Shown here: piece after piece, positions 1 through 64,000 of the stretch
How positions within the stretch are numbered: the first letter of the stretch is position 1
Layout of the letters: each line of letters begins with the position of its first letter
Assembly: GCF_000337095.1 (NCBI RefSeq)
Contig: NZ_AOIV01000010.1
Location: 1-64,000, forward strand
Length of the DNA stretch: 64,000 nucleotides
Source: Halogeometricum pallidum JCM 14848
GTDB taxonomy: Archaea > Halobacteriota > Halobacteria > Halobacteriales > Haloferacaceae
Reading direction: 5' to 3'
The notes under the pieces: model-generated
Told to the model about the DNA's origin: nothing
Seen by the model: the letters and a program-made list of their open reading frames with translations, nothing else
Database searches by the model: none
Program-made: the position numbers and the translations under genes

Positions 1-52
1 CCTCTCGCTCTTCCATCCGGTAGGTGCCGAAGCCGAGACTGGGGATGTCCAT
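1..52 (-). CDS. Aldo/keto reductase, N-terminal fragment
   Basis: Only the first 17 codons lie in the window; the gene runs off the left edge. Read on the minus strand from an ATG at 52-50, the peptide begins MDIPSLGFGTYRM. This resembles the first beta-strand of aldo/keto reductases, where a GxGTxR/K stretch lines the NADPH pocket. It is divergent from the reductase at 174. The family call rests on this short match alone, and the start could lie slightly upstream. Confidence 0.5.
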   Translation of the reverse strand, partial: MDIPSLGFGTYRMEERE

Positions 53-173
53 GTTCGGGTCCTCGAACGCCGCGGTCTCAACGGCACCGGTCGCGGCAGT
101 CGAACCGGGGTTTTCCCCGCGCCCAGGGGATGGAGCCGGTACGAATAACCCTCCGACGACACAACGGCGAACC

Positions 174-1514
174 ATGCCCGACGACTCTCGGTTTCTCGTC
201 TACGGCGCGTACGGCTACACCGGTCGCCTCGTCGCCGAGGAAGCGGCGGAGCGGGGACACGACGTGGTCCTCGCCGGACGCGACGAGATCAAGACCCGCG
301 ACCTCGCGGACGAACTCGACCTCCCCTACCGCACCTTCGAGGTGTCGCTGGCGGCGAACCAACTCGACGGCATCGACCTCATGCTCAACTGCGCCGGTCC
401 GTTCGACCGGACGGCCGACCCGTTGGTCGAGGCCTGCCTCGAGACGGACACGCACTACCTCGACATCACGGGCGAACTCCCCGTCTTCGAGCGAATCAAG
501 CGCCGGAGCGACGAGGCCGAGGACGCCGGCGTGACGCTACTGCCCGGCGTCGGCTTCGACGTGGTTCCCACCGACTGCCTCGCGGCGCACCTGAAGGCCC
601 GCCTGCCCGACGCGACGCATCTCTCTCTCGCCCTCGAATCCGACAGCGGCATCTCGCCGGGGACGCTGAAGACGGCGCTCGGCGACATGACCGGCGGCGG
701 CGCCGTGCGGCAGGACGGCGAACTGCGCTGGGTGCCGGTCGCGCACAAGACCCGCGCCGTCGACTTCGGCGACGGCCTCCACCGCGCGGTCACCATCCCG
801 TGGGGCGACGTGTCGACGGCCCACTTCACGACGGGCATCCCGAACGTCGAGGTGTACCTCTCGCTCCCGGCGGGCGCGCGGCGCGCTCTCACGGCGACGA
901 ACTACCTCGGCGGCGTGTTAGACTCGAAGGCGGCGAAGTCCGTGCTGAACCGCCTCGTCGACCGCTACGTCGAGGGCCCCGACGAGGAACAGCGAACCTC
1001 CGGCGAGGCGCGCATCTGGGGGGAGGTCCGCTCCTCGCGCGACCGCCTCGTCTCGCGCCTCCGGACGCCCGAGACGTACGAACTGACCGTGCAGGCGGCA
1101 CTGAAGTGCGTCGAGAAGACGCTCGACGGCGAGGCGCCGACGGGCTATCAGACCCCCGCCGCGGCGTTCGGTCCGGACCTCGTCCTCGAACTGCCCGGCG
1201 TCGAGCGCATCGACTTAGCGGACGGCGAAGTCGTCGCGCGCGAGACCGGCCCGGACCGCGAGACGCCCGCGGCGACGGCCGACCCGGTGACGGAGGGAGA
1301 CGACGACGTCGACGCCGCGGACGACCCGGACCTCGGCGCCGAGGCGGGCGACGCGGACGGGGAGGACCACCCCGTCGAGGAGTCGTCGGCCGACCCCGGT
1401 GAGGGCGACGGTGACTCGTCGCCGAGTCCGCGAGCGGTCTCGGACGACACCTCCCCGGCGATTCGGCGCCGCGGGGACGCCTCGGGGACGACCGGCGGCG
1501 AGGACGACAAGTAG
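174..1514 (+). CDS. Saccharopine dehydrogenase-like / trans-acting enoyl reductase family protein
   Basis: A 446-residue NAD(P)-dependent oxidoreductase of the saccharopine-dehydrogenase-like group, soluble and probably cytoplasmic. A Rossmann glycine motif (GAYGYTG, residues 11-17) sits at the very N-terminus. It is followed by the family features NCAGPF near residue 72 and LPGVGFDVVPTDC near residue 123. The last ~95 residues are a low-complexity acidic tail, typical of haloarchaeal surface adaptation. I chose ATG 174 because the longer frame from 24 adds a non-conserved leader ahead of the nucleotide-binding strand. The substrate cannot be deduced: lysine biosynthesis is only one possibility, and homologues reduce polyketide or lipid enoyl groups. 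Its stop codon touches that of the convergent PHP gene. Confidence 0.8.
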   Translation: MPDDSRFLVYGAYGYTGRLVAEEAAERGHDVVLAGRDEIKTRDLADELDLPYRTFEVSLAANQLDGIDLMLNCAGPFDRTADPLVEACLETDTHYLDITGELPVFERIKRRSDEAEDAGVTLLPGVGFDVVPTDCLAAHLKARLPDATHLSLALESDSGISPGTLKTALGDMTGGGAVRQDGELRWVPVAHKTRAVDFGDGLHRAVTIPWGDVSTAHFTTGIPNVEVYLSLPAGARRALTATNYLGGVLDSKAAKSVLNRLVDRYVEGPDEEQRTSGEARIWGEVRSSRDRLVSRLRTPETYELTVQAALKCVEKTLDGEAPTGYQTPAAAFGPDLVLELPGVERIDLADGEVVARETGPDRETPAATADPVTEGDDDVDAADDPDLGAEAGDADGEDHPVEESSADPGEGDGDSSPSPRAVSDDTSPAIRRRGDASGTTGGEDDK

Positions 1515-2285
1515 TTATCGGTCCGGCCGCGCCGGGTCGAGGCCGTTCTCGTCGGCGAACGCGCGGAGTTCGTCGGCGAGGGGGCCGACGCTGTCGGCGT
1601 CGTGGGCGTCCGACCCGAGTGCGAACGAGACGCCGCGCGTTCCGAGCACCTCGAAGAACTCGGGCGTCGGGTGGAACCGCCCGTAGTCGCGGCGGACGCG
1701 CCCGGCGTTCACCTCGGGCACCGTCCGCGAGTCGGCGAAGGCGTCCGCGACGCGTTCGTACTGCTCTCGGGTCGCGTAGCCACGGAGCGCGGAGTTCCGT
1801 TCGACGAGGTCCGGGTGGGCGGCTATCTCGAACAGTTCGGACTCGACCAGCGAGACGAGTTTCTCGAAGTACCGAGCGACCAGTTCGCGGCGGCGCGACT
1901 CGGGGAGGGCGGCGAAGTGGTCGACGGCGTGGACGTTCGCTCCGTCCAGCGCGTGGACGCTTCCGACGGCGTAGTCGAAGTCGGCGTCGGCGAGGAACGA
2001 ACGTATCTCCTCCTCGTGGCCGGGTTCGTAGTCCACCTCGGCGGCGTCGAAGATTTCGAGGTCGAACCGGTCCCGGAGCGAGTCGATGGCCTCGCGGCGG
2101 CGTTCGTACGTCGCGTCGAAGTTGAACCCGTACTCGCGGCGCGTCCGGCGGGCCCACTCCGTCGACAGCACCATGCAGTGGTCGGCCACGCCCACGCCGT
2201 CGAGTCCGGCCGCCTCCGCGGCGGCGAACATCGACCGGAGGTAGTCGCCGTCGGAGTACGTCGAGTGCGTGTGGTAGTCGTACAC
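1515..2285 (-). CDS. PHP domain phosphoesterase
   Basis: A 256-residue metal-dependent phosphoesterase of the PHP superfamily (histidinol-phosphatase/PolX-like fold). It carries the N-terminal HTHSTYSDG motif (about residues 5-13), ADHC near residue 35, EIAAHPDL in the middle and GSDAH near the C-terminus. These are the usual metal ligands of the fold. Length fits stand-alone PHP proteins. The substrate is unknown; histidinol phosphate is possible, but no his genes are nearby. It is convergent with the upstream reductase and their stop codons are directly adjacent (1512-1514 and 1515-1517), so the two transcripts must overlap. Confidence 0.82.
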   Translation of the reverse strand: MYDYHTHSTYSDGDYLRSMFAAAEAAGLDGVGVADHCMVLSTEWARRTRREYGFNFDATYERRREAIDSLRDRFDLEIFDAAEVDYEPGHEEEIRSFLADADFDYAVGSVHALDGANVHAVDHFAALPESRRRELVARYFEKLVSLVESELFEIAAHPDLVERNSALRGYATREQYERVADAFADSRTVPEVNAGRVRRDYGRFHPTPEFFEVLGTRGVSFALGSDAHDADSVGPLADELRAFADENGLDPARPDR

Positions 2286-2518
2286 GGTCGTCGGTCGGTA
2301 CGGCGCCTCGCGGGTAGTAGCTTCGGTCGCTCGATCCGGGCGAGGCGGCGACGACTGACGGGGACGCCCGACGGCGGTTCGTACGCTCTGCGCGTTCGGC
2401 GCGGAGGCGCGCGAGGCGGAGTTTCCGAACCACCTCTAAACCCGTTGAAACGTGGTGAATTTTGGCAAAGGATCGCTCGCTCCGAAACGGTTTTGAAGTG
2501 TGCTGGCACACAGTCGGT

Positions 2519-4180
2519 ATGCCGAAGGAACCCGAAACCGGGTACGACCCGTCGCTGGGTCGGAAATTCATTTTCGTGACAGGAGGTGTGATGTCGGGGC
2601 TGGGGAAGGGCATCACCGCCGCGAGCACGGGGCGACTGCTCTCGAACGCCGGGTTCGACGTGACGGCGGTCAAGATAGACCCCTACCTGAACGTCGACGC
2701 GGGGACGATGAACCCCTACCAGCACGGGGAGGTTTACGTGTTAAAAGACGGCGGCGAGGTCGACCTCGATTTGGGGAACTACGAGCGCTTCCTCGGCGTC
2801 GACATGACCTCCGACCACAACGTGACGACGGGCAAGACCTACCAGCACGTCATCCAGAAGGAACGCGCCGGCGACTACCTCGGCAAGACCGTCCAGATAA
2901 TCCCGCACGTCACCGACGATATCAAGCGGCGCGTCCGCGAGGCGGCCGAGGGTTCTGACGTCTGCATCATCGAAGTCGGGGGCACCGTCGGCGACATCGA
3001 GGGGATGCCGTTCCTCGAATCGCTCCGCCAGTTCGCCCACGAGGAGGACGACGACGACATCCTGTTCACCCACGTCACCCTCGTCCCCTACTCGAAGAAC
3101 GGCGAGCAGAAGACGAAGCCGACGCAGCACTCCGTGAAGGAACTGCGGAGCATCGGCCTGCAACCCGACATCGTCGTCGGCCGCAGTCCGGACAAACTCG
3201 ACCCGGAGACGAAAGACAAGATAGCACTGTTCTGCGACGTTCCCACGGAGGCGGTGTTCTCGAACCCCGACGTGGAGGATATCTACCACGTCCCGCTGAT
3301 GGTCGAAGAGGAGGGTCTCGACGAGTACGTGATGGAGCGTCTGAACCTCGACGGGGAGGCGCTTCCGCGGGCCGACCGCTCCCAGCGGTGGCGCGAACTC
3401 GTCACGCGCGACCGACAGCAGGAGATAGACGTTGCCCTCGTCGGGAAGTACGACCTCGAAGACGCCTACATGTCGGTCCACGAGGCGCTGAAGCACGCCG
3501 GCATCGAGACGCGGACGGACGTGAACATCCTTTGGGTCGACTCCGACGAGATGCTCGACAAGCACACCAATCGACTGAAAGAGGCCGACGGCGTCGTCGT
3601 CCCCGGCGGGTTCGGGACGCGCGGCACCGCGGGGAAGATAGAGGCCATCCGCTACTGCCGGGAGAACGGCGTCCCCTTCCTCGGTCTCTGTCTCGGCTTC
3701 CAGATGGCCGTCGTCGAACACGCGCGCAACGTCCTCGGTCACGAGGACGCCCACTCGGCCGAACTGGACCCCGACAGCTCCTACCCCGTGATCGACCTGC
3801 TGCCCGAACAGTACGAGACGGAGGAGATGGGCGGAACGATGCGCCTCGGCGCGCACGAGACGGATATCGCCGAGGGCTCACTGGCCGCGCACGTCTACGG
3901 CGGCACCGTCTGCACCGAGCGACACCGCCACCGCTACGAGGTGGCGCCCGACTTCATCGACGAACTCGAGGACGGCGCGCTGACGTTCTCCGGGCGGGCG
4001 GACAACCGCATGGAGATCGTCGAACGGACCGACCACCCGTACTTCCTCGGCACGCAGTTCCACCCCGAGTTCCGCTCGCGCCCCGACCGCGCGAGTCCGC
4101 CGTTCGTCGGGTTCGTGGAGGCCGTCCTCGGCGAACTGGACGCCCGTGAACTCGCCGCGGACCAGGAGGTGCAGGCGTAA
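2519..4180 (+). CDS. pyrG: CTP synthase (glutamine hydrolysing)
   Basis: Converts UTP to CTP using ATP and glutamine, the last step of de novo pyrimidine nucleotide synthesis. The 553 residues match the family length. An N-terminal amidoligase domain carries the P-loop-like [10 protein letters not shown] just after FIFVT. The C-terminal class I glutamine amidotransferase has its nucleophile in GLCLGF (Cys391) and a downstream HPEF motif. ATG 2519 is chosen because [17 protein letters not shown] is the expected start; the longer frame adds 19 unrelated residues. It heads a three-gene operon: its TAA shares one base with the next ATG. Confidence 0.97.
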
Positions 4181-5097
4181 TGGTCGACGCCGAATCTTTC
4201 ATCCAGGAGGCGACCGAGGAGATTTCGGAGGAGGTGGGTGACGCGCACGCCATCATCGCCCTCTCGGGGGGCGTGGACTCCTCCGTCGCCGCCGCCCTCG
4301 CCTACCGCGCCATCGGCGACCAACTCACCCCCGTCTACGTCGACACCGGTCTGATGCGGAAGGGCGAGACGGCGGGCATCCGCGAGACGTTCGACTACAT
4401 GGACTCACTCAGAGTGGTCGAAGCGCAGGACCGCTTCCTCGGCGCACTCGAAGGCGTGATAGACCCCGAAGAGAAGCGCAAGGTCATCGGCGAGCAGTTC
4501 ATCCGCGAGTTCGAACGCGAGGCGACGGACACCGACGCCGACTTCCTCGTGCAGGGGACCATCTACCCCGACCGCATCGAGTCGGAGGGGAACATCAAAT
4601 CCCACCACAACGTCGGCGGCCTGCCGGACGTCGTGGACTTCGAGGGCATCGTCGAACCCGTCCGCGACCTGTACAAAGACGAGGTGCGCGAGGTGGCGCG
4701 CGCCCTCGGCCTCGAATCCGTCGTCTCCGAGCGGATGCCGTTCCCCGGCCCCGGACTCGCCGTCCGCGTGGTCGGCGAGGTGACGGGGGAGAAAGTCGAA
4801 GTGGCCCGCGAGGCGTGCCACGTCGTCGAAGAGGAGCTAGAGGAGTACGACCCCTGGCAGGCGTTCGCCGCCGTCGTCGGGAAGGGCACCGGCGTGAAGG
4901 GCGACAACCGCGTCCACGGTTGGATCGTCGCCGTACGCTCTGTGGAGTCGCGCGACGGCATGACCGCGCGGGCGCAGGAACTGTCGTGGGAGACGCTCCA
5001 GCGCATTCAGTCGCGCATCACGGGACAGAACGACAACGTGGCGCGGGTCGTCTACGACGTAACACACAAGCCGCCGGCCACCATCGAGTACGAATGA
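4180..5097 (+). CDS. guaAB: GMP synthase subunit B (ATP pyrophosphatase)
   Basis: The synthetase half of archaeal GMP synthase. It adenylates XMP and uses ammonia from a separate glutaminase subunit to make GMP. The 305 residues contain the PP-loop SGGVDSS (residues 29-35), then [12 protein letters not shown] and the C-terminal dimerisation/XMP-binding region ending near residue 300. As usual in archaea the amidotransferase subunit is not fused, and it is not in this window. The start overlaps the pyrG stop by one base and the stop overlaps the next gene as ATGA, so translation is probably coupled across the three genes. Confidence 0.96.
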
Positions 5098-5417
5098 CCG
5101 TGCTCATTACAGGACCAGACACAGACGGCCTCGGCGATGCGCTCTCCGACCTCGGTATCGACGTGGTTCGCGTCGACGGCGTCGCGACCCGCGACACCAT
5201 CGCCGACGCGGGCGTCGACACCGCGGACACCCTCGTCCTCACGGACATGGACGACGCCTCGGTCATCCCCGTGGCGCGCGAAGCGAACCCGGACATCCGC
5301 GTGGTCGCCTACTCGCGCGACTCCCTGCCGGAGTACGCGCGCGGGCAGGCCGACCTCGCCGTCGACCCGGACCTCCTCGCGGCCGACGTGGTCGCCGAGG
5401 AACTCGTCGGCGCGTAG
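5094..5417 (+). CDS. Small haloarchaeal protein coupled to GMP synthase (DUF7126-like)
   Basis: A 107-residue acidic protein of alternating beta-strands and helices, beginning [19 protein letters not shown]. It resembles half of a Rossmann or TrkA-N-like fold, with a predicted strand-loop-helix at residues 1-20 and another around [11 protein letters not shown]. There are no catalytic motifs. I recognise it as a haloarchaeal family that sits next to guaA, but its function is not established. The start ATG overlaps the guaAB stop (ATGA, 5094-5097), which is why this start is preferred and suggests a role tied to GMP synthesis or nucleotide sensing. Confidence 0.8.
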
Positions 5418-6266
5418 GGCGTCGCGAAGACGACCCCCCGTCGGCATCTCGAATCCGCGACTCGACGACTCGGTCCGAGGCGGTCTCGGCCGCGTCGGCC
5501 GACCCCGCCGCCTCCTTCCCCGCTTCTATCGAATCCTCGCGCCCGCCAGCGGCGTCCTCGGACGCTCGGATGAACGCGTCGGGACGCGCGCGCCTCGGGG
5601 GGCGACCGAACTACCGCGTCGGCCGACGGGAGGGCGCTCGGGACGAGGCGGGGGCCGAGAGAGGTCGAGACGACGCGCGAACGCCGAGCGTCAGACGACT
5701 CGCGAATTAAAATCCCGTTAATCGTAACTTTGGGACAATATGCGGTTGAATCCGGGTTCAGGGTCGCCTCGGTTGAAGTACCTACCCTCCCAAGCGAAAG
5801 ACGCGGTGACCGAGGAGCGCTCCGACGCGACGCACCGTCGGCCTGTCCCGCGCGACGGTGCGACGGTCGTCACATTCGCTCCCTAACGCGCATCACCGCA
5901 GTCGGACGGCGACGGGCGACCCCGCGACCCACAGCGAGTCGTGGTGGTCGGCGCGCGACTAACTCGAACGCGCGCTCTCGCTCGTCTCGACTCCGAACGC
6001 GACGGCGCGCCGAACCCCGCGGCGCGCCGAACCCGTGCCCCGGGCCGCGACTCGACCCCACCCATGCGGCCCGGCGGCGCTACAGGCAGACCGAGGCACC
6101 CCACCACCCACCCCGCTCGTTCCGGCTTCGGCCCTCGATTCGCGGCCGACCGGGTTCGCCAGACCCGCGACGGACGAGCGACCCAGATAGCTTACCCCCG
6201 GCACCGACGCCGGTTCCGTTTGCCACCGCCGAAACCGACATACTCGGCGGTCCGGTAGTTCGCCCG
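5418..6266. other. Long non-coding interval with hairpin
   Basis: 849 bases with no convincing gene on either strand. Frames crossing it are arginine/proline-rich shadows with no plausible start. An A/T-rich patch around 5700-5740 looks promoter-like. A perfect 10-base inverted repeat lies at 5831-5840 and 5853-5862 with a 12-base loop. I looked for RNase P and SRP RNA consensus motifs and did not see them. Confidence 0.6.
5831..5862. repeat. Perfect 10-bp inverted repeat (hairpin)
   Basis: The arms CGCACCGTCG (5831-5840) and CGACGGTGCG (5853-5862) are exact reverse complements separated by 12 bases. It lies about 100 bases downstream of an A/T-rich, promoter-like patch in an otherwise empty region. 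It could be a structured RNA, a terminator or a protein-binding site. Confidence 0.6.
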
Positions 6267-7265
6267 ATGAGTCGCGTTCGCGTCTCGACCGGCGCCCGCC
6301 TGCACTTCGGCTTTCTCAACCTGAGTCTCGCCCACCAGCGACTGTACGGCGGACTCGGCGTCGGACTCGACGAACCCCGCACCGTCGTCGCCGCCGAACC
6401 GGCCGACGGCGTCGACTGCGCGGACCCCGAGGCGCGCCGCTACGCCGAACGCGCCGTCGACCTCCTCGGCGTTCCCGGCGCCGCCGTCGCGGTTGAGTCG
6501 TCGCTCCCGCGGCACGTCGGCCTCGGCAGCGGCACGCAGTTCGCGCTGGCCGTCTACGCGGCGGTCGCCCGCGCCCACGACAGGGACCCGTCGGTCCGGT
6601 CGGCCGCCCCCCGCCTCGGCCGCGGCGGTCGGTCGGGCATCGGCGTGGGAACGTTCGAACGGGGCGGCGTCCTCGTCGACGCCGGCCACCCGACGGCACG
6701 CTTTACGACCGACCGGCCCGCCGACGGGGAGTGGACCGTCCCCGCCGTCGCCGTTCGTCACGCCGTGCCCGACGAGTGGCGGTTCCTCCTCGTCGTCCCC
6801 GACGCCGACCCGGGCCGGAGCGGCGAGGAGGAGGACGAGGGGATGCGCGCCGTGGTCGAACGCGCCGACCCCGACGTGGCCGACCGCATCTCAGGGGTGC
6901 TCTCGCGCCGTTTCCTCCCCGCCGTCGCCGACGGGAGCGCCGCACGCTTCGGCGAAGCGGTGTCCGAAATCGGTCGCCTCAACGGCGCGTGGTACGCCGA
7001 CGAGCAGGGCGGCGTCTACCGCCCTCCGGTCGGCGAACTCGTCGCCGCGTTGGAGGACACCCCCGCCTGCTACGGCGCCGGGCAGTCCTCGTGGGGGCCG
7101 GCCGTCTACGCCGTCACCGACGCCGCCCACGCCGACGAGGCGCGCGAGGCGGGGGCGGCGGCGCTCGATTCGGCGGGGGTCGGCGGCGACGTGCGCGTCG
7201 TCGGCGGTCGAAACGTCGGCGCCGACGTGTCCGAGAGGGCTGAGACGAGCCAGCGAAACGGTTAA
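6267..7265 (+). CDS. GHMP kinase-family protein related to beta-ribofuranosylaminobenzene 5'-phosphate synthase
   Basis: 332 residues with GHMP-superfamily fold. Key motifs are the N-terminal TGARLHFGFLNL strand, the phosphate-binding PRHVGLGSGT (residues 81-90), and the C-terminal YGAGQSSWGPAVYAV. This pattern belongs to beta-RFAP synthase, which condenses PRPP with a p-aminobenzoate-type aromatic in tetrahydromethanopterin biosynthesis. Haloarchaea are thought to use folates rather than methanopterin, so the true substrate is open. ATG 6267 is chosen over a frame starting at 5730 because the family begins at MSRVRVSTGARLHFGF. A KaiC-like gene starts 26 bases downstream and is likely co-transcribed. 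Confidence 0.85.
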   Translation: MSRVRVSTGARLHFGFLNLSLAHQRLYGGLGVGLDEPRTVVAAEPADGVDCADPEARRYAERAVDLLGVPGAAVAVESSLPRHVGLGSGTQFALAVYAAVARAHDRDPSVRSAAPRLGRGGRSGIGVGTFERGGVLVDAGHPTARFTTDRPADGEWTVPAVAVRHAVPDEWRFLLVVPDADPGRSGEEEDEGMRAVVERADPDVADRISGVLSRRFLPAVADGSAARFGEAVSEIGRLNGAWYADEQGGVYRPPVGELVAALEDTPACYGAGQSSWGPAVYAVTDAAHADEAREAGAAALDSAGVGGDVRVVGGRNVGADVSERAETSQRNG

Positions 7266-7291
7266 CGGACCTGAATGTGTCTGTAGCGGAT

Positions 7292-8128
7292 ATGGACAGC
7301 ATCCCGTTCGGCGTCTCCCGCTTCGACCGCATCGTCGGCGGCGGCGCACCGCCCGGTTCGGTCGTCCTCCTCGTCGGCGAACCCGGCGCCGGCGCACGCG
7401 AGTTCATGTTCACCAGCGCGACGATGAACGCCGTCCACGACGTCGACGTCGACCTCTTCGACCTCTACTACGGCGACTTGCACGGCGAGTCGACGCCGCC
7501 GCCGGAGGTTCACTACCTCTCTTTCACCGCCGACGAGTCGAACCTCCGGCGGGAGATGTCGTACGTGTTCGAGGAGTCCCTCGTCGACGCCGCCACCGAG
7601 GGCATCCGGTTTCACGACTTCTCAGCGGAGTACTTCCGGCCGAGTCCCATCCCCCGCGAGTGGTACGCCGGGGAGGCGACGACCCTGCAGGACCTCGGGG
7701 AGCGACACAACCGGGTGTCCGTCCTCACCGCCCTCGGCAACTACCTGAACGACCACGCCGCCGGCAACCTCGTCGTCATCGACTCCCTCACGGACCTCGT
7801 TGCGGCCGTCTCCGACGAGATGTCGTTCCACGACATCTCGATGGTGATGCGCGGCGTCAGCAAGGCGGCCCGGCGGTGGGGCGGTCTCATCCTCGCCCTC
7901 GTCGGCCGCGACACGCTCGAACGCACCGACCTCGGCCACCTCATGGACGCCGTCGACGGGACCCTGCAGTTCCAGTGGGACACCGGCGGCTCGAAGCGCG
8001 CGCGGACGCTCGTCGTCCAGGAGTTCCGCGGCGTCCTCTCTCGCCTCGAATCCGAGGATATCGTCCGGTTCGAGACGCAGATTCACGACGGCGGCTTCGA
8101 CGTAAGCGACGTGAGAAAGATTCGCTGA
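7292..8128 (+). CDS. KaiC/RAD55-like ATPase-fold protein with degenerate Walker A
   Basis: 278 residues of RecA/KaiC-like fold (haloarchaeal HTR-like group). The Walker A position reads GEPGAGARE (residues 29-37). It lacks the usual Lys-Ser/Thr, having Arg-Glu instead, so nucleotide hydrolysis is doubtful. A Walker B-like strand VVIDS occurs at residues 161-165. An insertion around residues 50-75 carries an acidic loop. Homologues are proposed signalling or chaperone-like proteins; no enzyme activity is known. ATG 7292 is preferred, but GTG 7277 in the same frame would add five residues. It directly follows the GHMP gene. Confidence 0.75.
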   Translation: MDSIPFGVSRFDRIVGGGAPPGSVVLLVGEPGAGAREFMFTSATMNAVHDVDVDLFDLYYGDLHGESTPPPEVHYLSFTADESNLRREMSYVFEESLVDAATEGIRFHDFSAEYFRPSPIPREWYAGEATTLQDLGERHNRVSVLTALGNYLNDHAAGNLVVIDSLTDLVAAVSDEMSFHDISMVMRGVSKAARRWGGLILALVGRDTLERTDLGHLMDAVDGTLQFQWDTGGSKRARTLVVQEFRGVLSRLESEDIVRFETQIHDGGFDVSDVRKIR

Positions 8129-8157
8129 GGGGCCCGCGCCGGACCGCCGAGGCGTCC

Positions 8158-8964
8158 TCAGACCTCGGGCGGTTCGAAGGTGTTCGGCGGGCCGGTCGGC
8201 GCGATGGTCTGTCCGGTGACGAAGGAGGCCGCGTCGCTGGCGAGGAAGCGAATCGTATCGGCTATCTCGTCCGGTTGCCCGATGCGTCGGTCGGCGCCCT
8301 CGCGTTCGGGCATCTCGACGTCGAGCATCTCGCGGACCGGCGGCGTCGCGACGAATCCGGGTTCGACCGCGTTGACGCGCACGTCGTCGCCAGCCCACTC
8401 GTCGGCGAGCGTCCGCGTGAGGGCGCTGACGCCCGCCTTCGCGGCGCTGTACGGTCCCATGCCGGCGACGCCGTAGCGGCCGGCCATGCTGGCGGTGTTG
8501 ACCACCGCGCCGCCGTCCTCGCGGAGGGCGTCCGAGAACGCGGTCGTGACGTTGTAGACGCCGGTGAGGTTCACGTCGACGACCCCGTCCCACTCGTCGC
8601 CCTCGACCTCGTGCAACGGGCCTCCGGACCCCGAGCCACCCGCGTTGTTCACGAGGAGGTCGACCTCTCCGAACTCCTCGACGGCCGCCTCGGCGAGGGC
8701 CTCGACCGAATCGCGGTCGGTCACGTCGCACTCCACCGGGAGGACCGACCCGGGGACGTCGGCCTCGTTCAGTTCCTCGGCGACCGACTCGACGTCTTCC
8801 TGCGTGCGCGAGCAGATGACCACGTCCGCGCCGTCCGCGACGAACGTCTCGGCGACGGCGCGGCCGATTCCGCTGGACGCGCCCGTGATAACGGCCGTCT
8901 CGCCGTCGACGCTCGACAGTTCGCGGACCGACTCCTGCGTTCGGATTCCGTCTTCGTTTGTCAT
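8158..8964 (-). CDS. SDR-family oxidoreductase
   Basis: A 268-residue short-chain dehydrogenase/reductase. It has the cofactor motif TGASSGIG (residues 27-34), NNAG near residue 106, and the catalytic Ser159, Tyr172 and Lys176 (YxxxK). This is close to the 3-oxoacyl-ACP reductase/glucose dehydrogenase-like classical group. The substrate is unknown. The first 20 residues are a variable leader. ATG 8964 is used because the longer frame extends through an A/T-rich promoter region. It is divergent from the coiled-coil gene at 9075, and the 110 bases between contain both promoters. Confidence 0.9.
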   Translation of the reverse strand: MTNEDGIRTQESVRELSSVDGETAVITGASSGIGRAVAETFVADGADVVICSRTQEDVESVAEELNEADVPGSVLPVECDVTDRDSVEALAEAAVEEFGEVDLLVNNAGGSGSGGPLHEVEGDEWDGVVDVNLTGVYNVTTAFSDALREDGGAVVNTASMAGRYGVAGMGPYSAAKAGVSALTRTLADEWAGDDVRVNAVEPGFVATPPVREMLDVEMPEREGADRRIGQPDEIADTIRFLASDAASFVTGQTIAPTGPPNTFEPPEV

Positions 8965-9038
8965 CGACCCCGCTATGGGAGTCCCACCGAAAAGCCGAGT
9001 GGCCGCCAATAGTGACAGATCAAAAACAAATATGTCGG

Positions 9039-9065
9039 CAACGTTTAAGTTAGAATAGCGTAACG
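9039..9065 (+). promoter_or_regulatory. Probable promoter of the coiled-coil/zinc-ribbon gene
   Basis: A TATA-like GTTTAAGTTAG around 9042-9052 lies about 25-33 bases before the ATG at 9075. This is the spacing expected for a leaderless haloarchaeal transcript. It is flanked by two AACGTT palindromes (9040-9045 and 9062-9067), which may be incidental. Confidence 0.5.
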
Positions 9066-9074
9066 TTCGGACCA

Positions 9075-10025
9075 ATGGGAGGGGAACGGGCGGAGACGAG
9101 ACCGGAGACGGAGGAACTTGAGCGGTGGGTCGACCGGAGAGCGGCGGAACTGGACGTCGACCGCACCGAGGTGGTCGAACGCGCCCTCGCGGCGTACCGC
9201 GTGCTCGAAGCGGGCGGAGACGCTCTCCGGAGCGACGCCGCCGGCGAGAACGCGGCTTCGGAACTCGCCGACCTCGGGACCAGAGTGTCGCATCTCGAAA
9301 CCGAACTCGACGAGAAGGTGACCGACCTGCGGGAACGGGTCGTCCAGGTCAAACGCGAGGCGGACCGGCGCGCGGCGGCGGACGACGAACGCCCCGACTC
9401 CGACGACGCGGCCGCCGCGCGAGCGACCGACGCCGTCTCCGACCTCGGGGAATCGCTGTCGACGCTGGAGTCCCGCGTGGAGGCCGGGTTCGAGAACTAC
9501 GAGGAGGTGTTGGAGTACCTCGTCGACGCCGCCGAGGAGAGCGAGGAGAAACTCGACGCGGTGGCGGCCGCCGTCGTCGACCTGCGACGACGGGCCTCGG
9601 AGAGCGCGCGCGCCGACGCGGAGCGAACGGCGGCGACCGAACTCAAGCGGGAGGCGAACCGCGAGGGGGTCGTCCGCGCCGACTGCGAGGCGTGCGGCGA
9701 GTCCGTCGCCCTCGGCCTCCTGGAGGCGCCGCACTGTCCGCACTGCGACGAGACGTTCGACGGCGTCCGCGCGAGGAGCGGTCTGCTGCCGTTCGGGTCG
9801 GCGACGCTCACGACGGGTCGGCCGCCCGCGCTGGAACGCCTCGAAGAGACCGCGGACGAGTCCGCAGAGACGCCGTTCGAGTGGTCCGACCGCATCGACG
9901 AGACGTCCGCCGCGACGGCGTCCGAGGCGGAGTCGGCTGACCCGACCGAGCAGACGGAGTCGGTCGAGTCGGACGCGCCCCGCGAACCGGCCGAACCGGT
10001 CGAGGCGGGCGCGGGGACTGACTGA
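9075..10025 (+). CDS. CopG-like N-terminus, coiled coil and zinc-ribbon protein
   Basis: A 316-residue acidic haloarchaeal protein of unknown function. Residues 11-45 look like a ribbon-helix-helix/CopG-type segment (AELDVDRTEVVERALAAYR). Residues 60-200 are long charged helices predicted to form coiled coils. A CxxC (204-207) and CPHC (221-224) pair forms a small zinc ribbon. The last ~80 residues are disordered and acidic. It is transcribed divergently from the SDR gene and its TGA shares one base with the ATG of the following four-cysteine protein, so the two are probably made together. The architecture suggests a DNA- or RNA-associated scaffold, but this is inference. Confidence 0.7.
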   Translation: MGGERAETRPETEELERWVDRRAAELDVDRTEVVERALAAYRVLEAGGDALRSDAAGENAASELADLGTRVSHLETELDEKVTDLRERVVQVKREADRRAAADDERPDSDDAAAARATDAVSDLGESLSTLESRVEAGFENYEEVLEYLVDAAEESEEKLDAVAAAVVDLRRRASESARADAERTAATELKREANREGVVRADCEACGESVALGLLEAPHCPHCDETFDGVRARSGLLPFGSATLTTGRPPALERLEETADESAETPFEWSDRIDETSAATASEAESADPTEQTESVESDAPREPAEPVEAGAGTD

Positions 10026-10444
10026 TGGGAGACGCCACCAACGACGAGAACGACGACCCCCTGTCGGACCTCGCCGACCGCGTCGGACGGCGACGCGCGG
10101 AGCGAACGGAGTCCGAGGAGAACGGCGCGCCCGAGGCGTCGCCGTTCGAGTCGATGGCCGTCGAATCGGTGGACTCCGAGACGCTCTGGACGGAGTTGGT
10201 CGACGACCACCCCGCCACCGCCGGCGTCGCCGCCGAAGCCGAGGCGGTCGAGGGCGCGTCGGGGGACCTCGAACACGTCGTCCCCAAGCGGTCGTTCTGT
10301 CAGTCCTGCCCGCACTTCGCGGTCCCGCCGGCGTTCGCGTGCACGCGCGGGGGGACCGAGATAGTCGAAGTCGCCGACGCCGACCGGTTCCGGGTTCGAA
10401 ACTGCCCCGTGGTCCGCGGGTCAGACCCGGACGAGCGACGGTAG
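10025..10444 (+). CDS. Small four-cysteine haloarchaeal protein
   Basis: 139 residues with a disordered acidic N-terminal half and a conserved C-terminal patch with four cysteines (Cys92, Cys95, Cys106, Cys127) in the order CxxC...C...C. This suggests a metal or Fe-S site. It overlaps the preceding coiled-coil/zinc-ribbon gene by one base (TGATG), so the two are translationally coupled, and 57 bases separate it from transcription factor S. I do not recognise a characterised family. A partner function with the upstream protein is likely from context only. Confidence 0.7.
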   Translation: MGDATNDENDDPLSDLADRVGRRRAERTESEENGAPEASPFESMAVESVDSETLWTELVDDHPATAGVAAEAEAVEGASGDLEHVVPKRSFCQSCPHFAVPPAFACTRGGTEIVEVADADRFRVRNCPVVRGSDPDERR

Positions 10445-10501
10445 CGGGTCGCCGCGCGGCGAGGCGTGCAACATTAGTGCCCGAAGCGGGTACGCGAACC
10501 C

Positions 10502-10825
10502 ATGCAGTTCTGCGAGGAGTGCGGTTCGATGATGCACAACCGGGACGGCGAGATGGTCTGTTCGAGTTGCGGCGCCACGCAGGAGCAGGACGCCGACCGC
10601 GCCGCGGAGTTCGTCTCGACCGAAGCGCAGGACGACTCGGACGTCATCGAGACCGAAGAGGGCGCGAACTTCGAGGGCAAACCCACCGCTACGGACGTGA
10701 CCTGCGAGGAGTGCGGGCACGGCGAGGCGTGGTACACCATAAAACAGACCGGCGCGGCCGACGAACCGCCGACGCGCTTTTTCAAATGTAAGAACTGCGG
10801 GCGGCGGTGGCGCGGCTACAACTGA
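10502..10825 (+). CDS. tfs: Transcription factor S (RNA polymerase cleavage factor)
   Basis: Archaeal TFS, the homologue of TFIIS/Rpb9. It rescues backtracked RNA polymerase by stimulating transcript cleavage. The 107 residues contain an N-terminal zinc ribbon (Cys4, Cys7, Cys20, Cys23), a flexible acidic linker, and a C-terminal zinc ribbon (Cys68, Cys71, Cys96, Cys99). The Asp87-Glu88 pair supplies the catalytic acidic loop, so cleavage activity should be intact. The short leader includes an A/T-rich ACATTAG around 10470. It follows two metal-binding small proteins of unknown role. Confidence 0.95.
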   Translation: MQFCEECGSMMHNRDGEMVCSSCGATQEQDADRAAEFVSTEAQDDSDVIETEEGANFEGKPTATDVTCEECGHGEAWYTIKQTGAADEPPTRFFKCKNCGRRWRGYN

Positions 10826-10909
10826 CGAGACGAAGGCGACAGTTACCGCCTTCGGCCGTTACATCGCCAGTCCGAATCCCGCGTTCTCTGCTTAGCTGCC
10901 CCTTCGCCC

Positions 10910-11137
10910 TTATTCGTCGTACCGTTCGTAGGTGACCGTCAGCGTCCCCGTCGCCGGTTGCTTCGCTGCGTCTCGAAGCGTTTTGAACTCCCGCAGTAAC
11001 ACGTCTGCATCGTCCGAGCCTTCCCGGACACTGCGGGACTCCTCGCGAATCGTGTCGTACGCCTGCTCCAAAATTCGTCGTGCGGCGTACGAATCGGTTT
11101 TCGAGTCGATTTCGAACGTAGCCTCGTATCGATCCAT
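10910..11137 (-). CDS. Small haloarchaeal protein of unknown function
   Basis: 75 residues, MDRYEATFEIDSKTDSYAARR onward, with a beta-strand, a long charged helix and a final beta-strand (TGTLTVTYERYDE). The alternating pattern and acidic composition support it as a real gene. ATG 11137 is chosen over GTG 11161, which would add eight poorly supported residues. It is isolated: convergent with tfs and followed on the same strand, upstream, by a 170-base gap. No family name is recognised. Confidence 0.6.
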   Translation of the reverse strand: MDRYEATFEIDSKTDSYAARRILEQAYDTIREESRSVREGSDDADVLLREFKTLRDAAKQPATGTLTVTYERYDE

Positions 11138-11306
11138 GTCCGGTGGTTGGCTCTGTACCACTAAAAGACCGCTCGCTGCCGAACGACGAATCCTCGAATC
11201 GGTCAGATATATCGGTGCAAGCCTCTGGAGATACGCGCTCGGTGTTCGGTACGGCGTCGACGAACCAGCGGCGACGGCGGATTTCGACAGCGCTGGGCCG
11301 TACTGT

Positions 11307-12506
11307 TCACTCCGACCCGGCGGTCTCCGTCCACTCGGGTCGAATCTGCGGCGCGTCCCACTCGTCGAACCCGGCGAGGGCGCGCGCGCCCTCCAGCGAG
11401 TAGACGCCGCCGTCCTCGGTGAACACGCCGTTGATGCGGCCCATCGACCGCACCTTGAGGTTGTACGCCGGGTTGAGCATCAACTGCCAGAAGAACTCGC
11501 CGTCGATGTCGCTGTCGCGGACGACGTCGGCCAACGAGTCGTAGTTCGGCAGCATCTTGTCCGGCGGCCCCGCCCGCGTCCGCTGCCACTCGGTCAGCCA
11601 GACGGGCTTGCCCACCTCCGCGGAGAGGTCCGACGCTTCCCCGAGTTTCTGTCGCATCTGGTCGGCCGTCGGCGGGAGGTTGTGGTGGAACTGCAACGCG
11701 TCGACCGCGTCGGCGTACTGGCGGTTGAGGTCGAGCGTCTTACAGCCGACGGTGAGCGGCACCGTCGGGTGCGTCTCGCGCGCGACGCGGAGCATCTCCC
11801 GCACGAACGCGACGCGGTGGTCCAGTTCCCCGGGTTCGTTCATCACTTCGAGGGCGAGGAGGCCCTCGTGGTCGCCGTACCGCGCCGCGAACCACCGGAC
11901 GAACTCCGCCGTCTCGCCCCAGCGTCCGCGGTTTCGGAGCACCGCGCCGCCGGGCGACCGAATCGGGATGTCGCGGGCGACGTTCGACGGCGTCGGGTCG
12001 ACGCCGATGCTCTCGAACAGCATCGGGAGCACGGCGATGCCGCGGTCGGCGGCGGCCCCGAGGAAGTGGTCGAACCGGTCGCGGAACGCCGCGGGATTCT
12101 CCCGCCAGACGGTGTAGCTGGCGAACGCGCGGAGCGAGTTCAGCCCGAGGTTGCTCGCGAACGTCAGGTCGCGTTCGATTTCCGCCGGCGCGTAGCGGTC
12201 CCACATCTGGTAGTGGTTGAAGACACGGTAGGGGAGGTACACCGCCCCCCGGACGTTCGAGAGTCCGTTCCCCTCCAGCGACGGCGACGGCTGTTCGGTC
12301 ATCGCCGACGTCTCCGTTTCTATCTCCGTTTCGCGGGCCGTCGCCGTCCCCCCGGACGGCACCGCGCCCGACGATTCAGGTTCCGTCGCGGCGGCGACGA
12401 TAGCGTCGCGCCGCGTCGACCCGGTACATCCCCCGAGTGCTCCGATTCCCCCGGCGCCGAGGGCCGCAAGGACCCCCCGGCGCGATACCCCCTCTGTGTC
12501 ATCCAT
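11307..12506 (-). CDS. Lipoprotein with GH5-like cellulase/mannanase TIM-barrel domain
   Basis: 399 residues. A twin-arginine signal (Arg9-Arg10) is followed by a hydrophobic stretch and a lipobox ending at Cys27, so it should be Tat-exported and lipid-anchored on the outer face of the membrane. After a Thr/Glu-rich linker (30-80), a TIM-barrel glycoside hydrolase domain of GH5/clan-A type begins. The acid/base Asn223-Glu224 lies in LEVMNEPG and the nucleophile Glu306 in WLTEWQ. Both catalytic acids are present. The substrate (beta-mannan or glucan) is not deducible. It stands alone with no transporter nearby. Confidence 0.8.
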   Translation of the reverse strand: MDDTEGVSRRGVLAALGAGGIGALGGCTGSTRRDAIVAAATEPESSGAVPSGGTATARETEIETETSAMTEQPSPSLEGNGLSNVRGAVYLPYRVFNHYQMWDRYAPAEIERDLTFASNLGLNSLRAFASYTVWRENPAAFRDRFDHFLGAAADRGIAVLPMLFESIGVDPTPSNVARDIPIRSPGGAVLRNRGRWGETAEFVRWFAARYGDHEGLLALEVMNEPGELDHRVAFVREMLRVARETHPTVPLTVGCKTLDLNRQYADAVDALQFHHNLPPTADQMRQKLGEASDLSAEVGKPVWLTEWQRTRAGPPDKMLPNYDSLADVVRDSDIDGEFFWQLMLNPAYNLKVRSMGRINGVFTEDGGVYSLEGARALAGFDEWDAPQIRPEWTETAGSE

Positions 12507-12894
12507 CGACTGACGAACGGCACCGCCGGTGTAAGGTGACGCACGCTAGCCACATCGCGGCTCCGCTGACCGCTAACTATCAGTATAGGTATCGCTCGTC
12601 GGCCGCGCTCTCGGCGTCCCCGGCCGCCGGGACTCGTATCTCCGCCGAAGCGCCGCGAGTACAAGTAAGTTTCCTTACTAATAGGGCCGACCGAGAGCCG
12701 CCTTCGGGGCGGGCGGTGGGGGACCGGGCGGACGGCCGTCGCAGTCCGCCTGGTCGGGTGCGACAAGCGCGTACGAAACCCGTCCGGAGACGCGGCAAGA
12801 AGGCATTTGACTCCCCCGTTCGAGCGTCGAACGGCATGCCCGACTACACCCTGCACGTGCCGTTGATCCGCGGTGCGACGAACGAGGCCCCAAC
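12507..12894. other. Intergenic region
   Basis: 388 bases between the divergent lipoprotein gene and the 90-residue protein gene. A/T-rich patches near 12580-12600 and 12660-12685 probably hold promoters. A short ATG frame from 12836 gives a non-conserved, Ser/Thr-rich shadow and is not accepted. I see no RNA gene or repeat. Confidence 0.6.
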
Positions 12895-13167
12895 ATGCCC
12901 TACGAGGGGAGTGACTTCCCGATGGACGACCTCGCCGACATCGACGACTACTTTCTCCTCTCGACATCGGGCATCCCTCCGGAGGACTTCGACGACCTCT
13001 CGCTCCCCGTCTGCCACGTCGACCAGCGGCTGAGCCTTCCCCTCCTGAAGCGCGCCCTCGACGAGAGAGAAACCATCGACGACATCGACCCCAAGACGAA
13101 GACGGAGACCATCGACCTGATCCACGACCTCGGGGAGTGCTTCCCGAACGACGGCCTCGGCGAGTAA
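12895..13167 (+). CDS. Small acidic haloarchaeal protein
   Basis: 90 residues, very acidic, beginning MPYEGSDFPMDDLADIDDYF, with a C-terminal helical pair (LLKRALDERETIDDIDPK, TIDLIHDLGECF). There are two cysteines, no membrane segment and no known motif. ATG 12895 is used; an internal ATG at 12922 is also possible. It is monocistronic and convergent with the hydrolase at 13253. Function unknown. Confidence 0.65.
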   Translation: MPYEGSDFPMDDLADIDDYFLLSTSGIPPEDFDDLSLPVCHVDQRLSLPLLKRALDERETIDDIDPKTKTETIDLIHDLGECFPNDGLGE

Positions 13168-13252
13168 CCTGAGGGCGGACGACGAACCCTCGATTTCTCT
13201 CCGTTCTCGCGCCGTCGACTGTCTCGTCCACTCTCCCGTTTGCGTGCCGCGG

Positions 13253-13873
13253 TTACGGCGACGCCTCGGGTCTGACCCACGGGACGAGGAACTCCGCGAC
13301 TCGGTCGGCGACCTTCCCCGCCTGACCGACGAAGAAGTGGTCCGCTTCGAGTTCGACGACGGACTGTTCGAACTCGCGGGCGCGGTCGGCCACGGCCGCC
13401 GCGTCGGCGACGTCGTCGCGCGTCCCGTACACCACCTGCACCGGGACGGGTATCTCCTCGAAGGCGGCCACCGCGTCCGACCCGTCCGGGAGTCCGCTCG
13501 CGGGGGCGAGCGCGGAGACGGCCTCCACGTCGGCGCCGTCGGCCGCGGTCAATAACGCCACCGCTCCGCCGAAACTGAACCCGAACAGGCCCGCGCGGTC
13601 GTACCGCTCCGTGACCCACTCGACGGCGCGGGCGGCGTCCTCGCGTTCGCCGCGCCCCTCGTCCCACGGGCCGTAGTCGAACCGCAGGCAGTCGACCCCC
13701 CGGTCCGTGAGTTCGTCGGCGACGGCGACGAGGCGTTCGTCCCCCCGATGGCCGCCCTGTTGGGGGTGGGGCGGGCACGCGACGACGGCGGCGGTCGAGT
13801 CCGCGTTCGAGTCGGCCGTCTCCAGCGTCCCGCGTACGTCGCGGCCGCCGGGGACGAGAATCGTCTCGCTCAC
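13253..13873 (-). CDS. Dienelactone hydrolase-like alpha/beta hydrolase
   Basis: 206-residue alpha/beta hydrolase. The nucleophile elbow GFSFGG puts Ser100 at the active site. Asp153 or Asp154 (YGTRDD) and His179 (EADHFF) complete a plausible triad. The early CPPHPQQGGHRGD stretch is typical of the YsgA/dienelactone-hydrolase-like serine hydrolases that act on small esters. No signal peptide, so cytoplasmic. It is divergent from pspA, and one TATA-like box in the 52-base gap could serve both directions. Confidence 0.85.
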   Translation of the reverse strand: MSETILVPGGRDVRGTLETADSNADSTAAVVACPPHPQQGGHRGDERLVAVADELTDRGVDCLRFDYGPWDEGRGEREDAARAVEWVTERYDRAGLFGFSFGGAVALLTAADGADVEAVSALAPASGLPDGSDAVAAFEEIPVPVQVVYGTRDDVADAAAVADRAREFEQSVVELEADHFFVGQAGKVADRVAEFLVPWVRPEASP

Positions 13874-13891
13874 GCGATTCCTTGGCCGCGT

Positions 13892-13902
13892 GAGGTTTTA
13901 AG
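13892..13902 (+). promoter_or_regulatory. Promoter for pspA
   Basis: GAGGTTTTAAG contains a TTTTAA box 25-31 bases before the pspA ATG at 13926, so the transcript is probably leaderless. The divergent hydrolase starts only 19 bases to the left, so its promoter must overlap or lie within this 52-base gap. Confidence 0.55.
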
Positions 13903-13925
13903 GCCAGCGTGACCAACGTAGGGCC

Positions 13926-14768
13926 ATGGGAATCCTCTCACGCACCTCCTACGTTATCCGATCGAAGATAAACGCCATCCTCAACCGGTCGGAGGACCCG
14001 CGGGAGACGCTGGATTACTCCTACGAGAAGATGCGGGACGAACTCCAGCAGGTCAAACAGGGCATCGCAGACCTGACGACGCAGAAGAAGCGACTGGAGA
14101 TACAGAAGCGTCGCCTCGAAGAGAACGTCGAGAAGCACAACGAGCAGGCCCGCGAGGCGGTCAGACAGGACCGCGACGACCTGGCGACGCGCGCCCTGGA
14201 GAAAAAACAGGCGAAGATGAACCAGATCGAGGAGTTGGAGACGCAGATAGCCAACCTCCAGGAGACGCAGGACGACCTCGTCGACAAGAAGAACCAACTC
14301 CAGAACCGCATCGAGGAGTTCCGCACGAAAAAGGAGACGATGAAGGCCCGCTACGAGGCGGCGGAGGCCTCCTCGCGCGTCTCCGAGGCGATGTCCGGCG
14401 TCGGCGACGAGATGGGCGACGTCTCCCGCGCCCTCGAACGCGCCGAGGACCAGACCGACGAGATGGAGGCGCGGTCCGCCGCGATGGACGAACTCGTCGA
14501 CACGGGGGCGTTCGACGACGCGATGTCCGACAAGGACGCCATCGACCGCGAACTGGACTCCGGTCGGTCGAACGCCGAGGTCAACACCGAACTGGAGACG
14601 CTGAAGAGCGAGATGGGCAAGTCGTCGGCGGACGCCGAGAGCGGCGAGAGTACGGAGGCCGAGGCGACGAGCGACGCCGACGCCGACGCGGAACTCGAGG
14701 AGATGGACGTCTCCGACGAGGACGTCGAGGCCGAACTGGAGGAACTGAAGAACGAGGACGACGCCTGA
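13926..14768 (+). CDS. pspA: PspA/IM30 family membrane-stress protein
   Basis: 280 residues of almost continuous charged helix. It begins with the amphipathic MGILSRTSYVIRSKINAIL that docks on lipid in PspA/IM30/Vipp1 proteins. The SEDPRETLDYSYEKM stretch follows, then heptad coiled coil to about residue 190. The C-terminal ~80 residues are a disordered acidic haloarchaeal extension. The family assembles ESCRT-III-like rods that protect or remodel membranes under stress. No pspBC genes are adjacent. The next gene, 90 bases downstream, is a membrane protein that could be functionally linked. Confidence 0.92.
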   Translation: MGILSRTSYVIRSKINAILNRSEDPRETLDYSYEKMRDELQQVKQGIADLTTQKKRLEIQKRRLEENVEKHNEQAREAVRQDRDDLATRALEKKQAKMNQIEELETQIANLQETQDDLVDKKNQLQNRIEEFRTKKETMKARYEAAEASSRVSEAMSGVGDEMGDVSRALERAEDQTDEMEARSAAMDELVDTGAFDDAMSDKDAIDRELDSGRSNAEVNTELETLKSEMGKSSADAESGESTEAEATSDADADAELEEMDVSDEDVEAELEELKNEDDA

Positions 14769-14858
14769 GCAGAGCCACCCCGCTTTCTCTCGACCGCTTC
14801 GGAACCCCCGAGCGACCGCGAGGCCTTTACGTAGTCTCCCGGAAGAGGGGGGTGAGCG

Positions 14859-16061
14859 ATGCCCGACGACGAGGCGGCGGCGGAAACAGGTGATAACGAG
14901 CGGGGCGGTCCCGCAGGCGAGCGGTCCCCCGCGACGACCGGGGACGCCGGGACGGCGGCCGTCAGGGCCGACGGCGGGAATCCCTCGTCCGAGGACAACG
15001 CGGGAGGGGATTCTCGGAGCGACGAGGGGGACCGCCGCGACGAGGAACCGAGCGACACGATGCGCGAACGCGCGGGCGAGAACCGCATCAAACTCTGGTT
15101 GCTCCTCGACGCGAACCGGTGGTTCATCGCCGTCCTGCCGCTTTCGGTCGTGTTCGTCACCGTCATACTGTTCGGCGTCCTCGACCCCACCCCGTTGGTG
15201 ACGGCGGTCGAGGCGGCCGACCCCATCGAGACGCTGTTTCAGGCGTTCGTCACCGCGACCATCACCGGCGTTACGCTCGTCGTCTCCATCAACTCCCTCG
15301 TGCTCTCACAGGAACTCGGACCGTTAGGCGACCAGCGGGAACGCATGGAGGGGGCGATGGCGTTCCGCAGCGACGTCGAGGACGACCTGGAGGTGCCCGC
15401 CGCGCCGCCGGAGCCCTCGGCGTTCCTCCGCGCCCTCGTCGAGGCCGCCCAGAACCGCGCGGAGGACCTGCGCGAGGCCGCCGGCGAGAACGGGGACACC
15501 GAAGCGGAGGTGTCGGCGTACGTCGAGGGACTCGTCGCGCACGCTAGCGCCGTCTCCGAGGAACTCGAAGACGAGCAGTTCGGGACGTTCGACGTGCTGT
15601 TCGCCGCCTTGGACTTCAACTACTCCTGGAAGATATACGAGGCGCGGCGGCTCAAACACGAGTTCTACGACAGCCTCACCGAGGACGCGCGCACGGCCCT
15701 CGACGACGTGGTGAACACGCTCACCTACTTCGGCCCCGCCCGAGAACATTTCAAGACGCTGTACTTCCAGTGGGAACTCATCAACCTCTCGCGGGCGATG
15801 CTGTACGCGTCGATTCCCTCCCTCGCCATCTCGGCGTCGGCCATCCTCTTTCTGGACAACCCCGACAGCGTCGTCGGGATGACGTTCGGCGTCCACAACC
15901 TCACCTACGTCGTCGCCTTCGCCGCGGCGGTGTCGCTGCTCCCGTTCGCCGTCCTCCTCTCCATCATGCTCCGGGTGGCCACCGTCGCCAAGCGGACGCT
16001 CTCCATCGGGCCGTTCATCCTGCGTTCGGCGAGTCGGAGCGAGGACTTAGACTGGGAGTAG
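14859..16061 (+). CDS. Four-helix membrane protein of unknown function
   Basis: 400 residues. Residues 1-70 are acidic and disordered. Four membrane segments follow in two pairs: about 87-110 (FIAVLPLSVVFVTVILFGVL), 125-150, 310-330 and 345-370. A ~150-residue cytoplasmic or external helical domain separates the pairs. No transporter or enzyme motif is visible. Homologues seem confined to haloarchaea. It follows pspA in the same direction, which may be a membrane-stress context, although the 90-base gap allows its own promoter. Confidence 0.7.
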   Translation: MPDDEAAAETGDNERGGPAGERSPATTGDAGTAAVRADGGNPSSEDNAGGDSRSDEGDRRDEEPSDTMRERAGENRIKLWLLLDANRWFIAVLPLSVVFVTVILFGVLDPTPLVTAVEAADPIETLFQAFVTATITGVTLVVSINSLVLSQELGPLGDQRERMEGAMAFRSDVEDDLEVPAAPPEPSAFLRALVEAAQNRAEDLREAAGENGDTEAEVSAYVEGLVAHASAVSEELEDEQFGTFDVLFAALDFNYSWKIYEARRLKHEFYDSLTEDARTALDDVVNTLTYFGPAREHFKTLYFQWELINLSRAMLYASIPSLAISASAILFLDNPDSVVGMTFGVHNLTYVVAFAAAVSLLPFAVLLSIMLRVATVAKRTLSIGPFILRSASRSEDLDWE

Positions 16062-16096
16062 CGACGCAAAATAGAGCGGAGCGCCGGCGGGGAGAG

Positions 16097-17140
16097 TCAG
16101 TCGACCCGACGCGCGCCGGTCCCGCTCCGGTTCGACTCGCGCAGGCGTATCCGGCCGTCCTCGATGGGGACGCCCTCGTAGTCGTCCGATTCGAGGAGGA
16201 GCGCTCCGTCGAGGTCCGCGTAGTCGAGGAGGGGGGCGAGGTGGCAGGCGGCGGCGATGGCGGCGTTCGACTCGATCATACAGCCGAGCATCACCTCCAG
16301 TCCGTGCGCGCGGGCGGCGTGTATCATCCGCGTCGCCTCCGCGAGGCCGCCGCACTTCATCAGCTTCAGGTTCACGATGTCGACGCGGTCGGCGACGCGC
16401 GGCACGTCGGCCAGCGCGACGCAGGACTCGTCGGCGGCTATCGGGAGCGCCGAGCGCTCGTAGACGAACTTCAGCCCCTCGGGGTCCGTCGCCGGAACGG
16501 GCTGTTCGACGAACTCCACGTCGTACTCCGCGAGCGTCTCCGACATCCGGACGGCCTCCCGAGGGGTCCACGCCTCGTTGGCGTCGACGCGAATCGTCGC
16601 CTCCGGCGCCGCCTCCCGCACCGCCCCGACTATCTCCTCGTCGCGGTCGGTGCCGAGTTTTACCTTGAGGACGGGATAGCCCGCTTCGACCGCCGACTCG
16701 GTCTTCTCGCGCATCGTCTCCGTCTCGTCGAGTCCGACGGTGAACGACGTGGGCGGCGCGTCGGCGGGGTCGAGCCCCCACTGCCGGTAGAGGGGGACGC
16801 CCAGTCGCTTCGAGGCGAGGTCGTGGAGGGCTATCTCGACGCCCGCGCGGGCGGCCGGGTTGTCGGCGACGCGTTCGCGCATCTTCCGCTCGATGCGGGC
16901 GATGCCGTGCGGGTCGCCGACGGACTCCACCGCGTCCAGCAGTTCCGGGAGGACGGCCTCGACGGTGTCGGCCGTCTCGCCGTAGTGCGCGGAGGGGGCC
17001 GCCGCGCCGACGCCGGTCATGCCGCCGTCGTCGGTGATTCGGACGACGACGTTCTCCGCCTCCGTCTGCGTGCTCCGCGAGATGGTGAACTCCTCGGCGA
17101 GCGGGTACGAGACCCGCTCGAACTCCGTCGTCAGCAACAC
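16097..17140 (-). CDS. dgcA: Enolase-superfamily racemase/epimerase, DgcA-like N-acyl-glutamate racemase
   Basis: 347 residues of the enolase superfamily, muconate-lactonizing/dipeptide-epimerase subgroup. The acid-base Lys159-x-Lys161 (KVK) and Lys259/Lys262 (KLMK) flank the metal ligands Asp186, Glu212 and Asp237. All catalytic positions are present. Alone it would be called an L-Ala-D/L-Glu epimerase. Paired with a DUF1611 gene it matches DgcA, which racemises N-acetyl-D-glutamate to N-acetyl-L-glutamate in a D-glutamate catabolic route described in marine bacteria and haloarchaea. The start is GTG 17140, two bases after the dgcN stop, so the genes are one operon. Confidence 0.85.
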   Translation of the reverse strand: MLLTTEFERVSYPLAEEFTISRSTQTEAENVVVRITDDGGMTGVGAAAPSAHYGETADTVEAVLPELLDAVESVGDPHGIARIERKMRERVADNPAARAGVEIALHDLASKRLGVPLYRQWGLDPADAPPTSFTVGLDETETMREKTESAVEAGYPVLKVKLGTDRDEEIVGAVREAAPEATIRVDANEAWTPREAVRMSETLAEYDVEFVEQPVPATDPEGLKFVYERSALPIAADESCVALADVPRVADRVDIVNLKLMKCGGLAEATRMIHAARAHGLEVMLGCMIESNAAIAAACHLAPLLDYADLDGALLLESDDYEGVPIEDGRIRLRESNRSGTGARRVD

Positions 17141-17142
17141 GA

Positions 17143-18189
17143 TCAGTCCTCCAGCACCGCGTCCAGCACCTCGTCGGCGCCGAAGCGCACGACGTCGGCG
17201 GCGGGCGCGTCGAGTTCGGCCGCGTACTCGTCGACGGCCTCGCGGGCCGCCCCGTCGTCGTCGAGATGGAAGGTGTTCAGCGCGCCGGCGACGACGCCCG
17301 ACTCGCGGACGGGCGCCGACAGCGACTCGTACAGGTCGACGTACTCCGGAATCGGCGGCATCTCGAACGACTCGTAGCCGTGAATGGCCTCGCGGCCCGC
17401 GGCGTGACACAGCACCATCGCGTCGGGCATCGCGCCGTGGAGGATGCCGCAGGTGACCGCGGAGTAAGCGGGGTGGACGATGCTGCCCTGCCCCTCGACG
17501 AACAGCACGTCGTAGTCGTCGCCGACTTCGAGTATCATCTCCTCGACGGCGCCGGCGGTGAAGTCCGAGACGACGCGGTCGACGGGGTTGCCCCACCCGG
17601 ATATCATGATGCCCGTCTGGCCCGTCGGGATGAACCCGGCGTCGACGCCGCGTTCCCGCGCCGCCTCCAGCAGTTCCAAGGAGACGGTCATCTTGCCGAC
17701 CGAGCAGTCGGTGCCGACGGTGAGGACGATGTCGGCGTCCACCTCGCTCGCGCGTCCCTGCGACACCGAGAGGTCCTCGTGCGGTCTCCGCACGTCGTTT
17801 ATCTCGACGCCGCGTTCGGCGGCGAGCTCGGCGAACTCCTCGTCGTCGTTCAGGAAGTAGTGCAGACCGGAGATGAGGTCGCACCCTCGCTCGATGGCGG
17901 TCCGCACGTCGTCGCGCCAGGACTCGTCGAAGCCGCCGCCGATGGGGGCGATGCCGACGAGGAGGGCGTCCGCCTCCGGCGCGTCGTCCATCGAGGCGAC
18001 GACGGGCACGTCCGGCAGGTCGGCGCGGTGGTCCCGCGCGGAGGTGCCGGGGTTGTCTCGGTCGAGGACGGCGACCACGTCGTAGTCGGCGTACTTGAGG
18101 ACGCCCGTCGCCGTCTTCGCCCGGTCGGGGAACTTCTCGTGCGCGAGGACGACGACCCGGCGGGGGTCGCCGTCTGTTCCTGCGGTCAT
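17143..18189 (-). CDS. dgcN: DUF1611 protein, DgcN-like D-glutamate N-acetyltransferase
   Basis: 348-residue DUF1611 protein. A Rossmann-like N-terminal half (RVVVLAHEKFPDRAKTATG) is followed by a P-loop-like GTDCSVGKMT (residues 159-168) and the conserved GQTG and EGQGS motifs. In the DgcN/DgcA pathway the DUF1611 enzyme acetylates D-glutamate, so that the product can be racemised by the neighbouring enolase-family enzyme. The two genes are separated by two bases and transcribed together, dgcN first. The remaining deacetylase step is not obvious next door. Assignment depends on context; the family name is firm. Confidence 0.85.
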   Translation of the reverse strand: MTAGTDGDPRRVVVLAHEKFPDRAKTATGVLKYADYDVVAVLDRDNPGTSARDHRADLPDVPVVASMDDAPEADALLVGIAPIGGGFDESWRDDVRTAIERGCDLISGLHYFLNDDEEFAELAAERGVEINDVRRPHEDLSVSQGRASEVDADIVLTVGTDCSVGKMTVSLELLEAARERGVDAGFIPTGQTGIMISGWGNPVDRVVSDFTAGAVEEMILEVGDDYDVLFVEGQGSIVHPAYSAVTCGILHGAMPDAMVLCHAAGREAIHGYESFEMPPIPEYVDLYESLSAPVRESGVVAGALNTFHLDDDGAAREAVDEYAAELDAPAADVVRFGADEVLDAVLED

Positions 18190-18299
18190 ATCCCGAGACG
18201 ACGACGACGAGGGGCTTAATTTCGGGTGTTTCGGTCGGCGCGTCTCCGACCCTCCCGGCCCAACTACATAAGGGGCGCACGCCCGTCCTTCGGAGCGGA

Positions 18300-18689
18300 A
18301 TGCCGGTGACTATCACCGCGAGCCTCCTCGGTACGGTGTTGAGTTTCTTGATCGTCGCCGCGGCGACGTACGTCACCACCAGCGTCCTGAGCGACGGGGC
18401 GAGCGTCGCGTACTCGCTGCTCACGGCCGCCATCACGTCGGTCGTCTGGTTCGGCGTGACGTACTTCATCTCGGGCGTCGTGGGCGTCGGCGGCTACGCG
18501 GTCGCGCTCGGACCCGCACTCGCCGTCATCGCGTACGTGATCACCGTCGACATCCTCTACGAGAAGGGCATCGGGCAGGCCATCGCCATCTCGGTCGGCA
18601 CGTGGACAATCTCGTTCATCATCCTCTACGTAGCCGCGTACTTCGGCTACAGTTCGTTCCAGGCCCTCGGCGTGCCGCCGGGAATCTGA
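18300..18689 (+). CDS. Small four-helix membrane protein
   Basis: 129 residues, nearly all hydrophobic, with four predicted membrane helices (about 5-27, 35-58, 62-85, 97-120). No charged catalytic residues or family motif. ATG 18300 follows an ACTACATAAG promoter-like box near 18264-18273, about 30 bases upstream, suggesting a leaderless message. It is divergent from dgcN and may be an unrelated integral membrane protein. Function unknown. Confidence 0.7.
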   Translation: MPVTITASLLGTVLSFLIVAAATYVTTSVLSDGASVAYSLLTAAITSVVWFGVTYFISGVVGVGGYAVALGPALAVIAYVITVDILYEKGIGQAIAISVGTWTISFIILYVAAYFGYSSFQALGVPPGI

Positions 18690-18710
18690 CGATTCGGTCG
18701 AACTTCCGGT

Positions 18711-19607
18711 TCAGAGACGGTACAGCCGCGTCGTCCAAAACTCCCTGACCGCCTCGCGAAGCGACTCTTCGGGGTCACCCGAGGCGTCCACCGTCGCCAC
18801 CCGGTCGGCCCGTTCTCGAAACTCCCCGAGCACCGTCCGTTCGCCGAGGACGACGAGTCCGTCGGCGGCGTCTTCGTGGGCGGCGAGCATCTCCTTCGCC
18901 CGGTCGAGGTGGTTGTCCACCTGCTCGTCGCGCCGTCGCTCGAAGCGCGCCTGCGAGAACCCGCCCTTCGAGTGGGCGTTCATCACGTCGGATTCCACGT
19001 CGTCGACGAGCGTCAGGGAGTCGCCGTCGTAGACGCCGAGGGCGAACAGGTCCGAGCGGACGAGTGCGACGCGGACGGGTTCGGCGGGGACGAACCACGA
19101 CCGCTCCAATCGGAACTCCTTCCCCCACTCCGCGAACGGGTCGGGCGGCGTCGGGGCGTCGAGGGCGACAGAGACGAGTCCGGCGTCGTCGGTGAGACAG
19201 ACGCAGGGGCCGGCACGGCGGACGAGGGCGGCCCTGTCGCCGAACGCCTCGGCCGCGTCGTCGGGAACGTCGTCGGAGACGGCGGCCGAGAACGCCCCCT
19301 CCGGTCCGGTTTCGAACGATTCGAGGCGGGACAGCACCTCCGTCAGACGCTCGCCGCGGAGGTCCTCGGTCCCCCGGAAGTCGAGTTCGGACTCCTCGTC
19401 GCCGCCGAGTCGGCGGACTCTGTCCTCCAACTCCGTGACCCGGTCTTCGAGGCGGTTGACCTCCTTTTCGGCATCCTGACGCTCGCTGGCAGCCTCCGAG
19501 CGACGCTCCTCCTCGGCCTCGGCGCGGCGTTCGAGGTGCCGTTTTTCCTCCTCTAGCTCCTCGATGCGCGCCTTCAGTTCCGCCCGCCCCAGCAACTCGT
19601 CCAGCAT
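18711..19607 (-). CDS. Vms1/ANKZF1-like peptidyl-tRNA hydrolase
   Basis: 298 residues. Residues 8-68 form a long charged coiled coil. The C-terminal two-thirds is an eRF1-like (VLRF1) domain with the diagnostic SKGGFSQARFERRRDEQ, where Gln219 corresponds to the catalytic glutamine. In eukaryotes Vms1/ANKZF1 releases nascent chains from stalled 60S subunits during ribosome-associated quality control, and the archaeal homologues are assigned to the same family. ATG 19607 is preferred over 19634, whose extra nine residues are not conserved. It is monocistronic, convergent with the small membrane protein. Confidence 0.85.
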   Translation of the reverse strand: MLDELLGRAELKARIEELEEEKRHLERRAEAEEERRSEAASERQDAEKEVNRLEDRVTELEDRVRRLGGDEESELDFRGTEDLRGERLTEVLSRLESFETGPEGAFSAAVSDDVPDDAAEAFGDRAALVRRAGPCVCLTDDAGLVSVALDAPTPPDPFAEWGKEFRLERSWFVPAEPVRVALVRSDLFALGVYDGDSLTLVDDVESDVMNAHSKGGFSQARFERRRDEQVDNHLDRAKEMLAAHEDAADGLVVLGERTVLGEFRERADRVATVDASGDPEESLREAVREFWTTRLYRL

Positions 19608-19672
19608 CGGTACGAACGCGGGGACGCGGCGCACTTGAACGTGCGCCTTGTACGGCCCGCGGCGGTCGGTGG

Positions 19673-20272
19673 CTACTCCGCGGGCGGACTCCGGACGCGA
19701 CGGAACAGGTCGGGGTAGTCGCGGACGACGCCCGCGGCGTCCACGGTCAGCGTCGCGGCGAAGCCGGTTTCGAGGCTCTCGTACCGGTAGCGGTCCTCGT
19801 CCGCCCCCTCGTCGGGGGCGAGGCGGGTGTACCGTTGCTCCGCGCGCGACACGCCGAGGGTCCGCGGGTCGAGGTAGACGGCGTCTATCGTCTCCGACTC
19901 GCCCGGGGCCAGCCCGAGGCGCCGAATCGGGAGCGTGTTCGTCAGCGGCGTCACCGCGATGTCAACGTCGACGCAGCCGTCGAGTTCCGGGGTCGGTTCG
20001 CCGTCGACGGTCCACGACCCCCGGTCGGCGACGAGCGAGAGCGACTCGGACACGGCGGCGTCGTCCCCGTCGTCGACGTCGAGTCGGTCGACCCGGACGG
20101 TCTCGGTTCCGAACTCGGCGTCCGTCCGGATTCGGTATCTGACCCGCGCGGCGTCGCCCCCTTCGTCGACTGCGACGACCAGTCCGTCCGCGCGGAGCCC
20201 TGACGTGAACGCGACGGCGCAGTCCTCGAACCCGACCGCGCCGACCGGTTCCCAGCAGTAGTGCGAGTACAT
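19673..20272 (-). CDS. Putative glycolipid-binding family protein
   Basis: 199-residue beta-rich cytoplasmic protein. The LDGCVDVDIAVTPLTNTLPIRRL stretch is the hallmark of the putative glycolipid-binding family (PF06475), and the PGE...YLDPRTL...QRY region follows in the expected order. The fold is a beta-barrel related to the LolA/glycolipid-binding superfamily. The biological ligand in archaea is unknown. It begins with MYSHYCWEPVGAVGFED. The neighbours are the Vms1-like gene and a DUF5802 gene, with no clear functional link. Confidence 0.8.
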   Translation of the reverse strand: MYSHYCWEPVGAVGFEDCAVAFTSGLRADGLVVAVDEGGDAARVRYRIRTDAEFGTETVRVDRLDVDDGDDAAVSESLSLVADRGSWTVDGEPTPELDGCVDVDIAVTPLTNTLPIRRLGLAPGESETIDAVYLDPRTLGVSRAEQRYTRLAPDEGADEDRYRYESLETGFAATLTVDAAGVVRDYPDLFRRVRSPPAE

Positions 20273-20339
20273 GCCGGAGGCTCGCCGGAAACGGTATTAA
20301 AGAGGGTGAGACGCCTCGCGGGCCGCACGCGCGGCGAAC

Positions 20340-20690
20340 TCAGGCCATCACGGCGTCGTCGTCGACGTCGTACCCCGCATAGCGCAGGAGTTCGTTCGCC
20401 CGCGCGGGCTTTGCGAGGAGCACGTCCCTGTCGTCCGGGAGGTTCGACCCCGCGAAGTCGCGGGGGATGGCGAGCGTGCCGGAGGGAACGCCCTCGTCGC
20501 CGACGACGGGGAAGTGCCCGGTGTCGAGTTTCATCACGAGAGGCACGTCGAGGCGGACGAGGTCCGCCTCGGCGTACAGGCGTTCGTTGACGTGCGTGTG
20601 GTCGGTTCGGTGTATCGCGGGAACGTCACCGTCGTACGGTTCGACGTACAGACGACCCAGGTAGTAACCGCTTGAAAACTGTTCGAACAT
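20340..20690 (-). CDS. DUF5802 family haloarchaeal protein
   Basis: 116-residue small soluble protein with the conserved opening MFEQFSSGYYLGRLYVEPYDGD and a C-terminal DVLLAKPARANELLRYAGYDVD. I recognise it as the haloarchaea-specific DUF5802 family; no function is known. ATG 20690 is chosen over 20699 because the family begins at MFEQFSSG. Upstream, on the other side of the start, an A/T-rich stretch (20702-20745) provides the promoter. Monocistronic. Confidence 0.8.
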   Translation of the reverse strand: MFEQFSSGYYLGRLYVEPYDGDVPAIHRTDHTHVNERLYAEADLVRLDVPLVMKLDTGHFPVVGDEGVPSGTLAIPRDFAGSNLPDDRDVLLAKPARANELLRYAGYDVDDDAVMA

Positions 20691-20813
20691 TCTGTGCATG
20701 TGAATCTCACACAGGATAGAACATAAACTTTGTCGCCAAGCTACATATGGTCGCGCAAACAGAGCGGTCGACGGATAGCAGTCGACGGATTCGAAGCGGG
20801 GCGCGGCCGCGTG

Positions 20814-21122
20814 TCAGTCCTCTCGCCCGCCTCGGGTCGCACCGGTCATCGACCAGACGGCCGTCAGACCGAGGATGCCGGCCGGCAGGAGGGGGAGGAT
20901 GAGGAGGGCGACGGTGTAGGGGACGCCGACGGCCGCGAACACCGACGGGTCGAGGTAGATGATTCCCGGCACGACCAGCGTGCAGAGCACCAAGACGGCG
21001 ACGAGGCCCCATCCTCTGGTCCCGAACCCGGTCGCCTCGGGTTCGTCGCGACTCGCGTCGGCGCCGGGAGTGCCCCCGGGTCGGTGGACGTATCCGCCAG
21101 AGTCGTCGTCCTCAGAGCTCAC
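20814..21122 (-). CDS. Two-helix membrane protein downstream of the dehydrogenase
   Basis: 102 residues: an acidic N-terminal 35 residues then two hydrophobic helices (about 38-58 and 66-90). No motif. The start overlaps the last 11 bases of the preceding dehydrogenase gene (21112-21122), so both are probably on one transcript. Function unknown. Confidence 0.65.
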   Translation of the reverse strand: MSSEDDDSGGYVHRPGGTPGADASRDEPEATGFGTRGWGLVAVLVLCTLVVPGIIYLDPSVFAAVGVPYTVALLILPLLPAGILGLTAVWSMTGATRGGRED

Positions 21123-22152
21123 TATCGGGGATTACCACCACCTTGCCAAAGCCCTCACGGTTCTCTATCATCTCGTGGGCGCGCGCCGCCTCGCTCATCG
21201 GGAGCGTCTCCCGGATTCGGGGTTCGAAGGTGCCGTCCCAGACGTGCTGGAGGGCCTCGTCGGCCTGCCCCGGCGTCGCCATCGTCGACCCGATGACCGA
21301 GAGCTGGTTCCAGAAGATGCGGTTCAGACCCGCGTCGGGGTTCGGACCCGTCGTCGCCCCGCAGGTGACGACGCGACCCCCCTTCCGGAGGCTCTTCAGG
21401 GAGTCCTGGTAGGTGTCCGCGCCGACGTGGTCGACCACCATGTCGACGCCGCGCCGACCGGTCTTCTCGCCGACGACCTCGGCGAAGTCGTCCTCGTCGT
21501 AGTTGATGACGTGGTCCGCGCCGCACTCGCGGGCGTACTCCAGTTTCTCCTCGGTCGACGCCGTCGCGTACACCTCCGCGCCCGCGTGGTCGGCTATCTG
21601 GACGGCCGCGTGGCCGACGCCGCCGGACGCGCCGAGGACGAGGACGGACTCGCCCGGGCGGAGTTCGCCTCGGTCGACGAGCATCCGCCACGCCGTCTGG
21701 AACACCAGCGACGCTGATCCGGCCACCTCCCAATCGACGCCCTCAGGGACCGGCACGAGGTTCGCCGCGGGGACGGCCGCGTACTCCGAGTGGACGCCGC
21801 GGACGTGTTCGCCGATGATGTGGAAGTCGTACGACAGCGTCGGGTCGCCCTTCCGCGAGAACTCGGTGTTCTCGCCGGCGACGCCCGCGATGAGCGCCAC
21901 TCTGTCGCCGGGTTCGAAGCGCGTGACGCCGGGGCCGACTTCCTCGACGACGCCCGCCATGTCGCTGCCGGGGACGTGCGGCATCTCCAGGTCGATGCCG
22001 GGCATCCCCCGCCGCGTCCAGATGTCGAGGTGGTTCAACGCCGCCGCCTTCACGTCGACCACGACTTCGCCGCGCCCCGCCTCCGGGTCCGGGAAATCGC
22101 CGTACTCGATGACGTCTCGGTCGCCGTGTTCCGCGAATTGGACAGCCTGCAT
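21112..22152 (-). CDS. Quinone oxidoreductase-like alcohol dehydrogenase (MDR family)
   Basis: 346 residues of the medium-chain dehydrogenase/reductase superfamily. An N-terminal GroES-like domain (HVPGSDMAGVVEEVGPGV) precedes a Rossmann domain with GASGGVGHAAVQIA around residue 170. The four-cysteine structural zinc loop of classic alcohol dehydrogenases is absent, and the catalytic-zinc cysteine position reads NHLDIW. This therefore fits the zinc-independent quinone oxidoreductase/enoyl reductase branch using NADPH. ATG 22152 is used because the family begins at MQAVQFAEHG. The downstream membrane protein overlaps by 11 bases. Confidence 0.85.
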   Translation of the reverse strand: MQAVQFAEHGDRDVIEYGDFPDPEAGRGEVVVDVKAAALNHLDIWTRRGMPGIDLEMPHVPGSDMAGVVEEVGPGVTRFEPGDRVALIAGVAGENTEFSRKGDPTLSYDFHIIGEHVRGVHSEYAAVPAANLVPVPEGVDWEVAGSASLVFQTAWRMLVDRGELRPGESVLVLGASGGVGHAAVQIADHAGAEVYATASTEEKLEYARECGADHVINYDEDDFAEVVGEKTGRRGVDMVVDHVGADTYQDSLKSLRKGGRVVTCGATTGPNPDAGLNRIFWNQLSVIGSTMATPGQADEALQHVWDGTFEPRIRETLPMSEAARAHEMIENREGFGKVVVIPDSEL

Positions 22153-22296
22153 ACTCACGCCGTCGCACGGCACCGGCAAAAGCCCGCGTTTCGACGAACA
22201 TCAGACTTCTACATAGACAATCGACGAACTCGAAGACGACGGCTGGATTCGGCGTCCTTCACCGGATTCCGGAACGCCCACCGCTGGGTAGGATTA

Positions 22297-22309
22297 GTGA
22301 CGGAGTCAC
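22297..22309. promoter_or_regulatory. Hairpin/palindrome upstream of the FilR1-type regulator
   Basis: GTGAC (22297-22301) and GTCAC (22305-22309) flank a three-base centre. Two TCACAAT direct repeats (22306-22312 and 22318-22324) lie next to it, 20-47 bases before the regulator ATG at 22344. This is where autoregulation would act. The assignment is inference from position. Confidence 0.4.
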
Positions 22310-22343
22310 AATATTCATCACAATCCTGCCCGACATCCGGACG

Positions 22344-23132
22344 ATGGCAGGTCTCGGACAGTCGCTCGAAGCCGTGGTCACGAACCGCGAACCGATGCTT
22401 CGAGCACTCGTCCAAGGACCGCTGACCAAGCCCGAACTGACGGAGGCGGTGGACAGTTCCCGCTCCACCATCGACCGGGCGGTACGCGAACTCGTCGACG
22501 CGGGGTTGGTGCGACGCGCCGACGGGCGGTACGAGGCGACGCTGGCCGGTCGGTCGGCGCTCGACGCCGTCGAGGCGTTCCACGACCGGATGCGCGGAGT
22601 GGAGTCCGCGGCGGGCGTGCTCTCGCATCTCGGACCGGACGCGCCCATCGACTCGGACTTTCTCACCGGCGCCGACGTCCACGTGGCGACGCCGGAGATG
22701 CCCGACAGCGTCGTCCAGCGCTTGTTCGACAGCGTGGAGTCGGCGACGCATCTCCGCGGCATCGCTCCCGTCGCCCTCTCCGGGCATCTGCGCGGATTCT
22801 ACGAGGCCGCGCGGGCGAACGACGCCCGCGTCGAGATGGTCATCAACGCCGACGTCCTCGACAGCCTCGTCGCCACGACCAGCACCCGAGAGACCCTGCT
22901 CGCCCAACTCCGCGACGAACGGGTGACCATTCTGCGCGGGGAGGTGCCGTTCTCCTTCGGCCTGTGGCTCACCGAGACGGAGGCCGGCGTCGTGGTCTAC
23001 AGCGATACGGGCGTCCGCGGCATCATCGTCAACGACACCGCCGACGCGTGCGCGTGGGCCGAGACGTGGTTCGAGACCCTCTCCACCGACGCCCGGCGTC
23101 TCACTCCGTCCGGCATCGAGGCCGACAACTGA
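22344..23132 (+). CDS. Winged-helix regulator with FilR1-type middle/C-terminal domain
   Basis: 262 residues. Residues 10-70 are an ArsR/MarR-like winged helix (LTKPELTEAVDSSRSTIDRAVREL). A ~170-residue alpha/beta sensing domain of the type found in methanogen FilR1 and many haloarchaeal regulators (PF08350) follows. It ends with a strand-rich GLWLTETEAGVVVYSDTGVRGII. The ligand is unknown. It is divergent from the dehydrogenase gene, with palindromic and repeated motifs in the 191-base gap, suggesting it controls itself or its divergent neighbour. MoaB follows 40 bases later. Confidence 0.8.
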   Translation: MAGLGQSLEAVVTNREPMLRALVQGPLTKPELTEAVDSSRSTIDRAVRELVDAGLVRRADGRYEATLAGRSALDAVEAFHDRMRGVESAAGVLSHLGPDAPIDSDFLTGADVHVATPEMPDSVVQRLFDSVESATHLRGIAPVALSGHLRGFYEAARANDARVEMVINADVLDSLVATTSTRETLLAQLRDERVTILRGEVPFSFGLWLTETEAGVVVYSDTGVRGIIVNDTADACAWAETWFETLSTDARRLTPSGIEADN

Positions 23133-23172
23133 GGGCGCGAGAACTTTGTCCCGCGGGGGCGAACCGCGAGTC

Positions 23173-23805
23173 GTGAGCGAACACGGACACGACGGCATCG
23201 GAAGCGCCGGCGACTCGCACAACCACCGAGAACACCACGACGGCCAGCGAGGGAACGAGGGCGGCAGAGGCGAAACCGGAGACGACCACGGCGAGGGTCA
23301 CGACCACGACCACCATCACGACCACGACGTGACCGACCTCGGCGTCGGCGTCGTCACCGTCTCCACCTCGCGGTCGATAGAGGACGACCCCGCGGGCGAC
23401 GCCATCCGCGACGCCTTCGAGGAGGAAGGCCACCAGATTACCGTCCGCGAACTCATCGACGACTCCTTCGACGGCGTCCAGTCGACGGTGAACCGCCTCG
23501 TCGACCGCGACGACGTCGATATCGTGGTCACGACGGGGGGAACCGGCGTCACGCCCGACGACGTGACCGTCGAGGCCGTCGCCGACCTCATGCACAAGAC
23601 GCTGCCCGGGTTCGGCGAACTGTTCCGACGACTGTCCTACGACGAGATAGGCACGCGCGTCGTCGGCACCCGCGCGACGGCCGGCATCGCCGACCACACG
23701 CCGGTGTTCTGCCTCCCCGGCAGCGAGAACGCCGCCCGCCTCGGCGCCGAGGAGATTCTAGTCCCCGAGGCGCCGCATCTGGCGGGGTTGGCGCAGCGAG
23801 AGTGA
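23173..23805 (+). CDS. moaB: MoaB/Mog-type molybdenum cofactor biosynthesis protein
   Basis: 210 residues. The C-terminal 160 form the MoCF (molybdopterin adenylyltransferase) fold. TTGGTGVTPDD is the binding loop, followed by the conserved LPGFGELFR...SYDEIGTR...RATAGI and FCLPGSENA. The first ~45 residues are His-rich (HDHHHDHD) and disordered, an unusual metal-binding-like leader. GTG 23173 is used because it begins the recognisable sequence; TTG 23146 would add nine residues. It adenylates molybdopterin for molybdate or tungstate insertion. It lies 40 bases after the FilR1-type regulator. Confidence 0.88.
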   Translation: MSEHGHDGIGSAGDSHNHREHHDGQRGNEGGRGETGDDHGEGHDHDHHHDHDVTDLGVGVVTVSTSRSIEDDPAGDAIRDAFEEEGHQITVRELIDDSFDGVQSTVNRLVDRDDVDIVVTTGGTGVTPDDVTVEAVADLMHKTLPGFGELFRRLSYDEIGTRVVGTRATAGIADHTPVFCLPGSENAARLGAEEILVPEAPHLAGLAQRE

Positions 23806-23880
23806 GACGGCGGCGCGGGCGGCGATTCGACGACCCGGCGACCCGGTGACACGACGAACCTGCGATTTCTGTCCCGTTGC

Positions 23881-23891
23881 GGTATTTTAAG
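23881..23891 (+). promoter_or_regulatory. Promoter of ilvD
   Basis: TATTTTAA at 23883-23890 lies 26-33 bases ahead of the ilvD ATG at 23916, the standard position for a leaderless haloarchaeal mRNA. This also supports the chosen start over the longer frame beginning at 23877, which would lie upstream of the likely transcript start. Confidence 0.6.
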
Positions 23892-23915
23892 GCTCCGGCC
23901 CGGATATCACCAGAC

Positions 23916-25664
<1,749 letters not shown>

Positions 25665-25673
25665 CCGACGCCC

Positions 25674-25776
25674 GACCTTTTGGTCCAGCTTTTCGAGCGA
25701 ACGGCGTTCCCGTGAGCCGAAGGCGAACGGGAGCACGGGAGAACGCCGTTCTCCCGGAGTGAGCGAGGAAAAGGTG
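25674..25776. repeat. Palindromic repeat element, copy 1
   Basis: The left end reads CTTTTGGTCCAGCTTTTCG and the right end GGAAAAGGTGGAA. The inner CCAGCTTTT and AAAAGGTGG are near-inverted with one mismatch. The centre holds a strong hairpin: 25699-25714 pairs with 25734-25751, interrupted only by a two-base bulge. The same ends with a different central hairpin recur at 29149-29224. Short, non-coding and palindromic, it resembles a MITE or REP-like element. It is followed immediately by the copied ilvD tail. Confidence 0.7.
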
Positions 25777-25812
25777 GAACGGCGCGGTGACGAACCCCGG
25801 CGCGAAGCGGTA
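25777..25812 (+). repeat. 36-bp direct repeat, second copy of ilvD tail
   Basis: Exact copy of 25628-25663, ending ...CGGTA and diverging at the next base (TAG instead of TAA). It abuts the right end of the palindromic element, so the element sits between two copies of the same sequence. Confidence 0.85.
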
Positions 25813-26217
25813 GCCGTTCGAGCGAGAGACGGGTCCGGACCGAACGTCGTCCTCCCCCCGTATCCGGTCCGCTCACGCGACATCCACGGCGCCTCTGGCG
25901 GGCGATTAGGTAGGGGGTGATAGTCTCTGGGGAACTGCTAATTATTTCCAATGATGAACAATTATTATAGTGTGGGGCGGGTTTTGAGAAATCGTGTCCG
26001 GTCGAGAACGGTCGACGGGTGAAATCCCGGCCGTTCCGACGATTGACGCCGCCTTCGGTCCCGCGCCTCCGCGTTCCGCCGCCAGAGCGACGACGGTCGG
26101 CGCGGAGCGGATGCGACGCGCGCCGACCGCCGAAGAGAGGACCCGAACGAGCGTCGAGTCGGAGACGGCTAACGGGCTTCCACGCTGAGACGGACCGCCG
26201 GACACGTAGTTACAACT

Positions 26218-26667
26218 ATGTCAGACGACAGTACACGCGAACCCGCCGACGAACCGACGGTGGAACCGGACGGCGGCGTCGCCGCCTCCGCGGGTCGGGA
26301 CCACCGAGACGTCGACTACCTCGAGAGGGAGGTGAACCTCCTGCGCCCGAGCACGCCCTTCATGCGGGACCACCTGCGCATCATCTGGACCGGATTCGTC
26401 GCGTGGGCACTCGTCGTCTTCGGCCCGGTGACCCTGACTGCGGTCGTGCCGGACCTGATGACGAGGACGGTGCCCGTCGTCGGCTTCCCGCTGCACTACT
26501 TCCTCGTCGCTATCGGGGCGCCGCTCGGAGCGCTCATACTCGCGTTCTGGTACGCGCGTAAGCGCGACGCCCTCGACGAGGAGTACGGCATCGCCCACGG
26601 GACGACTGCGGAAGGACCCAGCGGTGGTCCCGAGAGCGCGGCGACCGACGGGGGGCGGGCCGAATGA
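26218..26667 (+). CDS. Small subunit of sodium/solute symporter (DUF4212)
   Basis: 149 residues. A disordered acidic N-terminus (1-35) leads to a YLEREVNLLRP amphipathic segment. Two membrane helices follow (about 57-80 and 92-115), flanking the DUF4212 core that accompanies large SSS-family transporters. A disordered C-terminus closes it. Its TGA overlaps the ATG of the large subunit by four bases (ATGA, 26664-26667). DUF4212 proteins are thought to be accessory subunits of ActP-like symporters. Confidence 0.85.
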   Translation: MSDDSTREPADEPTVEPDGGVAASAGRDHRDVDYLEREVNLLRPSTPFMRDHLRIIWTGFVAWALVVFGPVTLTAVVPDLMTRTVPVVGFPLHYFLVAIGAPLGALILAFWYARKRDALDEEYGIAHGTTAEGPSGGPESAATDGGRAE

Positions 26668-28361
26668 CGGGTCTCCTCCTCCAGAGCGGACTGCTGCCGG
26701 AAGGGCTCAATGTCTCGTTCAAACTCGTCCCGGCCATCATGGTCACGGCGATGCTCCTCCTGTTTCTCGCCATCGGCTACGCGTTCAAGGTGGCCGACGC
26801 CGAGGGGATGTGGGTCGGCGGCCGGTCCATCGGGAACGTGGAGAACGGCATGGCAATCGGCGCCAACTGGATGTCCGCGGCGTCGTATCTCGGGATGGCC
26901 GCGCTCATCGCCCTCTCGGGGTTCTACGGGCTGGCGTTCATCGTCGGCTGGTCGGCGGGCTACTTCATCCTCCTCATCTTCATGGCGGCGCAGATGCGGC
27001 GGTTCGGCAAGTACACCGCACCGGACTTCGTCGGCGACCGCTTCAACTCCGACGGCGCCCGCGCCATCGCGGCGGTGACGACGTTCCTCATCGGGTTCGT
27101 CTACGCCATCGGACAGGCCCGCGGTATGGGTCTCGTCGGCGTCTACATCTTCGGCGACATCGGCATCCCGGGGCTCAGCGGCTACCAGTCGATGGTCGTC
27201 GCCATGATGGCCATCACCGTCGGCTACCTGACGCTGTCGGGGATGCTCGGCGCGACGAAGAACATGGCCGTCCAGTACGTCATCCTCATCATCGCCTTCC
27301 TCGCGGGCCTGTACGCCGTCGGCTTCACGCAGGGCTACTCCACGGTGCTCCCGCAGATCGAGTACGGAGCGCTGATAAGCCAACTCGGCAGCGAGTTCAG
27401 CGAACCGTTCGTGAACGAGAGCTACTATCTCTGGATCGCCACGGCGTTCTCCTTGGTCGTCGGTACCTGCGGCCTCCCGCACGTGCTCGTTCGGTTCTAC
27501 ACCGTCGAGAGCGAGCGGACCGCCCGCTGGTCGACCGTGTGGGGTCTCGGGTTCATCCTGCTCCTCTACCTGAGCGCGCCCGCGTTCGCGGCGTTCGGCA
27601 CGGACCTCTACGCGAAGAACATCGGCGCGGTGTACGGCGACCCCGGCATGACAAGCGCCGCGGGCGACGTCATCGTCGTGCTGGCGGCGCAACTGGCGAA
27701 CCTCCCGACGTGGTTCGTCGGCCTCGTCGCCGCCGGCGGTATCGCCGCGGCCATCGCCACTACGGCCGGCCTGTTCATCGCCGGGTCCTCGGCCATCGCC
27801 CACGACATCTACGTCAACATCATCAACGAGGACGCGACCCAGCGACAGCAGGTGCTCGTCGGCCGACTTAGCATCGTCTCCTTGGGCGTGTTCACGACGC
27901 TCGCGGCGTTGGACCCCGCGGCGCCCATCGCCGCGCTGGTCTCCTACGCGTTCTCGCTCGCCGGAGCGGTCCTGTTCCCGATGTTCTTTCTCGGACTCTG
28001 GTGGGAGAACACGAACCGGCAGGGCGCGCTGGCCGGGATGACCACCGGCCTCCTCATCTGGTTCACCCCCATCGTGAACGAGGTGCTGCCGAGTTACGGC
28101 CTGTTCGCGGGCGCGGCGGGCGCCGACGGCGTCCTCTCGCCCGTCCTCGCGCAGTGGCTTCCCGCCATCGGGTCCGCCCTCGTGGCCGTCCCCATCGTGT
28201 TCGCGGTCACCATCGGCGTCTCGTTGGTCACCGACGAACCGCCGCTCGAAACCAAACGGATGGTCAGACAGTGTCACAGCCCCGAGCCCATGGGGCAGCA
28301 GCAGACGGCGGAGGACGTGGTGGGCAACGACGGGAGCGGGGGGACTCCCGCGGACGACTAA
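26664..28361 (+). CDS. Sodium:solute symporter large subunit (ActP/VC_2705-like)
   Basis: 565 residues with about 13 membrane helices. The SSS-family signatures are visible: MWVGGRSIGNVENGMAIGANWMSAASYLG, the GKYTAPDFVGDRF loop and the LPHVLVRFYTV segment after helix 6. Close relatives carry acetate or other small organic acids with Na+. The pairing with a DUF4212 subunit is characteristic. The C-terminal 30 residues are disordered and acidic. It is translationally coupled to DUF4212 by a four-base overlap and followed 11 bases later by a universal stress protein, so it is part of one operon. Confidence 0.9.
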   Translation: MTGLLLQSGLLPEGLNVSFKLVPAIMVTAMLLLFLAIGYAFKVADAEGMWVGGRSIGNVENGMAIGANWMSAASYLGMAALIALSGFYGLAFIVGWSAGYFILLIFMAAQMRRFGKYTAPDFVGDRFNSDGARAIAAVTTFLIGFVYAIGQARGMGLVGVYIFGDIGIPGLSGYQSMVVAMMAITVGYLTLSGMLGATKNMAVQYVILIIAFLAGLYAVGFTQGYSTVLPQIEYGALISQLGSEFSEPFVNESYYLWIATAFSLVVGTCGLPHVLVRFYTVESERTARWSTVWGLGFILLLYLSAPAFAAFGTDLYAKNIGAVYGDPGMTSAAGDVIVVLAAQLANLPTWFVGLVAAGGIAAAIATTAGLFIAGSSAIAHDIYVNIINEDATQRQQVLVGRLSIVSLGVFTTLAALDPAAPIAALVSYAFSLAGAVLFPMFFLGLWWENTNRQGALAGMTTGLLIWFTPIVNEVLPSYGLFAGAAGADGVLSPVLAQWLPAIGSALVAVPIVFAVTIGVSLVTDEPPLETKRMVRQCHSPEPMGQQQTAEDVVGNDGSGGTPADD

Positions 28362-28372
28362 TCGACTCGACC

Positions 28373-28837
28373 ATGTACGAACACATCCTGGTTCCGACGG
28401 ACGGCAGCGACACGTCGCGGCAGGCGGTCGAACAGGCCGTCGACCTCGCCGAGAAGTACGGCGCGACGGTGCACGCCCTCTACGTCATCGACGTGAACGC
28501 GACGAGTTACTCGCTCGGCGCCGAACAGGTCGACCGCATCCGGAGCGGTCACCTCGACGAGATGCCCGAGGTGAAGGGGGCGGCCGAGAAGGCCACCGGC
28601 TACGTCGCGGACGCGGCCCGCGAACGCGGCGTCCCCGCCGAGGAGCACATCACCGCGGGCGAACCCGCCCGCGCCATCCGGAAGTTCGTCGAGGAGAACG
28701 ACATCGACCTCGTCGTGATGGGGTCGCACGGACGCTCGGGCCTCTCGCGCGTCGTCCTCGGCAGCGTCGCCGAGAAGGTGCTCCGCCGGACCCGACTGCC
28801 GGTGCTCGTCGTCGACAACGAGGGGGCCGAGTCGTGA
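28373..28837 (+). CDS. Universal stress protein (UspA family)
   Basis: 154-residue Usp domain, beginning MYEHILVPTDGSDTSR. The C-terminal GSHGRSGLSRVVLGSVAEKVLR matches the G-2x-G-9x-G-S/T ATP-binding motif, so it should bind ATP. In haloarchaea such genes often accompany transporters and probably regulate them. It follows the symporter by 11 bases and its TGA overlaps the GTG start of the next small membrane protein (28834-28837). Confidence 0.92.
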   Translation: MYEHILVPTDGSDTSRQAVEQAVDLAEKYGATVHALYVIDVNATSYSLGAEQVDRIRSGHLDEMPEVKGAAEKATGYVADAARERGVPAEEHITAGEPARAIRKFVEENDIDLVVMGSHGRSGLSRVVLGSVAEKVLRRTRLPVLVVDNEGAES

Positions 28838-29058
28838 ACTCCTCGTCGGGTCCCGTCGACACCCTCCGAGAGCACGGGTCGGGGATGCTCGCAGACCTCA
28901 CCTTCGCCATCGGGTGGGTCGTGGCCGTCTCCCTGTTCTTCGAGTTCGTGCAGGGACCGCAGTGGGCCTACTACCTGTTCATGGTCGCCGGCGTGGCGGC
29001 GTACTTCGGGTTCTTCTGGTCGTTGGACGTGGCGCGGGAGCAGCGAAAGAGGAGTTGA
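28834..29058 (+). CDS. Small two-helix membrane protein in the symporter operon
   Basis: 74 residues with two predicted membrane helices (about 20-40 and 44-62), and charged ends. GTG 28834 overlaps the Usp stop as GTGA, so translation is coupled. I know no named family; the position at the end of a symporter/Usp operon suggests an accessory role. Confidence 0.65.
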   Translation: MNSSSGPVDTLREHGSGMLADLTFAIGWVVAVSLFFEFVQGPQWAYYLFMVAGVAAYFGFFWSLDVAREQRKRS

Positions 29059-29148
29059 ACGCCCACAAATAGCTGAGTCTCATCTTCAAACCGGCCGGCG
29101 GTGACAAAGAATGTCGCACCGCGCGGAGCGAACGAAGTGAGCGGAGCG

Positions 29149-29224
29149 CGGCTCCTTTTTGGTCCAGCTTTTTGCGAGGAGCGGTTCGCTCGAAGAGCGA
29201 ACCCGACGAAGTAAAAAGGTGGAG
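29149..29224. repeat. Palindromic repeat element, copy 2
   Basis: Left end CTCCTTTTTGGTCCAGCTTTTTG, right end AAAAAGGTGGAG, matching copy 1 at 25674. The outer CCAGCTTTTT/AAAAAGGTGG arms pair with one mismatch. The centre carries a perfect 9-bp hairpin (29183-29191 with 29195-29203, loop GAA). It ends one base before the 3' end of tRNA-Pro (29225). The stretch just upstream (29117-29148) is also repetitive (GGAGCGAACGAAGTGAGCGGAGC). Confidence 0.7.
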
Positions 29225-29295
29225 TGGGACCGCTGAGAGTCGAACTCAGGTCCTACCGACCCCATCGGCAGAGGATACCACTACCCCACGGTCCC
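29225..29295 (-). tRNA. tRNA-Pro (anticodon GGG)
   Basis: 71 bases on the minus strand. Acceptor stem GGGACCG pairs with CGGTCCC, discriminator base A, no encoded CCA. The anticodon stem TGCCG/CGGTA encloses a seven-base loop ATGGGGT, giving anticodon GGG for proline (CCC). The T-arm is CTGAG TTCGACT CTCAG. No intron. The element at 29149-29224 reaches within one base of its 3' end. Confidence 0.92.
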
Positions 29296-29389
29296 AGGGT
29301 GTATTCGATGAAATGCGCGTGTGACCGTTAAGTGCTTCGCTTCGAGTCGACGCCGGTACGGAATGGCACGCCGGCGGACCGGCCGACGG

Positions 29390-30487
29390 TCACTCTCCGG
29401 AGTCGGCGTCCGCGTCGCGCGGGACGACCAAGTCCCCGTCGTCGCGGACGGCCATGCTCAGGACGGGGTCGCCCTCGTAGGCGACCAACCCCTCGCGCCG
29501 GGCGACGACGTAACCGTCGTGCTCCGTCTCGACCGTATCGATGCGCTCGCCCTGCGGCGTCACCACGTCGGCGACGGCGTCGCCCGACTCGACGGCATCG
29601 CCCGGTTCGACGCGGTGGCGGACGAGGCCGGCCGTCTCCGTCCGCGGGTGGACCGCGCGGCGCACCGGGTAGTCGACGGGGGCGGTCGGGACGCCCGCGC
29701 CGGGGTCGTCGACGTCGTCGGGGACGTCCGCCGCGTCGAGCATGCCGAGTTCGACGAGGACGCCGTAGACGCCCGCGACGCCTGCTGCGCGAACGTCCTC
29801 CTCGACGACGCTGTGGCCGCCGAGTTCGACGGTGACGGCGGGGACGCCGGCGGCGTTCAGCGCCGCGCCGGCCGTCGAGCGCTGGAGGGCCTGTTCGACG
29901 TACTCCGCGGCGGGGTACTCCGTGAGCACCGGAAAGCCGCACGCCGACGCGAGGCGATCCAGTTCGGCGGCCAGTTCCTCGGCCGCCGATTCGTCCCGGC
30001 GTTCGCCGTACAGCACCCGGTCGCGGATGACGAACGGCATCGACCCGATTTGGGCGGTGTGGAGGTCGACGAGGGCGTCCGCCGACTCGGCGAACGCCTC
30101 GTACAGTCGCTCGTCGATTCGCTCCTGCACGCCCGGCGGGCGCGAGGACGCGGACTCGGGGTCCGGGAAGTAGCGGTTCGGGTCGTCGTCGCCGTAGTAG
30201 GACTGCCGCGCGTTGCGGCGGAGACCAGCGGGGTTGACGACGGGCACGCAGACGACGGTGCCCGAGAGGCCCTCCGCGAGGTCCCCGCGCATCGCGTCCT
30301 GCGCGACGGCGACGCCCGTCGCCTCGTCGCCGTGAACGCCGCCGGTGAGCCACAGCGTCGGCCCTTCGGACTCGCCCTCGGCGACCACGAGGGGGAGGCG
30401 TTCCGTCCCGCCGGTCGGGAGGTCCGTCGCCTCGAACCACCCGCGGACGACCGCTCCGGGTTCGGACTCGACGCTTCCGAGATTCAT
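29390..30487 (-). CDS. M14/AstE-type zinc deacylase (succinylglutamate desuccinylase/aspartoacylase family)
   Basis: 365 residues. The metal-binding GGVHGDE (His52, Glu55) and DLHT (His142) motifs are intact, followed by VNPAGLRRNAR and a C-terminal beta-rich domain (biotinyl-like, from about residue 275). The family removes acyl groups from N-acyl amino acids or acts on related amides. Alternative substrates such as N-acetyl-glutamate are conceivable but not shown. It is upstream of tRNA-Pro and downstream of the cbf5 cluster on the same strand, with a 53-base gap to cbf5. Confidence 0.85.
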   Translation of the reverse strand: MNLGSVESEPGAVVRGWFEATDLPTGGTERLPLVVAEGESEGPTLWLTGGVHGDEATGVAVAQDAMRGDLAEGLSGTVVCVPVVNPAGLRRNARQSYYGDDDPNRYFPDPESASSRPPGVQERIDERLYEAFAESADALVDLHTAQIGSMPFVIRDRVLYGERRDESAAEELAAELDRLASACGFPVLTEYPAAEYVEQALQRSTAGAALNAAGVPAVTVELGGHSVVEEDVRAAGVAGVYGVLVELGMLDAADVPDDVDDPGAGVPTAPVDYPVRRAVHPRTETAGLVRHRVEPGDAVESGDAVADVVTPQGERIDTVETEHDGYVVARREGLVAYEGDPVLSMAVRDDGDLVVPRDADADSGE

Positions 30488-30540
30488 ATCTCGGCGTCAC
30501 GGTCGGCGGGCAAAAGCGGTCGGGTCGCGGAGAAACGCAG

Positions 30541-31413
30541 TCAGATCAGCACGCGTTCGAGCGAGACGACCTCGCCCGAATCGGCCTCGGGGTCGCCAAC
30601 GAGGCGGCCGAGACAGACGGCGGCGTCGTCCGGCGTGACGCAGGCGACGAGCGACCCCCGGTCGGCGTCGTCCGTCTCGAACACGCCGGGCGCGTACACC
30701 GGCGCGCCCTCGGCCACCTGCTCGGCCGCGGAGTAGGCGATAGTGACGTGCGGCAGGTGCGAGAGGGCGCGTTCGGCCGGCGCGACCACCTCGCGCAGGA
30801 CGCTCTCGTCGCCCTCCTCGGCGAACGCGAGGGCGTCCGAGAGGTCGTACAGGCTCTTCAGCGTCGAATCGTCGAAGGGGTCCGTCGCGGTGCGGCGGAG
30901 GTGGCCCATGTGCGCGCCCGTGCCGGCCGCGAGGCCGACGTCGTGACAGAGCTTTCTGATATAGGTCCCGCTCTCACAGCGGATGCGGAGCAGCGCCTGT
31001 CGGTCCGCCACCTCCAACACGTCGAGGTCGTACACCTCCCGCGAGCGGAGTCGGCGCGAGACGGCGCTCTTTCTGGGCGGCTTCTGGTACACCTCCCCTT
31101 CGAACTCGGCGACGACGGCCTCGAGGTCCGAGGGCGCGGACCCGTGCAGTTCCAGCACGGAGACGTACTCCTTCGAGCCTTCGAGGAACACCTGCGCCAT
31201 GCGGGTGGCGTCGCCGAGGAGCGTCGGGAGACAGCCCGTCACCTTGGGGTCGAGCGTGCCGGCGTGGGCCGCCCGTTCGACGCCCGTCATGTCCCGCACC
31301 CACGCGGCGACTTGGTGCGCCGAGGGGCCGGGCGGTTTGTCGAGGTTGACGACGCCGAACGACAGCAACGCCTCAAGCGAGCGGTCGTCGGGGGGGTCGC
31401 GGAGGTCAGTCAC
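30541..31413 (-). CDS. cbf5: tRNA/rRNA pseudouridine synthase Cbf5
   Basis: 290 residues. The TruB-family catalytic motif HAGTLDPKVTG places the nucleophile Asp55, and the VVNLDKPPGPSAHQV opening and GTYIRKLCHD motifs are typical. A C-terminal PUA domain follows (about residues 215-290). Archaeal Cbf5 is the H/ACA RNP catalytic subunit and can also modify tRNA position 55. It is separated from cmk by three bases and is last in the adk-DUF106-cmk-cbf5 order found across archaea. Confidence 0.96.
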   Translation of the reverse strand: MTDLRDPPDDRSLEALLSFGVVNLDKPPGPSAHQVAAWVRDMTGVERAAHAGTLDPKVTGCLPTLLGDATRMAQVFLEGSKEYVSVLELHGSAPSDLEAVVAEFEGEVYQKPPRKSAVSRRLRSREVYDLDVLEVADRQALLRIRCESGTYIRKLCHDVGLAAGTGAHMGHLRRTATDPFDDSTLKSLYDLSDALAFAEEGDESVLREVVAPAERALSHLPHVTIAYSAAEQVAEGAPVYAPGVFETDDADRGSLVACVTPDDAAVCLGRLVGDPEADSGEVVSLERVLI

Positions 31414-31416
31414 GGG

Positions 31417-31995
31417 TCAGAAGTCGTACTCGACGCCCTCGACGGGGAACTTCCCTTCGTCGTCGTCGGGGTCGTAGGCGTCGACGGCGGCTTTCAGAAT
31501 GTCCGGGACGTCCTCTTGACTCCACCGGGCGGTGTTGAGCGTCACGTCGTAGATGCCGAGGTCGGTGATGTCAATGTTGTAGTACTCCTGATAGCGCAGC
31601 GCTTCGCTCTGGGCGCGCGCGTACGTCTCCTCGCGGGCGAGTTCGACCGACTTTCCCTCTCGCTCGGCGATGCGGGTGGCGCGGACGTCCAGCGGTGCGT
31701 CCAGCCACAGGCGGACGTCGGCGGCGTCGCCGGCCAACCACCCGGCGAGTCGCGACTCCAACAGTACGTCGTCGCGTTCCAACGCGATAGACCGGAGGCG
31801 GCGGTCCAAATCGCGGTCGATCTGTCCGTTCTCCTCGGCGAGTTTGTTGAACTCGACTGCCGTCATCCCCCGTTCGGCGGCGAGTTGGCGAAAGATGTCG
31901 CCGCCGGAGATATGGTCGAGGTCGAACGCCTCGGCGAGCGTTTCGGCGGTCGTACTTTTTCCGGCGCCCGGCGGACCGGAGACGGTGAGCAACAT
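31417..31995 (-). CDS. cmk: Cytidylate kinase (archaeal Cmk)
   Basis: 192 residues. The P-loop GPPGAGKST (residues 7-15) follows directly after the start. The helical [29 protein letters not shown] and RIAEREGKS regions fit the archaeal Cmk family, which phosphorylates CMP/dCMP. ATG 31995. The three-base gap to cbf5 and the 101-base gap from DUF106 keep the standard archaeal order. Confidence 0.95.
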
Positions 31996-32096
31996 AGAGA
32001 CTCTCGGACGGTCCCGCTAAAAGAGGTTGTCTTTGCCGACGGGTGTGCCGTTCCGTGTCGAACGGATCGAGCGGTGCGGGACGCCCGCCCGCGCGA

Positions 32097-33032
32097 CTAC
32101 GACGCCGACGGCGAGATGTCGATGTTGAGGCTCTTGCGGATGATCTGGGTGAACCCCATCGAGCAGAGGAAGTACCAGATAATCCACGCCTGCATCGGGC
32201 CGAGGACGCCCTCGGTCCACTCGACGCTCCCGACGAGGGGCAGGACGATGTTCCCCATCGTGACGTGCGGGTCGGCGTTGCCGCCGACGCCGATGGCCCA
32301 GTACATCCAGAGGAACGCCGGGATGGTGATGAACATGATCCACACCATCGGGCGGAACTGCTCTTTGAACATCCCCAACTGGTCGCCCATCGCCTCCATC
32401 TGCTCTTCTTGGATGGCGTCGAGCGCTTCGTCGTCGCCCGCCTCGCGGGCCTCCTTCTGCCGCTTCTGGATGTCCTTCATGCGCTCTTGGTAGGCCCCCA
32501 TCTTCTCCATGTTCATGAGGTTCGCCTGCAGGAGCGTCGAGTACAGCCCTGTCGCCAGCGCGATGACCATGATGACCGCGTAGAACGGGAGCAGTTCCGT
32601 CAGCGGTCCGAGAACGACGTCCATCGCGGAGCCGATGATGTCGCGGAGGGGCTTCCAGCCGTAGGCGGCGAACAGACCGACCGTGACGACGCCCGCCATC
32701 TTGTCGTACATCGACCACGAGGAGTCCTCGTCGTCGAGATCGACCGAGGAGGCGGTCGAAGACGAGGACGAGGCCGGGGACGCGGCGGTCGCCGACGCCT
32801 CCTCCAGACCGGCGCGCGTCGCCTCGGCGTCGGCGAGTTCGAAGCCCTCGTCGCCGTCGACGAGGACGCCCTTCTCGATGAGCCGACCCCAGTGGCCGCT
32901 CGTGATGTCTCCCTTCACGTCGACCCACCTGACCTCGCCGTCGTCGGACCGCGCCAGGACGGTCTCGACGGCGCTCCGCATCTCCGGGTCGGAGGAGACG
33001 AGGTCCCGCACCTTCGCTTCGATTCGTGCCAT
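32097..33032 (-). CDS. DUF106/EMC3-like YidC-superfamily membrane insertase
   Basis: 311 residues. The N-terminal ~110 are soluble and end in a Ser/Ala-rich linker (SASSSSSTASSV-type). Three or four membrane helices follow, with a charged coiled coil between (MEKMGAYQERMKDIQKRQKEAREAG). This is the archaeal DUF106 architecture, related to YidC/EMC3/TMCO1 insertases that place membrane proteins at the Sec translocon. It lies in the conserved adk-DUF106-cmk cluster. An N-terminal domain of this length is extra compared with short archaeal homologues. Confidence 0.9.
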   Translation of the reverse strand: MARIEAKVRDLVSSDPEMRSAVETVLARSDDGEVRWVDVKGDITSGHWGRLIEKGVLVDGDEGFELADAEATRAGLEEASATAASPASSSSSTASSVDLDDEDSSWSMYDKMAGVVTVGLFAAYGWKPLRDIIGSAMDVVLGPLTELLPFYAVIMVIALATGLYSTLLQANLMNMEKMGAYQERMKDIQKRQKEAREAGDDEALDAIQEEQMEAMGDQLGMFKEQFRPMVWIMFITIPAFLWMYWAIGVGGNADPHVTMGNIVLPLVGSVEWTEGVLGPMQAWIIWYFLCSMGFTQIIRKSLNIDISPSAS

Positions 33033-33153
33033 TGCCGAGAGAGTAGTTACTCACCGGTTATCAAGCTTTTACTCTTCGTCTCCGTTCCCGGCCTCGGAGA
33101 GACCGGCGCGCTGAGGGGCCGTGCCGGCGTGTGTGGGGTCGCGTCGCGTACCG

Positions 33154-33795
33154 CTACGCGTCCTCGACGGCGGCCGTCACGTCCTCGAACACCTCGTCCG
33201 GGGTCTGCTCGCCGTTCACCTCCGCGAGGACGCCCTCGTCGCGGTAGTGGTCGACGACGGGTTCGGTGTTCTCGTGGTAGACGCTCAGCCGTTCGCGAAC
33301 CGTCTCCTCGGTGTCGTCCTCCCGTTGGACGAGCGGCGACCCGCACTCGTCGCAGACGCCCTTCTCCTCGGGCGGGGCGAACTCGACGTGGTAGTTCGCG
33401 CCGCAGTCCGGGCAGACCCGGCGGCCGGTGAGTCGGTCAACGAGTTCCTCCTCGCTCACGTCGAGATAGACGACGGCGTCGAGGTCGGTTATCTCCGTGA
33501 GGTACTCCGCCTGGTCGAGGTTGCGCGGGTAGCCGTCGAGGACGTACCCGTCCGCCTCCTGCAGGGCGGTCTTCACTATCTCGTTGACCACGTCGTCGGG
33601 GACGAGTTCGCCCGCGTCCATGTACTCTCGGGGCGTGTCGTACTCGAAGTCCAGGTGGCTGATGTCCATCCCCTTGTTCGCCCGGAGGGCGTCGCCGGTG
33701 GTCACGTGTTCGAGGTCGAACTCGTCGGCGAGTCGCTTCGACTGCGTTCCCTTCCCGGCGCCGGGGGCGCCGAGCAGCAGGATGTGCTTACCCAT
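33154..33795 (-). CDS. adk: Adenylate kinase
   Basis: 213 residues, standard length. The P-loop GAPGAGKGT (residues 9-17) and DGYPRNLDQ are present, and the LID domain carries a zinc-binding CPDC...CDEC set. It interconverts AMP, ADP and ATP. ATG 33795 starts [12 protein letters not shown]; the longer frame extends antisense to the YeiH gene. Haloarchaeal adk normally follows secY. Here the divergent YeiH transporter occupies that place, so the cluster is separated from secY. Confidence 0.97.
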
Positions 33796-33987
33796 ATTCG
33801 ACCCATCCCGGGCCGTCGGTATAACGTTGAAGAAAGCGTCCGTCCTTTCGCGTTTCCCAGGGTCCCCGAGCGGAGTTCGAACCAACACAGTGAGGGTCCC
33901 ACGCGAACGAGGACGGACAATGCTGGACGCGACGCGCCCGACCGTCCCCGCCGCGCGGACGAACCTCGAACCGATCCCCCGCCGCCC

Positions 33988-34998
33988 GTGAACGACGGAG
34001 CGGTCGCCCGGCGCGCCGGTTCGGCCGCCGCCGCCGTTCCGGGCCTGCTCCTCCTCGCGGCGCTGGCCGGCCTCGCCTCCCTCGTCGCCGGCGCGGTGCC
34101 CGGACTGAACGCGCTCCTCCTCGCGGTGGCGTTCGGGGCCGTCCTCGCCAACGTCGTCGGCGTCCCGGACCGGGCGGCAGCGGGAGTCCGGTACCGCGGC
34201 GTCCTCCTCGAAGCCGGCATCGTTCTGCTCGGCGCGCGCGTCGCGTTCGCCGAACTCGTCGCGACCGGTCCCGTCGTGCTCGGACTCGCCGTCGCCGTCG
34301 TCGTCTTCGGCGTCGCGTTCGTCGAGTCGCTCGCCCGACGGGTCTTCGACCTCCGACGCAAGACGGCGTCGCTCCTCGCCGCGGGCGCGAGCGTCTGCGG
34401 CGTCTCCGCCGCGACGGCCATCGCGGGCACCATCGACGCCGACGGGGAGTCGCTGACGCACGTCGTCGCCGCCATCCTGCTTTTCGACGCGGTGACGCTC
34501 CTCGCGTTCCCCGTCGCCGGCGACCTGCTGAACCTCTCTCCGCGTCAGTTCGGCGTCTGGGCCGGCCTGAGCATGTACAGCACCGGTCCGGTCACCGCCG
34601 CCGGGTTCGCTCACTCCGCCGCGGCCGGACAGTGGGCGACGGTGACGAAACTGGCGCGGAACTCCCTGCTCGGCGTCGTCGCCCTCTGGTACGCGTTCCG
34701 CTACGCCGACCGCTCCACGAAATCAGGCGTGGCATCGCTGCTCGACGGCGTGCCGAACTTCCTCGCCGGGTTCGCGTTCGTCGCTCTCGCCGCGAACGCG
34801 GGGCTTCTCTCCCCGGGGATGCTCTCGGCTCTCGAAACGACGAGCGACGTTCTGTTCGCCCTCGCGTTCGCCGGACTCGGACTGGACGTCCGCGTCGCCG
34901 CGATGCGCGAGGCCGGCCTCGCGCCGGTGGCGGTGCTGGCCGTGTCGCTCGTCGCCGTCTCCGCCCTCGCCCTGTTCGCCGTGGTAACGCTCCTGTGA
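33988..34998 (+). CDS. YeiH-family putative transporter (UPF0324)
   Basis: 336 residues with about 10 membrane helices. It fits the YeiH/UPF0324 family (conserved hypothetical 698), implicated in sulfate or sulfonate export in bacteria. Conserved signatures are the [10 protein letters not shown] and [12 protein letters not shown] loops. GTG 33988 is the best start: the upstream frame runs through intergenic sequence with no conserved residues. It is divergent from adk across 192 bases. Confidence 0.85.
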
Positions 34999-35042
34999 CG
35001 GGTTTCACTCCGTTTTTCTATCGACGGGACGAAGGGGGGATT

Positions 35043-35441
35043 ATGACCAGATTCGACGCCGACGACCCGACGGAGCGACGGAAACTGTTCGCCGATGCGG
35101 TCGCCGCTCACCGGGAGCGCGCGAGTCCGTTCTTCACCGTCGAGGTCGACCCGAACCCCGAATCGGACGGCGAGGACGCGCCCGCGCCGTGGGTGCAGTT
35201 CGCCGACGGGACGTTCAACGTGGACGTGACCGACGAGGAACTCGAACGCGCGAAGTCGCTGCTCTCGGAGTTCCCCGAGTTCCGCATCGACGGGATGGAG
35301 TCGCCCGAGGAGTCCGAGGGGACGAACCTTCGCATCACCGCTCGGTCGGACGCGAACCGCCTCGCGGCGTTCGTCGACCGGACCTTCCGCGAGGTGTACG
35401 GCCGCGACGACGACTACCGCGCGTGGGTCGCCGCCGTCTGA
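35043..35441 (+). CDS. Small haloarchaeal protein of unknown function
   Basis: 132 acidic residues, MTRFDADDPTERRKLFADAVAAHR onward, with two alpha/beta units (PAPWVQFADGTFNVDVTDEE and a closing FVDRTFREVYG helix). No catalytic or metal motif. ATG 35043 is 44 bases after the YeiH stop, so it may be co-transcribed. Not recognised beyond a haloarchaeal family. Confidence 0.65.
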   Translation: MTRFDADDPTERRKLFADAVAAHRERASPFFTVEVDPNPESDGEDAPAPWVQFADGTFNVDVTDEELERAKSLLSEFPEFRIDGMESPEESEGTNLRITARSDANRLAAFVDRTFREVYGRDDDYRAWVAAV

Positions 35442-35519
35442 TCCGTCCCGCTCGAAGTTTCTGCGCGAGAGTGGGCCGGCCGCGGCAGAGTATTTCCCGG
35501 CGCGCGACGTACCCCGCCC

Positions 35520-36437
35520 ATGGCATCGATAGACTCCGCCGCCGACGGCGGCGTCACGCCGGACGTGCTACAGTTACGGGGCGAGTCGACGTTCGTCGAC
35601 GTCGGCGACGTGGACCTGCACGTCGTCACCGCCGGCCCGGAGGACGGCGAACCGGTCGTGCTCCTCCACGGCTTCCCCGAGTTCTGGTACGGCTGGCACG
35701 AGTACGTCGAACCCCTCGCCGCCGAGGGGTACCGCGTCGTCGTCCCCGACCAGCGCGGCTACCACCTGAGCGAGAAACCCGAGGCCGTCGCCGCCTACCG
35801 CCCGGACGAACTCGCGGGCGACGTGCTCGGACTCCTCGACGCCCTCGACCTCTCGGCGGCGCACCTCGTCGGCCACGACTGGGGCGCGTTCGTCGCGTGG
35901 TGGGTGAGCCTCCATCACCCCGAGCGCGTTCGAACGCTCTCGGCGGCGAACGTCCCCCACCCGACGGCGTTCAGGCGGGCGCTCGGAAACGACTGGGAAC
36001 AGCGGCTCAAGAGCTGGTACGTCCTGTTCTTCCAGCTTCCGAGGATTCCCGAAGCGTTGGCGAGCGTCGGCGACTACCGCGGCGTCTGCGACATGATGCG
36101 CCGGACCAGCCAACCGGGGACGTTCAGCGCCGCCGACTTCGACTGCTATCGCGCGGCCTGGTCCCGACCCGACGCGTACCGGTCGATGCTCAACTGGTAC
36201 CGCGCCATCGCCCGAACGAACCCCCGCCCGCGGACTGAACGCGTCGAGGTGCCGACGCTCGTACTGTGGGGGGCGAAGGACGCCTTCCTCACCCGCTCGC
36301 TCGCCTTGGAGAGCGTCGAGTACTGCGACCGGAGCCACCTCGTCGTCCTCGACGACGCGACGCACTGGATTCAACACGAAGAGCCCGTTCGCGTCCGACG
36401 GGAACTCACCAACCACTTCGAGTCGCACCCCGAGTGA
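35520..36437 (+). CDS. Epoxide-hydrolase-like alpha/beta hydrolase
   Basis: 305 residues. HGFPEFWYGW (oxyanion region near residue 50) and GHDWGA, with nucleophile Asp120, mark the epoxide hydrolase/haloalkane dehalogenase branch. The Asp in LWGAKDAF and the His in DDATHWIQHEEP supply the rest of the triad. An epoxide hydrolase also uses cap-domain tyrosines; the lid is present but I cannot confirm them. Cytoplasmic, no signal peptide. Transcribed alone: 78 bases after a small unknown gene and with a 269-base gap before the convergent histidine kinase. Confidence 0.85.
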   Translation: MASIDSAADGGVTPDVLQLRGESTFVDVGDVDLHVVTAGPEDGEPVVLLHGFPEFWYGWHEYVEPLAAEGYRVVVPDQRGYHLSEKPEAVAAYRPDELAGDVLGLLDALDLSAAHLVGHDWGAFVAWWVSLHHPERVRTLSAANVPHPTAFRRALGNDWEQRLKSWYVLFFQLPRIPEALASVGDYRGVCDMMRRTSQPGTFSAADFDCYRAAWSRPDAYRSMLNWYRAIARTNPRPRTERVEVPTLVLWGAKDAFLTRSLALESVEYCDRSHLVVLDDATHWIQHEEPVRVRRELTNHFESHPE

Positions 36438-36706
36438 CGGGCCGGCGACCGGCGCTAAGGTCCTCGGGACGGATTCGGCGGTCCGATTGGTCCTCAGGAG
36501 GCGTGTGTGAGTCTATATACCACCACCGAGGCGACTTAGCGACTTACTTAACCCCGGAAAGAATACGTTCTGTCGAGGCGGAACCGAGGTCGCGCTTCCG
36601 GGACTGGATGACCCCACACGCGATACTACCTCGTTCGCGTCTCCTTCATGAGCCGACCGGTCGCGCCCCGTGCGACCGGCGCTTTTCTCCGCTCCGAGCG
36701 GCCGCG

Positions 36707-37795
36707 CTATCGACGCGCCGCGCGGTCGAAGACGACGTCGAAACGCGCGCCGCCCCAGCGGCTTTCGCCGACGCCGACCCGCCAATCGTGCGCGTCGACG
36801 ACGGCGGTGACGATGGCCAGACCGAACCCGGTCCCGTCGGCGCTGCCGGTGACGCCGTACTCGAACACCGAGTCGCGGCGGTCCGGCGCGATGCCGGGGC
36901 CGTCGTCCGCGACGTAGAACCCCTCGTCGGTGCCGCCGATTTCGACCGTCGCGTCGTCGCCGGCGTACGCCTTGGCGTTCTCGAAGAGGTTCTCGAAGAG
37001 CCGACAGAGCCCCTCCTCGTCGGCGGACACCGTCTCCGGCGGGTCGTCGAACGTCAGCGCTCTGCCCTCGGGACCGGCTATCTCCCACGCCCGTTCGGCC
37101 GTCTCCCGGAGCGGAACCGACGTCCGCTCGATGCCGCGGGCGCCCTCGCGTGCGAGCGTCAGCGTCTCGTCGATGCGGTCGTTCATGCGCAGGAGCGACT
37201 GGTAGGCGGTGTCGAGGTGGGGGTGCAGGTCGCCCGGGTAGCGCGCGCGGGCGATGTCCAGTTGCGCGAGGGCGGCGCTGAGCGGGTTCCGGAGGTCGTG
37301 GGAGACGCTGCTCGCGAAGGCCGTCAGCCGCTCGTTCCGCCGTTCGAGCGACCGCGTCTCCGACCGGTAGTCCGTCACGTCGCGGACGACGACGGCGTAG
37401 CCCTCGTCGTCGGGGACGTTCGGCGACATCGAAATCTCGGGGGCGCTCTCGTCCGGTTCCAGCGACGTGACCGCGACGTGGGCGTCGTACGCCTCGCCGC
37501 CGGCGTCGCGGGCGACGCACTCGACTTCGATTCGGCCCGACGCGTCGGCCTCTTCGAGGAGCGTGCTCGCCCGGACGTCGGCGTCGAGGACCACGTCCAG
37601 GTCGGTTCCGCGAGCGCTCGTCCGGTCGTAGCCGGTGAGTCGGCGAGCGCTCGCGTTCCAAGTGGTCACGTCGCCGTCGGCCTCGAGGAGGACGACCGCG
37701 GCGTCGACGGCGCGTTCGATGAGTTTTCGGTAGTCCTCGTCGCTGCTCTCCCCGGTGGCGCTCCCGAACGTCGGGAGGGTCCGCTCGTCGCTCAC
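36707..37795 (-). CDS. PAS-domain sensor histidine kinase
   Basis: 362 residues in order: a PAS domain (about 22-145, VVLLEADGDVTTWNASARRLTGYDR), a HisKA helix with the phospho-accepting His in SSVSHDLRNPLSAA, and a HATPase_c domain ending near residue 355 (DDGPGIAPD, GTGFGLAI). There is no membrane segment, so a cytoplasmic sensor is expected. GTG 37795 gives the family-like start; ATG 37858 in the same frame would add 21 residues. No response regulator is adjacent, as is common in haloarchaea. Confidence 0.88.
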   Translation of the reverse strand: MSDERTLPTFGSATGESSDEDYRKLIERAVDAAVVLLEADGDVTTWNASARRLTGYDRTSARGTDLDVVLDADVRASTLLEEADASGRIEVECVARDAGGEAYDAHVAVTSLEPDESAPEISMSPNVPDDEGYAVVVRDVTDYRSETRSLERRNERLTAFASSVSHDLRNPLSAALAQLDIARARYPGDLHPHLDTAYQSLLRMNDRIDETLTLAREGARGIERTSVPLRETAERAWEIAGPEGRALTFDDPPETVSADEEGLCRLFENLFENAKAYAGDDATVEIGGTDEGFYVADDGPGIAPDRRDSVFEYGVTGSADGTGFGLAIVTAVVDAHDWRVGVGESRWGGARFDVVFDRAARR

Positions 37796-38017
37796 GGCAC
37801 TCCTCTCGCGAGCGGGGGTCGTCGGGCGTTGCCGTCGATGAGCGCTGTGCGGGGCCATCGTCTCCGACCGTTCGCCGAAGCGTGGGGGTCCGACGCGCCC
37901 GGTCCGCGTCCGAAGGGCATCGAATCGTCCAAACCGAGGAAACATCGTACCGTATATTTTACGGCTGCTCCTGCCCTCTAACGGCACGTTGAAACCCCAC
38001 GACCTTGTCTCTCCGAT

Positions 38018-39034
38018 ATGACCGACCTCGGAAAGGTGGACCGAGCGTTCTTCGACCGTCACGTCTTCTCGAACCTCGGCGCCGACCGCGACGACGTCGC
38101 CCTCGGCCCGGCCCACGGCGTCGACTTCGGCCTCCTGAACCTCGACGGCACGGCCGTCGCGATGGCCACGGACCCCGTCTCCGTTCTCCCGGACCTCGGC
38201 CTCGCCCGCGCCGGTCGATTCGCCCTCGATTTCGTCCTCGCGGACGTTGCCGTCTCCGGACTCCCGCCGTCGCATCTCGCCATCTCGTTCACGCTCCCGC
38301 CCGAGTTCTCCGACGAGGCGTTCGCGGAACTGTGGACCGCGATACACGAGGAGGCCGAGGAGTTGGGCGTCAGCGTCGTCACCGGCCACACCGCCCGCTA
38401 CGCCGGGTGTTCGTTCCCGTGGGTCGGCGGCGCAACCGCCCTCGCCGTCGGCGACCCCGCTGACGTGATTCGCCCCGACGGCGCTCGCGTCGGCGACGAC
38501 GTCCTCGTCACGAAGGGGCCGGCCGTCGAGGCGACGGGCCTGCTCACGACGCTGTTCCCCGAGCAGTTCGACCTCCCGCCCGAAGCGCTCTCGGAGGCGC
38601 AGTCCCGACTGGACGAGGCCGCCTGCGTCCGGGACGCGATGACCGCCGCGGCCGTCGGCGGCGTCCGCGCGATGCACGACGCCACCGAGTGCGGCCTGTT
38701 CGGCGCGTTCAACGAAGTCGCCGACGGCGCGGGCGTCCGTCTCGACCTCTCCACAGAGGGGATTCCGCTCCGCCCGGGCGTCCGCGAGACGTGCGAGTAC
38801 CTCGGCATCGACCCCTGGGCGGCGACGACGGGCGGGACGCTCGTGCTCGCCGTCGATCCCGACGCGACCGACCGCGTCGTCTCGGCGCTCGAATCCGAGG
38901 GGACGCCCGTCGGCGTCGCGGGGACGGTGCGGGAGGGGTCGGGCGTCGTCGTCGACGGCGAGACGGTGCCGCACCCGGACGTCGACCCGTCGTGGGCGGC
39001 GTACGAGGAGTTAACGCGGCGCGCGGAGGAGTGA
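38018..39034 (+). CDS. AIR synthase-family protein (HypE/PurM-like)
   Basis: 338 residues of the AIR-synthase fold shared by PurM, PurL, HypE and SelD. The N-terminal ATP-binding strand region (MATDPVSVLPD, ADVAVSG) and the C-terminal domain (MHDATECGLFGAFNEV, GTLVLAV) follow in the usual order. No hydrogenase or purine genes are nearby, so a HypE or PurM role is not supported. Haloarchaeal stand-alone members of unknown function are common. The ATG is preceded by A/T-rich promoter sequence near 37953-37982. A small membrane protein starts directly after its stop. Confidence 0.8.
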   Translation: MTDLGKVDRAFFDRHVFSNLGADRDDVALGPAHGVDFGLLNLDGTAVAMATDPVSVLPDLGLARAGRFALDFVLADVAVSGLPPSHLAISFTLPPEFSDEAFAELWTAIHEEAEELGVSVVTGHTARYAGCSFPWVGGATALAVGDPADVIRPDGARVGDDVLVTKGPAVEATGLLTTLFPEQFDLPPEALSEAQSRLDEAACVRDAMTAAAVGGVRAMHDATECGLFGAFNEVADGAGVRLDLSTEGIPLRPGVRETCEYLGIDPWAATTGGTLVLAVDPDATDRVVSALESEGTPVGVAGTVREGSGVVVDGETVPHPDVDPSWAAYEELTRRAEE

Positions 39035-39250
39035 GTGAACCGGACCGACTTCGTGAAGCTCTCCGGCCTCGCGTTCGGACTCATCCTCCTGAGCTTCGTG
39101 ATTCTTGGCTTCTCGCGCATCGTCCTCCCGTACCGCACCGCGCGGCTGCTGTCGGCCCCGACGACGGCCCTCGCCGCGGTGCTCGTCGCCTACCTGTTCG
39201 TCCGCGCGGTGCTCGCGTGGCTTAGCGTCTGGCGCATCGAGCGAACGTGA
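39035..39250 (+). CDS. Small two-helix membrane protein
   Basis: 71 residues with two predicted helices (about 8-27 and 42-62) and basic/polar ends (MNRTDFVKLS, WRIERT). GTG 39035 is immediately after the AIR-synthase stop (39032-39034), so it is probably co-translated. No family recognised. Confidence 0.6.
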   Translation: MNRTDFVKLSGLAFGLILLSFVILGFSRIVLPYRTARLLSAPTTALAAVLVAYLFVRAVLAWLSVWRIERT

Positions 39251-39268
39251 GCGGGCGCAGCCGTCCGT

Positions 39269-40156
39269 TCAGAACTCCCCCAACCGCTCGGCGACCCGGT
39301 CGAACGCCTCGTCTGCGGCGTCCACCTCGGCGGCGAGGCTGAGGAAGCCGTGGACCATCGCGGGGTAGTGCTGGTGGACGACGCCAACGCCGAGGTCACG
39401 GAGTCGCGCGGCGTACCGCGTCCCCTCGTCGCGGAGCGGGTCGAACCCCCCCGTCACGACGCACGCGGGCGGCGTCGCCGCGAGGAGTTCGTCGTCTGCC
39501 AGGGCCGGCGCGGCGAACGGGCTGTACCGGTCGACCTGACTCCGGAGGTAGTGGTCGCGGAACCACGCCATGTCGGCGCGCGAGAGCAACGGCCCGTCGG
39601 CGTTCTCCTCGTAGGAATCGGTGTCGAACGTCTGCGCGAGGATGGGGTAGAGGAGGAGTTGACCCGTCGGCGTCGGCACCGGATCCATCTCCTCGCCGTC
39701 CCCCTCGTCGCCCCCGAGCGACCCGGCGTGCTCGCGCGCCCACTCGTAGGCGGCGACGGCGTCATCCAGCGGTTCCGGGAACGGATGTTCGGGGGCGAGT
39801 CGGTAGTCCACGCTGACGACGAGGCGGCCCGATCGGTCGGCGAGGCGCCGGCAGATACCGTCCGCCGAACCGAGGGTGCCGAGGGTCCACCCGCCGCCGT
39901 GGTAGAACACGAGAACGCCGCGCGTCTCCGACGGTTCCGGATGGTACGTCCGCACCGGAATCGGCCCGCGCGGCCCCGGTACTGCGAACTCCCGAACCCG
40001 TTCGACGGCCGGCGGATCCGTCGCCGCGAACGCCTCGTCCTCGACGGTCCGGGCGCTCTCGACCGACAGCGAGTACCACGGCGGCAACCCCGCTCGCTCG
40101 AACGTCTCCACGGCGTCTCGGACCTGCGGGTCTAGCTCGGGCGCGTGGCGCTCCAT
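39269..40156 (-). CDS. HSL-type alpha/beta hydrolase lacking the nucleophile segment
   Basis: 295 residues. The oxyanion-hole motif HGGGW (near 90) and the conserved VDYRLAPEHPFP are present. The Asp in GGFDPLRDEG and His in AMVHGFLS complete the late acids. The GDSAGG nucleophile motif that should come between is missing: after REHAGSLGGD the sequence jumps through EGDGEEMDPVPTPTGQ to LLLYP. Relative to usual family members, about 20-30 residues including the catalytic Ser appear to be gone in frame. It is probably inactive as an esterase, or a decaying copy. The reading frame is otherwise intact. Confidence 0.8.
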   Translation of the reverse strand: MERHAPELDPQVRDAVETFERAGLPPWYSLSVESARTVEDEAFAATDPPAVERVREFAVPGPRGPIPVRTYHPEPSETRGVLVFYHGGGWTLGTLGSADGICRRLADRSGRLVVSVDYRLAPEHPFPEPLDDAVAAYEWAREHAGSLGGDEGDGEEMDPVPTPTGQLLLYPILAQTFDTDSYEENADGPLLSRADMAWFRDHYLRSQVDRYSPFAAPALADDELLAATPPACVVTGGFDPLRDEGTRYAARLRDLGVGVVHQHYPAMVHGFLSLAAEVDAADEAFDRVAERLGEF

Positions 40157-40246
40157 ACCGGAGGGCCGCGGGGCGCGAAGAAAAAACGGCCGGACGGCGG
40201 CGAGAGGGGAGGGAAGGTCTTTGCGCCGCGCGGCGAACGGGGGGCC

Positions 40247-41563
40247 ATGGACGACTCACGCGACTCCGCCGACGCGGACCGGCGGACCGCCTCGGCCGAC
40301 GACCCGCCGACGCGCGCCGACGCCCGCGAACTCGACCGGACCGACCCCTTGGCGGACCTGCGGGACCGGTTTTTCCTGCCCGAGGGCGAGGCGTACATGG
40401 ACGGCAACTCGCTGGGACTCTGCTCCGCGGACGCGGTGGCGGCCCTCGACCGGGCGGTCGAGCAGTGGAAGACGCTCGCCGTCCGCGGGTGGACGGACGC
40501 CGACCCCGAGTGGTTCACCTACGGCGAGCGACTGGGCGACCGACTCGCCTCCCTCGTCGGCGCCTCGGGCGAGGAGGTGGTCGTCGGCAACTCCACGACG
40601 GTCAACATCCACACGCTGATCGGGACGTTCCACGACCCCGACCGCGGGGAGAAAATCGTCGTGAACGACCTCGATTTCCCGACGGACCACTACGCCATCC
40701 GCGCGCGACTCCGGGCGGCGGGTCGGGACCCCGACGACGCCCTCCGCGTGGTCGAGAGCCGAGACGGTCGCACTATCGAGGAGGCCGACGTCGTCGCCGC
40801 ACTCGACGACGACGTGGGGACGGTCTTTCTCCCCTCGGTGCTGTACCGGAGCGGCCAACTGATCGATATCGAACGCATCACCGAGGCGGCCCACGACGCG
40901 GGTGCGCTGGCCGGGTTCGACCTCGCGCACTCCGTCGGCGTCGTCCCGCACGACCTCTCGGCCGCCGGCGTCGACTTCGCCGTCTGGTGTCACTACAAGT
41001 ATCTCAACGCCGGACCCGGCGCGCTCGCGGGCCTGTACGTGAACGAACGGCACTTCGGCGTCACGCCGGACCTCGCCGGGTGGTGGGGCCACGAGAAGGA
41101 GACGCAGTTCGAGATGCGGCGGACGTACACCCCTGCCGACTCGGCCGGCGCGTTCCAGATAGGGACGCCGCCGATTCTCTCGGCCGCGCCCCTCGACGGC
41201 GCCCTCGACGTGACCGAGGACGCCGGCATCGACGCCCTCCGCGAGAAATCGCTGGCGCTCACCGACTTTCTCATCGGCCTCGTCGACGACCGACTCCCCG
41301 ACTGCGAGGTGGGGACGCCGCGGGAGGCGTCGCGCCGCGGCGGCCACGTCGCCGTCGAACACCCCGAGGCCTACCGGATCTCCGAGGCGCTGAAAGACCG
41401 CAGCGTCGTCGTCGATTTCCGGCCGCCGAACGTCGTCCGAATCTGCCCGTCGCCGTACTACGTCGGCTTCGAGGACGTGTACGAGGTGGTCGACCGCCTC
41501 GCGGGGATTCTCGCGGACCGAGCGTACGAACGCTACGAGACGCGCGGCGCCGGGGTGACCTGA
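40247..41563 (+). CDS. kynU: Kynureninase
   Basis: 438 residues, family length. This PLP-dependent enzyme cleaves kynurenine or 3-hydroxykynurenine to anthranilate or 3-hydroxyanthranilate and alanine. The cofactor lysine is Lys251 in HYKYLNAGPGALAG, and FLPEGEAYMDGNSLG at the N-terminus is diagnostic. A 30-residue disordered acidic leader precedes it. ATG 40247 is used. No tryptophan dioxygenase or formamidase gene lies nearby, so the pathway cannot be completed from this window. The gene before it is the nucleophile-less esterase, divergent. Confidence 0.92.
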   Translation: MDDSRDSADADRRTASADDPPTRADARELDRTDPLADLRDRFFLPEGEAYMDGNSLGLCSADAVAALDRAVEQWKTLAVRGWTDADPEWFTYGERLGDRLASLVGASGEEVVVGNSTTVNIHTLIGTFHDPDRGEKIVVNDLDFPTDHYAIRARLRAAGRDPDDALRVVESRDGRTIEEADVVAALDDDVGTVFLPSVLYRSGQLIDIERITEAAHDAGALAGFDLAHSVGVVPHDLSAAGVDFAVWCHYKYLNAGPGALAGLYVNERHFGVTPDLAGWWGHEKETQFEMRRTYTPADSAGAFQIGTPPILSAAPLDGALDVTEDAGIDALREKSLALTDFLIGLVDDRLPDCEVGTPREASRRGGHVAVEHPEAYRISEALKDRSVVVDFRPPNVVRICPSPYYVGFEDVYEVVDRLAGILADRAYERYETRGAGVT

Positions 41564-42277
41564 CTACCAGTCGATGACTTCTTTGTCGCGCCAGAAGTAG
41601 CCCGACGGCGCCCCGGCCTCGAAGCGCGAGAGCCACACGGGCGTCTCCGCGCCGCGTTCGACCGAGCGGTCGGCCTCCTCGCCGCCCATGTCGGTGCGGA
41701 CCCATCCCGGACAGACGGAGTTGGCGATGAGGCCCTCGTCGCCGTACTCGCCGTCGAGATACTTCGTGAGACCGTTCAGCCCCGACTTCGAGACGCGATA
41801 GGCGGGCGACCCGCCCGACTGCTCTTCGTTCAACGCCCCCATCCCGGAGGAGACGTTGACGATGCGGCCGCCCTCGTCTTGGAGCAGGAGGGGGACGGCG
41901 TGCTTGCAGACGAGCATCGGTCCGCGGAGGTTCGTCGACAGCGTGCGGTCGACATCGTCCATCGACTCCGCGACGATGTCTCCCTCGCCGCCGGAGACGG
42001 CGGCGTTGTTGACGACGATATCGAGGCGGCCCGCGGCGGAGAACACGTCGTCCGCGGCCTGCGAGACGTCGCCCTCCTGCGTTACGTCCACGAGGAGGTG
42101 GGTCCACTCCTCCGGCACGTCGTGGGTGATGCTCCGCGTCGCGGCGAACACCGTCGCTCCCAAGTCGTGCAACCGCTCGGCTATCTCGCGGCCGAGACCG
42201 CGGTTCGCGCCCGTCACGAGGGCGACCTGTCCCTCTAGGGAGTCGTACACGTCGGGGTCCGGAACGTCCTCACTCAT
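41564..42277 (-). CDS. SDR-family oxidoreductase
   Basis: 237-residue classical SDR. Cofactor motif TGANRGLG (residues 21-28), NNAAVSGG near 90, Ser and the YxxxK dyad in AYRVSKSG (near 160). The substrate is unknown; the fold is close to carbonyl reductases. Its stop lies immediately after kynU's (convergent, stop codons adjacent at 41561-41566). ATG 42277. Monocistronic. Confidence 0.9.
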   Translation of the reverse strand: MSEDVPDPDVYDSLEGQVALVTGANRGLGREIAERLHDLGATVFAATRSITHDVPEEWTHLLVDVTQEGDVSQAADDVFSAAGRLDIVVNNAAVSGGEGDIVAESMDDVDRTLSTNLRGPMLVCKHAVPLLLQDEGGRIVNVSSGMGALNEEQSGGSPAYRVSKSGLNGLTKYLDGEYGDEGLIANSVCPGWVRTDMGGEEADRSVERGAETPVWLSRFEAGAPSGYFWRDKEVIDW

Positions 42278-42336
42278 CGGGTCGGGAGAGGAACCGGCGC
42301 CGCAAGGGGGTTGCGTTCTCGGCTCGCGTCACAGGC

Positions 42337-42795
42337 TCACCCGCGCTGAACGACGCGGAGTTCCTCGAACGCCGCGCCGGTCCAGCGGTAGGCGTTCAGG
42401 CGGCCGTCGGGGTGACAGAGCAGGTAGACGTAGCCGGTCCAACTCGCCCGCGCCTCGTCGGTTGGACTCGGATGCGGGTCGCTCTCGGGGTGACTGTGGT
42501 AGAAGCCGACGACGTCCAACCCCTCGGCTTCGAGGGCGTCGATGGTCTCGACGGCCGCCGCCGGGTCGAGTTCATACTCGGTCCGCGGGTCGGGGGCGAC
42601 GTTGGGGACGGGGTCGGCCCTCGAGACGGAGTCGGAGTCGGACGGGCCGGACTCGTCGGACCGACGCCGGCCGGCGAGGACGCCGCACACCTCTCGAGGC
42701 GGGTCGGCGGCGGCGCCCCGGCGGGCGTGCCGCAGAACCGCCGCCTCGGCGTCGGCGGCGACGCGGAGTTCCTCCCTACTCGTCTTCGAAGTCAC
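42337..42795 (-). CDS. JAMM/MPN+ metalloprotease (desampylase-like)
   Basis: 152 residues. All JAMM residues are present: upstream Glu35 in PREVCGVLAG, then His100-x-His102, Ser110 and Asp113 in HSHPESDPHPSPTD, matching HxHx7Sx2D. In Haloferax a JAMM protein of this type (HvJAMM1) removes ubiquitin-like SAMP proteins from their targets, so this is a likely desampylase. An acidic insertion occupies residues 45-65. Its first 20 bases overlap the end of the idi gene (42776-42795), so they are translated together. Confidence 0.9.
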   Translation of the reverse strand: MTSKTSREELRVAADAEAAVLRHARRGAAADPPREVCGVLAGRRRSDESGPSDSDSVSRADPVPNVAPDPRTEYELDPAAAVETIDALEAEGLDVVGFYHSHPESDPHPSPTDEARASWTGYVYLLCHPDGRLNAYRWTGAAFEELRVVQRG

Positions 42796-43372
42796 GGCGC
42801 ATGGCTATCTCGAACCACGGGCACAGGCGGAGTTGCCGGTACCACTGCGGGTGCTCGTGGAGGTGTTCGTAGTCCACCCACAGCAGGCCGGCTATCTCCT
42901 CCTCGTCGGGGTCCAGCGTCGCGTCCTCCAAGGTCACCTTGAGGACGGCGCAGACTTCCCACTCCAACCCGGCGTTCTCGTAGTAGCGCTTGTACTCGAA
43001 TTTGTCCGTCACGCGCAGGTCGCCGTACTGGTCGGGAGCGATGCCCAGTTCCTCTTCGAGGCGCTGCTTCGTCGCGTCGACCTGACTCTGCCCCTGCACC
43101 GGGTGGGAGGCGACGGTGCCGTCCCAGCAGGTGTCCCACAGGCGCTTGTTCGGCGCGCGCTGTGCGAGGAGCAGGCGCCCCTCCCCGTCGAAGACGAGGC
43201 AGGTGAACGCGCGGTGTCTCGTCCCGTCCCCGGTGTGGGCGTCGAGTCGGTTGACCAGTTCCTGCTCGTTGTCGTCCGCGTCGACGGCGATGACGTCCTG
43301 TGCGGCGTTCTTGTGGAGTTCGGCCTCCTCAGCGGCGTCCGCAGCGGGATTCGCCCCCTCGTCCGTGCTCAT
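42776..43372 (-). CDS. idi: Isopentenyl-diphosphate delta-isomerase (type 1)
   Basis: 198 residues, Nudix-fold type 1 IDI. It interconverts IPP and DMAPP for archaeal lipid and carotenoid isoprenoids. Catalytic Cys82 is in TCWDGTVASHP and catalytic Glu139 in LEWEVCAV; His53 and His90 are metal ligands. ATG 43372 (MSTDEGANPAADAAEE) follows the acidic leader. It overlaps the JAMM protease gene by 20 bases. Confidence 0.94.
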   Translation of the reverse strand: MSTDEGANPAADAAEEAELHKNAAQDVIAVDADDNEQELVNRLDAHTGDGTRHRAFTCLVFDGEGRLLLAQRAPNKRLWDTCWDGTVASHPVQGQSQVDATKQRLEEELGIAPDQYGDLRVTDKFEYKRYYENAGLEWEVCAVLKVTLEDATLDPDEEEIAGLLWVDYEHLHEHPQWYRQLRLCPWFEIAMRRDFEDE

Positions 43373-43433
43373 ACCGTGGGCAACGGCGAGGTGGGTCAAG
43401 GACTCTTCGATGCGCGGTGACCCGGACGGCGGC

Positions 43434-44402
43434 TCAGGCGTCGTCGGGCCGACCGGGTCGGGTGGAGTCGACCGGAGAGGGGTCGTACGCCTCGCCGACC
43501 GCGAACCGCATCGCGCCGGGGCGCGCGTCGGCCCGCAGGTGCCGCCCCTCGACGAACTCGCCGTCGAGGCTGAACTGCCGCGGGACACTGGCGTCGATTT
43601 CGAGGTGGTCCACCTTCTGACGCGTGAGGTGCGAGGCCCCCCGGCGCAGGAATCTGTCCACCGCTCCATCGGTGAGGTAGTTCAGCCCCGGGCGGTTCCT
43701 GACGACGACGACGTTCAGCAGACCGTCCTCCATGTTCGCCTGTCGCATCCCCTCGCCGGGGAAACACCGACCGTTGCCGACCAGCAGCATCAGCGCCTCG
43801 CCGGTCCAGACGGGGTCGTTCCGCGGACCGGCGCGGACGTCCAACTGCAACCCCTCGAACGTCCGCGTCCGCTGGAGCGTCGAGAGCACGTAGGCGAGGA
43901 CGCCGAGTCGACGCTTCGCCTCGGGGGAGGTCCGCGCGCTCGCCTCGGCGGTGAGTCCGCAGGCGCAGGAGTTCAAGAACGGACGCGCCGGCGTCTCGCC
44001 CAGCGCGTCGGCCGACTCCTCGGCGGTCCAGCGGACGCTCCCGAGGTCCAACCGCCGTCGGCGTCCGTTTTCCAGCACGTCGAAGGCGTGTTCGACGCCG
44101 CGGACGGCCACGTTGTCGGCGAAGTCGTTGCCCGTCCCGCAGGGGACGACGCCGAGCGTCGTCTCCCCGAGTCGTCCCTCCCTGTCGACGCCGCGGACGA
44201 CTTCGTTCAGCGTCCCGTCCCCGCCGGCGGCCGCGACGACGGACGCTCCCTCGCGGGCCGCCTCGCGCGCGAGTTCGAGCGCCTCGTCCTTTCCGTGGCT
44301 CTCCCGCACGTCGTAGCCGCGCTCCTCGGCTATCGTCCGCGCGCGGTCGCTCCGTCTGCCGTCGCCGCTCCGCGGATTGAGCACGAGGATTCGGTCGGTC
44401 AC
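43434..44402 (-). CDS. Diacylglycerol kinase-family lipid kinase
   Basis: 322 residues. The DAGK catalytic motif AGGDGTLNEVV (residues 59-69) lies after the LNPRSGDGRR nucleotide region. The C-terminal beta-rich domain (GMRQANMEDGLLNVVVV, DGEFV) completes the YegS/DagK fold. It phosphorylates a lipid or sphingoid-like substrate; in haloarchaea it may act in membrane lipid turnover. GTG 44402 is used. It is divergent from the PHP gene at 44455. Confidence 0.9.
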   Translation of the reverse strand: MTDRILVLNPRSGDGRRSDRARTIAEERGYDVRESHGKDEALELAREAAREGASVVAAAGGDGTLNEVVRGVDREGRLGETTLGVVPCGTGNDFADNVAVRGVEHAFDVLENGRRRRLDLGSVRWTAEESADALGETPARPFLNSCACGLTAEASARTSPEAKRRLGVLAYVLSTLQRTRTFEGLQLDVRAGPRNDPVWTGEALMLLVGNGRCFPGEGMRQANMEDGLLNVVVVRNRPGLNYLTDGAVDRFLRRGASHLTRQKVDHLEIDASVPRQFSLDGEFVEGRHLRADARPGAMRFAVGEAYDPSPVDSTRPGRPDDA

Positions 44403-44454
44403 GGCCGGTGGTCCGGGGCAGAAGAACAAAGTCGTACCGACCCCTCGAACGGAT

Positions 44455-45126
44455 GTGTTCGCCGTCGACCTTCACACCCACTCTCGTTTCTTCCACTGGT
44501 CGCCCGGCCGGCCGACGCGTTTCGACCCGGTCGGCCTCTCGCTGTCCACCCTCGCGGCCCGCCTGCGCGGACTGGACGCCGTCGCGGTGACGAACCACGA
44601 CTACGCCTACACCTCCCAGCGGCGGTTCCCGACGATTCCGGGCATCGAGGTGTCGACGACGATGGGTCACCTCCTCGTCGTCGGTCCCGACCCGCCGAGT
44701 CGGACGCGGGCGGGCGAGTTGACGCCGAGCGAGGTGGTCGAGGAGGCGCACGACCGCGGCTGTGCGGCCGTCGTCGCCCACCCCTACCGCAACAGCAGCC
44801 TCCGGGACACCGACGCCGACTTCGACGCCGTCGAACTGAACGGTAAGAACCCCGAGCACGTGGTGCAGACGCGCGAACTCGCGGAACGACTCGGTCTACC
44901 GCTGACCGGCGGCAGCGACGCGCACTACCCGTTCGAGGTCGGGCGGGCGTACACGCTCGTCGACGCCGACGAACTCACGCCCGCCGCCGTCGCCGACGCG
45001 ATTCGGGGCGGGGAGACGGAGGCCGTAGTGAATCTCAACCGATTCGAGGAGGAACTCGACCGGGCGTACACCCGCATCCACCACGCGAAGGGGGCGATGG
45101 ACGGCGGCGGGTTCAGCCCGCAGTAG
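44455..45126 (+). CDS. PHP domain protein
   Basis: 223 residues. The PHP metal motif DLHTHSRFFHW opens the protein, then VTNHDYAY near residue 50, AHPYRN near 110 and GGSDAHYP near 155. A histidinol-phosphatase-like phosphoesterase of unknown substrate. GTG 44455 is chosen because the family begins at FAVDLHTHS; the extension to 44377 would overlap the divergent kinase start. There is a second PHP gene in this window at 1515-2285, with little similarity outside the metal motifs. Confidence 0.8.
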   Translation: MFAVDLHTHSRFFHWSPGRPTRFDPVGLSLSTLAARLRGLDAVAVTNHDYAYTSQRRFPTIPGIEVSTTMGHLLVVGPDPPSRTRAGELTPSEVVEEAHDRGCAAVVAHPYRNSSLRDTDADFDAVELNGKNPEHVVQTRELAERLGLPLTGGSDAHYPFEVGRAYTLVDADELTPAAVADAIRGGETEAVVNLNRFEEELDRAYTRIHHAKGAMDGGGFSPQ

Positions 45127-45196
45127 GCGACGAATCCAGGCGGTGGGAGCGGCAGGCGACGCGGGCGCGAGCACAAGTGCGAACGCGAGCGAGCGC

Positions 45197-46255
45197 CTAT
45201 CGCTCGGACCGGACGCTGTCGACGACGCCCCGTAGGTAGCCGACGGTGAACCCGCGCGCTCGATGGCGCCAGTCGTCGTCGCCGACCATCTCGGGGACGT
45301 GGTCGGGGATGACGACGCCCTCGTAGCCCACCTCGCGGAGCGTCCGGACCACGTCGGGTGTGTGGAAGTTCCCCTCGTCGACGAACGTCTCGTGGAACGC
45401 CGGGACGGTTCCCGCGACGTCGCGGAAGTGGACGAACACGATCTGGTCGCGTTCGCCGAACCGCCGGAGCACCGCCTCCACGTCCTCGCCCATCTGCGAG
45501 AAGCAGCCGAGACAGAGCTTCAGCCCGTGGTTGTCGCTCGGGACGAGTTCCATCGCCCGCTCGAAGTTCTCCACGTTCCTGAACAGTCGCGGAATACCCC
45601 CGAGCGACTCCAGCACGGGCGGGTCGACCGGGTGGAGGGCGAGGCGGACGCCCGCCTCCTCGGCCACCGGGAGGACAGTTTCGAGGAACCGCTCGTAGTT
45701 CTCCCAGAACTCCGCCTCCGTGTAGGCACGGTCGAGGCCGGGAGCGAGTTCGTCCGGATTCTCTATCTCGTCGAGGTCGAACGCCGTCCCGACCGCCCCG
45801 CCGCGGAGTTCGACCGGTGCGGTCCGCATCGGGACGACCCCGCGGGGGTTCCACTGGTAGCCGAGAATCGGGACGCCGGCCGACCCGAGGTTCCGGACGA
45901 GCGTCGTAATCCGGTCGAGCGCGTCGTCGGCCCCCTCGCGGTCGAACATGACGTCTCCGTACAGCGAGTACGGGAGCGACTGGACGCCGGTGAACCGGAG
46001 TCCCTCGCCCTCGATTCTCGCCTTGACCGCTTCGAGTTCCGCCGCCGTCGGAATCGAATCGCGCCCGACGGCGATGGTGTCGGTCCCCTCCCGGTCGTTG
46101 AACTCGTCGGGTTCCTCCTCGGTGTCGGCGTGGTCGACGAAGACGTCGGTCGCGCCCAGTTGGCGGATGAACCGCAGGCGGTCGGTCGAGAGGCTTCGGG
46201 TCCGGACGCCCACGCGCACGCCCCCGTCGGCACCGTTCGTCAGTTCGTCCGTCAT
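45197..46255 (-). CDS. Mannonate dehydratase-like (UxuA/xylose-isomerase-like TIM barrel)
   Basis: 352 residues of the xylose-isomerase-like TIM-barrel superfamily closest to mannonate dehydratase. Recognisable blocks are LGYQWNPRGVVPMR (near 135), ALHPVDPPV (near 205), LCLGCFSQMGED and the metal-site VHFRDVAG, then FHETFVDEGN. Mannonate dehydratase acts in hexuronate breakdown; no other uronate genes are present, so the exact sugar acid is uncertain. ATG 46255. Convergent with the PHP gene upstream in coordinates. Confidence 0.78.
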   Translation of the reverse strand: MTDELTNGADGGVRVGVRTRSLSTDRLRFIRQLGATDVFVDHADTEEEPDEFNDREGTDTIAVGRDSIPTAAELEAVKARIEGEGLRFTGVQSLPYSLYGDVMFDREGADDALDRITTLVRNLGSAGVPILGYQWNPRGVVPMRTAPVELRGGAVGTAFDLDEIENPDELAPGLDRAYTEAEFWENYERFLETVLPVAEEAGVRLALHPVDPPVLESLGGIPRLFRNVENFERAMELVPSDNHGLKLCLGCFSQMGEDVEAVLRRFGERDQIVFVHFRDVAGTVPAFHETFVDEGNFHTPDVVRTLREVGYEGVVIPDHVPEMVGDDDWRHRARGFTVGYLRGVVDSVRSER

Positions 46256-46369
46256 GTCTCCCCGTGACGGGGGCAGTCGCAAATCACTACTGGTGCGGGC
46301 CGCCGGTCGCGGGGCGTCGGCGTCGAACTCGACGTTTTTCGCCCGAGCGCTCGACCGCCGGGGGGACCG

Positions 46370-46792
46370 CTACGGACTCCGACCGAGGCGTTCGTCCAGA
46401 ATCAGCCGCGTCTTCGTGCTCTTGACCTCGTCGAGTTCGCGCGCCTTCGTGATGAGTTCGTTCACCGCGCGCGTGTCCGCGGCGTCGACGACGAGCACCA
46501 CGTCCTCCTCGCCCGACACCTGCCAGACGAAGTCCACCTCCTCCCACTCGGCCATCAGTTCCGATATCCTCGTCGTGTCGACTTCCACTTTGACCGACAC
46601 CTCTATCATCGCCTTGATGTTGCCCGTGCGGGTGGAGATGGTGAACCGTTCGATGACGCCGTCGCTCGTCAGGCGTTCGACCCGGTTCCGGACCGTCCCT
46701 TCGGACGTTTCGACCTGTTCGGCTATCTCGGTGTAGGGGGTCCGCGCGTCCCGCCGGAGGATGTCGAGAATCTGCCGGTCCAACTCGTCCAT
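46370..46792 (-). CDS. Lrp/AsnC-family transcriptional regulator
   Basis: 140 residues. N-terminal winged helix (MDELDRQILDILRRDARTPYTEIAEQV, recognition helix SEGTVRNRVERL), then a RAM ligand-binding domain (VEVDTTRISELMAEWEEV, GEEDVVLVVDA). Dimers or octamers are usual. It is divergent from carA; the 97-base gap holds a perfect palindrome and the carA TATA box. Autoregulation and control of pyrimidine/arginine precursor synthesis are plausible. Confidence 0.92.
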   Translation of the reverse strand: MDELDRQILDILRRDARTPYTEIAEQVETSEGTVRNRVERLTSDGVIERFTISTRTGNIKAMIEVSVKVEVDTTRISELMAEWEEVDFVWQVSGEEDVVLVVDAADTRAVNELITKARELDEVKSTKTRLILDERLGRSP

Positions 46793-46823
46793 GTCTCCCC
46801 TGCCGTCCGCACGGACTTACCGA

Positions 46824-46838
46824 TTACGAAATTCGTAA
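46824..46838. promoter_or_regulatory. Perfect palindrome between lrp and carA (likely operator)
   Basis: TTACGAA-A-TTCGTAA, a 15-base perfect palindrome with a single central base. It lies 20 bases upstream of the carA TATA box and 32 bases upstream of the divergent regulator's ATG, overlapping that gene's promoter. The position suits autorepression with a possible effect on carA. The Lrp-type protein is the natural candidate to bind it (inference). Confidence 0.6.
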
Positions 46839-46855
46839 CTCAGCTTCGAAAGCAA

Positions 46856-46865
46856 CATTTATAGA
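46856..46865 (+). promoter_or_regulatory. carA TATA box
   Basis: CATTTATAGA, with TTTATA at 46858-46863, lies 27-32 bases before the carA ATG at 46890. This is the expected distance for a leaderless transcript and supports that ATG rather than the upstream in-frame codon at 46878. Confidence 0.65.
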
Positions 46866-46889
46866 CCCGGATTCCGTGTGTTTCTCGTA

Positions 46890-47954
46890 ATGTCGGACGC
46901 CTACCTGGCTCTGGAGGACGGCCGCGTCATCGAAGCGCGCGGACGTGCTTCGGGACGTACACGTGGCGAACTGGTGTTCACGACCGCGTACACGGGATAC
47001 GAAGAGAGTCTCACGGACCCCTCCTACGAGGAGCAGGTTCTCACCTTCTCGTACCCCCTCATCGGAAACTACGGCGTCCGAGAGGAGCGGTTCGAATCCG
47101 ACCGCATCCACCCGCGCGCCGCCATCGCCCGCGAGTTCACCGACGACGTCGTCGAGTGGTTCGACTCGGAGGACGTGCCCGCCATCGACCACATCGACAC
47201 CCGCGACCTCGTGACCGCCGTGCGCGAGGAGGGGGCGATGAAGTGCGGCATCGCGGTCGGCGACGACGTGACGCCCGAGGACGCGAAGGAGGAACTCGCA
47301 AACTGCAAGGGCATGAGCGAGCACACCGAAATCGGCGCGCAGGTCAGCACCGTCGACCACGAGACGTACGAGGGAGGCGGCGAGACGGACGTCGCTCTCG
47401 TCGACTGCGGCGCGAAGATGTCCATCGTCGACTCGCTGAACGAACGCGGCGCAGACGTGCACGTCCTGCCGCACGACATCGACGCCGAGACGATAGAAGC
47501 GCTCGACTCCGACGTGCTGTTCATCTCGAACGGCCCGGGCGACCCCGCGAACTTCACGCAGGCCCAGTCGCTCGTCGAGGAGTTCGTCGGCGAGATTCCG
47601 CTCGCGGGTATCTGTCTCGGCCAGCAGGTCATCGCGCGCGCCCTCGGCGGCACCACCGAGAAGATGGCCTTCGGCCACCGCGGCGTCAACCAACCCGTCC
47701 GCGACCTGAACACGGGCAAGGTCGTCATGACCACCCAGAACCACGGCTACACCGTCGGCAAACCCGGCGACCTGAACGTCACGCAGGTCAACGTCAACGA
47801 CGACACCGCCGAGGGACTGGAGAACGACGACCTGAACGTCATCACCCGCCAGTACCACCCGGAGGCCCACCCCGGCCCCAACGACTCGCTGGACTTCTTC
47901 GACGACGTCCTCGCGATGACCGAGAACGAGACGAAAGCCGTCGTCTCGGACTGA
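46890..47954 (+). CDS. carA: Carbamoyl-phosphate synthase small subunit
   Basis: 354 residues, family length. It provides glutaminase activity for carbamoyl phosphate synthesis, feeding arginine and pyrimidines. The N-terminal CPSase domain begins MSDAYLALEDGRVIEARG. The C-terminal class I amidotransferase has its nucleophile in GICLGQQ with downstream YHPEAHPGP. carB is not adjacent. The upstream TATA box and Lrp-type palindrome suggest regulation with amino-acid supply. Confidence 0.96.
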   Translation: MSDAYLALEDGRVIEARGRASGRTRGELVFTTAYTGYEESLTDPSYEEQVLTFSYPLIGNYGVREERFESDRIHPRAAIAREFTDDVVEWFDSEDVPAIDHIDTRDLVTAVREEGAMKCGIAVGDDVTPEDAKEELANCKGMSEHTEIGAQVSTVDHETYEGGGETDVALVDCGAKMSIVDSLNERGADVHVLPHDIDAETIEALDSDVLFISNGPGDPANFTQAQSLVEEFVGEIPLAGICLGQQVIARALGGTTEKMAFGHRGVNQPVRDLNTGKVVMTTQNHGYTVGKPGDLNVTQVNVNDDTAEGLENDDLNVITRQYHPEAHPGPNDSLDFFDDVLAMTENETKAVVSD

Positions 47955-48156
47955 GTAGGCGCGTCGTCTCCCCCATCTGAGACGCCGTCTACCAGGCGGC
48001 CCCGCGTTTCCATTTTCGAGGACGTCTTCGCCTCTCCTCACGGACAGTCTCTCACACCAGCGTGCAGACTCGTACACGAGACGTCGGTTTTGGTTCGTGC
48101 CACCATCCAACACATTCATGGTAAAACGTGTCGTTTGGAACAGTCGAACCACAGCC

Positions 48157-48927
48157 ATGCACGTCGAATTCGACCACCTGTCCGTTGAGAAGGAGGGGAG
48201 AATCGCCCGAATCACCCTCGACCGGACCGAACGGCTGAACGCCTTCCACTACGACGCCGTGCGCGACCTGGACGCCGTCTCCCAGTTGCTGGCCAGCGAC
48301 CAGAACCTCCGATTGGTCACCATCGAGGGTGCCGGCCGGGCGTTCTGTACCGGCATCGACCTGAAAGACCTCTCGGCCGACGAGATTGACATGAGCTACC
48401 ACCCCCCGTGGGAGCGAGCGCTGCGTCGCTTCGAGACGATGGAGCCCCTCGTCCTCTGTCTGATTCACGGCTACGCGCTGGGCGGCGGCTTGCAGCTCGC
48501 GCTGTCGTGTGACATCCGCGCCTGCACGCCCGACGCGAATCTGGGCCTCCCGGCCATCAACGAGAGTATCATCCCCGGACTCGGGACGTTCCGCCTCCCC
48601 CGGTACATCGGCCTCGGGCGGGCGAAGCGGATGGTCATCCTCGGCGAGAACGTCGACGGCGAGGAGGCCGAACGGATCGGCCTCGTCGACCACCTCGTCT
48701 CGGAGGACGGAATGCACGAGGAGTTCGAGGAACTGGTCGACCGCTACACGCGGGTCAACTCGCAGGGGGCGCGCCTCTCGAAGCAGGCGATGCTGACCTG
48801 TTTCGATCAGGACTTCGACGCCTTCCTCGAGCGCTACCTCGACCTCCAGACGGAGGCGATGACGGGCGAGGACTTCGAGGAAGCGACCAGCGCGTACGCG
48901 GAGGACCGAGAGCCAGAGTGGTCGTAG
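48157..48927 (+). CDS. Crotonase-fold protein without the usual hydratase glutamates
   Basis: 256 residues of enoyl-CoA hydratase/isomerase fold. Oxyanion-hole regions are present: GRAFCTGIDLKDL (near 65) and HGYALGGGL (104-112). Position 113 is Gln (GGGLQLA) and position 133 is Ala (LPAINE), where hydratases carry their two catalytic glutamates. A classic hydratase reaction is therefore unlikely; an isomerase, decarboxylase or thioesterase-like role, perhaps using Glu136, is possible. ATG 48157 (MHVEFDHLSV) is preferred, although 48118 is in frame. It is followed with zero gap by E1 alpha. Confidence 0.82.
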   Translation: MHVEFDHLSVEKEGRIARITLDRTERLNAFHYDAVRDLDAVSQLLASDQNLRLVTIEGAGRAFCTGIDLKDLSADEIDMSYHPPWERALRRFETMEPLVLCLIHGYALGGGLQLALSCDIRACTPDANLGLPAINESIIPGLGTFRLPRYIGLGRAKRMVILGENVDGEEAERIGLVDHLVSEDGMHEEFEELVDRYTRVNSQGARLSKQAMLTCFDQDFDAFLERYLDLQTEAMTGEDFEEATSAYAEDREPEWS

Positions 48928-50091
48928 ATGGACGGTAAGCCAACGTCGCGGCCGTCGCCGCGGACGAACGCCGCGGCGGGCGTCGAGCACCTCTCGCAGG
49001 CCGACCTGCGGGTCGAGACCCACCAGGTCGTGACCGCGGAGGGAACGGTCGACGAGGCGCGCGTCCCCGACCTGGCGGACGCGCAGTTCCGCGACCTCTA
49101 TCGGTGGCTGGTGCTCCAGCGGACGTTCGACGAACGGGCGACGAAGCTCCAGCGCCGGGGACAGTTGGGAACGTACGCCTCCGGCCGGGGACAGGAGGCG
49201 AGCATCGTCGGGAGCGCCTTCGCCCTCGCGGACGACGACTGGATCTTCCCCGCTGGGCGGGAGGCCGCGGCGCTGCTCATGCACGGCGTGTCGATGCGCG
49301 ACCTCCTGCTGTACTGGCGCGGCGTCGAGGACGCCTCGCGGATGGAGGGGGCGAACGTCTTCGGCGTCGCCATCGCCATCGGGTCGCAGATGCCGATGGT
49401 CACCGGGAAGGCGTGGGGTATGCAACTGGCCGGGGACGACGCGGTCGCCGTCGGCTACTTCGGCGACGGGGCGACGTCGACCGGGGCGTTCCACGAGGGG
49501 GTCAACTTCGCGGGCGTCCTCGAGGTGCCGGCCGTCTTCTACTGCCAGAACAACCAGTACGCCATCTCCCTCCCGTTCGCGGAGCAGACCGGCGCAGACA
49601 CGGTGGCCCAGAAGGCGCTCGCGTACGGCGTCGACGGCATTCGGGTCGACGGCAACGACGTTCTCGCCGTCTACAACGCGGTGTCGACGGCTCGGGCGCG
49701 CGCCCGCGAGGGGCGCCCCGTCCTCGTCGAGAGCGTCACCTACCGCCGCGGGGCGCACACGACCAGCGACGACCCCACGCGGTACCGAGAGGAGGAGGAA
49801 GTCGAGTCGTGGGCGGCGCGTGACCCGCTCGACCGCTACCGCACCTTCCTCGGACACCGCGACCTGCTCGACGGCGTCGACGAAGTGGCCGTCCGCGAGG
49901 AGGTCGACGCGATGTTCGACGAGGCGGTCGCGGCCGCAGACGACTACCCCCTCCGCGACGTCGACGAGATTTTCGTCCACCTCTACGAGGAACTGACGCC
50001 CGAACTGGCCCGACAGATGGAGTGGTACCGCGACTTCCTTGACGACCATCCGGAGATGGACGAGTACGTCCACCAGCGGGAGCGCGGATGA
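48928..50091 (+). CDS. 2-oxoacid dehydrogenase E1 component, alpha subunit
   Basis: 387 residues. The thiamine-diphosphate motif GDG (residues 179-181) and NN (208-209) fit the GDG-x(25-30)-NN pattern. The E1 alpha family signatures TYASGRGQEA and RRGAHTTSDDPTRYR are present. It decarboxylates a 2-oxoacid (pyruvate or branched-chain type) with the beta subunit. ATG 48928 directly follows the crotonase stop, and the stop overlaps the E1 beta ATG. No E2 or E3 gene is in the window. Confidence 0.9.
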   Translation: MDGKPTSRPSPRTNAAAGVEHLSQADLRVETHQVVTAEGTVDEARVPDLADAQFRDLYRWLVLQRTFDERATKLQRRGQLGTYASGRGQEASIVGSAFALADDDWIFPAGREAAALLMHGVSMRDLLLYWRGVEDASRMEGANVFGVAIAIGSQMPMVTGKAWGMQLAGDDAVAVGYFGDGATSTGAFHEGVNFAGVLEVPAVFYCQNNQYAISLPFAEQTGADTVAQKALAYGVDGIRVDGNDVLAVYNAVSTARARAREGRPVLVESVTYRRGAHTTSDDPTRYREEEEVESWAARDPLDRYRTFLGHRDLLDGVDEVAVREEVDAMFDEAVAAADDYPLRDVDEIFVHLYEELTPELARQMEWYRDFLDDHPEMDEYVHQRERG

Positions 50092-51062
50092 CGATGCCCC
50101 GCGAAACCATCGTTCAGGCGGTCAACGACGCGCTCCACACCGAGATGGCGGCGGACGACCGGACGCTCGTCTTCGGCGAGGACGTCGCCCGTTCGGGCGG
50201 CGTCTTCCGGGCGACCGACGGTCTGCTGGAGGCGTTCGGCGAGGAACGGGTGCGCGACACGCCGCTGTCGGAGATCGCCATCGTCGGGGCGGCCGTCGGC
50301 CTCGCGACCCACGGCTACCGCCCGGTCGTGGAGATCCAGTTCTCCGGTTTCCTCCCGCCGGCGTTCGACCAGCTCGTCTCGAACGCGAGCCGCATCCGCT
50401 GGCGAACCCGCGGACGGCTCACCGCGCCGATGGTCGTGCGGACGCCGTACGGGGCGGGCGTCCGGGCGCTCGAACACCACTCCGAGAGCCTCGAAGCGGC
50501 GTACGCCCACGTCCCGGGACTGAAGGTCGCGATCCCCTCGACGCCCGCCGACGCCAAGGGGTTGCTCACATCGGCCATCCGCGACCCCGACCCCGTCCTC
50601 TTCATGGAACCGAAGCGGGTGTACCGGTCGTTCCGCGAGGAGGTCCCCGACGGCGAACACGCCGTTCCGCTGGGCGAGGCCGCCGTTCGACGGGAGGGCG
50701 CCGACGTGACCGTCGTCTCGTGGGGAGCGATGATGCACCCGACGCTGGAAGCCGTCGACGAACTGGGCGTCGACGCCGAGGTAGTCGACCTCCGGTCGAT
50801 CTCGCCGCTCGACCGCGAGACGCTGCTCGCGTCGGTGAGGAAGACCGGCCGCTGCGTGGTGGTCCACGAGGCGGCGAAGTCGGGCGGGTTCGGCGCCGAG
50901 GTCGCCGCGACCGTGGCGGAGGACGCCCTCCTCTACCTCGAAGCGCCGATTCGGCGGGTGACCGGCTTCGACGTCCCCGTCCCACTGCTCTCGATGGAGG
51001 ATTACTACCCCCCCCAGCCGCCGCGGATCGCGGCCGCTATCGAGGAGACGGCGGAGTTCTGA
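50088..51062 (+). CDS. 2-oxoacid dehydrogenase E1 component, beta subunit
   Basis: 324 residues. Typical E1 beta regions: VFGEDVARSGGVFRATDGL, the TPLSEIAIVGAAVGLA segment and the C-terminal VTGFDVPVP...YYPPQPPRI. It forms the heterotetramer with the alpha subunit. ATG 50088 overlaps the alpha stop by four bases. The operon ends here: an 83-base gap and a convergent acetyltransferase gene follow, so lipoyl-E2 and E3 must come from elsewhere if the complex is complete. Confidence 0.92.
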   Translation: MTMPRETIVQAVNDALHTEMAADDRTLVFGEDVARSGGVFRATDGLLEAFGEERVRDTPLSEIAIVGAAVGLATHGYRPVVEIQFSGFLPPAFDQLVSNASRIRWRTRGRLTAPMVVRTPYGAGVRALEHHSESLEAAYAHVPGLKVAIPSTPADAKGLLTSAIRDPDPVLFMEPKRVYRSFREEVPDGEHAVPLGEAAVRREGADVTVVSWGAMMHPTLEAVDELGVDAEVVDLRSISPLDRETLLASVRKTGRCVVVHEAAKSGGFGAEVAATVAEDALLYLEAPIRRVTGFDVPVPLLSMEDYYPPQPPRIAAAIEETAEF

Positions 51063-51145
51063 AGCCGGACGGTCCGCCCTCCCGCGTCGACGGTCGGTCT
51101 TCCGCCGTCGGCGAACTACCGACAGCCGTCCCGACGCCCCGCCCG

Positions 51146-52072
51146 CTACTCGGGGTTCACCAGCGACTCGTCGGTCAGGTCCGCCGCCATCACGAAGTCC
51201 GGACCGTCGGCGATTTCGGTGCGCGCCTCCGCGACGTCGCTGACGTGGCGGGGCGTCTCGGGGACTAGCAGGCGGGTCGTGTCGACGCCCCGCGCCCCCG
51301 CGTCGCGGGCGACGGCGTCGAGGAGCGACCGACAGGCGGCGCGGTCGTCCCACTCGCCGACGCCGTAGATCGCCACCCGCCCGGCCGACTCCCCGTCCGT
51401 CTCGTACTCCCGCGCCCTGAACGCTATCCCGCCGGTCCCGCCGTCGTCGACGACGAACAGGCCGTCCGCGCTCGCCGCCTCCCGGAGCGTCCCGCGGGTG
51501 AGTTCCGAGAGCGCCCACGACTCGACCGGCGACATCGCCAGGCCGCGGAGGCGCGACCGGGCGTCGCTGTCGGTCCAGTAGCGCCACGCGGCCGCCGGGT
51601 CGTCGTGGACCGGGAGGTCGGGGGCGGCGCCGGCGTCCGGTTCGGGGTGGACGAACCGGAACTCGGCCGCGGGGTCGAAGCCGTTGGCGCGGGCGTGACC
51701 CAGCCCCATCACGTTCCAACTGAACACCATCCCCCGGACGACGGTCGCGCCGCGCTCGCGGGCCCACTCGAACCCCGCCCGGCTCAGTTTCGACCCGACG
51801 TTCCGGTCGCGAACCCGCGGAGCGACGCGCAGTCCCTGTCCCCACGCCTCGTCGTCGGTGAGCATGACGACCTGGCTGAGGCCGACGGCGGCGTCGCTCC
51901 CGTCGCACGCGACGAACGTCCGTCGCCGCTCGTCGTTCGCCCGAACCCACTCCTCGAACACTCGCGGGAGGTAGTCCTCGCGGCCGTGATCGCTCCAGGT
52001 GTCGCTGGTGAAGTCGGCGACCGCCGCGGCGTCGTCGAGTCGGGCCTCCCTGATCCGGACCCCGTCGGTCAC
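51146..52072 (-). CDS. GNAT-family N-acetyltransferase
   Basis: 308 residues. The first half carries a GNAT acetyl-CoA fold: VRIREARLDDAAAVADF, then motif A in LRVAPRVRDRNVGSKLSRAGFEWA. The second half is a separate alpha/beta region of haloarchaeal type. The acceptor substrate is unknown. GTG 52072 is used because MTDGVRIREARLDD is the natural start; the longer frame to 52318 adds a non-conserved Arg-rich leader. Convergent with E1 beta; followed on the same strand, upstream, by gatD. Confidence 0.82.
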   Translation of the reverse strand: MTDGVRIREARLDDAAAVADFTSDTWSDHGREDYLPRVFEEWVRANDERRRTFVACDGSDAAVGLSQVVMLTDDEAWGQGLRVAPRVRDRNVGSKLSRAGFEWARERGATVVRGMVFSWNVMGLGHARANGFDPAAEFRFVHPEPDAGAAPDLPVHDDPAAAWRYWTDSDARSRLRGLAMSPVESWALSELTRGTLREAASADGLFVVDDGGTGGIAFRAREYETDGESAGRVAIYGVGEWDDRAACRSLLDAVARDAGARGVDTTRLLVPETPRHVSDVAEARTEIADGPDFVMAADLTDESLVNPE

Positions 52073-52227
52073 CCGTCGAACCCCGTCGTCGGCTTCGGTT
52101 CGCTTGCTTCGGCGTTCACGGCCGCCGTTCGGGCCGGCGGCGGCTAAACGTTGTGCCGCAGTGGCAAGGGGAGAACGGACCGGAAAAGAGTCGACGGGAA
52201 GCGAAGAGAGTCGAAGAAATCGAAACC

Positions 52228-53481
52228 CTACTCCCAGGGGACCGACCGCTCCTGCAGTTCGCCCGCGAGGTCTCGACCCATCGCGCCGGCCGGGTCCTCG
52301 AGATTCGCCAGCGCCCACATGAGTTTCACCTTCGCGGTGCCGGGCAGGGTGTCGCCCGCCTCGACGACGCCCGCTTCGAGGAGGTCACGGCCGGTGTCGT
52401 ACACCCGGTCGCAGACGCGGCCCTCGATGCACTGCGTCGTCATCGCCACGACGGTACCCGACTCGACCAGTTCTTCGAGGACCGGGATGAACTCCGTGTG
52501 GACGTGGCCGAGACCGGTCCCCTCGACGACGAGGCCGTCGAGGTCCCGCCCGCGGAGGAACTCGGCGTAGGCGTCGACGTCCATGCCGGGCGTGAACTTC
52601 AGGAGGTCGACGTTCTCGTTCAGGTCCGGGGCGGCGGAGAAGTCGGTCTCGCCGCGGTCGGCGTGGTCGCGGCGGAACGTCACCGTCTCGGACTCGTAGT
52701 CCACCTCGCCCAGCGGTTTCGCGCCGACCGTCTCGAAGGCGTCCCGGCGGGAGGTGTGGTTCTTCCGCACGCGCGTGCCCCGGTGGAGCGCGCAGACATC
52801 GTCGGACTCGGAGGCGTGCATGCACACCATCACCTCCGCGCAGTCGGCCGTCGCGGCCTCGACGGCGCAGACGGCGTTCATCACGTTGTCCGAGGAGGGG
52901 CGGTCCGCCGAGCGCTGACTGCCCGTGAACACGACGGGGACGGGCGTGTCGAGCACGAACGACATCGCCGCCGCGGTGAACTGCATCGTGTCGGTGCCGT
53001 GCATGACGACGATTCCGTCCGTGCCGGCCGCTATCTCGTCCTCGATGGCGGACGCGAGGTCGCGCCACACCTCGGGCGTCATGTTCTCGGAGAGAATGTT
53101 GGCGACGACGCGCCCGCGGTAGTTCGCCCGACCCGCGAGGTCCGGGACGGCCCGAAGCACGTCCTCGGCGTCGAACTGCGCGGTCACCGCGCCCGTACGG
53201 TAGTCGACGGTGGAGGCGATGGTCCCGCCCGTCGAGATGAGCGAGACGGTTGGCAGGTCGTCGTCGAACGCTATCTCGGAGGTGCTCGACTCCGACTGGG
53301 CGTCCTCCACGTCGTACACGTCGGTCTCCAGTACGTCCACCTCGGCGTCCGCGCGGTCGACGCCGACGTTGTAGCCGCCGTCGAGTTTGACGACGAGATG
53401 CTCCGACGTCGACGACGGCATCAGGACGCCCTCGTTCGTGACGCCCGCGCGGTCGACGCGGACGCGGTCCCCTGGGTTCAT
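52228..53481 (-). CDS. gatD: Glu-tRNA(Gln) amidotransferase subunit D
   Basis: 417 residues. An N-terminal SH3-like domain (PGDRVRVDRAGVTNEGVLMP) precedes an asparaginase-type domain. STGGTIAS (near 85) carries the nucleophilic Thr, and MHGTDTMQFTAAAMS has the second catalytic Thr and Asp. With GatE it amidates mischarged Glu-tRNA(Gln), the archaeal route to Gln-tRNA. gatE is not adjacent, as in many archaea. ATG 53481 (MNPGDRVRVD). The window ends with a second, shorter asparaginase-like gene. Confidence 0.95.
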   Translation of the reverse strand: MNPGDRVRVDRAGVTNEGVLMPSSTSEHLVVKLDGGYNVGVDRADAEVDVLETDVYDVEDAQSESSTSEIAFDDDLPTVSLISTGGTIASTVDYRTGAVTAQFDAEDVLRAVPDLAGRANYRGRVVANILSENMTPEVWRDLASAIEDEIAAGTDGIVVMHGTDTMQFTAAAMSFVLDTPVPVVFTGSQRSADRPSSDNVMNAVCAVEAATADCAEVMVCMHASESDDVCALHRGTRVRKNHTSRRDAFETVGAKPLGEVDYESETVTFRRDHADRGETDFSAAPDLNENVDLLKFTPGMDVDAYAEFLRGRDLDGLVVEGTGLGHVHTEFIPVLEELVESGTVVAMTTQCIEGRVCDRVYDTGRDLLEAGVVEAGDTLPGTAKVKLMWALANLEDPAGAMGRDLAGELQERSVPWE

Positions 53482-53602
53482 ACCGCGAGGTACCGCCGGC
53501 CCGGACTTGAAATCTCCCTTTCGGCCCGGTCGACCCGGGTCGCTCGAGCGCCCGGCCGCGGGCGGCGCAAGAGCCATGCCCTCGGCGCGCCCACCGACGC
53601 AC

Positions 53603-54100
53603 ATGCAACGGACCGACGAGCGAGACCCCTCCACCGTCGACGTCCAGTCGGACGCCGACGCCGGCGTCCAGGGGCGACCCGGCGCCGAGCGTTCGCCGAA
53701 CGCCGCCGGGTCGGCCGGCGGTTCCGATTCCGCCCTGTTCGCCCCGAAGGCCTTCCTCGGTATCCTCGTCGCGTCGTTCGCCGGCGCGGTCCTCGGCGGC
53801 GGCATCCCGGTGGTCGGCCTCTTCGGCCGGTTCCTCGGTCTGCTCGCCGTCGGCTTCGCGGTCGGTCTCCTCTCCGGACGCCGTCGGTACCTCGAAGTCG
53901 GAGTAGCCGGCGCAGTCGTGTCGGCGCTTCTGCTGGTTCTGAGTACGATGTTCTCCCTCTTCGCGCCGTTCGCCATCGACCTCGTGGCGCGGTACGGACT
54001 GGCAATCGCGGGCGTCGGGGCGGGCGCGGGCCTCCTGGCCTCCGTCGTCGGCCACTACTTCGGCCGCGACCTGCGCGACGGTCTGACGCGAGAAATCTGA
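53603..54100 (+). CDS. Membrane protein of unknown function
   Basis: 165 residues. A disordered acidic 50-residue head leads to three or four membrane helices (about 55-80, 85-103, 108-128 and 140-160), rich in Gly and Ala (GAVLGGGIPVVGLFGRFLGLLAVGFAVGLL). Charge is concentrated at both ends. ATG 53603 is used; the earlier ATG at 53576 is in frame. No known family. Divergent from gatD. Confidence 0.65.
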   Translation: MQRTDERDPSTVDVQSDADAGVQGRPGAERSPNAAGSAGGSDSALFAPKAFLGILVASFAGAVLGGGIPVVGLFGRFLGLLAVGFAVGLLSGRRRYLEVGVAGAVVSALLLVLSTMFSLFAPFAIDLVARYGLAIAGVGAGAGLLASVVGHYFGRDLRDGLTREI

Positions 54101-54133
54101 CCGGAACGCGACCCGACGCTTTCGGTCCCGCCG

Positions 54134-54805
54134 CTACGCCACGGTGCTGCCGGCGACGACCCAGCCCTCGCCCTCCTCGCGGACGAGGAGTCCGCGTTCG
54201 GCGAGTCGGTGCACCGCCTCGTCGACGGCTTCGTAGGAGGCGTTGAGTTCGCGGGCGACGCCCTCGATGGTCTGCTCGCCGCGGGCGACGGCCGCGAGCG
54301 TCTCCGCGTGAAAGCGGCTGTCGGCGTCGGCGCCGATGCGGTCGGTCAGGCGGTCCAGGACGCTCGTGATGCGGCCGTGCACCCAGCGCTGCGCGAGGGA
54401 GAGTTCGTTCTCTAAGTCCCCGAGATGCCCGAGTTCCTGCGCGAGTTCGTCGAGGTCTTGGGCCTCCTCGCGCGGGATGTCGAAGGAGAGATGCGGACAG
54501 CGGCCGCTCATATCGAGATTCGGACTCGCGGGGTAGGCGCTCTTCGCCCCGAATCCGTACGGGGAGACGTTCACCTCCAAACGCAGGTTGCGTGTGATGT
54601 GGAAGTACTTGCGGCGCTGGTCGTCGGTTCGGCTCTCGATGAGACCGGCTTCCTCCAGTTTCCGCAGGTGGTCGATGACCGCTTTCGGACTCACCCCGAG
54701 GTACTCGCTTATCTCGGTGACGTAGCAGGGCTTGTGCGACAGCAACCGGAGGATGCGCCGCCGGTTCTCGTTACCGAGTAGATCTAGCAGTACCGCGGAG
54801 TCCAT
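54134..54805 (-). CDS. ArsR-type winged-helix regulator
   Basis: 223 residues. Residues 1-75 form an ArsR-like winged helix (MDSAVLLDLLGNENRRRILRLL, then VSPKAVIDHLRKLEEAGL). A second helix-turn-helix at the C-terminus (TIEGVARELNASYEAVDEAVHRLAERGLL) closes the protein. The middle contains CPHLSFDIPREEAQDL. This two-HTH architecture is a widespread haloarchaeal group of unknown target. ATG 54805 is used; ATG 54811 is in frame. A 15-base palindrome lies 13 bases upstream. Confidence 0.85.
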   Translation of the reverse strand: MDSAVLLDLLGNENRRRILRLLSHKPCYVTEISEYLGVSPKAVIDHLRKLEEAGLIESRTDDQRRKYFHITRNLRLEVNVSPYGFGAKSAYPASPNLDMSGRCPHLSFDIPREEAQDLDELAQELGHLGDLENELSLAQRWVHGRITSVLDRLTDRIGADADSRFHAETLAAVARGEQTIEGVARELNASYEAVDEAVHRLAERGLLVREEGEGWVVAGSTVA

Positions 54806-54817
54806 AACCATAGGTAA

Positions 54818-54832
54818 ATCACGGGACGTGAT
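54818..54832. promoter_or_regulatory. Perfect palindrome upstream of the ArsR-type gene (likely operator)
   Basis: ATCACG-GGA-CGTGAT, a perfect palindrome with a three-base centre, extends partly into GTAAA/TTTAC on the outside. It sits between the likely TATA sequence (AGTAAAC on the minus strand near 54836-54842) and the start codon at 54805. Binding there would block transcription, so autoregulation is the natural reading. Confidence 0.55.
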
Positions 54833-54866
54833 GAGGTTTACTGACTGGTCGACCCCGATTCGGACC

Positions 54867-55565
54867 TCAGCGTCGCGTTGCCGTGCCGGCCGACGCCCCC
54901 TCGTCCGCCCGGTCGAACATCCACGCGGCGAGCGCCACCGACCCGAACGACAACGCGACGGTGATAGCCGCGAGCAGGGCGCCCGCCTCGTAGCGAAGCG
55001 GCGGGTAGAAGCCGAAGCCGTAGTCGTACACGTCGTTGACGAGCGCCAACGCCAGCGCCAGCGCCAGCGCCGTCGTCGTCGTCTTCCCGTAGTACGGGAT
55101 GGCAACCGCCTCGACGAGGAAAAAGAGGTGCGTCAGCATGATGCCCCAGTACTCCCAGAGCAGGTCGGGCGTGAACCCGACGTAGAGGTCCGGCCGGAGG
55201 TTGAGCGCGACGGCGGTCCAGACGCCGTACTTCACCAGCCAGACGAACGCCAGCGTGTGGACGACGGCCAGGAGGCCGTTCGTCGGCGCATCGGTCACGC
55301 GTTCGCCGACGCGCGGGGCGAGCGTCACGAACGAGAGCGTCGCCAGCGCCAGCGCCGTCGGCGAGTCGCCGAACAGGGGATAGAGCAGGGAGCTGATATC
55401 GCGCAGCGACGGGTCGGAGTGGACGTAGAAGCTGACGCCGAGGAGGAACGCCGAGGCGTTGACGAGGAGGAGCCATCCGAGACTCGGCCCGTTACCGAGG
55501 TAGTACTGCACCCAGCGGTCGGGGACGGGACGTCTGAGCGTCCGTCGCGAGGAGCCGTCGGCCAT
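54867..55565 (-). CDS. DUF1405 membrane protein
   Basis: 232 residues with about six membrane helices, and the WLLLVNASAFLLGVSFY, VKYGVWTAVALNL and HLFFLVEAVAIPYYGK blocks of the DUF1405 (YpjA-like) family. Function unknown; homologues occur in bacilli and haloarchaea. ATG 55565 is used; 55574 is three codons upstream in frame. It is divergent from gpmI and in the same direction as the ArsR-type gene 61 bases downstream. Confidence 0.82.
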   Translation of the reverse strand: MADGSSRRTLRRPVPDRWVQYYLGNGPSLGWLLLVNASAFLLGVSFYVHSDPSLRDISSLLYPLFGDSPTALALATLSFVTLAPRVGERVTDAPTNGLLAVVHTLAFVWLVKYGVWTAVALNLRPDLYVGFTPDLLWEYWGIMLTHLFFLVEAVAIPYYGKTTTTALALALALALVNDVYDYGFGFYPPLRYEAGALLAAITVALSFGSVALAAWMFDRADEGASAGTATRR

Positions 55566-55721
55566 CGTCCCCACCCACGACGGGGGGTCGAAAGAAGGTG
55601 TCGCGTTCCCCTCTTTCGGACCCCCGTCTGTCGACCCGCACCCGCGACTCGTCCGAACGACCGTGAACGACCGTTCGGGCCAAGCGAAGCCTAATTACCG
55701 CTTGCCGCCGTCGCTTCGGAC

Positions 55722-57236
<1,515 letters not shown>

Positions 57237-57267
57237 GCTACCGGCGGTTCGATATCCTCGCTCGCTC

Positions 57268-57921
57268 TTACGCCGCGTCGCCGTCGTCGACCCGTTCTCC
57301 CCGTTCGTCGTACCACTCGTACAGTACCGGCGCCGCCAGCAGCGCCGCGGCGAGGAGGGCGGCGGCGACGAGGCGGACGTCGACGACGCTCCCGAGGTCG
57401 CCGGCGGCGAGCGTCTCGGCGGAGGCGCCGGCGAGGACGCCGGCGACGGCCCAGGGCACTTCTCCGACGGCGGTTCCGAGGGCGAAGGCGCCGAGGGGGA
57501 CCCCCGCCACGCCGGCCCCGACGGAGACCACGTCCGAGGGCGCGGGGACGAGTCGGCTGAGGACGACGCTCCGCACGTCGCCGGTCCGCTCGACGAACGA
57601 TTCGCCCGCCGCCGCGAGGCGGCCGGTTCGGCCGTAGCGTCGGGCGAACAGATACGGCGGAATCGACGTTAGGACGATGAGGGCGAGGGCGAACGGGAGG
57701 CCGGCGACGCCGAACCCGAAGCCGACGACGAGGGCGAGCAGGGTCGTCGGCCACGCGAGGAATGGGCGGACGACGGCGAGGGCGATGGTCGCGGCGACGA
57801 GGCGGACCGGGTCGGCGGCGATCCACGCCGCGTGCGAGAGCGCCGCGTCGGGCGAGAGGAGGACCGCGGCGGCGGCGACGACGACGAACGCGAGTCCGAC
57901 GGCGACGCGCGGACGTTTCAT
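57268..57921 (-). CDS. TVP38/TMEM64-type membrane protein
   Basis: 217 residues with about six membrane helices. The VVGFGFGVAGLPFAL and SRLVPAPSDVVSVGAGVAGVPLGAF regions match the SNARE-associated/DedA-like TVP38 family. Function in archaea is unknown; a lipid scramblase role is proposed for relatives. ATG 57921 is used. Convergent with gpmI. The C-terminal end is acidic and soluble. Confidence 0.8.
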   Translation of the reverse strand: MKRPRVAVGLAFVVVAAAAVLLSPDAALSHAAWIAADPVRLVAATIALAVVRPFLAWPTTLLALVVGFGFGVAGLPFALALIVLTSIPPYLFARRYGRTGRLAAAGESFVERTGDVRSVVLSRLVPAPSDVVSVGAGVAGVPLGAFALGTAVGEVPWAVAGVLAGASAETLAAGDLGSVVDVRLVAAALLAAALLAAPVLYEWYDERGERVDDGDAA

Positions 57922-58040
57922 CGCACGCCACTCTCGCACGCGGGGCTATACGCCTTGTGCCACGGGACCGCGAGCGGCGGGGAGGCGGACCGACCGCGGT
58001 GCGTTTTTGTCGGTGCGCCGCGCACGTGGGGGCGAACGCC

Positions 58041-58571
58041 GTGGAAGACGACCGGGAAACGCAGTCCGACCTGTCCGCCTACGCCGCGAGCGACGGCGAC
58101 GCCGAGTTCGACGGCGGCTCCGGGCGCGGCGACGAAGGGGAACGGGGGCGCACGAACGGCGGTGGAAGGACGGACCGTCCCTCGGAGTCGCGCCCGACGG
58201 TCGCGGAGTTGGACCGGAGCGAACGGGTCGAACTCGGCGTCGATTTGCTCGCGCACGTGGAGGCGGACGAACTGTCCGTCGCGGAGGCCGTCGACCGCAT
58301 CGAGACGGTGACGACGAACCCGACGCTCACGCGCGAGATTCTCGACGCCGCGGAGCTCCGGGGGGTCATCGAACGGGCGGAGGGTCGCATCCTGACCCGC
58401 CGCGGCGGGACGTTCGTCCGCTTCGACAGCCAGGTCGTCCGCCGCGAGGGTGAGTTCACCTGTCGGCGCTGCGGCGCCGGCCTCTCGACGGGTCACTTCG
58501 TCCGCTTCGAGTCGGGCGAACTCGGGCCGTTCGGCTCCTCGTGCATCGAGAAAGTGCTCGGTCGGTCGTAG
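58041..58571 (+). CDS. DUF5830 family protein
   Basis: 176 residues. The C-terminal ~115 match the haloarchaeal DUF5830 family: LGVDLLAHVEADEL, RIETVTTNPTLTREILDAAELRGVIER, then a CRRCGAGLSTGHFV...LGPFGSSCI segment with three cysteines that may bind zinc. The first ~60 residues are an acidic, Gly/Arg-rich extension not usual for the family. GTG 58041 is chosen; GTG 58026 in frame would add five residues. Function unknown. Confidence 0.75.
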   Translation: MEDDRETQSDLSAYAASDGDAEFDGGSGRGDEGERGRTNGGGRTDRPSESRPTVAELDRSERVELGVDLLAHVEADELSVAEAVDRIETVTTNPTLTREILDAAELRGVIERAEGRILTRRGGTFVRFDSQVVRREGEFTCRRCGAGLSTGHFVRFESGELGPFGSSCIEKVLGRS

Positions 58572-58597
58572 CCGCCGGGCCGGATAGGGAGCGTCGG

Positions 58598-59707
58598 TCA
58601 GCGTCCGCGTCGCAGTTCTTCGACGAGTTGCTCGATTAGCTTTCGCTGTTCGCGTATCTCCTCACCCTGTCGTTCGACGGTGGCGCGTAGTTCGGCGAGT
58701 TCGTCGGCGACACGCCCGTTCGCGTCGGCCGCGGCCGACTGGAACCCCGACCCCTCGAAGCCGTCGTCGTCGACATCGGCGTCGGCGGAGTCGATGGCTT
58801 CGGTTTCGGCCGGTCCGTCGGCGGGTTCCGAGGTGGGGTCGGACGCGGACGGAGACTCCGACACCGACCGCGCCGTCGCCTCGACCTGCTGAGCGACCCC
58901 GCCGCCGTTCGCCGCCGATTCTGGGACCGAGTCGGCCGACTCGGTGCGCGTGGCGTTCACCGGTTCCTCGGCGAGTTGGGCCGGGTTGGCGCTCAGCGGT
59001 TCGGGGCCGTCGCCGAACGAGACCTCTTTCGCGTCCGCCGCACCCTCCGGCGACGCCGCCTCCTCTTCCGATACGTTCGCGGCTCGGAGTTCCTCCAAGG
59101 AGGAGACGCCCCAGTGAGCGAGGAGCGCCGATTCGAGCGTCTCGCGGAGCTGTCGGGCGTCCTCGTTCGGCGTCTTGAACCGCTCCTGCCGGCCGTCGAC
59201 GGTCATCACGACCGACGTGGCGACGCTGCCGCCCTCGAACTGGAGGTCGGTCACGTCGTCGAAGCGGTACTCCTCGAAGTCCTCGTCCCACAGCGACGCG
59301 CCGATGTGTTTGAGGACGCGCCCGCCGGCGACGACCAGGGTGAGTTCGCTGAAGCGGAACAGCCGTTCGACCGCCTCGTCGTCCGCGAGGACGTCGTTCG
59401 CCTTCAGGGCGCCTTCGAGGACCGGATGGAGGGCTCGGTCGAGGTGTTTGTTGGAGAGTGCGAACGTCTGTTCGCCGTCGAGGCCGTAGTCGAGCGTGAC
59501 CTTCGTCTTTCGCCGTCCTTCGGCGACAGAGATTCGTTCGGCCTCGTGCGAGTACTCCTCGACCGTCTCGTCGGAGAGCAGTCCCTCGGACCGGTAGATG
59601 AGGGTTCGTGTCGGGGTGGCGTACAGTTCGTCCTCCCCGCCGAGGGCGACGCGGGCGACCACGGGTTCGCCGTCGAGGGCGGACTGGACCATCTGCGGTT
59701 GACTCAT
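58598..59707 (-). CDS. Haloarchaeal protein with repeated PH-like modules (DUF7115-like)
   Basis: 369 residues. Residues 1-185 hold two beta-rich units resembling PH/GRAM-like modules (ARVALGGEDELYATPTRTLIYRSEG; LTLVVAGGRVLKHIGASLW). A disordered acidic linker (230-325) leads to a C-terminal coiled coil (LAELRATVERQGEEIREQRKLIEQL). I place it with a haloarchaea-only DUF and know no function. ATG 59707 has an A/T-rich TATA-like box ATTTATCA on the minus strand about 30 bases upstream. Confidence 0.72.
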   Translation of the reverse strand: MSQPQMVQSALDGEPVVARVALGGEDELYATPTRTLIYRSEGLLSDETVEEYSHEAERISVAEGRRKTKVTLDYGLDGEQTFALSNKHLDRALHPVLEGALKANDVLADDEAVERLFRFSELTLVVAGGRVLKHIGASLWDEDFEEYRFDDVTDLQFEGGSVATSVVMTVDGRQERFKTPNEDARQLRETLESALLAHWGVSSLEELRAANVSEEEAASPEGAADAKEVSFGDGPEPLSANPAQLAEEPVNATRTESADSVPESAANGGGVAQQVEATARSVSESPSASDPTSEPADGPAETEAIDSADADVDDDGFEGSGFQSAAADANGRVADELAELRATVERQGEEIREQRKLIEQLVEELRRGR

Positions 59708-59838
59708 ATCGGGGTATATTCGTCTTAGTTGATAAATCCGCGGGTGGTCAGAGAGCTCATCCGTGTCGGGTGGTGGCACATCTGCCGGTCGGTTCAGATG
59801 AGAAGCTTAAAGAACATCATCGGACAACGAAAGAACGA

Positions 59839-59993
59839 GCCCGGGTGGCTTAGCTGGACATAGCGCCGCACTCATAGGGTTTCTGAGATTCGGTGCGGTA
59901 TGCCTTGGAAGCCTCCGCCCGCTCCCGAAGAGGCCCGCCGAGCCTCAGACCTGGGACATGCGGAGATCGTGGGTTCGGAGCCCACCCCGGGCA
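59839..59993 (+). tRNA. Elongator tRNA-Met (CAT) with intron
   Basis: 155 bases. Acceptor GCCCGGG pairs with CCCGGGC, discriminator A, no encoded CCA. The anticodon stem CCGCA/TGCGG encloses a loop with anticodon CAT at 59873-59875. An intron of about 81 bases (59877-59957) follows position 37, the usual archaeal site; the mature tRNA is 74 bases. The exact cut sites depend on the bulge-helix-bulge fold. A TATA-like AGCTTAAAGA lies near 59803-59812. Confidence 0.9.
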
Positions 59994-60102
59994 CTCCTCG
60001 AATTTTACGGATGCAGACCGTACGAATCCGAAGCCACAACATTCGCTCGGCATCTCTTTCAGCAGTCGAGTGTGAGAACGCGTCGCGTCGCCGATTCGCA
60101 CC

Positions 60103-60489
60103 TCAGGCCCGCGTTTCGAGGCCGGACTCGGTTCCGGTCGCCGCATCGCCTTCGGAGGACGATATCTCCGGCGACTCGAAGACGGCCGCGCCCGCTATCT
60201 CCCGCTGGGTCGTTTCCCCTCCGTCGGGGAGGACCACGTCGAGGGCAGCCAAGAGGGCGAAGCCGAACGCGGCGCCGACGGCGGCGGCGACGACGCCGCC
60301 CTTCCCGACTCCCGGGAGCGCGTCTAGTCGGTCCGCCGCCCCGCAGACGTTGAAACCGACGACCAACGCGAGTGTGGCCGGGAGAAAGGCGATCGCGACC
60401 GGCAGGATACTCAGGTACGTGACCGCGAGGAGGGCGTTTCGGACTGGTGACCCCGCTCGCATCCCTGGGACCGAATCGGTGAGGGGCAT
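60103..60489 (-). CDS. Two-to-three-helix membrane protein
   Basis: 128 residues with two or three hydrophobic helices (about 18-45, 62-85), acidic ends and no motif. ATG 60489 (MPLTDSVPGMRAG) is preferred; the longer frame to 60552 adds 21 polar residues. It lies 110 bases downstream of tRNA-Met, convergent with it. Function unknown. Confidence 0.6.
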   Translation of the reverse strand: MPLTDSVPGMRAGSPVRNALLAVTYLSILPVAIAFLPATLALVVGFNVCGAADRLDALPGVGKGGVVAAAVGAAFGFALLAALDVVLPDGGETTQREIAGAAVFESPEISSSEGDAATGTESGLETRA

Positions 60490-60985
60490 GGTCTCACGTG
60501 TATGTATCGGACGGTAAGTATTCTGGCCTGAACGCCGACCGGGGGCGGTCACTCCGAGGTGAGTTCTGCGGGTGACGAGCCAGCGTCGTGCGCGCGAACT
60601 TGCACATGTGGTGTGCGGTCAGTCGGGGTCCGTTCCTGAGGGTCACTCCCGGCGAGTCAGCACTGCCGCTGAAACGCCCGCACGGGGGCGCTTTGCTCCG
60701 CTGGCCCCGTCCTATTTGTTCGATAGGTTTTGTCTAGCCCTCACGCCGTCGCCGAACTGACGACTACCCCGTCTTAAACGCTATTTAAAGGACATATTAA
60801 CCACCTCACTAGTATATGACTGTTTGGTTATGAAGACCTTTAGATTTAAGTTAGTGTAGCGTATGGAGACAAGTAGACACGCCACGGCAGGGATGGAATT
60901 GGTGGCCGCCCGCAACCGGTCGGTCGCCGGGGGGAAACACGAGAGCCGCCGATCTTCTGTCGTCGGAGTGTGTCCGAGCAAAACC
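60490..60985. other. Intergenic region upstream of the pilins
   Basis: 496 bases without a gene. The left part is G+C-rich. From 60770 to 60860 it becomes strongly A/T-rich, with ATTTAAAG and TTTAGATTTAAG boxes around 60782 and 60840. If transcription starts after the latter, the pilin message has a leader of roughly 100 bases, unusual for this genome. A frame from 60863 into the pilin is a non-conserved extension. Confidence 0.6.
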
Positions 60986-61414
60986 ATGAAACTCAAACAA
61001 CTGTTCACGGACGACTCCGCGGTGTCGCCGGTCATCGGGGTTATCCTGATGGTCGCCATCACCGTCATTCTGGCCGCAGTCATCGGCACGTTCGTCCTGA
61101 ATCTGGGGGGAAGCGTCTCGCAAACAACGCCGCAGGCATCGTTCGGGTTCGACTACGACACTACTGGCGATGGCAATGTCACCATCACCCACGAAACGGG
61201 TGCTTCGATAGATTCTGCCCGACTTGATACGAAAGGGCTCAACAATGAGTCCGGTTCGGACTGGGCAGATGGCTCGAGTACGGTCTCCGCTGGGAGTTCC
61301 GTTACGCTCGATAATGGCGCCGACTGGTCCGGTGAGACCGTCCGCGTCGTCTGGAACTCCGAAAACAATGAGAACTCCGCAACGCTGAGCGAGAGTACGG
61401 CACCGACTGAGTAA
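60986..61414 (+). CDS. PilA-type type IV pilin (first copy)
   Basis: 142 residues. The N-terminus [18 protein letters not shown] precedes a hydrophobic H-domain (about 12-40). This matches archaeal PilA pilins processed by the prepilin peptidase PibD. The ~85-residue surface domain is Thr/Ser-rich. Residues 1-56 are identical to those of the next pilin. The ATG at 60986 is preferred over the in-frame extension from 60863. Adhesion pili of this type act in surface attachment and biofilm formation. Its TAA overlaps the next ATG by one base. Confidence 0.9.
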
Positions 61415-61905
61415 TGAAGCTCAAACAGCTCTTTACGGACGATTCCGCGGTATCACCGGTTATTGGGGTCATTCTAATGGTTGCCATTACTGTTATCCTA
61501 GCCGCAGTCATCGGCACGTTCGTCCTGAACCTAGGGGGGAGCGTCTCGCAGACGACCCCGCAGGCTAGTTTTGGTTTCGATTTCAACAACAATGACACGG
61601 CGGGGGACAGCGTTGTCGTGACTCACGAAACGGGCGCTACGATCCCCGCTACTCAACTCACGTTGAAAGCAAGCGCAAACGTGGACGTAACTGGAGACGG
61701 GACGACTGATGAGGCATCACAGTCGGAACAATTCACTGACAGCGACAACTTCGGAGAGAGCGCAGATGTGTCCGCAGGAGACACTCTTACTGCGCTTGCC
61801 AATTCTTCAACGCCTCTCAACGGCGAAACCTTCCGCGTCGTCTGGAACTCCGAGACCGGCGAAAGCTCCGCCACGCTCTCCGAGTACACCGCCCCGAGCA
61901 ACTAA
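61414..61905 (+). CDS. PilA-type type IV pilin (second copy)
   Basis: 163 residues. The first 56 residues are identical to the upstream pilin, yet about 29 of those 56 codons differ synonymously. The C-terminal domain differs and is longer (an extra ~20 residues), with a shared RVVWNSE near the end. Duplicated pilins with one conserved H-domain are typical of haloarchaeal PilA families, where the H-domain mediates pilus assembly and regulation. Translation is coupled by a one-base TAATG overlap. Confidence 0.9.
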
Positions 61906-62029
61906 CCCGCGAATCCCGTTCTTTATCGACCCGACACCGCCGAGCGACGGCGCCTGTCGATAGCACCGAAGAAACGCCGTAGCGACCGCTCGCGACTCGC
62001 TGTTCGAAACGAAAACCCGGGAACGCGCG

Positions 62030-62218
62030 TTAGACCGGTCGACCGTTGCCGGAGGTGCCGAGCAGGTACGTCCCCGCGGTGAGGACGACGGCGGCCACCG
62101 CGAGCCCGTAAATCGAGAGGGCCTCCGCGCCTGAGAACAGACCCGGGAGGAACGCGAGTGTACCGACGACCATCAGCACCAGACCGACGAGCGCTTTCTT
62201 GCTACTGAACAGTCCCAT
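62030..62218 (-). CDS. Small two-helix membrane protein
   Basis: 62 residues: MGLFSSKKALVG then two hydrophobic helices (about 8-28 and 35-55) joined by FSGAEALSIYG. No motif. ATG 62218 is the natural start, and the composition is clearly membrane-like. Monocistronic and convergent with the pilin gene, 124 bases away. Function unknown. Confidence 0.6.
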   Translation of the reverse strand: MGLFSSKKALVGLVLMVVGTLAFLPGLFSGAEALSIYGLAVAAVVLTAGTYLLGTSGNGRPV

Positions 62219-62280
62219 GGCTGTCCCTGAGGAGGCGTCGAATATGTGTATTGCGCTTTCGTCTCCCGATTCTAGAATTA

Positions 62281-62859
62281 TTAATTAGTACTGTTCCAGT
62301 CGCGTTCGCCCGCTCCGACGGCCACGTCCAGCCAGTTCTCCTCGGGCGGAAGCGGGCAGGCGAACGTCTCGCTGTACGCGCAGAAGGGCGTGTAGGCGAG
62401 GTTGAAATCGAGGACGACCGTCTCGCTGTCCGCGAGCGGTTCGTCCGGGTGGAGTTCGATGTACCGTCCGTTCCGGTAGCTCTGCTGGCCGGTCGTCTTG
62501 TCGCGGAAGGGGACGAACACCGCCTCGTCGTCCTCGCGTTCCTGCTGGTAGCCGTGCAGTTCGACCGCCTCGCCGCGCAACTCGAAGGAGAAGGTGACGA
62601 GGCGGAGATACCGGACTTCGTCGCCCGCCGTCGTCTCCATCGGTACGGGCTCCGGGTCCTCGTGGACGCTCACCGTCGCCTCGACGCGCGCGTCCGGGTT
62701 CGGGTCGAAGTAGTCCAGTCCGTCGAAGGCGTCGCGCTCCTCGGGGGGAATCGGCGACTGCGGATGTGACCCGAAGAAATCGTCCTTCTCCTCGCGCTTG
62801 CGCCGCAGTTCCTCGGCGTACGACTCGGGGTCGACGTCCGCGGCGTTCTGCTCAGTCAT
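62281..62859 (-). CDS. DUF1684 family protein
   Basis: 192 residues. It is a soluble beta-rich protein with the DUF1684 blocks EELRRKREEKDDFFGSHPQSPIP, DPNPDARVE, and FVPFRDKTTGQQSYRNGRYIEL ending FNLAYTPFCAYSETFACPLPPEENWL. Two conserved cysteines lie in the last block. Function unknown; widespread in bacteria and haloarchaea. ATG 62859 is chosen because the family begins at MTEQNAADVDPESYA. Monocistronic. Confidence 0.85.
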   Translation of the reverse strand: MTEQNAADVDPESYAEELRRKREEKDDFFGSHPQSPIPPEERDAFDGLDYFDPNPDARVEATVSVHEDPEPVPMETTAGDEVRYLRLVTFSFELRGEAVELHGYQQEREDDEAVFVPFRDKTTGQQSYRNGRYIELHPDEPLADSETVVLDFNLAYTPFCAYSETFACPLPPEENWLDVAVGAGERDWNSTN

Positions 62860-63109
62860 GTCGCCGTCTACGGCGTCGGCCCCGGTACCTCTGACGGTTT
62901 TCGACGCGCCCGTTCGCCGGGCGTTCGCGTCCGTAGAGCGCACGAGTCGGTCGGAAGCCGGGGGATCTCGACGCCGGTTACCCGGGGCGACCGACCGCGA
63001 TAGCGCTCGCTTGGCGGTCTGCGTATCGACGAGTCCGGGAAAATCTGAAGGACGAAAAGAGGGCGGGCGGCGAGAGCTATGCGGTCGCGTGCGGGTCGAG
63101 GCGGTTCGT

Positions 63110-63391
63110 TCAGCCCTCTCCTCGGTCGCGGCTGTGACCGTGCCCGACGACGAGGGCGGCGGCGTTGAGTGCGAGAAGCGACCCGAACACCGCCGCCTGC
63201 TCCCCTTGGACGCCGCCGTACAGGAGGGGTAGATAGAGGAAGGGCAGGGCGACCGCTAACCAGAACGCGGCGAACTGGACCGGGTACGTGATCAGTTTCA
63301 GTCCGAAGCGGAGGGCGTTCGGAGTCGTCTCCAGCGCTTCGCGGAGACGGACGACGTGCTTGCGTGGGACCGTGGATGACGAGTTCGACAT
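63110..63391 (-). CDS. Small two-to-three-helix membrane protein
   Basis: 93 residues. A polar N-terminus (MSNSSSTVPRKHVVRL) precedes two or three hydrophobic helices (about 29-48, 52-72, 74-86). No motif. ATG 63391 is preferred to GTG 63403. It lies upstream, on the opposite strand, of an A/T-rich island. Function unknown. Confidence 0.6.
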   Translation of the reverse strand: MSNSSSTVPRKHVVRLREALETTPNALRFGLKLITYPVQFAAFWLAVALPFLYLPLLYGGVQGEQAAVFGSLLALNAAALVVGHGHSRDRGEG

Positions 63392-63786
63392 TATCTGTGT
63401 CACACCTCACATGTTCGATCGACGGACACTCACATTAACCCGCCAGAGTGTTTGTCTCTGTTCAATATAGTTTAAACGAGACTATTCCAGTAACAGTACT
63501 GTTCCAAACTAGCTAAGAACTCACTATGCTGTCTTTGGTGTCTTCTTACTGATTATGATATGAAACAGTCATGTATTGAATAACTTATTTAATACGTTTA
63601 CTTTATATATAAAATGAATGGTTGGGCGCACGCGTGGTCCGTGACCCCGTACAGTTCGTCGCCGTGACGTCGGCCGGCTTCGACTCCAGAATCCTATCGC
63701 TCGCTCCGACCACCCGTTCTCTTCTCCCGGCCGGGGTGTCCGCCGGTGCGAAAGAGGTAATCGCCGGGGGACCGTCGTCGCTGTCG
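63392..63786. other. A/T-rich intergenic island
   Basis: 395 bases without a gene. From about 63460 to 63615 the sequence is far more A/T-rich than the rest of the window, with a 12-base perfect palindrome AACAGTACTGTT at 63491-63502 and a run TTTATATATAAAA at 63602-63614. These look like several promoter-like boxes or an old insertion. The region to 63786 returns to normal composition. Confidence 0.6.
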
Positions 63787-64000
63787 ATGCCTACGGTACA
63801 CGTGGTCGGATGCGGCGGGACGATAGCGAGCGAACCGGCGGCGGACGGGGCGGCCCCGGCGAAGGCGGGCGAGGAACTCGTCGACGCCGTCCCGTCCGTC
63901 TCGGAGCACGCGGATCTGCGCGTGACCGACGTGGGGTCGCGTCCGGGGTTCGGCATGGACTTCGCCGTCGTGGCGGCGGCGGCCGATGCGGTTTGCGACG
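63787..64000 (+). CDS. L-asparaginase, N-terminal part
   Basis: The 5' 71 codons, cut by the window edge. The sequence MPTVHVVGCGGTIASEP has the GGTIA motif that carries the nucleophilic Thr of type I/II asparaginases, followed by EELVDAVPSV and GSRPGFGMDF. It lacks the SH3-like N-domain seen in GatD, so it should be a free asparaginase. GTG 63736 in frame would add 17 residues. The TATATATAAAA run at 63604-63614 is 175 bases upstream. Confidence 0.75.
   Translation, partial: MPTVHVVGCGGTIASEPAADGAAPAKAGEELVDAVPSVSEHADLRVTDVGSRPGFGMDFAVVAAAADAVCD

Follow-up and report, generated by a model that had tools for sequence, protein, structure and literature searches.

A crotonase clade with both hydratase glutamates replaced, encoded beside PDH-like E1 genes in haloarchaea

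Crotonases serve as a model of the many acyl-CoA reactions that a single scaffold can support. DpgC, for example, is a crotonase-fold, cofactor-free oxygenase that makes an arylglyoxylate, and the carboxymethylproline synthase CarB keeps a Glu at the position of Glu164 of enoyl-CoA hydratase (ECH). In CarB, Gln111 lies three residues past the oxyanion-hole residue Met108 (PMC6542682). Changing either Glu to Ala abolishes the activity of AcuH (PMC5651017), and the E141A variant of DmdD has weak hydration left and no hydrolysis (PMC3660561). As for 2-oxoacid dehydrogenases, unassigned genes of this type are a known issue in haloarchaea, where one Haloferax complex is needed for isoleucine (PMC3235422).

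We analysed a stretch of 64,000 nucleotides from Halogeometricum pallidum JCM 14848 (the window), in which a crotonase gene is followed by genes for E1 alpha and E1 beta. The crotonase (48157..48927, + strand, 256 aa; Pfam ECH_1, 1.6e-43) begins with an ATG at 48157 and ends with a TAG at 48925-48927, as read from the DNA. The ATG of E1 alpha (48928..50091, + strand, 387 aa; Pfam E1_dh, 1.2e-77) follows at 48928, leaving a gap of zero. The E1 alpha stop, a TGA ending at 50091, shares four nucleotides (ATGA) with the start of E1 beta (50088..51062, + strand, 324 aa; Pfam Transket_pyr and Transketolase_C; PDB 1um9, a 2-oxo acid dehydrogenase beta subunit, 3.7e-104), whose ATG begins at 50088. 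These coordinates bear out the zero gap and the overlap described in an earlier, sequence-only reading. That reading had also called the genes 'fused by translation'; the linkage is indeed tight, but the proteins are separate. The spacing between the crotonase stop and the E1 alpha start is the same in the relative G004 and is 1 nt in G030. A reading of the window's frames revealed neither E2 nor E3 beside the trio, so there is no complete OADHC locus at this site. A kynureninase-like gene (named by eye) is present at 40145-41563 of the window, ~6.6 kb from the crotonase; genes of the same BLAST cluster were seen ~4 kb from the crotonase in G030 (L037 13012-14409) and ~5 kb from it in a Chloroflexota locus (L074 15348-16610).

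The first protein is a member of the crotonase superfamily by both fold and Pfam ECH_1, with TM-scores of ~0.8-0.9 against solved crotonases. It resembles enoyl-CoA hydratase and 3-hydroxypropionyl-CoA dehydratase (5zai, 5z7r, 1dub) in fold, length and oxyanion-hole segment, and structural alignments with 5z7r and 5zai give 31-33% identity. Judged by sequence, the oxyanion hole is kept: Ile67 (codon 48355..48357, + strand) aligns with the first oxyanion-hole residue, which we take to be Ala98 of rat ECH, and Gly110 (48484..48486, + strand) with the second, presumably rat Gly141. Residue 67 varies in the alignment of the clade described below, while Gly66 and Asp68 on either side of it, and Gly110, are invariant. 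In contrast to these three structures, Gln113 (codon CAG, 48493..48495, + strand) stands at the position of Glu144 and Ala133 (GCC, 48553..48555, + strand) at that of Glu164, as concluded from alignment to PDB crotonases. Both catalytic glutamates of an enoyl-CoA hydratase are thus replaced. A Glu (Glu136; GAG, 48562..48564, + strand) is found three residues past the Glu164 position, and the loop after Pro-Gly is one residue shorter than in the same structures. The sequence-only reading had picked out these three residues correctly. No NCBIfam equivalog is within reach for this protein; the best scores 163.6 bits where the cut-off is 394.

Among the carboxymethylproline synthases (CarB and ThnE), CarB is a precedent for a Gln at the Glu144 position: Gln113 follows Gly110 as Gln111 of CarB follows Met108, a match by spacing only. 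However, the window protein has Ala133 where CarB keeps a Glu, and no sign of the carbapenem context of CarB and ThnE was seen around it. An AlphaFold model of the crotonase had a pLDDT of 92; the input to structure prediction was the locus proteins only, with the plasmid-derived row left out. We used the model for confidence and secondary structure, and not for placing Glu136 in the active site by coordinates. Residues 132-136 are modelled as one short helix, so that Ala133 and Glu136 would lie about one turn apart and on roughly the same face. Glu136 may reach the substrate from such a position. No earlier case of a Glu at this +3 position turned up in a literature search that lacked the main crotonase review (Hamed et al.).

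Orthologues in a search of 60 relatives were limited to G004 (97% identity) and G030 (87%), with the next proteins at ~40% or less. Scanning 392 genomes of the order gave two further members (G332, 68%; G145, 62%), and a scan of genome contigs gave 50% relatives in an Ardenticatenaceae MAG and in a MAG titled Deltaproteobacteria. Profile searches found members in 11 of 301 genomes of the former's phylum and 3 of 247 of the latter's (the starting MAG counted in each), and a plasmid collection added only Thermomicrobium roseum. The resulting clade has 21 members, picked by score and not by motif, from haloarchaea, Chloroflexota, the phylum of the deltaproteobacterial MAG and Thermomicrobium. We observed Gln113 and Ala133 in all 21 and Glu136 in 20 of them, at identities down to 36%. 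The single member with another residue at the last position (L075 6590-7306) has a Lys, giving Q-A-K. The ordinary crotonases in the same search output had mostly E/E/L at these positions and other letters in some; none had Ala133 or Glu136, and one had Gln113 together with the second Glu. In a tree with 39 ordinary crotonases, the 21 members fell on one side of a branch with an SH-aLRT of 100. On this sequence tree the Q-A-E clade is monophyletic across several phyla and both domains. The haloarchaeal members form a clade beside L031 and L032 (support 93), which fits one transfer, with bacteria as the probable donors.

We compared the neighbourhoods of 20 clade loci, within 8 kb, with those of 19 ordinary crotonase loci from related genomes. 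As some gene calls in GC-rich loci chose antisense frames, the counts rest on tblastn with named queries. An acyl-CoA ligase was present at 12/20 clade loci versus 3/19 controls (p 0.005, a value that, like those below, is indicative, since the loci are few, some are closely related, several sit at the ends of short contigs and kinship is ignored). When the distance was narrowed to ~2.2 kb, the ligase was still found at 12/20 clade loci and at 0/19 of the ordinary ones. E1 alpha was seen at 5/20 clade loci and 0/19 controls (p 0.03), as were glycolate/lactate/2-hydroxyglutarate oxidases (5/20 versus 0/19, p 0.03), with the E1 and oxidase queries in both cases picked after the loci had been seen. 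The LIV transporter was rejected as a clade marker (5/20 versus 3/19 controls, not significant). Overall, members of the clade are found in gene clusters of organic-acid breakdown across several phyla.

The ligases adjoining the crotonase are PaaK-like at L031, L065, L066, L067, L069, L071, L073 and L077, and are other AMP ligases at G145, L049, L074 and L075. Three PaaK-like proteins that were tested scored under the PaaK equivalog cut-offs, and the first ligase of L031 scored over that for benzoate-CoA ligase. In the Chloroflexota pairs of PaaK-like ligase and crotonase (L067, L069, L071, L073), the crotonase is of the same clade and its active-site residues are conserved, but its immediate partner is the ligase, whereas that of the window crotonase is E1. 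The G145 cluster consists of a ligase, a LIV transporter, a second ligase, the crotonase and a LutB-like protein, with a GlcD-like oxidase beside it. At ~9.5 kb from this crotonase, a complete E2-E3//E1 locus holds the sole E1 of the E1_dh type that was found in G145.

Several other loci were looked at individually. On the Thermomicrobium roseum plasmid NC_011961 (L049), the clade member WP_012642716.1 lies in a cluster annotated with aromatic-degradation-like genes, namely a ring-hydroxylating dioxygenase, a second crotonase, an AMP-binding protein and a ThDP enzyme. Right after the G575 clade crotonase comes a full-length indolepyruvate ferredoxin oxidoreductase (L070 10438-13944; 1271 bits versus 816), and, judged by eye, L068 seems to have a similar 2-oxoacid oxidoreductase upstream of its crotonase. 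In G332, the crotonase is on a 9-kb contig where neighbours (L038 2085-9154) resemble, by eye, urate oxidase, OHCU decarboxylase and allantoinase/hydantoinase, and a fragment like an AMP-ligase N-terminus (L038 1760-1894, by eye) lies just downstream of it.

The E1 pair has the E1_dh and transketolase domains of an alpha2beta2 E1, with the ThDP motif GDG...NN intact. E1 alpha best matched PDH and 2-oxoacid dehydrogenase E1 models and PDH structures; against TIGR03181 (pyruvate dehydrogenase E1 alpha) it scored 411.3 bits for a cut-off of 411.35, which is 0.05 bit short. Relatives of at least 65% identity, which we call E1-X and which form a haloarchaeal clade with it in the tree, were found in 19 of the 392 genomes of the order. 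In haloarchaeal OADHCs with E1-X, E1 alpha is 65-72% and E1 beta mostly 78-83% identical to the window proteins. The E1-X loci that were inspected usually have E2, E3 and an IclR regulator alongside E1, and the trio has the crotonase instead. NitT- or LIV-type transporters, a GntP permease, a GlcD-like oxidase or LUD proteins are often nearby, and these neighbourhoods suggest a 2-oxoacid derived from a 2-hydroxyacid. In G332, three separate E1-X copies of E1 alpha (C2, C6 and C17; L126, L128 and L127) were seen with NitT-type or TctABC-like transporters beside them. The window E1 had been thought specialised; by its sequence relationships it appears ordinary in kind and PDH-like, from a clade that normally has its own E2/E3 and is often near glycolate/lactate-type genes. 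The lack of E2/E3 held only beside the trio, and the idea of no E2 anywhere proved wrong, since the window's genome (G000) has two E2 loci, C23 and C38, along with six E1 alpha genes. With the C23 E2, the E2 of G145 shares 55% identity, inside the 53-60% range of E2s from E1-X loci; with the C38 E2 it shares 37%.

The crotonase and E1 were linked more often than expected: E1 alpha was within 3 kb of the crotonase at 4 of 18 genome loci against 0.18 expected, and with the window and one locus of a related pair left out the P value was 0.01. All three genomes of the order that have the crotonase also have E1-X (uncorrected P 1e-4, or 0.002 when the window's genome is left out). The converse idea, that E1-X is confined to crotonase-bearing genomes, was wrong, as E1-X occurs in 19/392 genomes and the crotonase in 3. 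In the E1 tree, haloarchaea and Chloroflexota have their partners in different E1 clades, as do the window's clade and L031/L070. This speaks for recruitment on more than one occasion, and one common ancestor of the crotonase-E1 pairing was not supported.

These results bear on the strongest alternative, in which nothing metabolic links these operon neighbours. On this view an accessory crotonase was joined once to an orphan E1 pair, and chance put E1 genes near the other crotonases, in catabolic islands where genes of this kind abound. The exact trio, which the sequence-only reading had proposed to look for elsewhere, is known only from three haloarchaea. The trio is accessory, since two congeners lack it at the same locus: G003 has carA and a GNAT gene adjacent with no trio between them, and the gap between these genes in G001 is too short for it. 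In addition, G000 has five other E1 alpha genes. Against this, the zero or 1-nt spacing is kept in three genomes, and the neighbourhood of crotonase and 2-oxoacid decarboxylase recurs above expectation (L031, L068, L070, and G145 at ~9.5 kb) with E1s of different ancestry. We consider the absence of a metabolic link unlikely.

Our preferred reading, which we hold tentatively, is that the trio is an accessory organic-acid operon in which E1, with borrowed E2/E3, makes an acyl-CoA, and a non-hydratase crotonase handles an acyl-CoA from E1 or from a CoA ligase. The E1 pair would decarboxylate a 2-oxoacid with ThDP and derive from a haloarchaeal complex that was once complete but whose own E2/E3 were lost, and it would most likely dock on the E2/E3 encoded at C23. 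Its product may be an acyl-CoA formed from pyruvate or from a close homologue among the short-chain 2-oxoacids. This acyl-CoA, or one made by a CoA ligase of the same pathway, would be the substrate of the crotonase. With the oxyanion hole kept and both hydratase glutamates lost, the crotonase is probably not a classical enoyl-CoA hydratase, and Gln113 and Glu136 may serve a different enolate-type reaction (isomerisation, C-C cleavage, decarboxylation or thioester hydrolysis). Two observations count against this: most clade members have no E1 nearby, and neither a ligase nor a transporter adjoins the trio. The earlier proposal of an unusual acyl-CoA reaction tied to a specialised 2-oxoacid decarboxylation is supported in part: the altered active site is a conserved trait of the clade, and 2-oxoacid decarboxylases recur near it in other lineages, but the neighbour of most members is a CoA ligase and not E1. 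A link of the crotonase to 2-oxoacid decarboxylation is likely, although it is not universal in the clade.

A role in branched-chain or propionyl-type degradation, with a BCKDH-like E1 and a hydratase that uses Glu136 as a displaced acid on methacrylyl-, tiglyl- or acrylyl-CoA, would follow the logic of classical valine/isoleucine catabolism. Among solved structures, 3-hydroxypropionyl-CoA dehydratase 5zai and crotonase 5z7r come nearest to the window crotonase, and the Haloferax complex needed for isoleucine is also in keeping with it. We nevertheless judge it improbable, since both hydratase glutamates are lost clade-wide, the top scores of E1 are to PDH models and structures and not to BCKDH, and the clade neighbours are CoA ligases and not a full beta-oxidation set. 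Equally improbable, in our judgement, is alpha-oxidation, in which the crotonase makes a 2-hydroxyacid or 2-oxoacid from an (aryl)acyl-CoA and nearby oxidases, E1 or indolepyruvate oxidoreductase yield an acyl-CoA one carbon shorter. Ligases, 2-hydroxyacid oxidases and 2-oxoacid enzymes do recur in varying combinations (L031, L066-L070, G145), and DpgC might serve as a precedent by analogy; but some members come from MAGs assigned to deltaproteobacteria, for which anaerobic life is likely, and the order of steps is guesswork.

The orphan E1 pair, and the six E1 alpha genes against two E2 in G000, could also mean that E1 alpha/beta has no need of E2 and acts as a carboligase or as a decarboxylase that forms aldehydes, with the crotonase binding its product; there is little chance of this, as the nearest E1 relatives are usually in complete E2-E3 operons and the genome has a compatible E2. 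A decayed or dead crotonase, acting as a scaffold or persisting as a remnant, would explain the absence of both hydratase glutamates, but was rejected as very improbable because Q, A and E are conserved throughout the clade, with the oxyanion-hole glycine kept across large distances, and the fold is confident (pLDDT 92).

Beyond the accessory organic-acid operon that we favour, the whole Q-A-E clade could represent a new crotonase reaction class, alpha-oxidising or C-C cleaving through Gln113 and the displaced Glu136, which in both archaea and bacteria supplies, or is supplied by, the decarboxylation of 2-oxoacids; we regard this broader reading as doubtful. A clade in which both hydratase glutamates are replaced across domains, and whose neighbours include 2-oxoacid enzymes and CoA ligases, provides a compact case in which a possible new activity can be tested. 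It also gives a handle on the orphan E1 genes of haloarchaea, for which it has been difficult to assign substrates.
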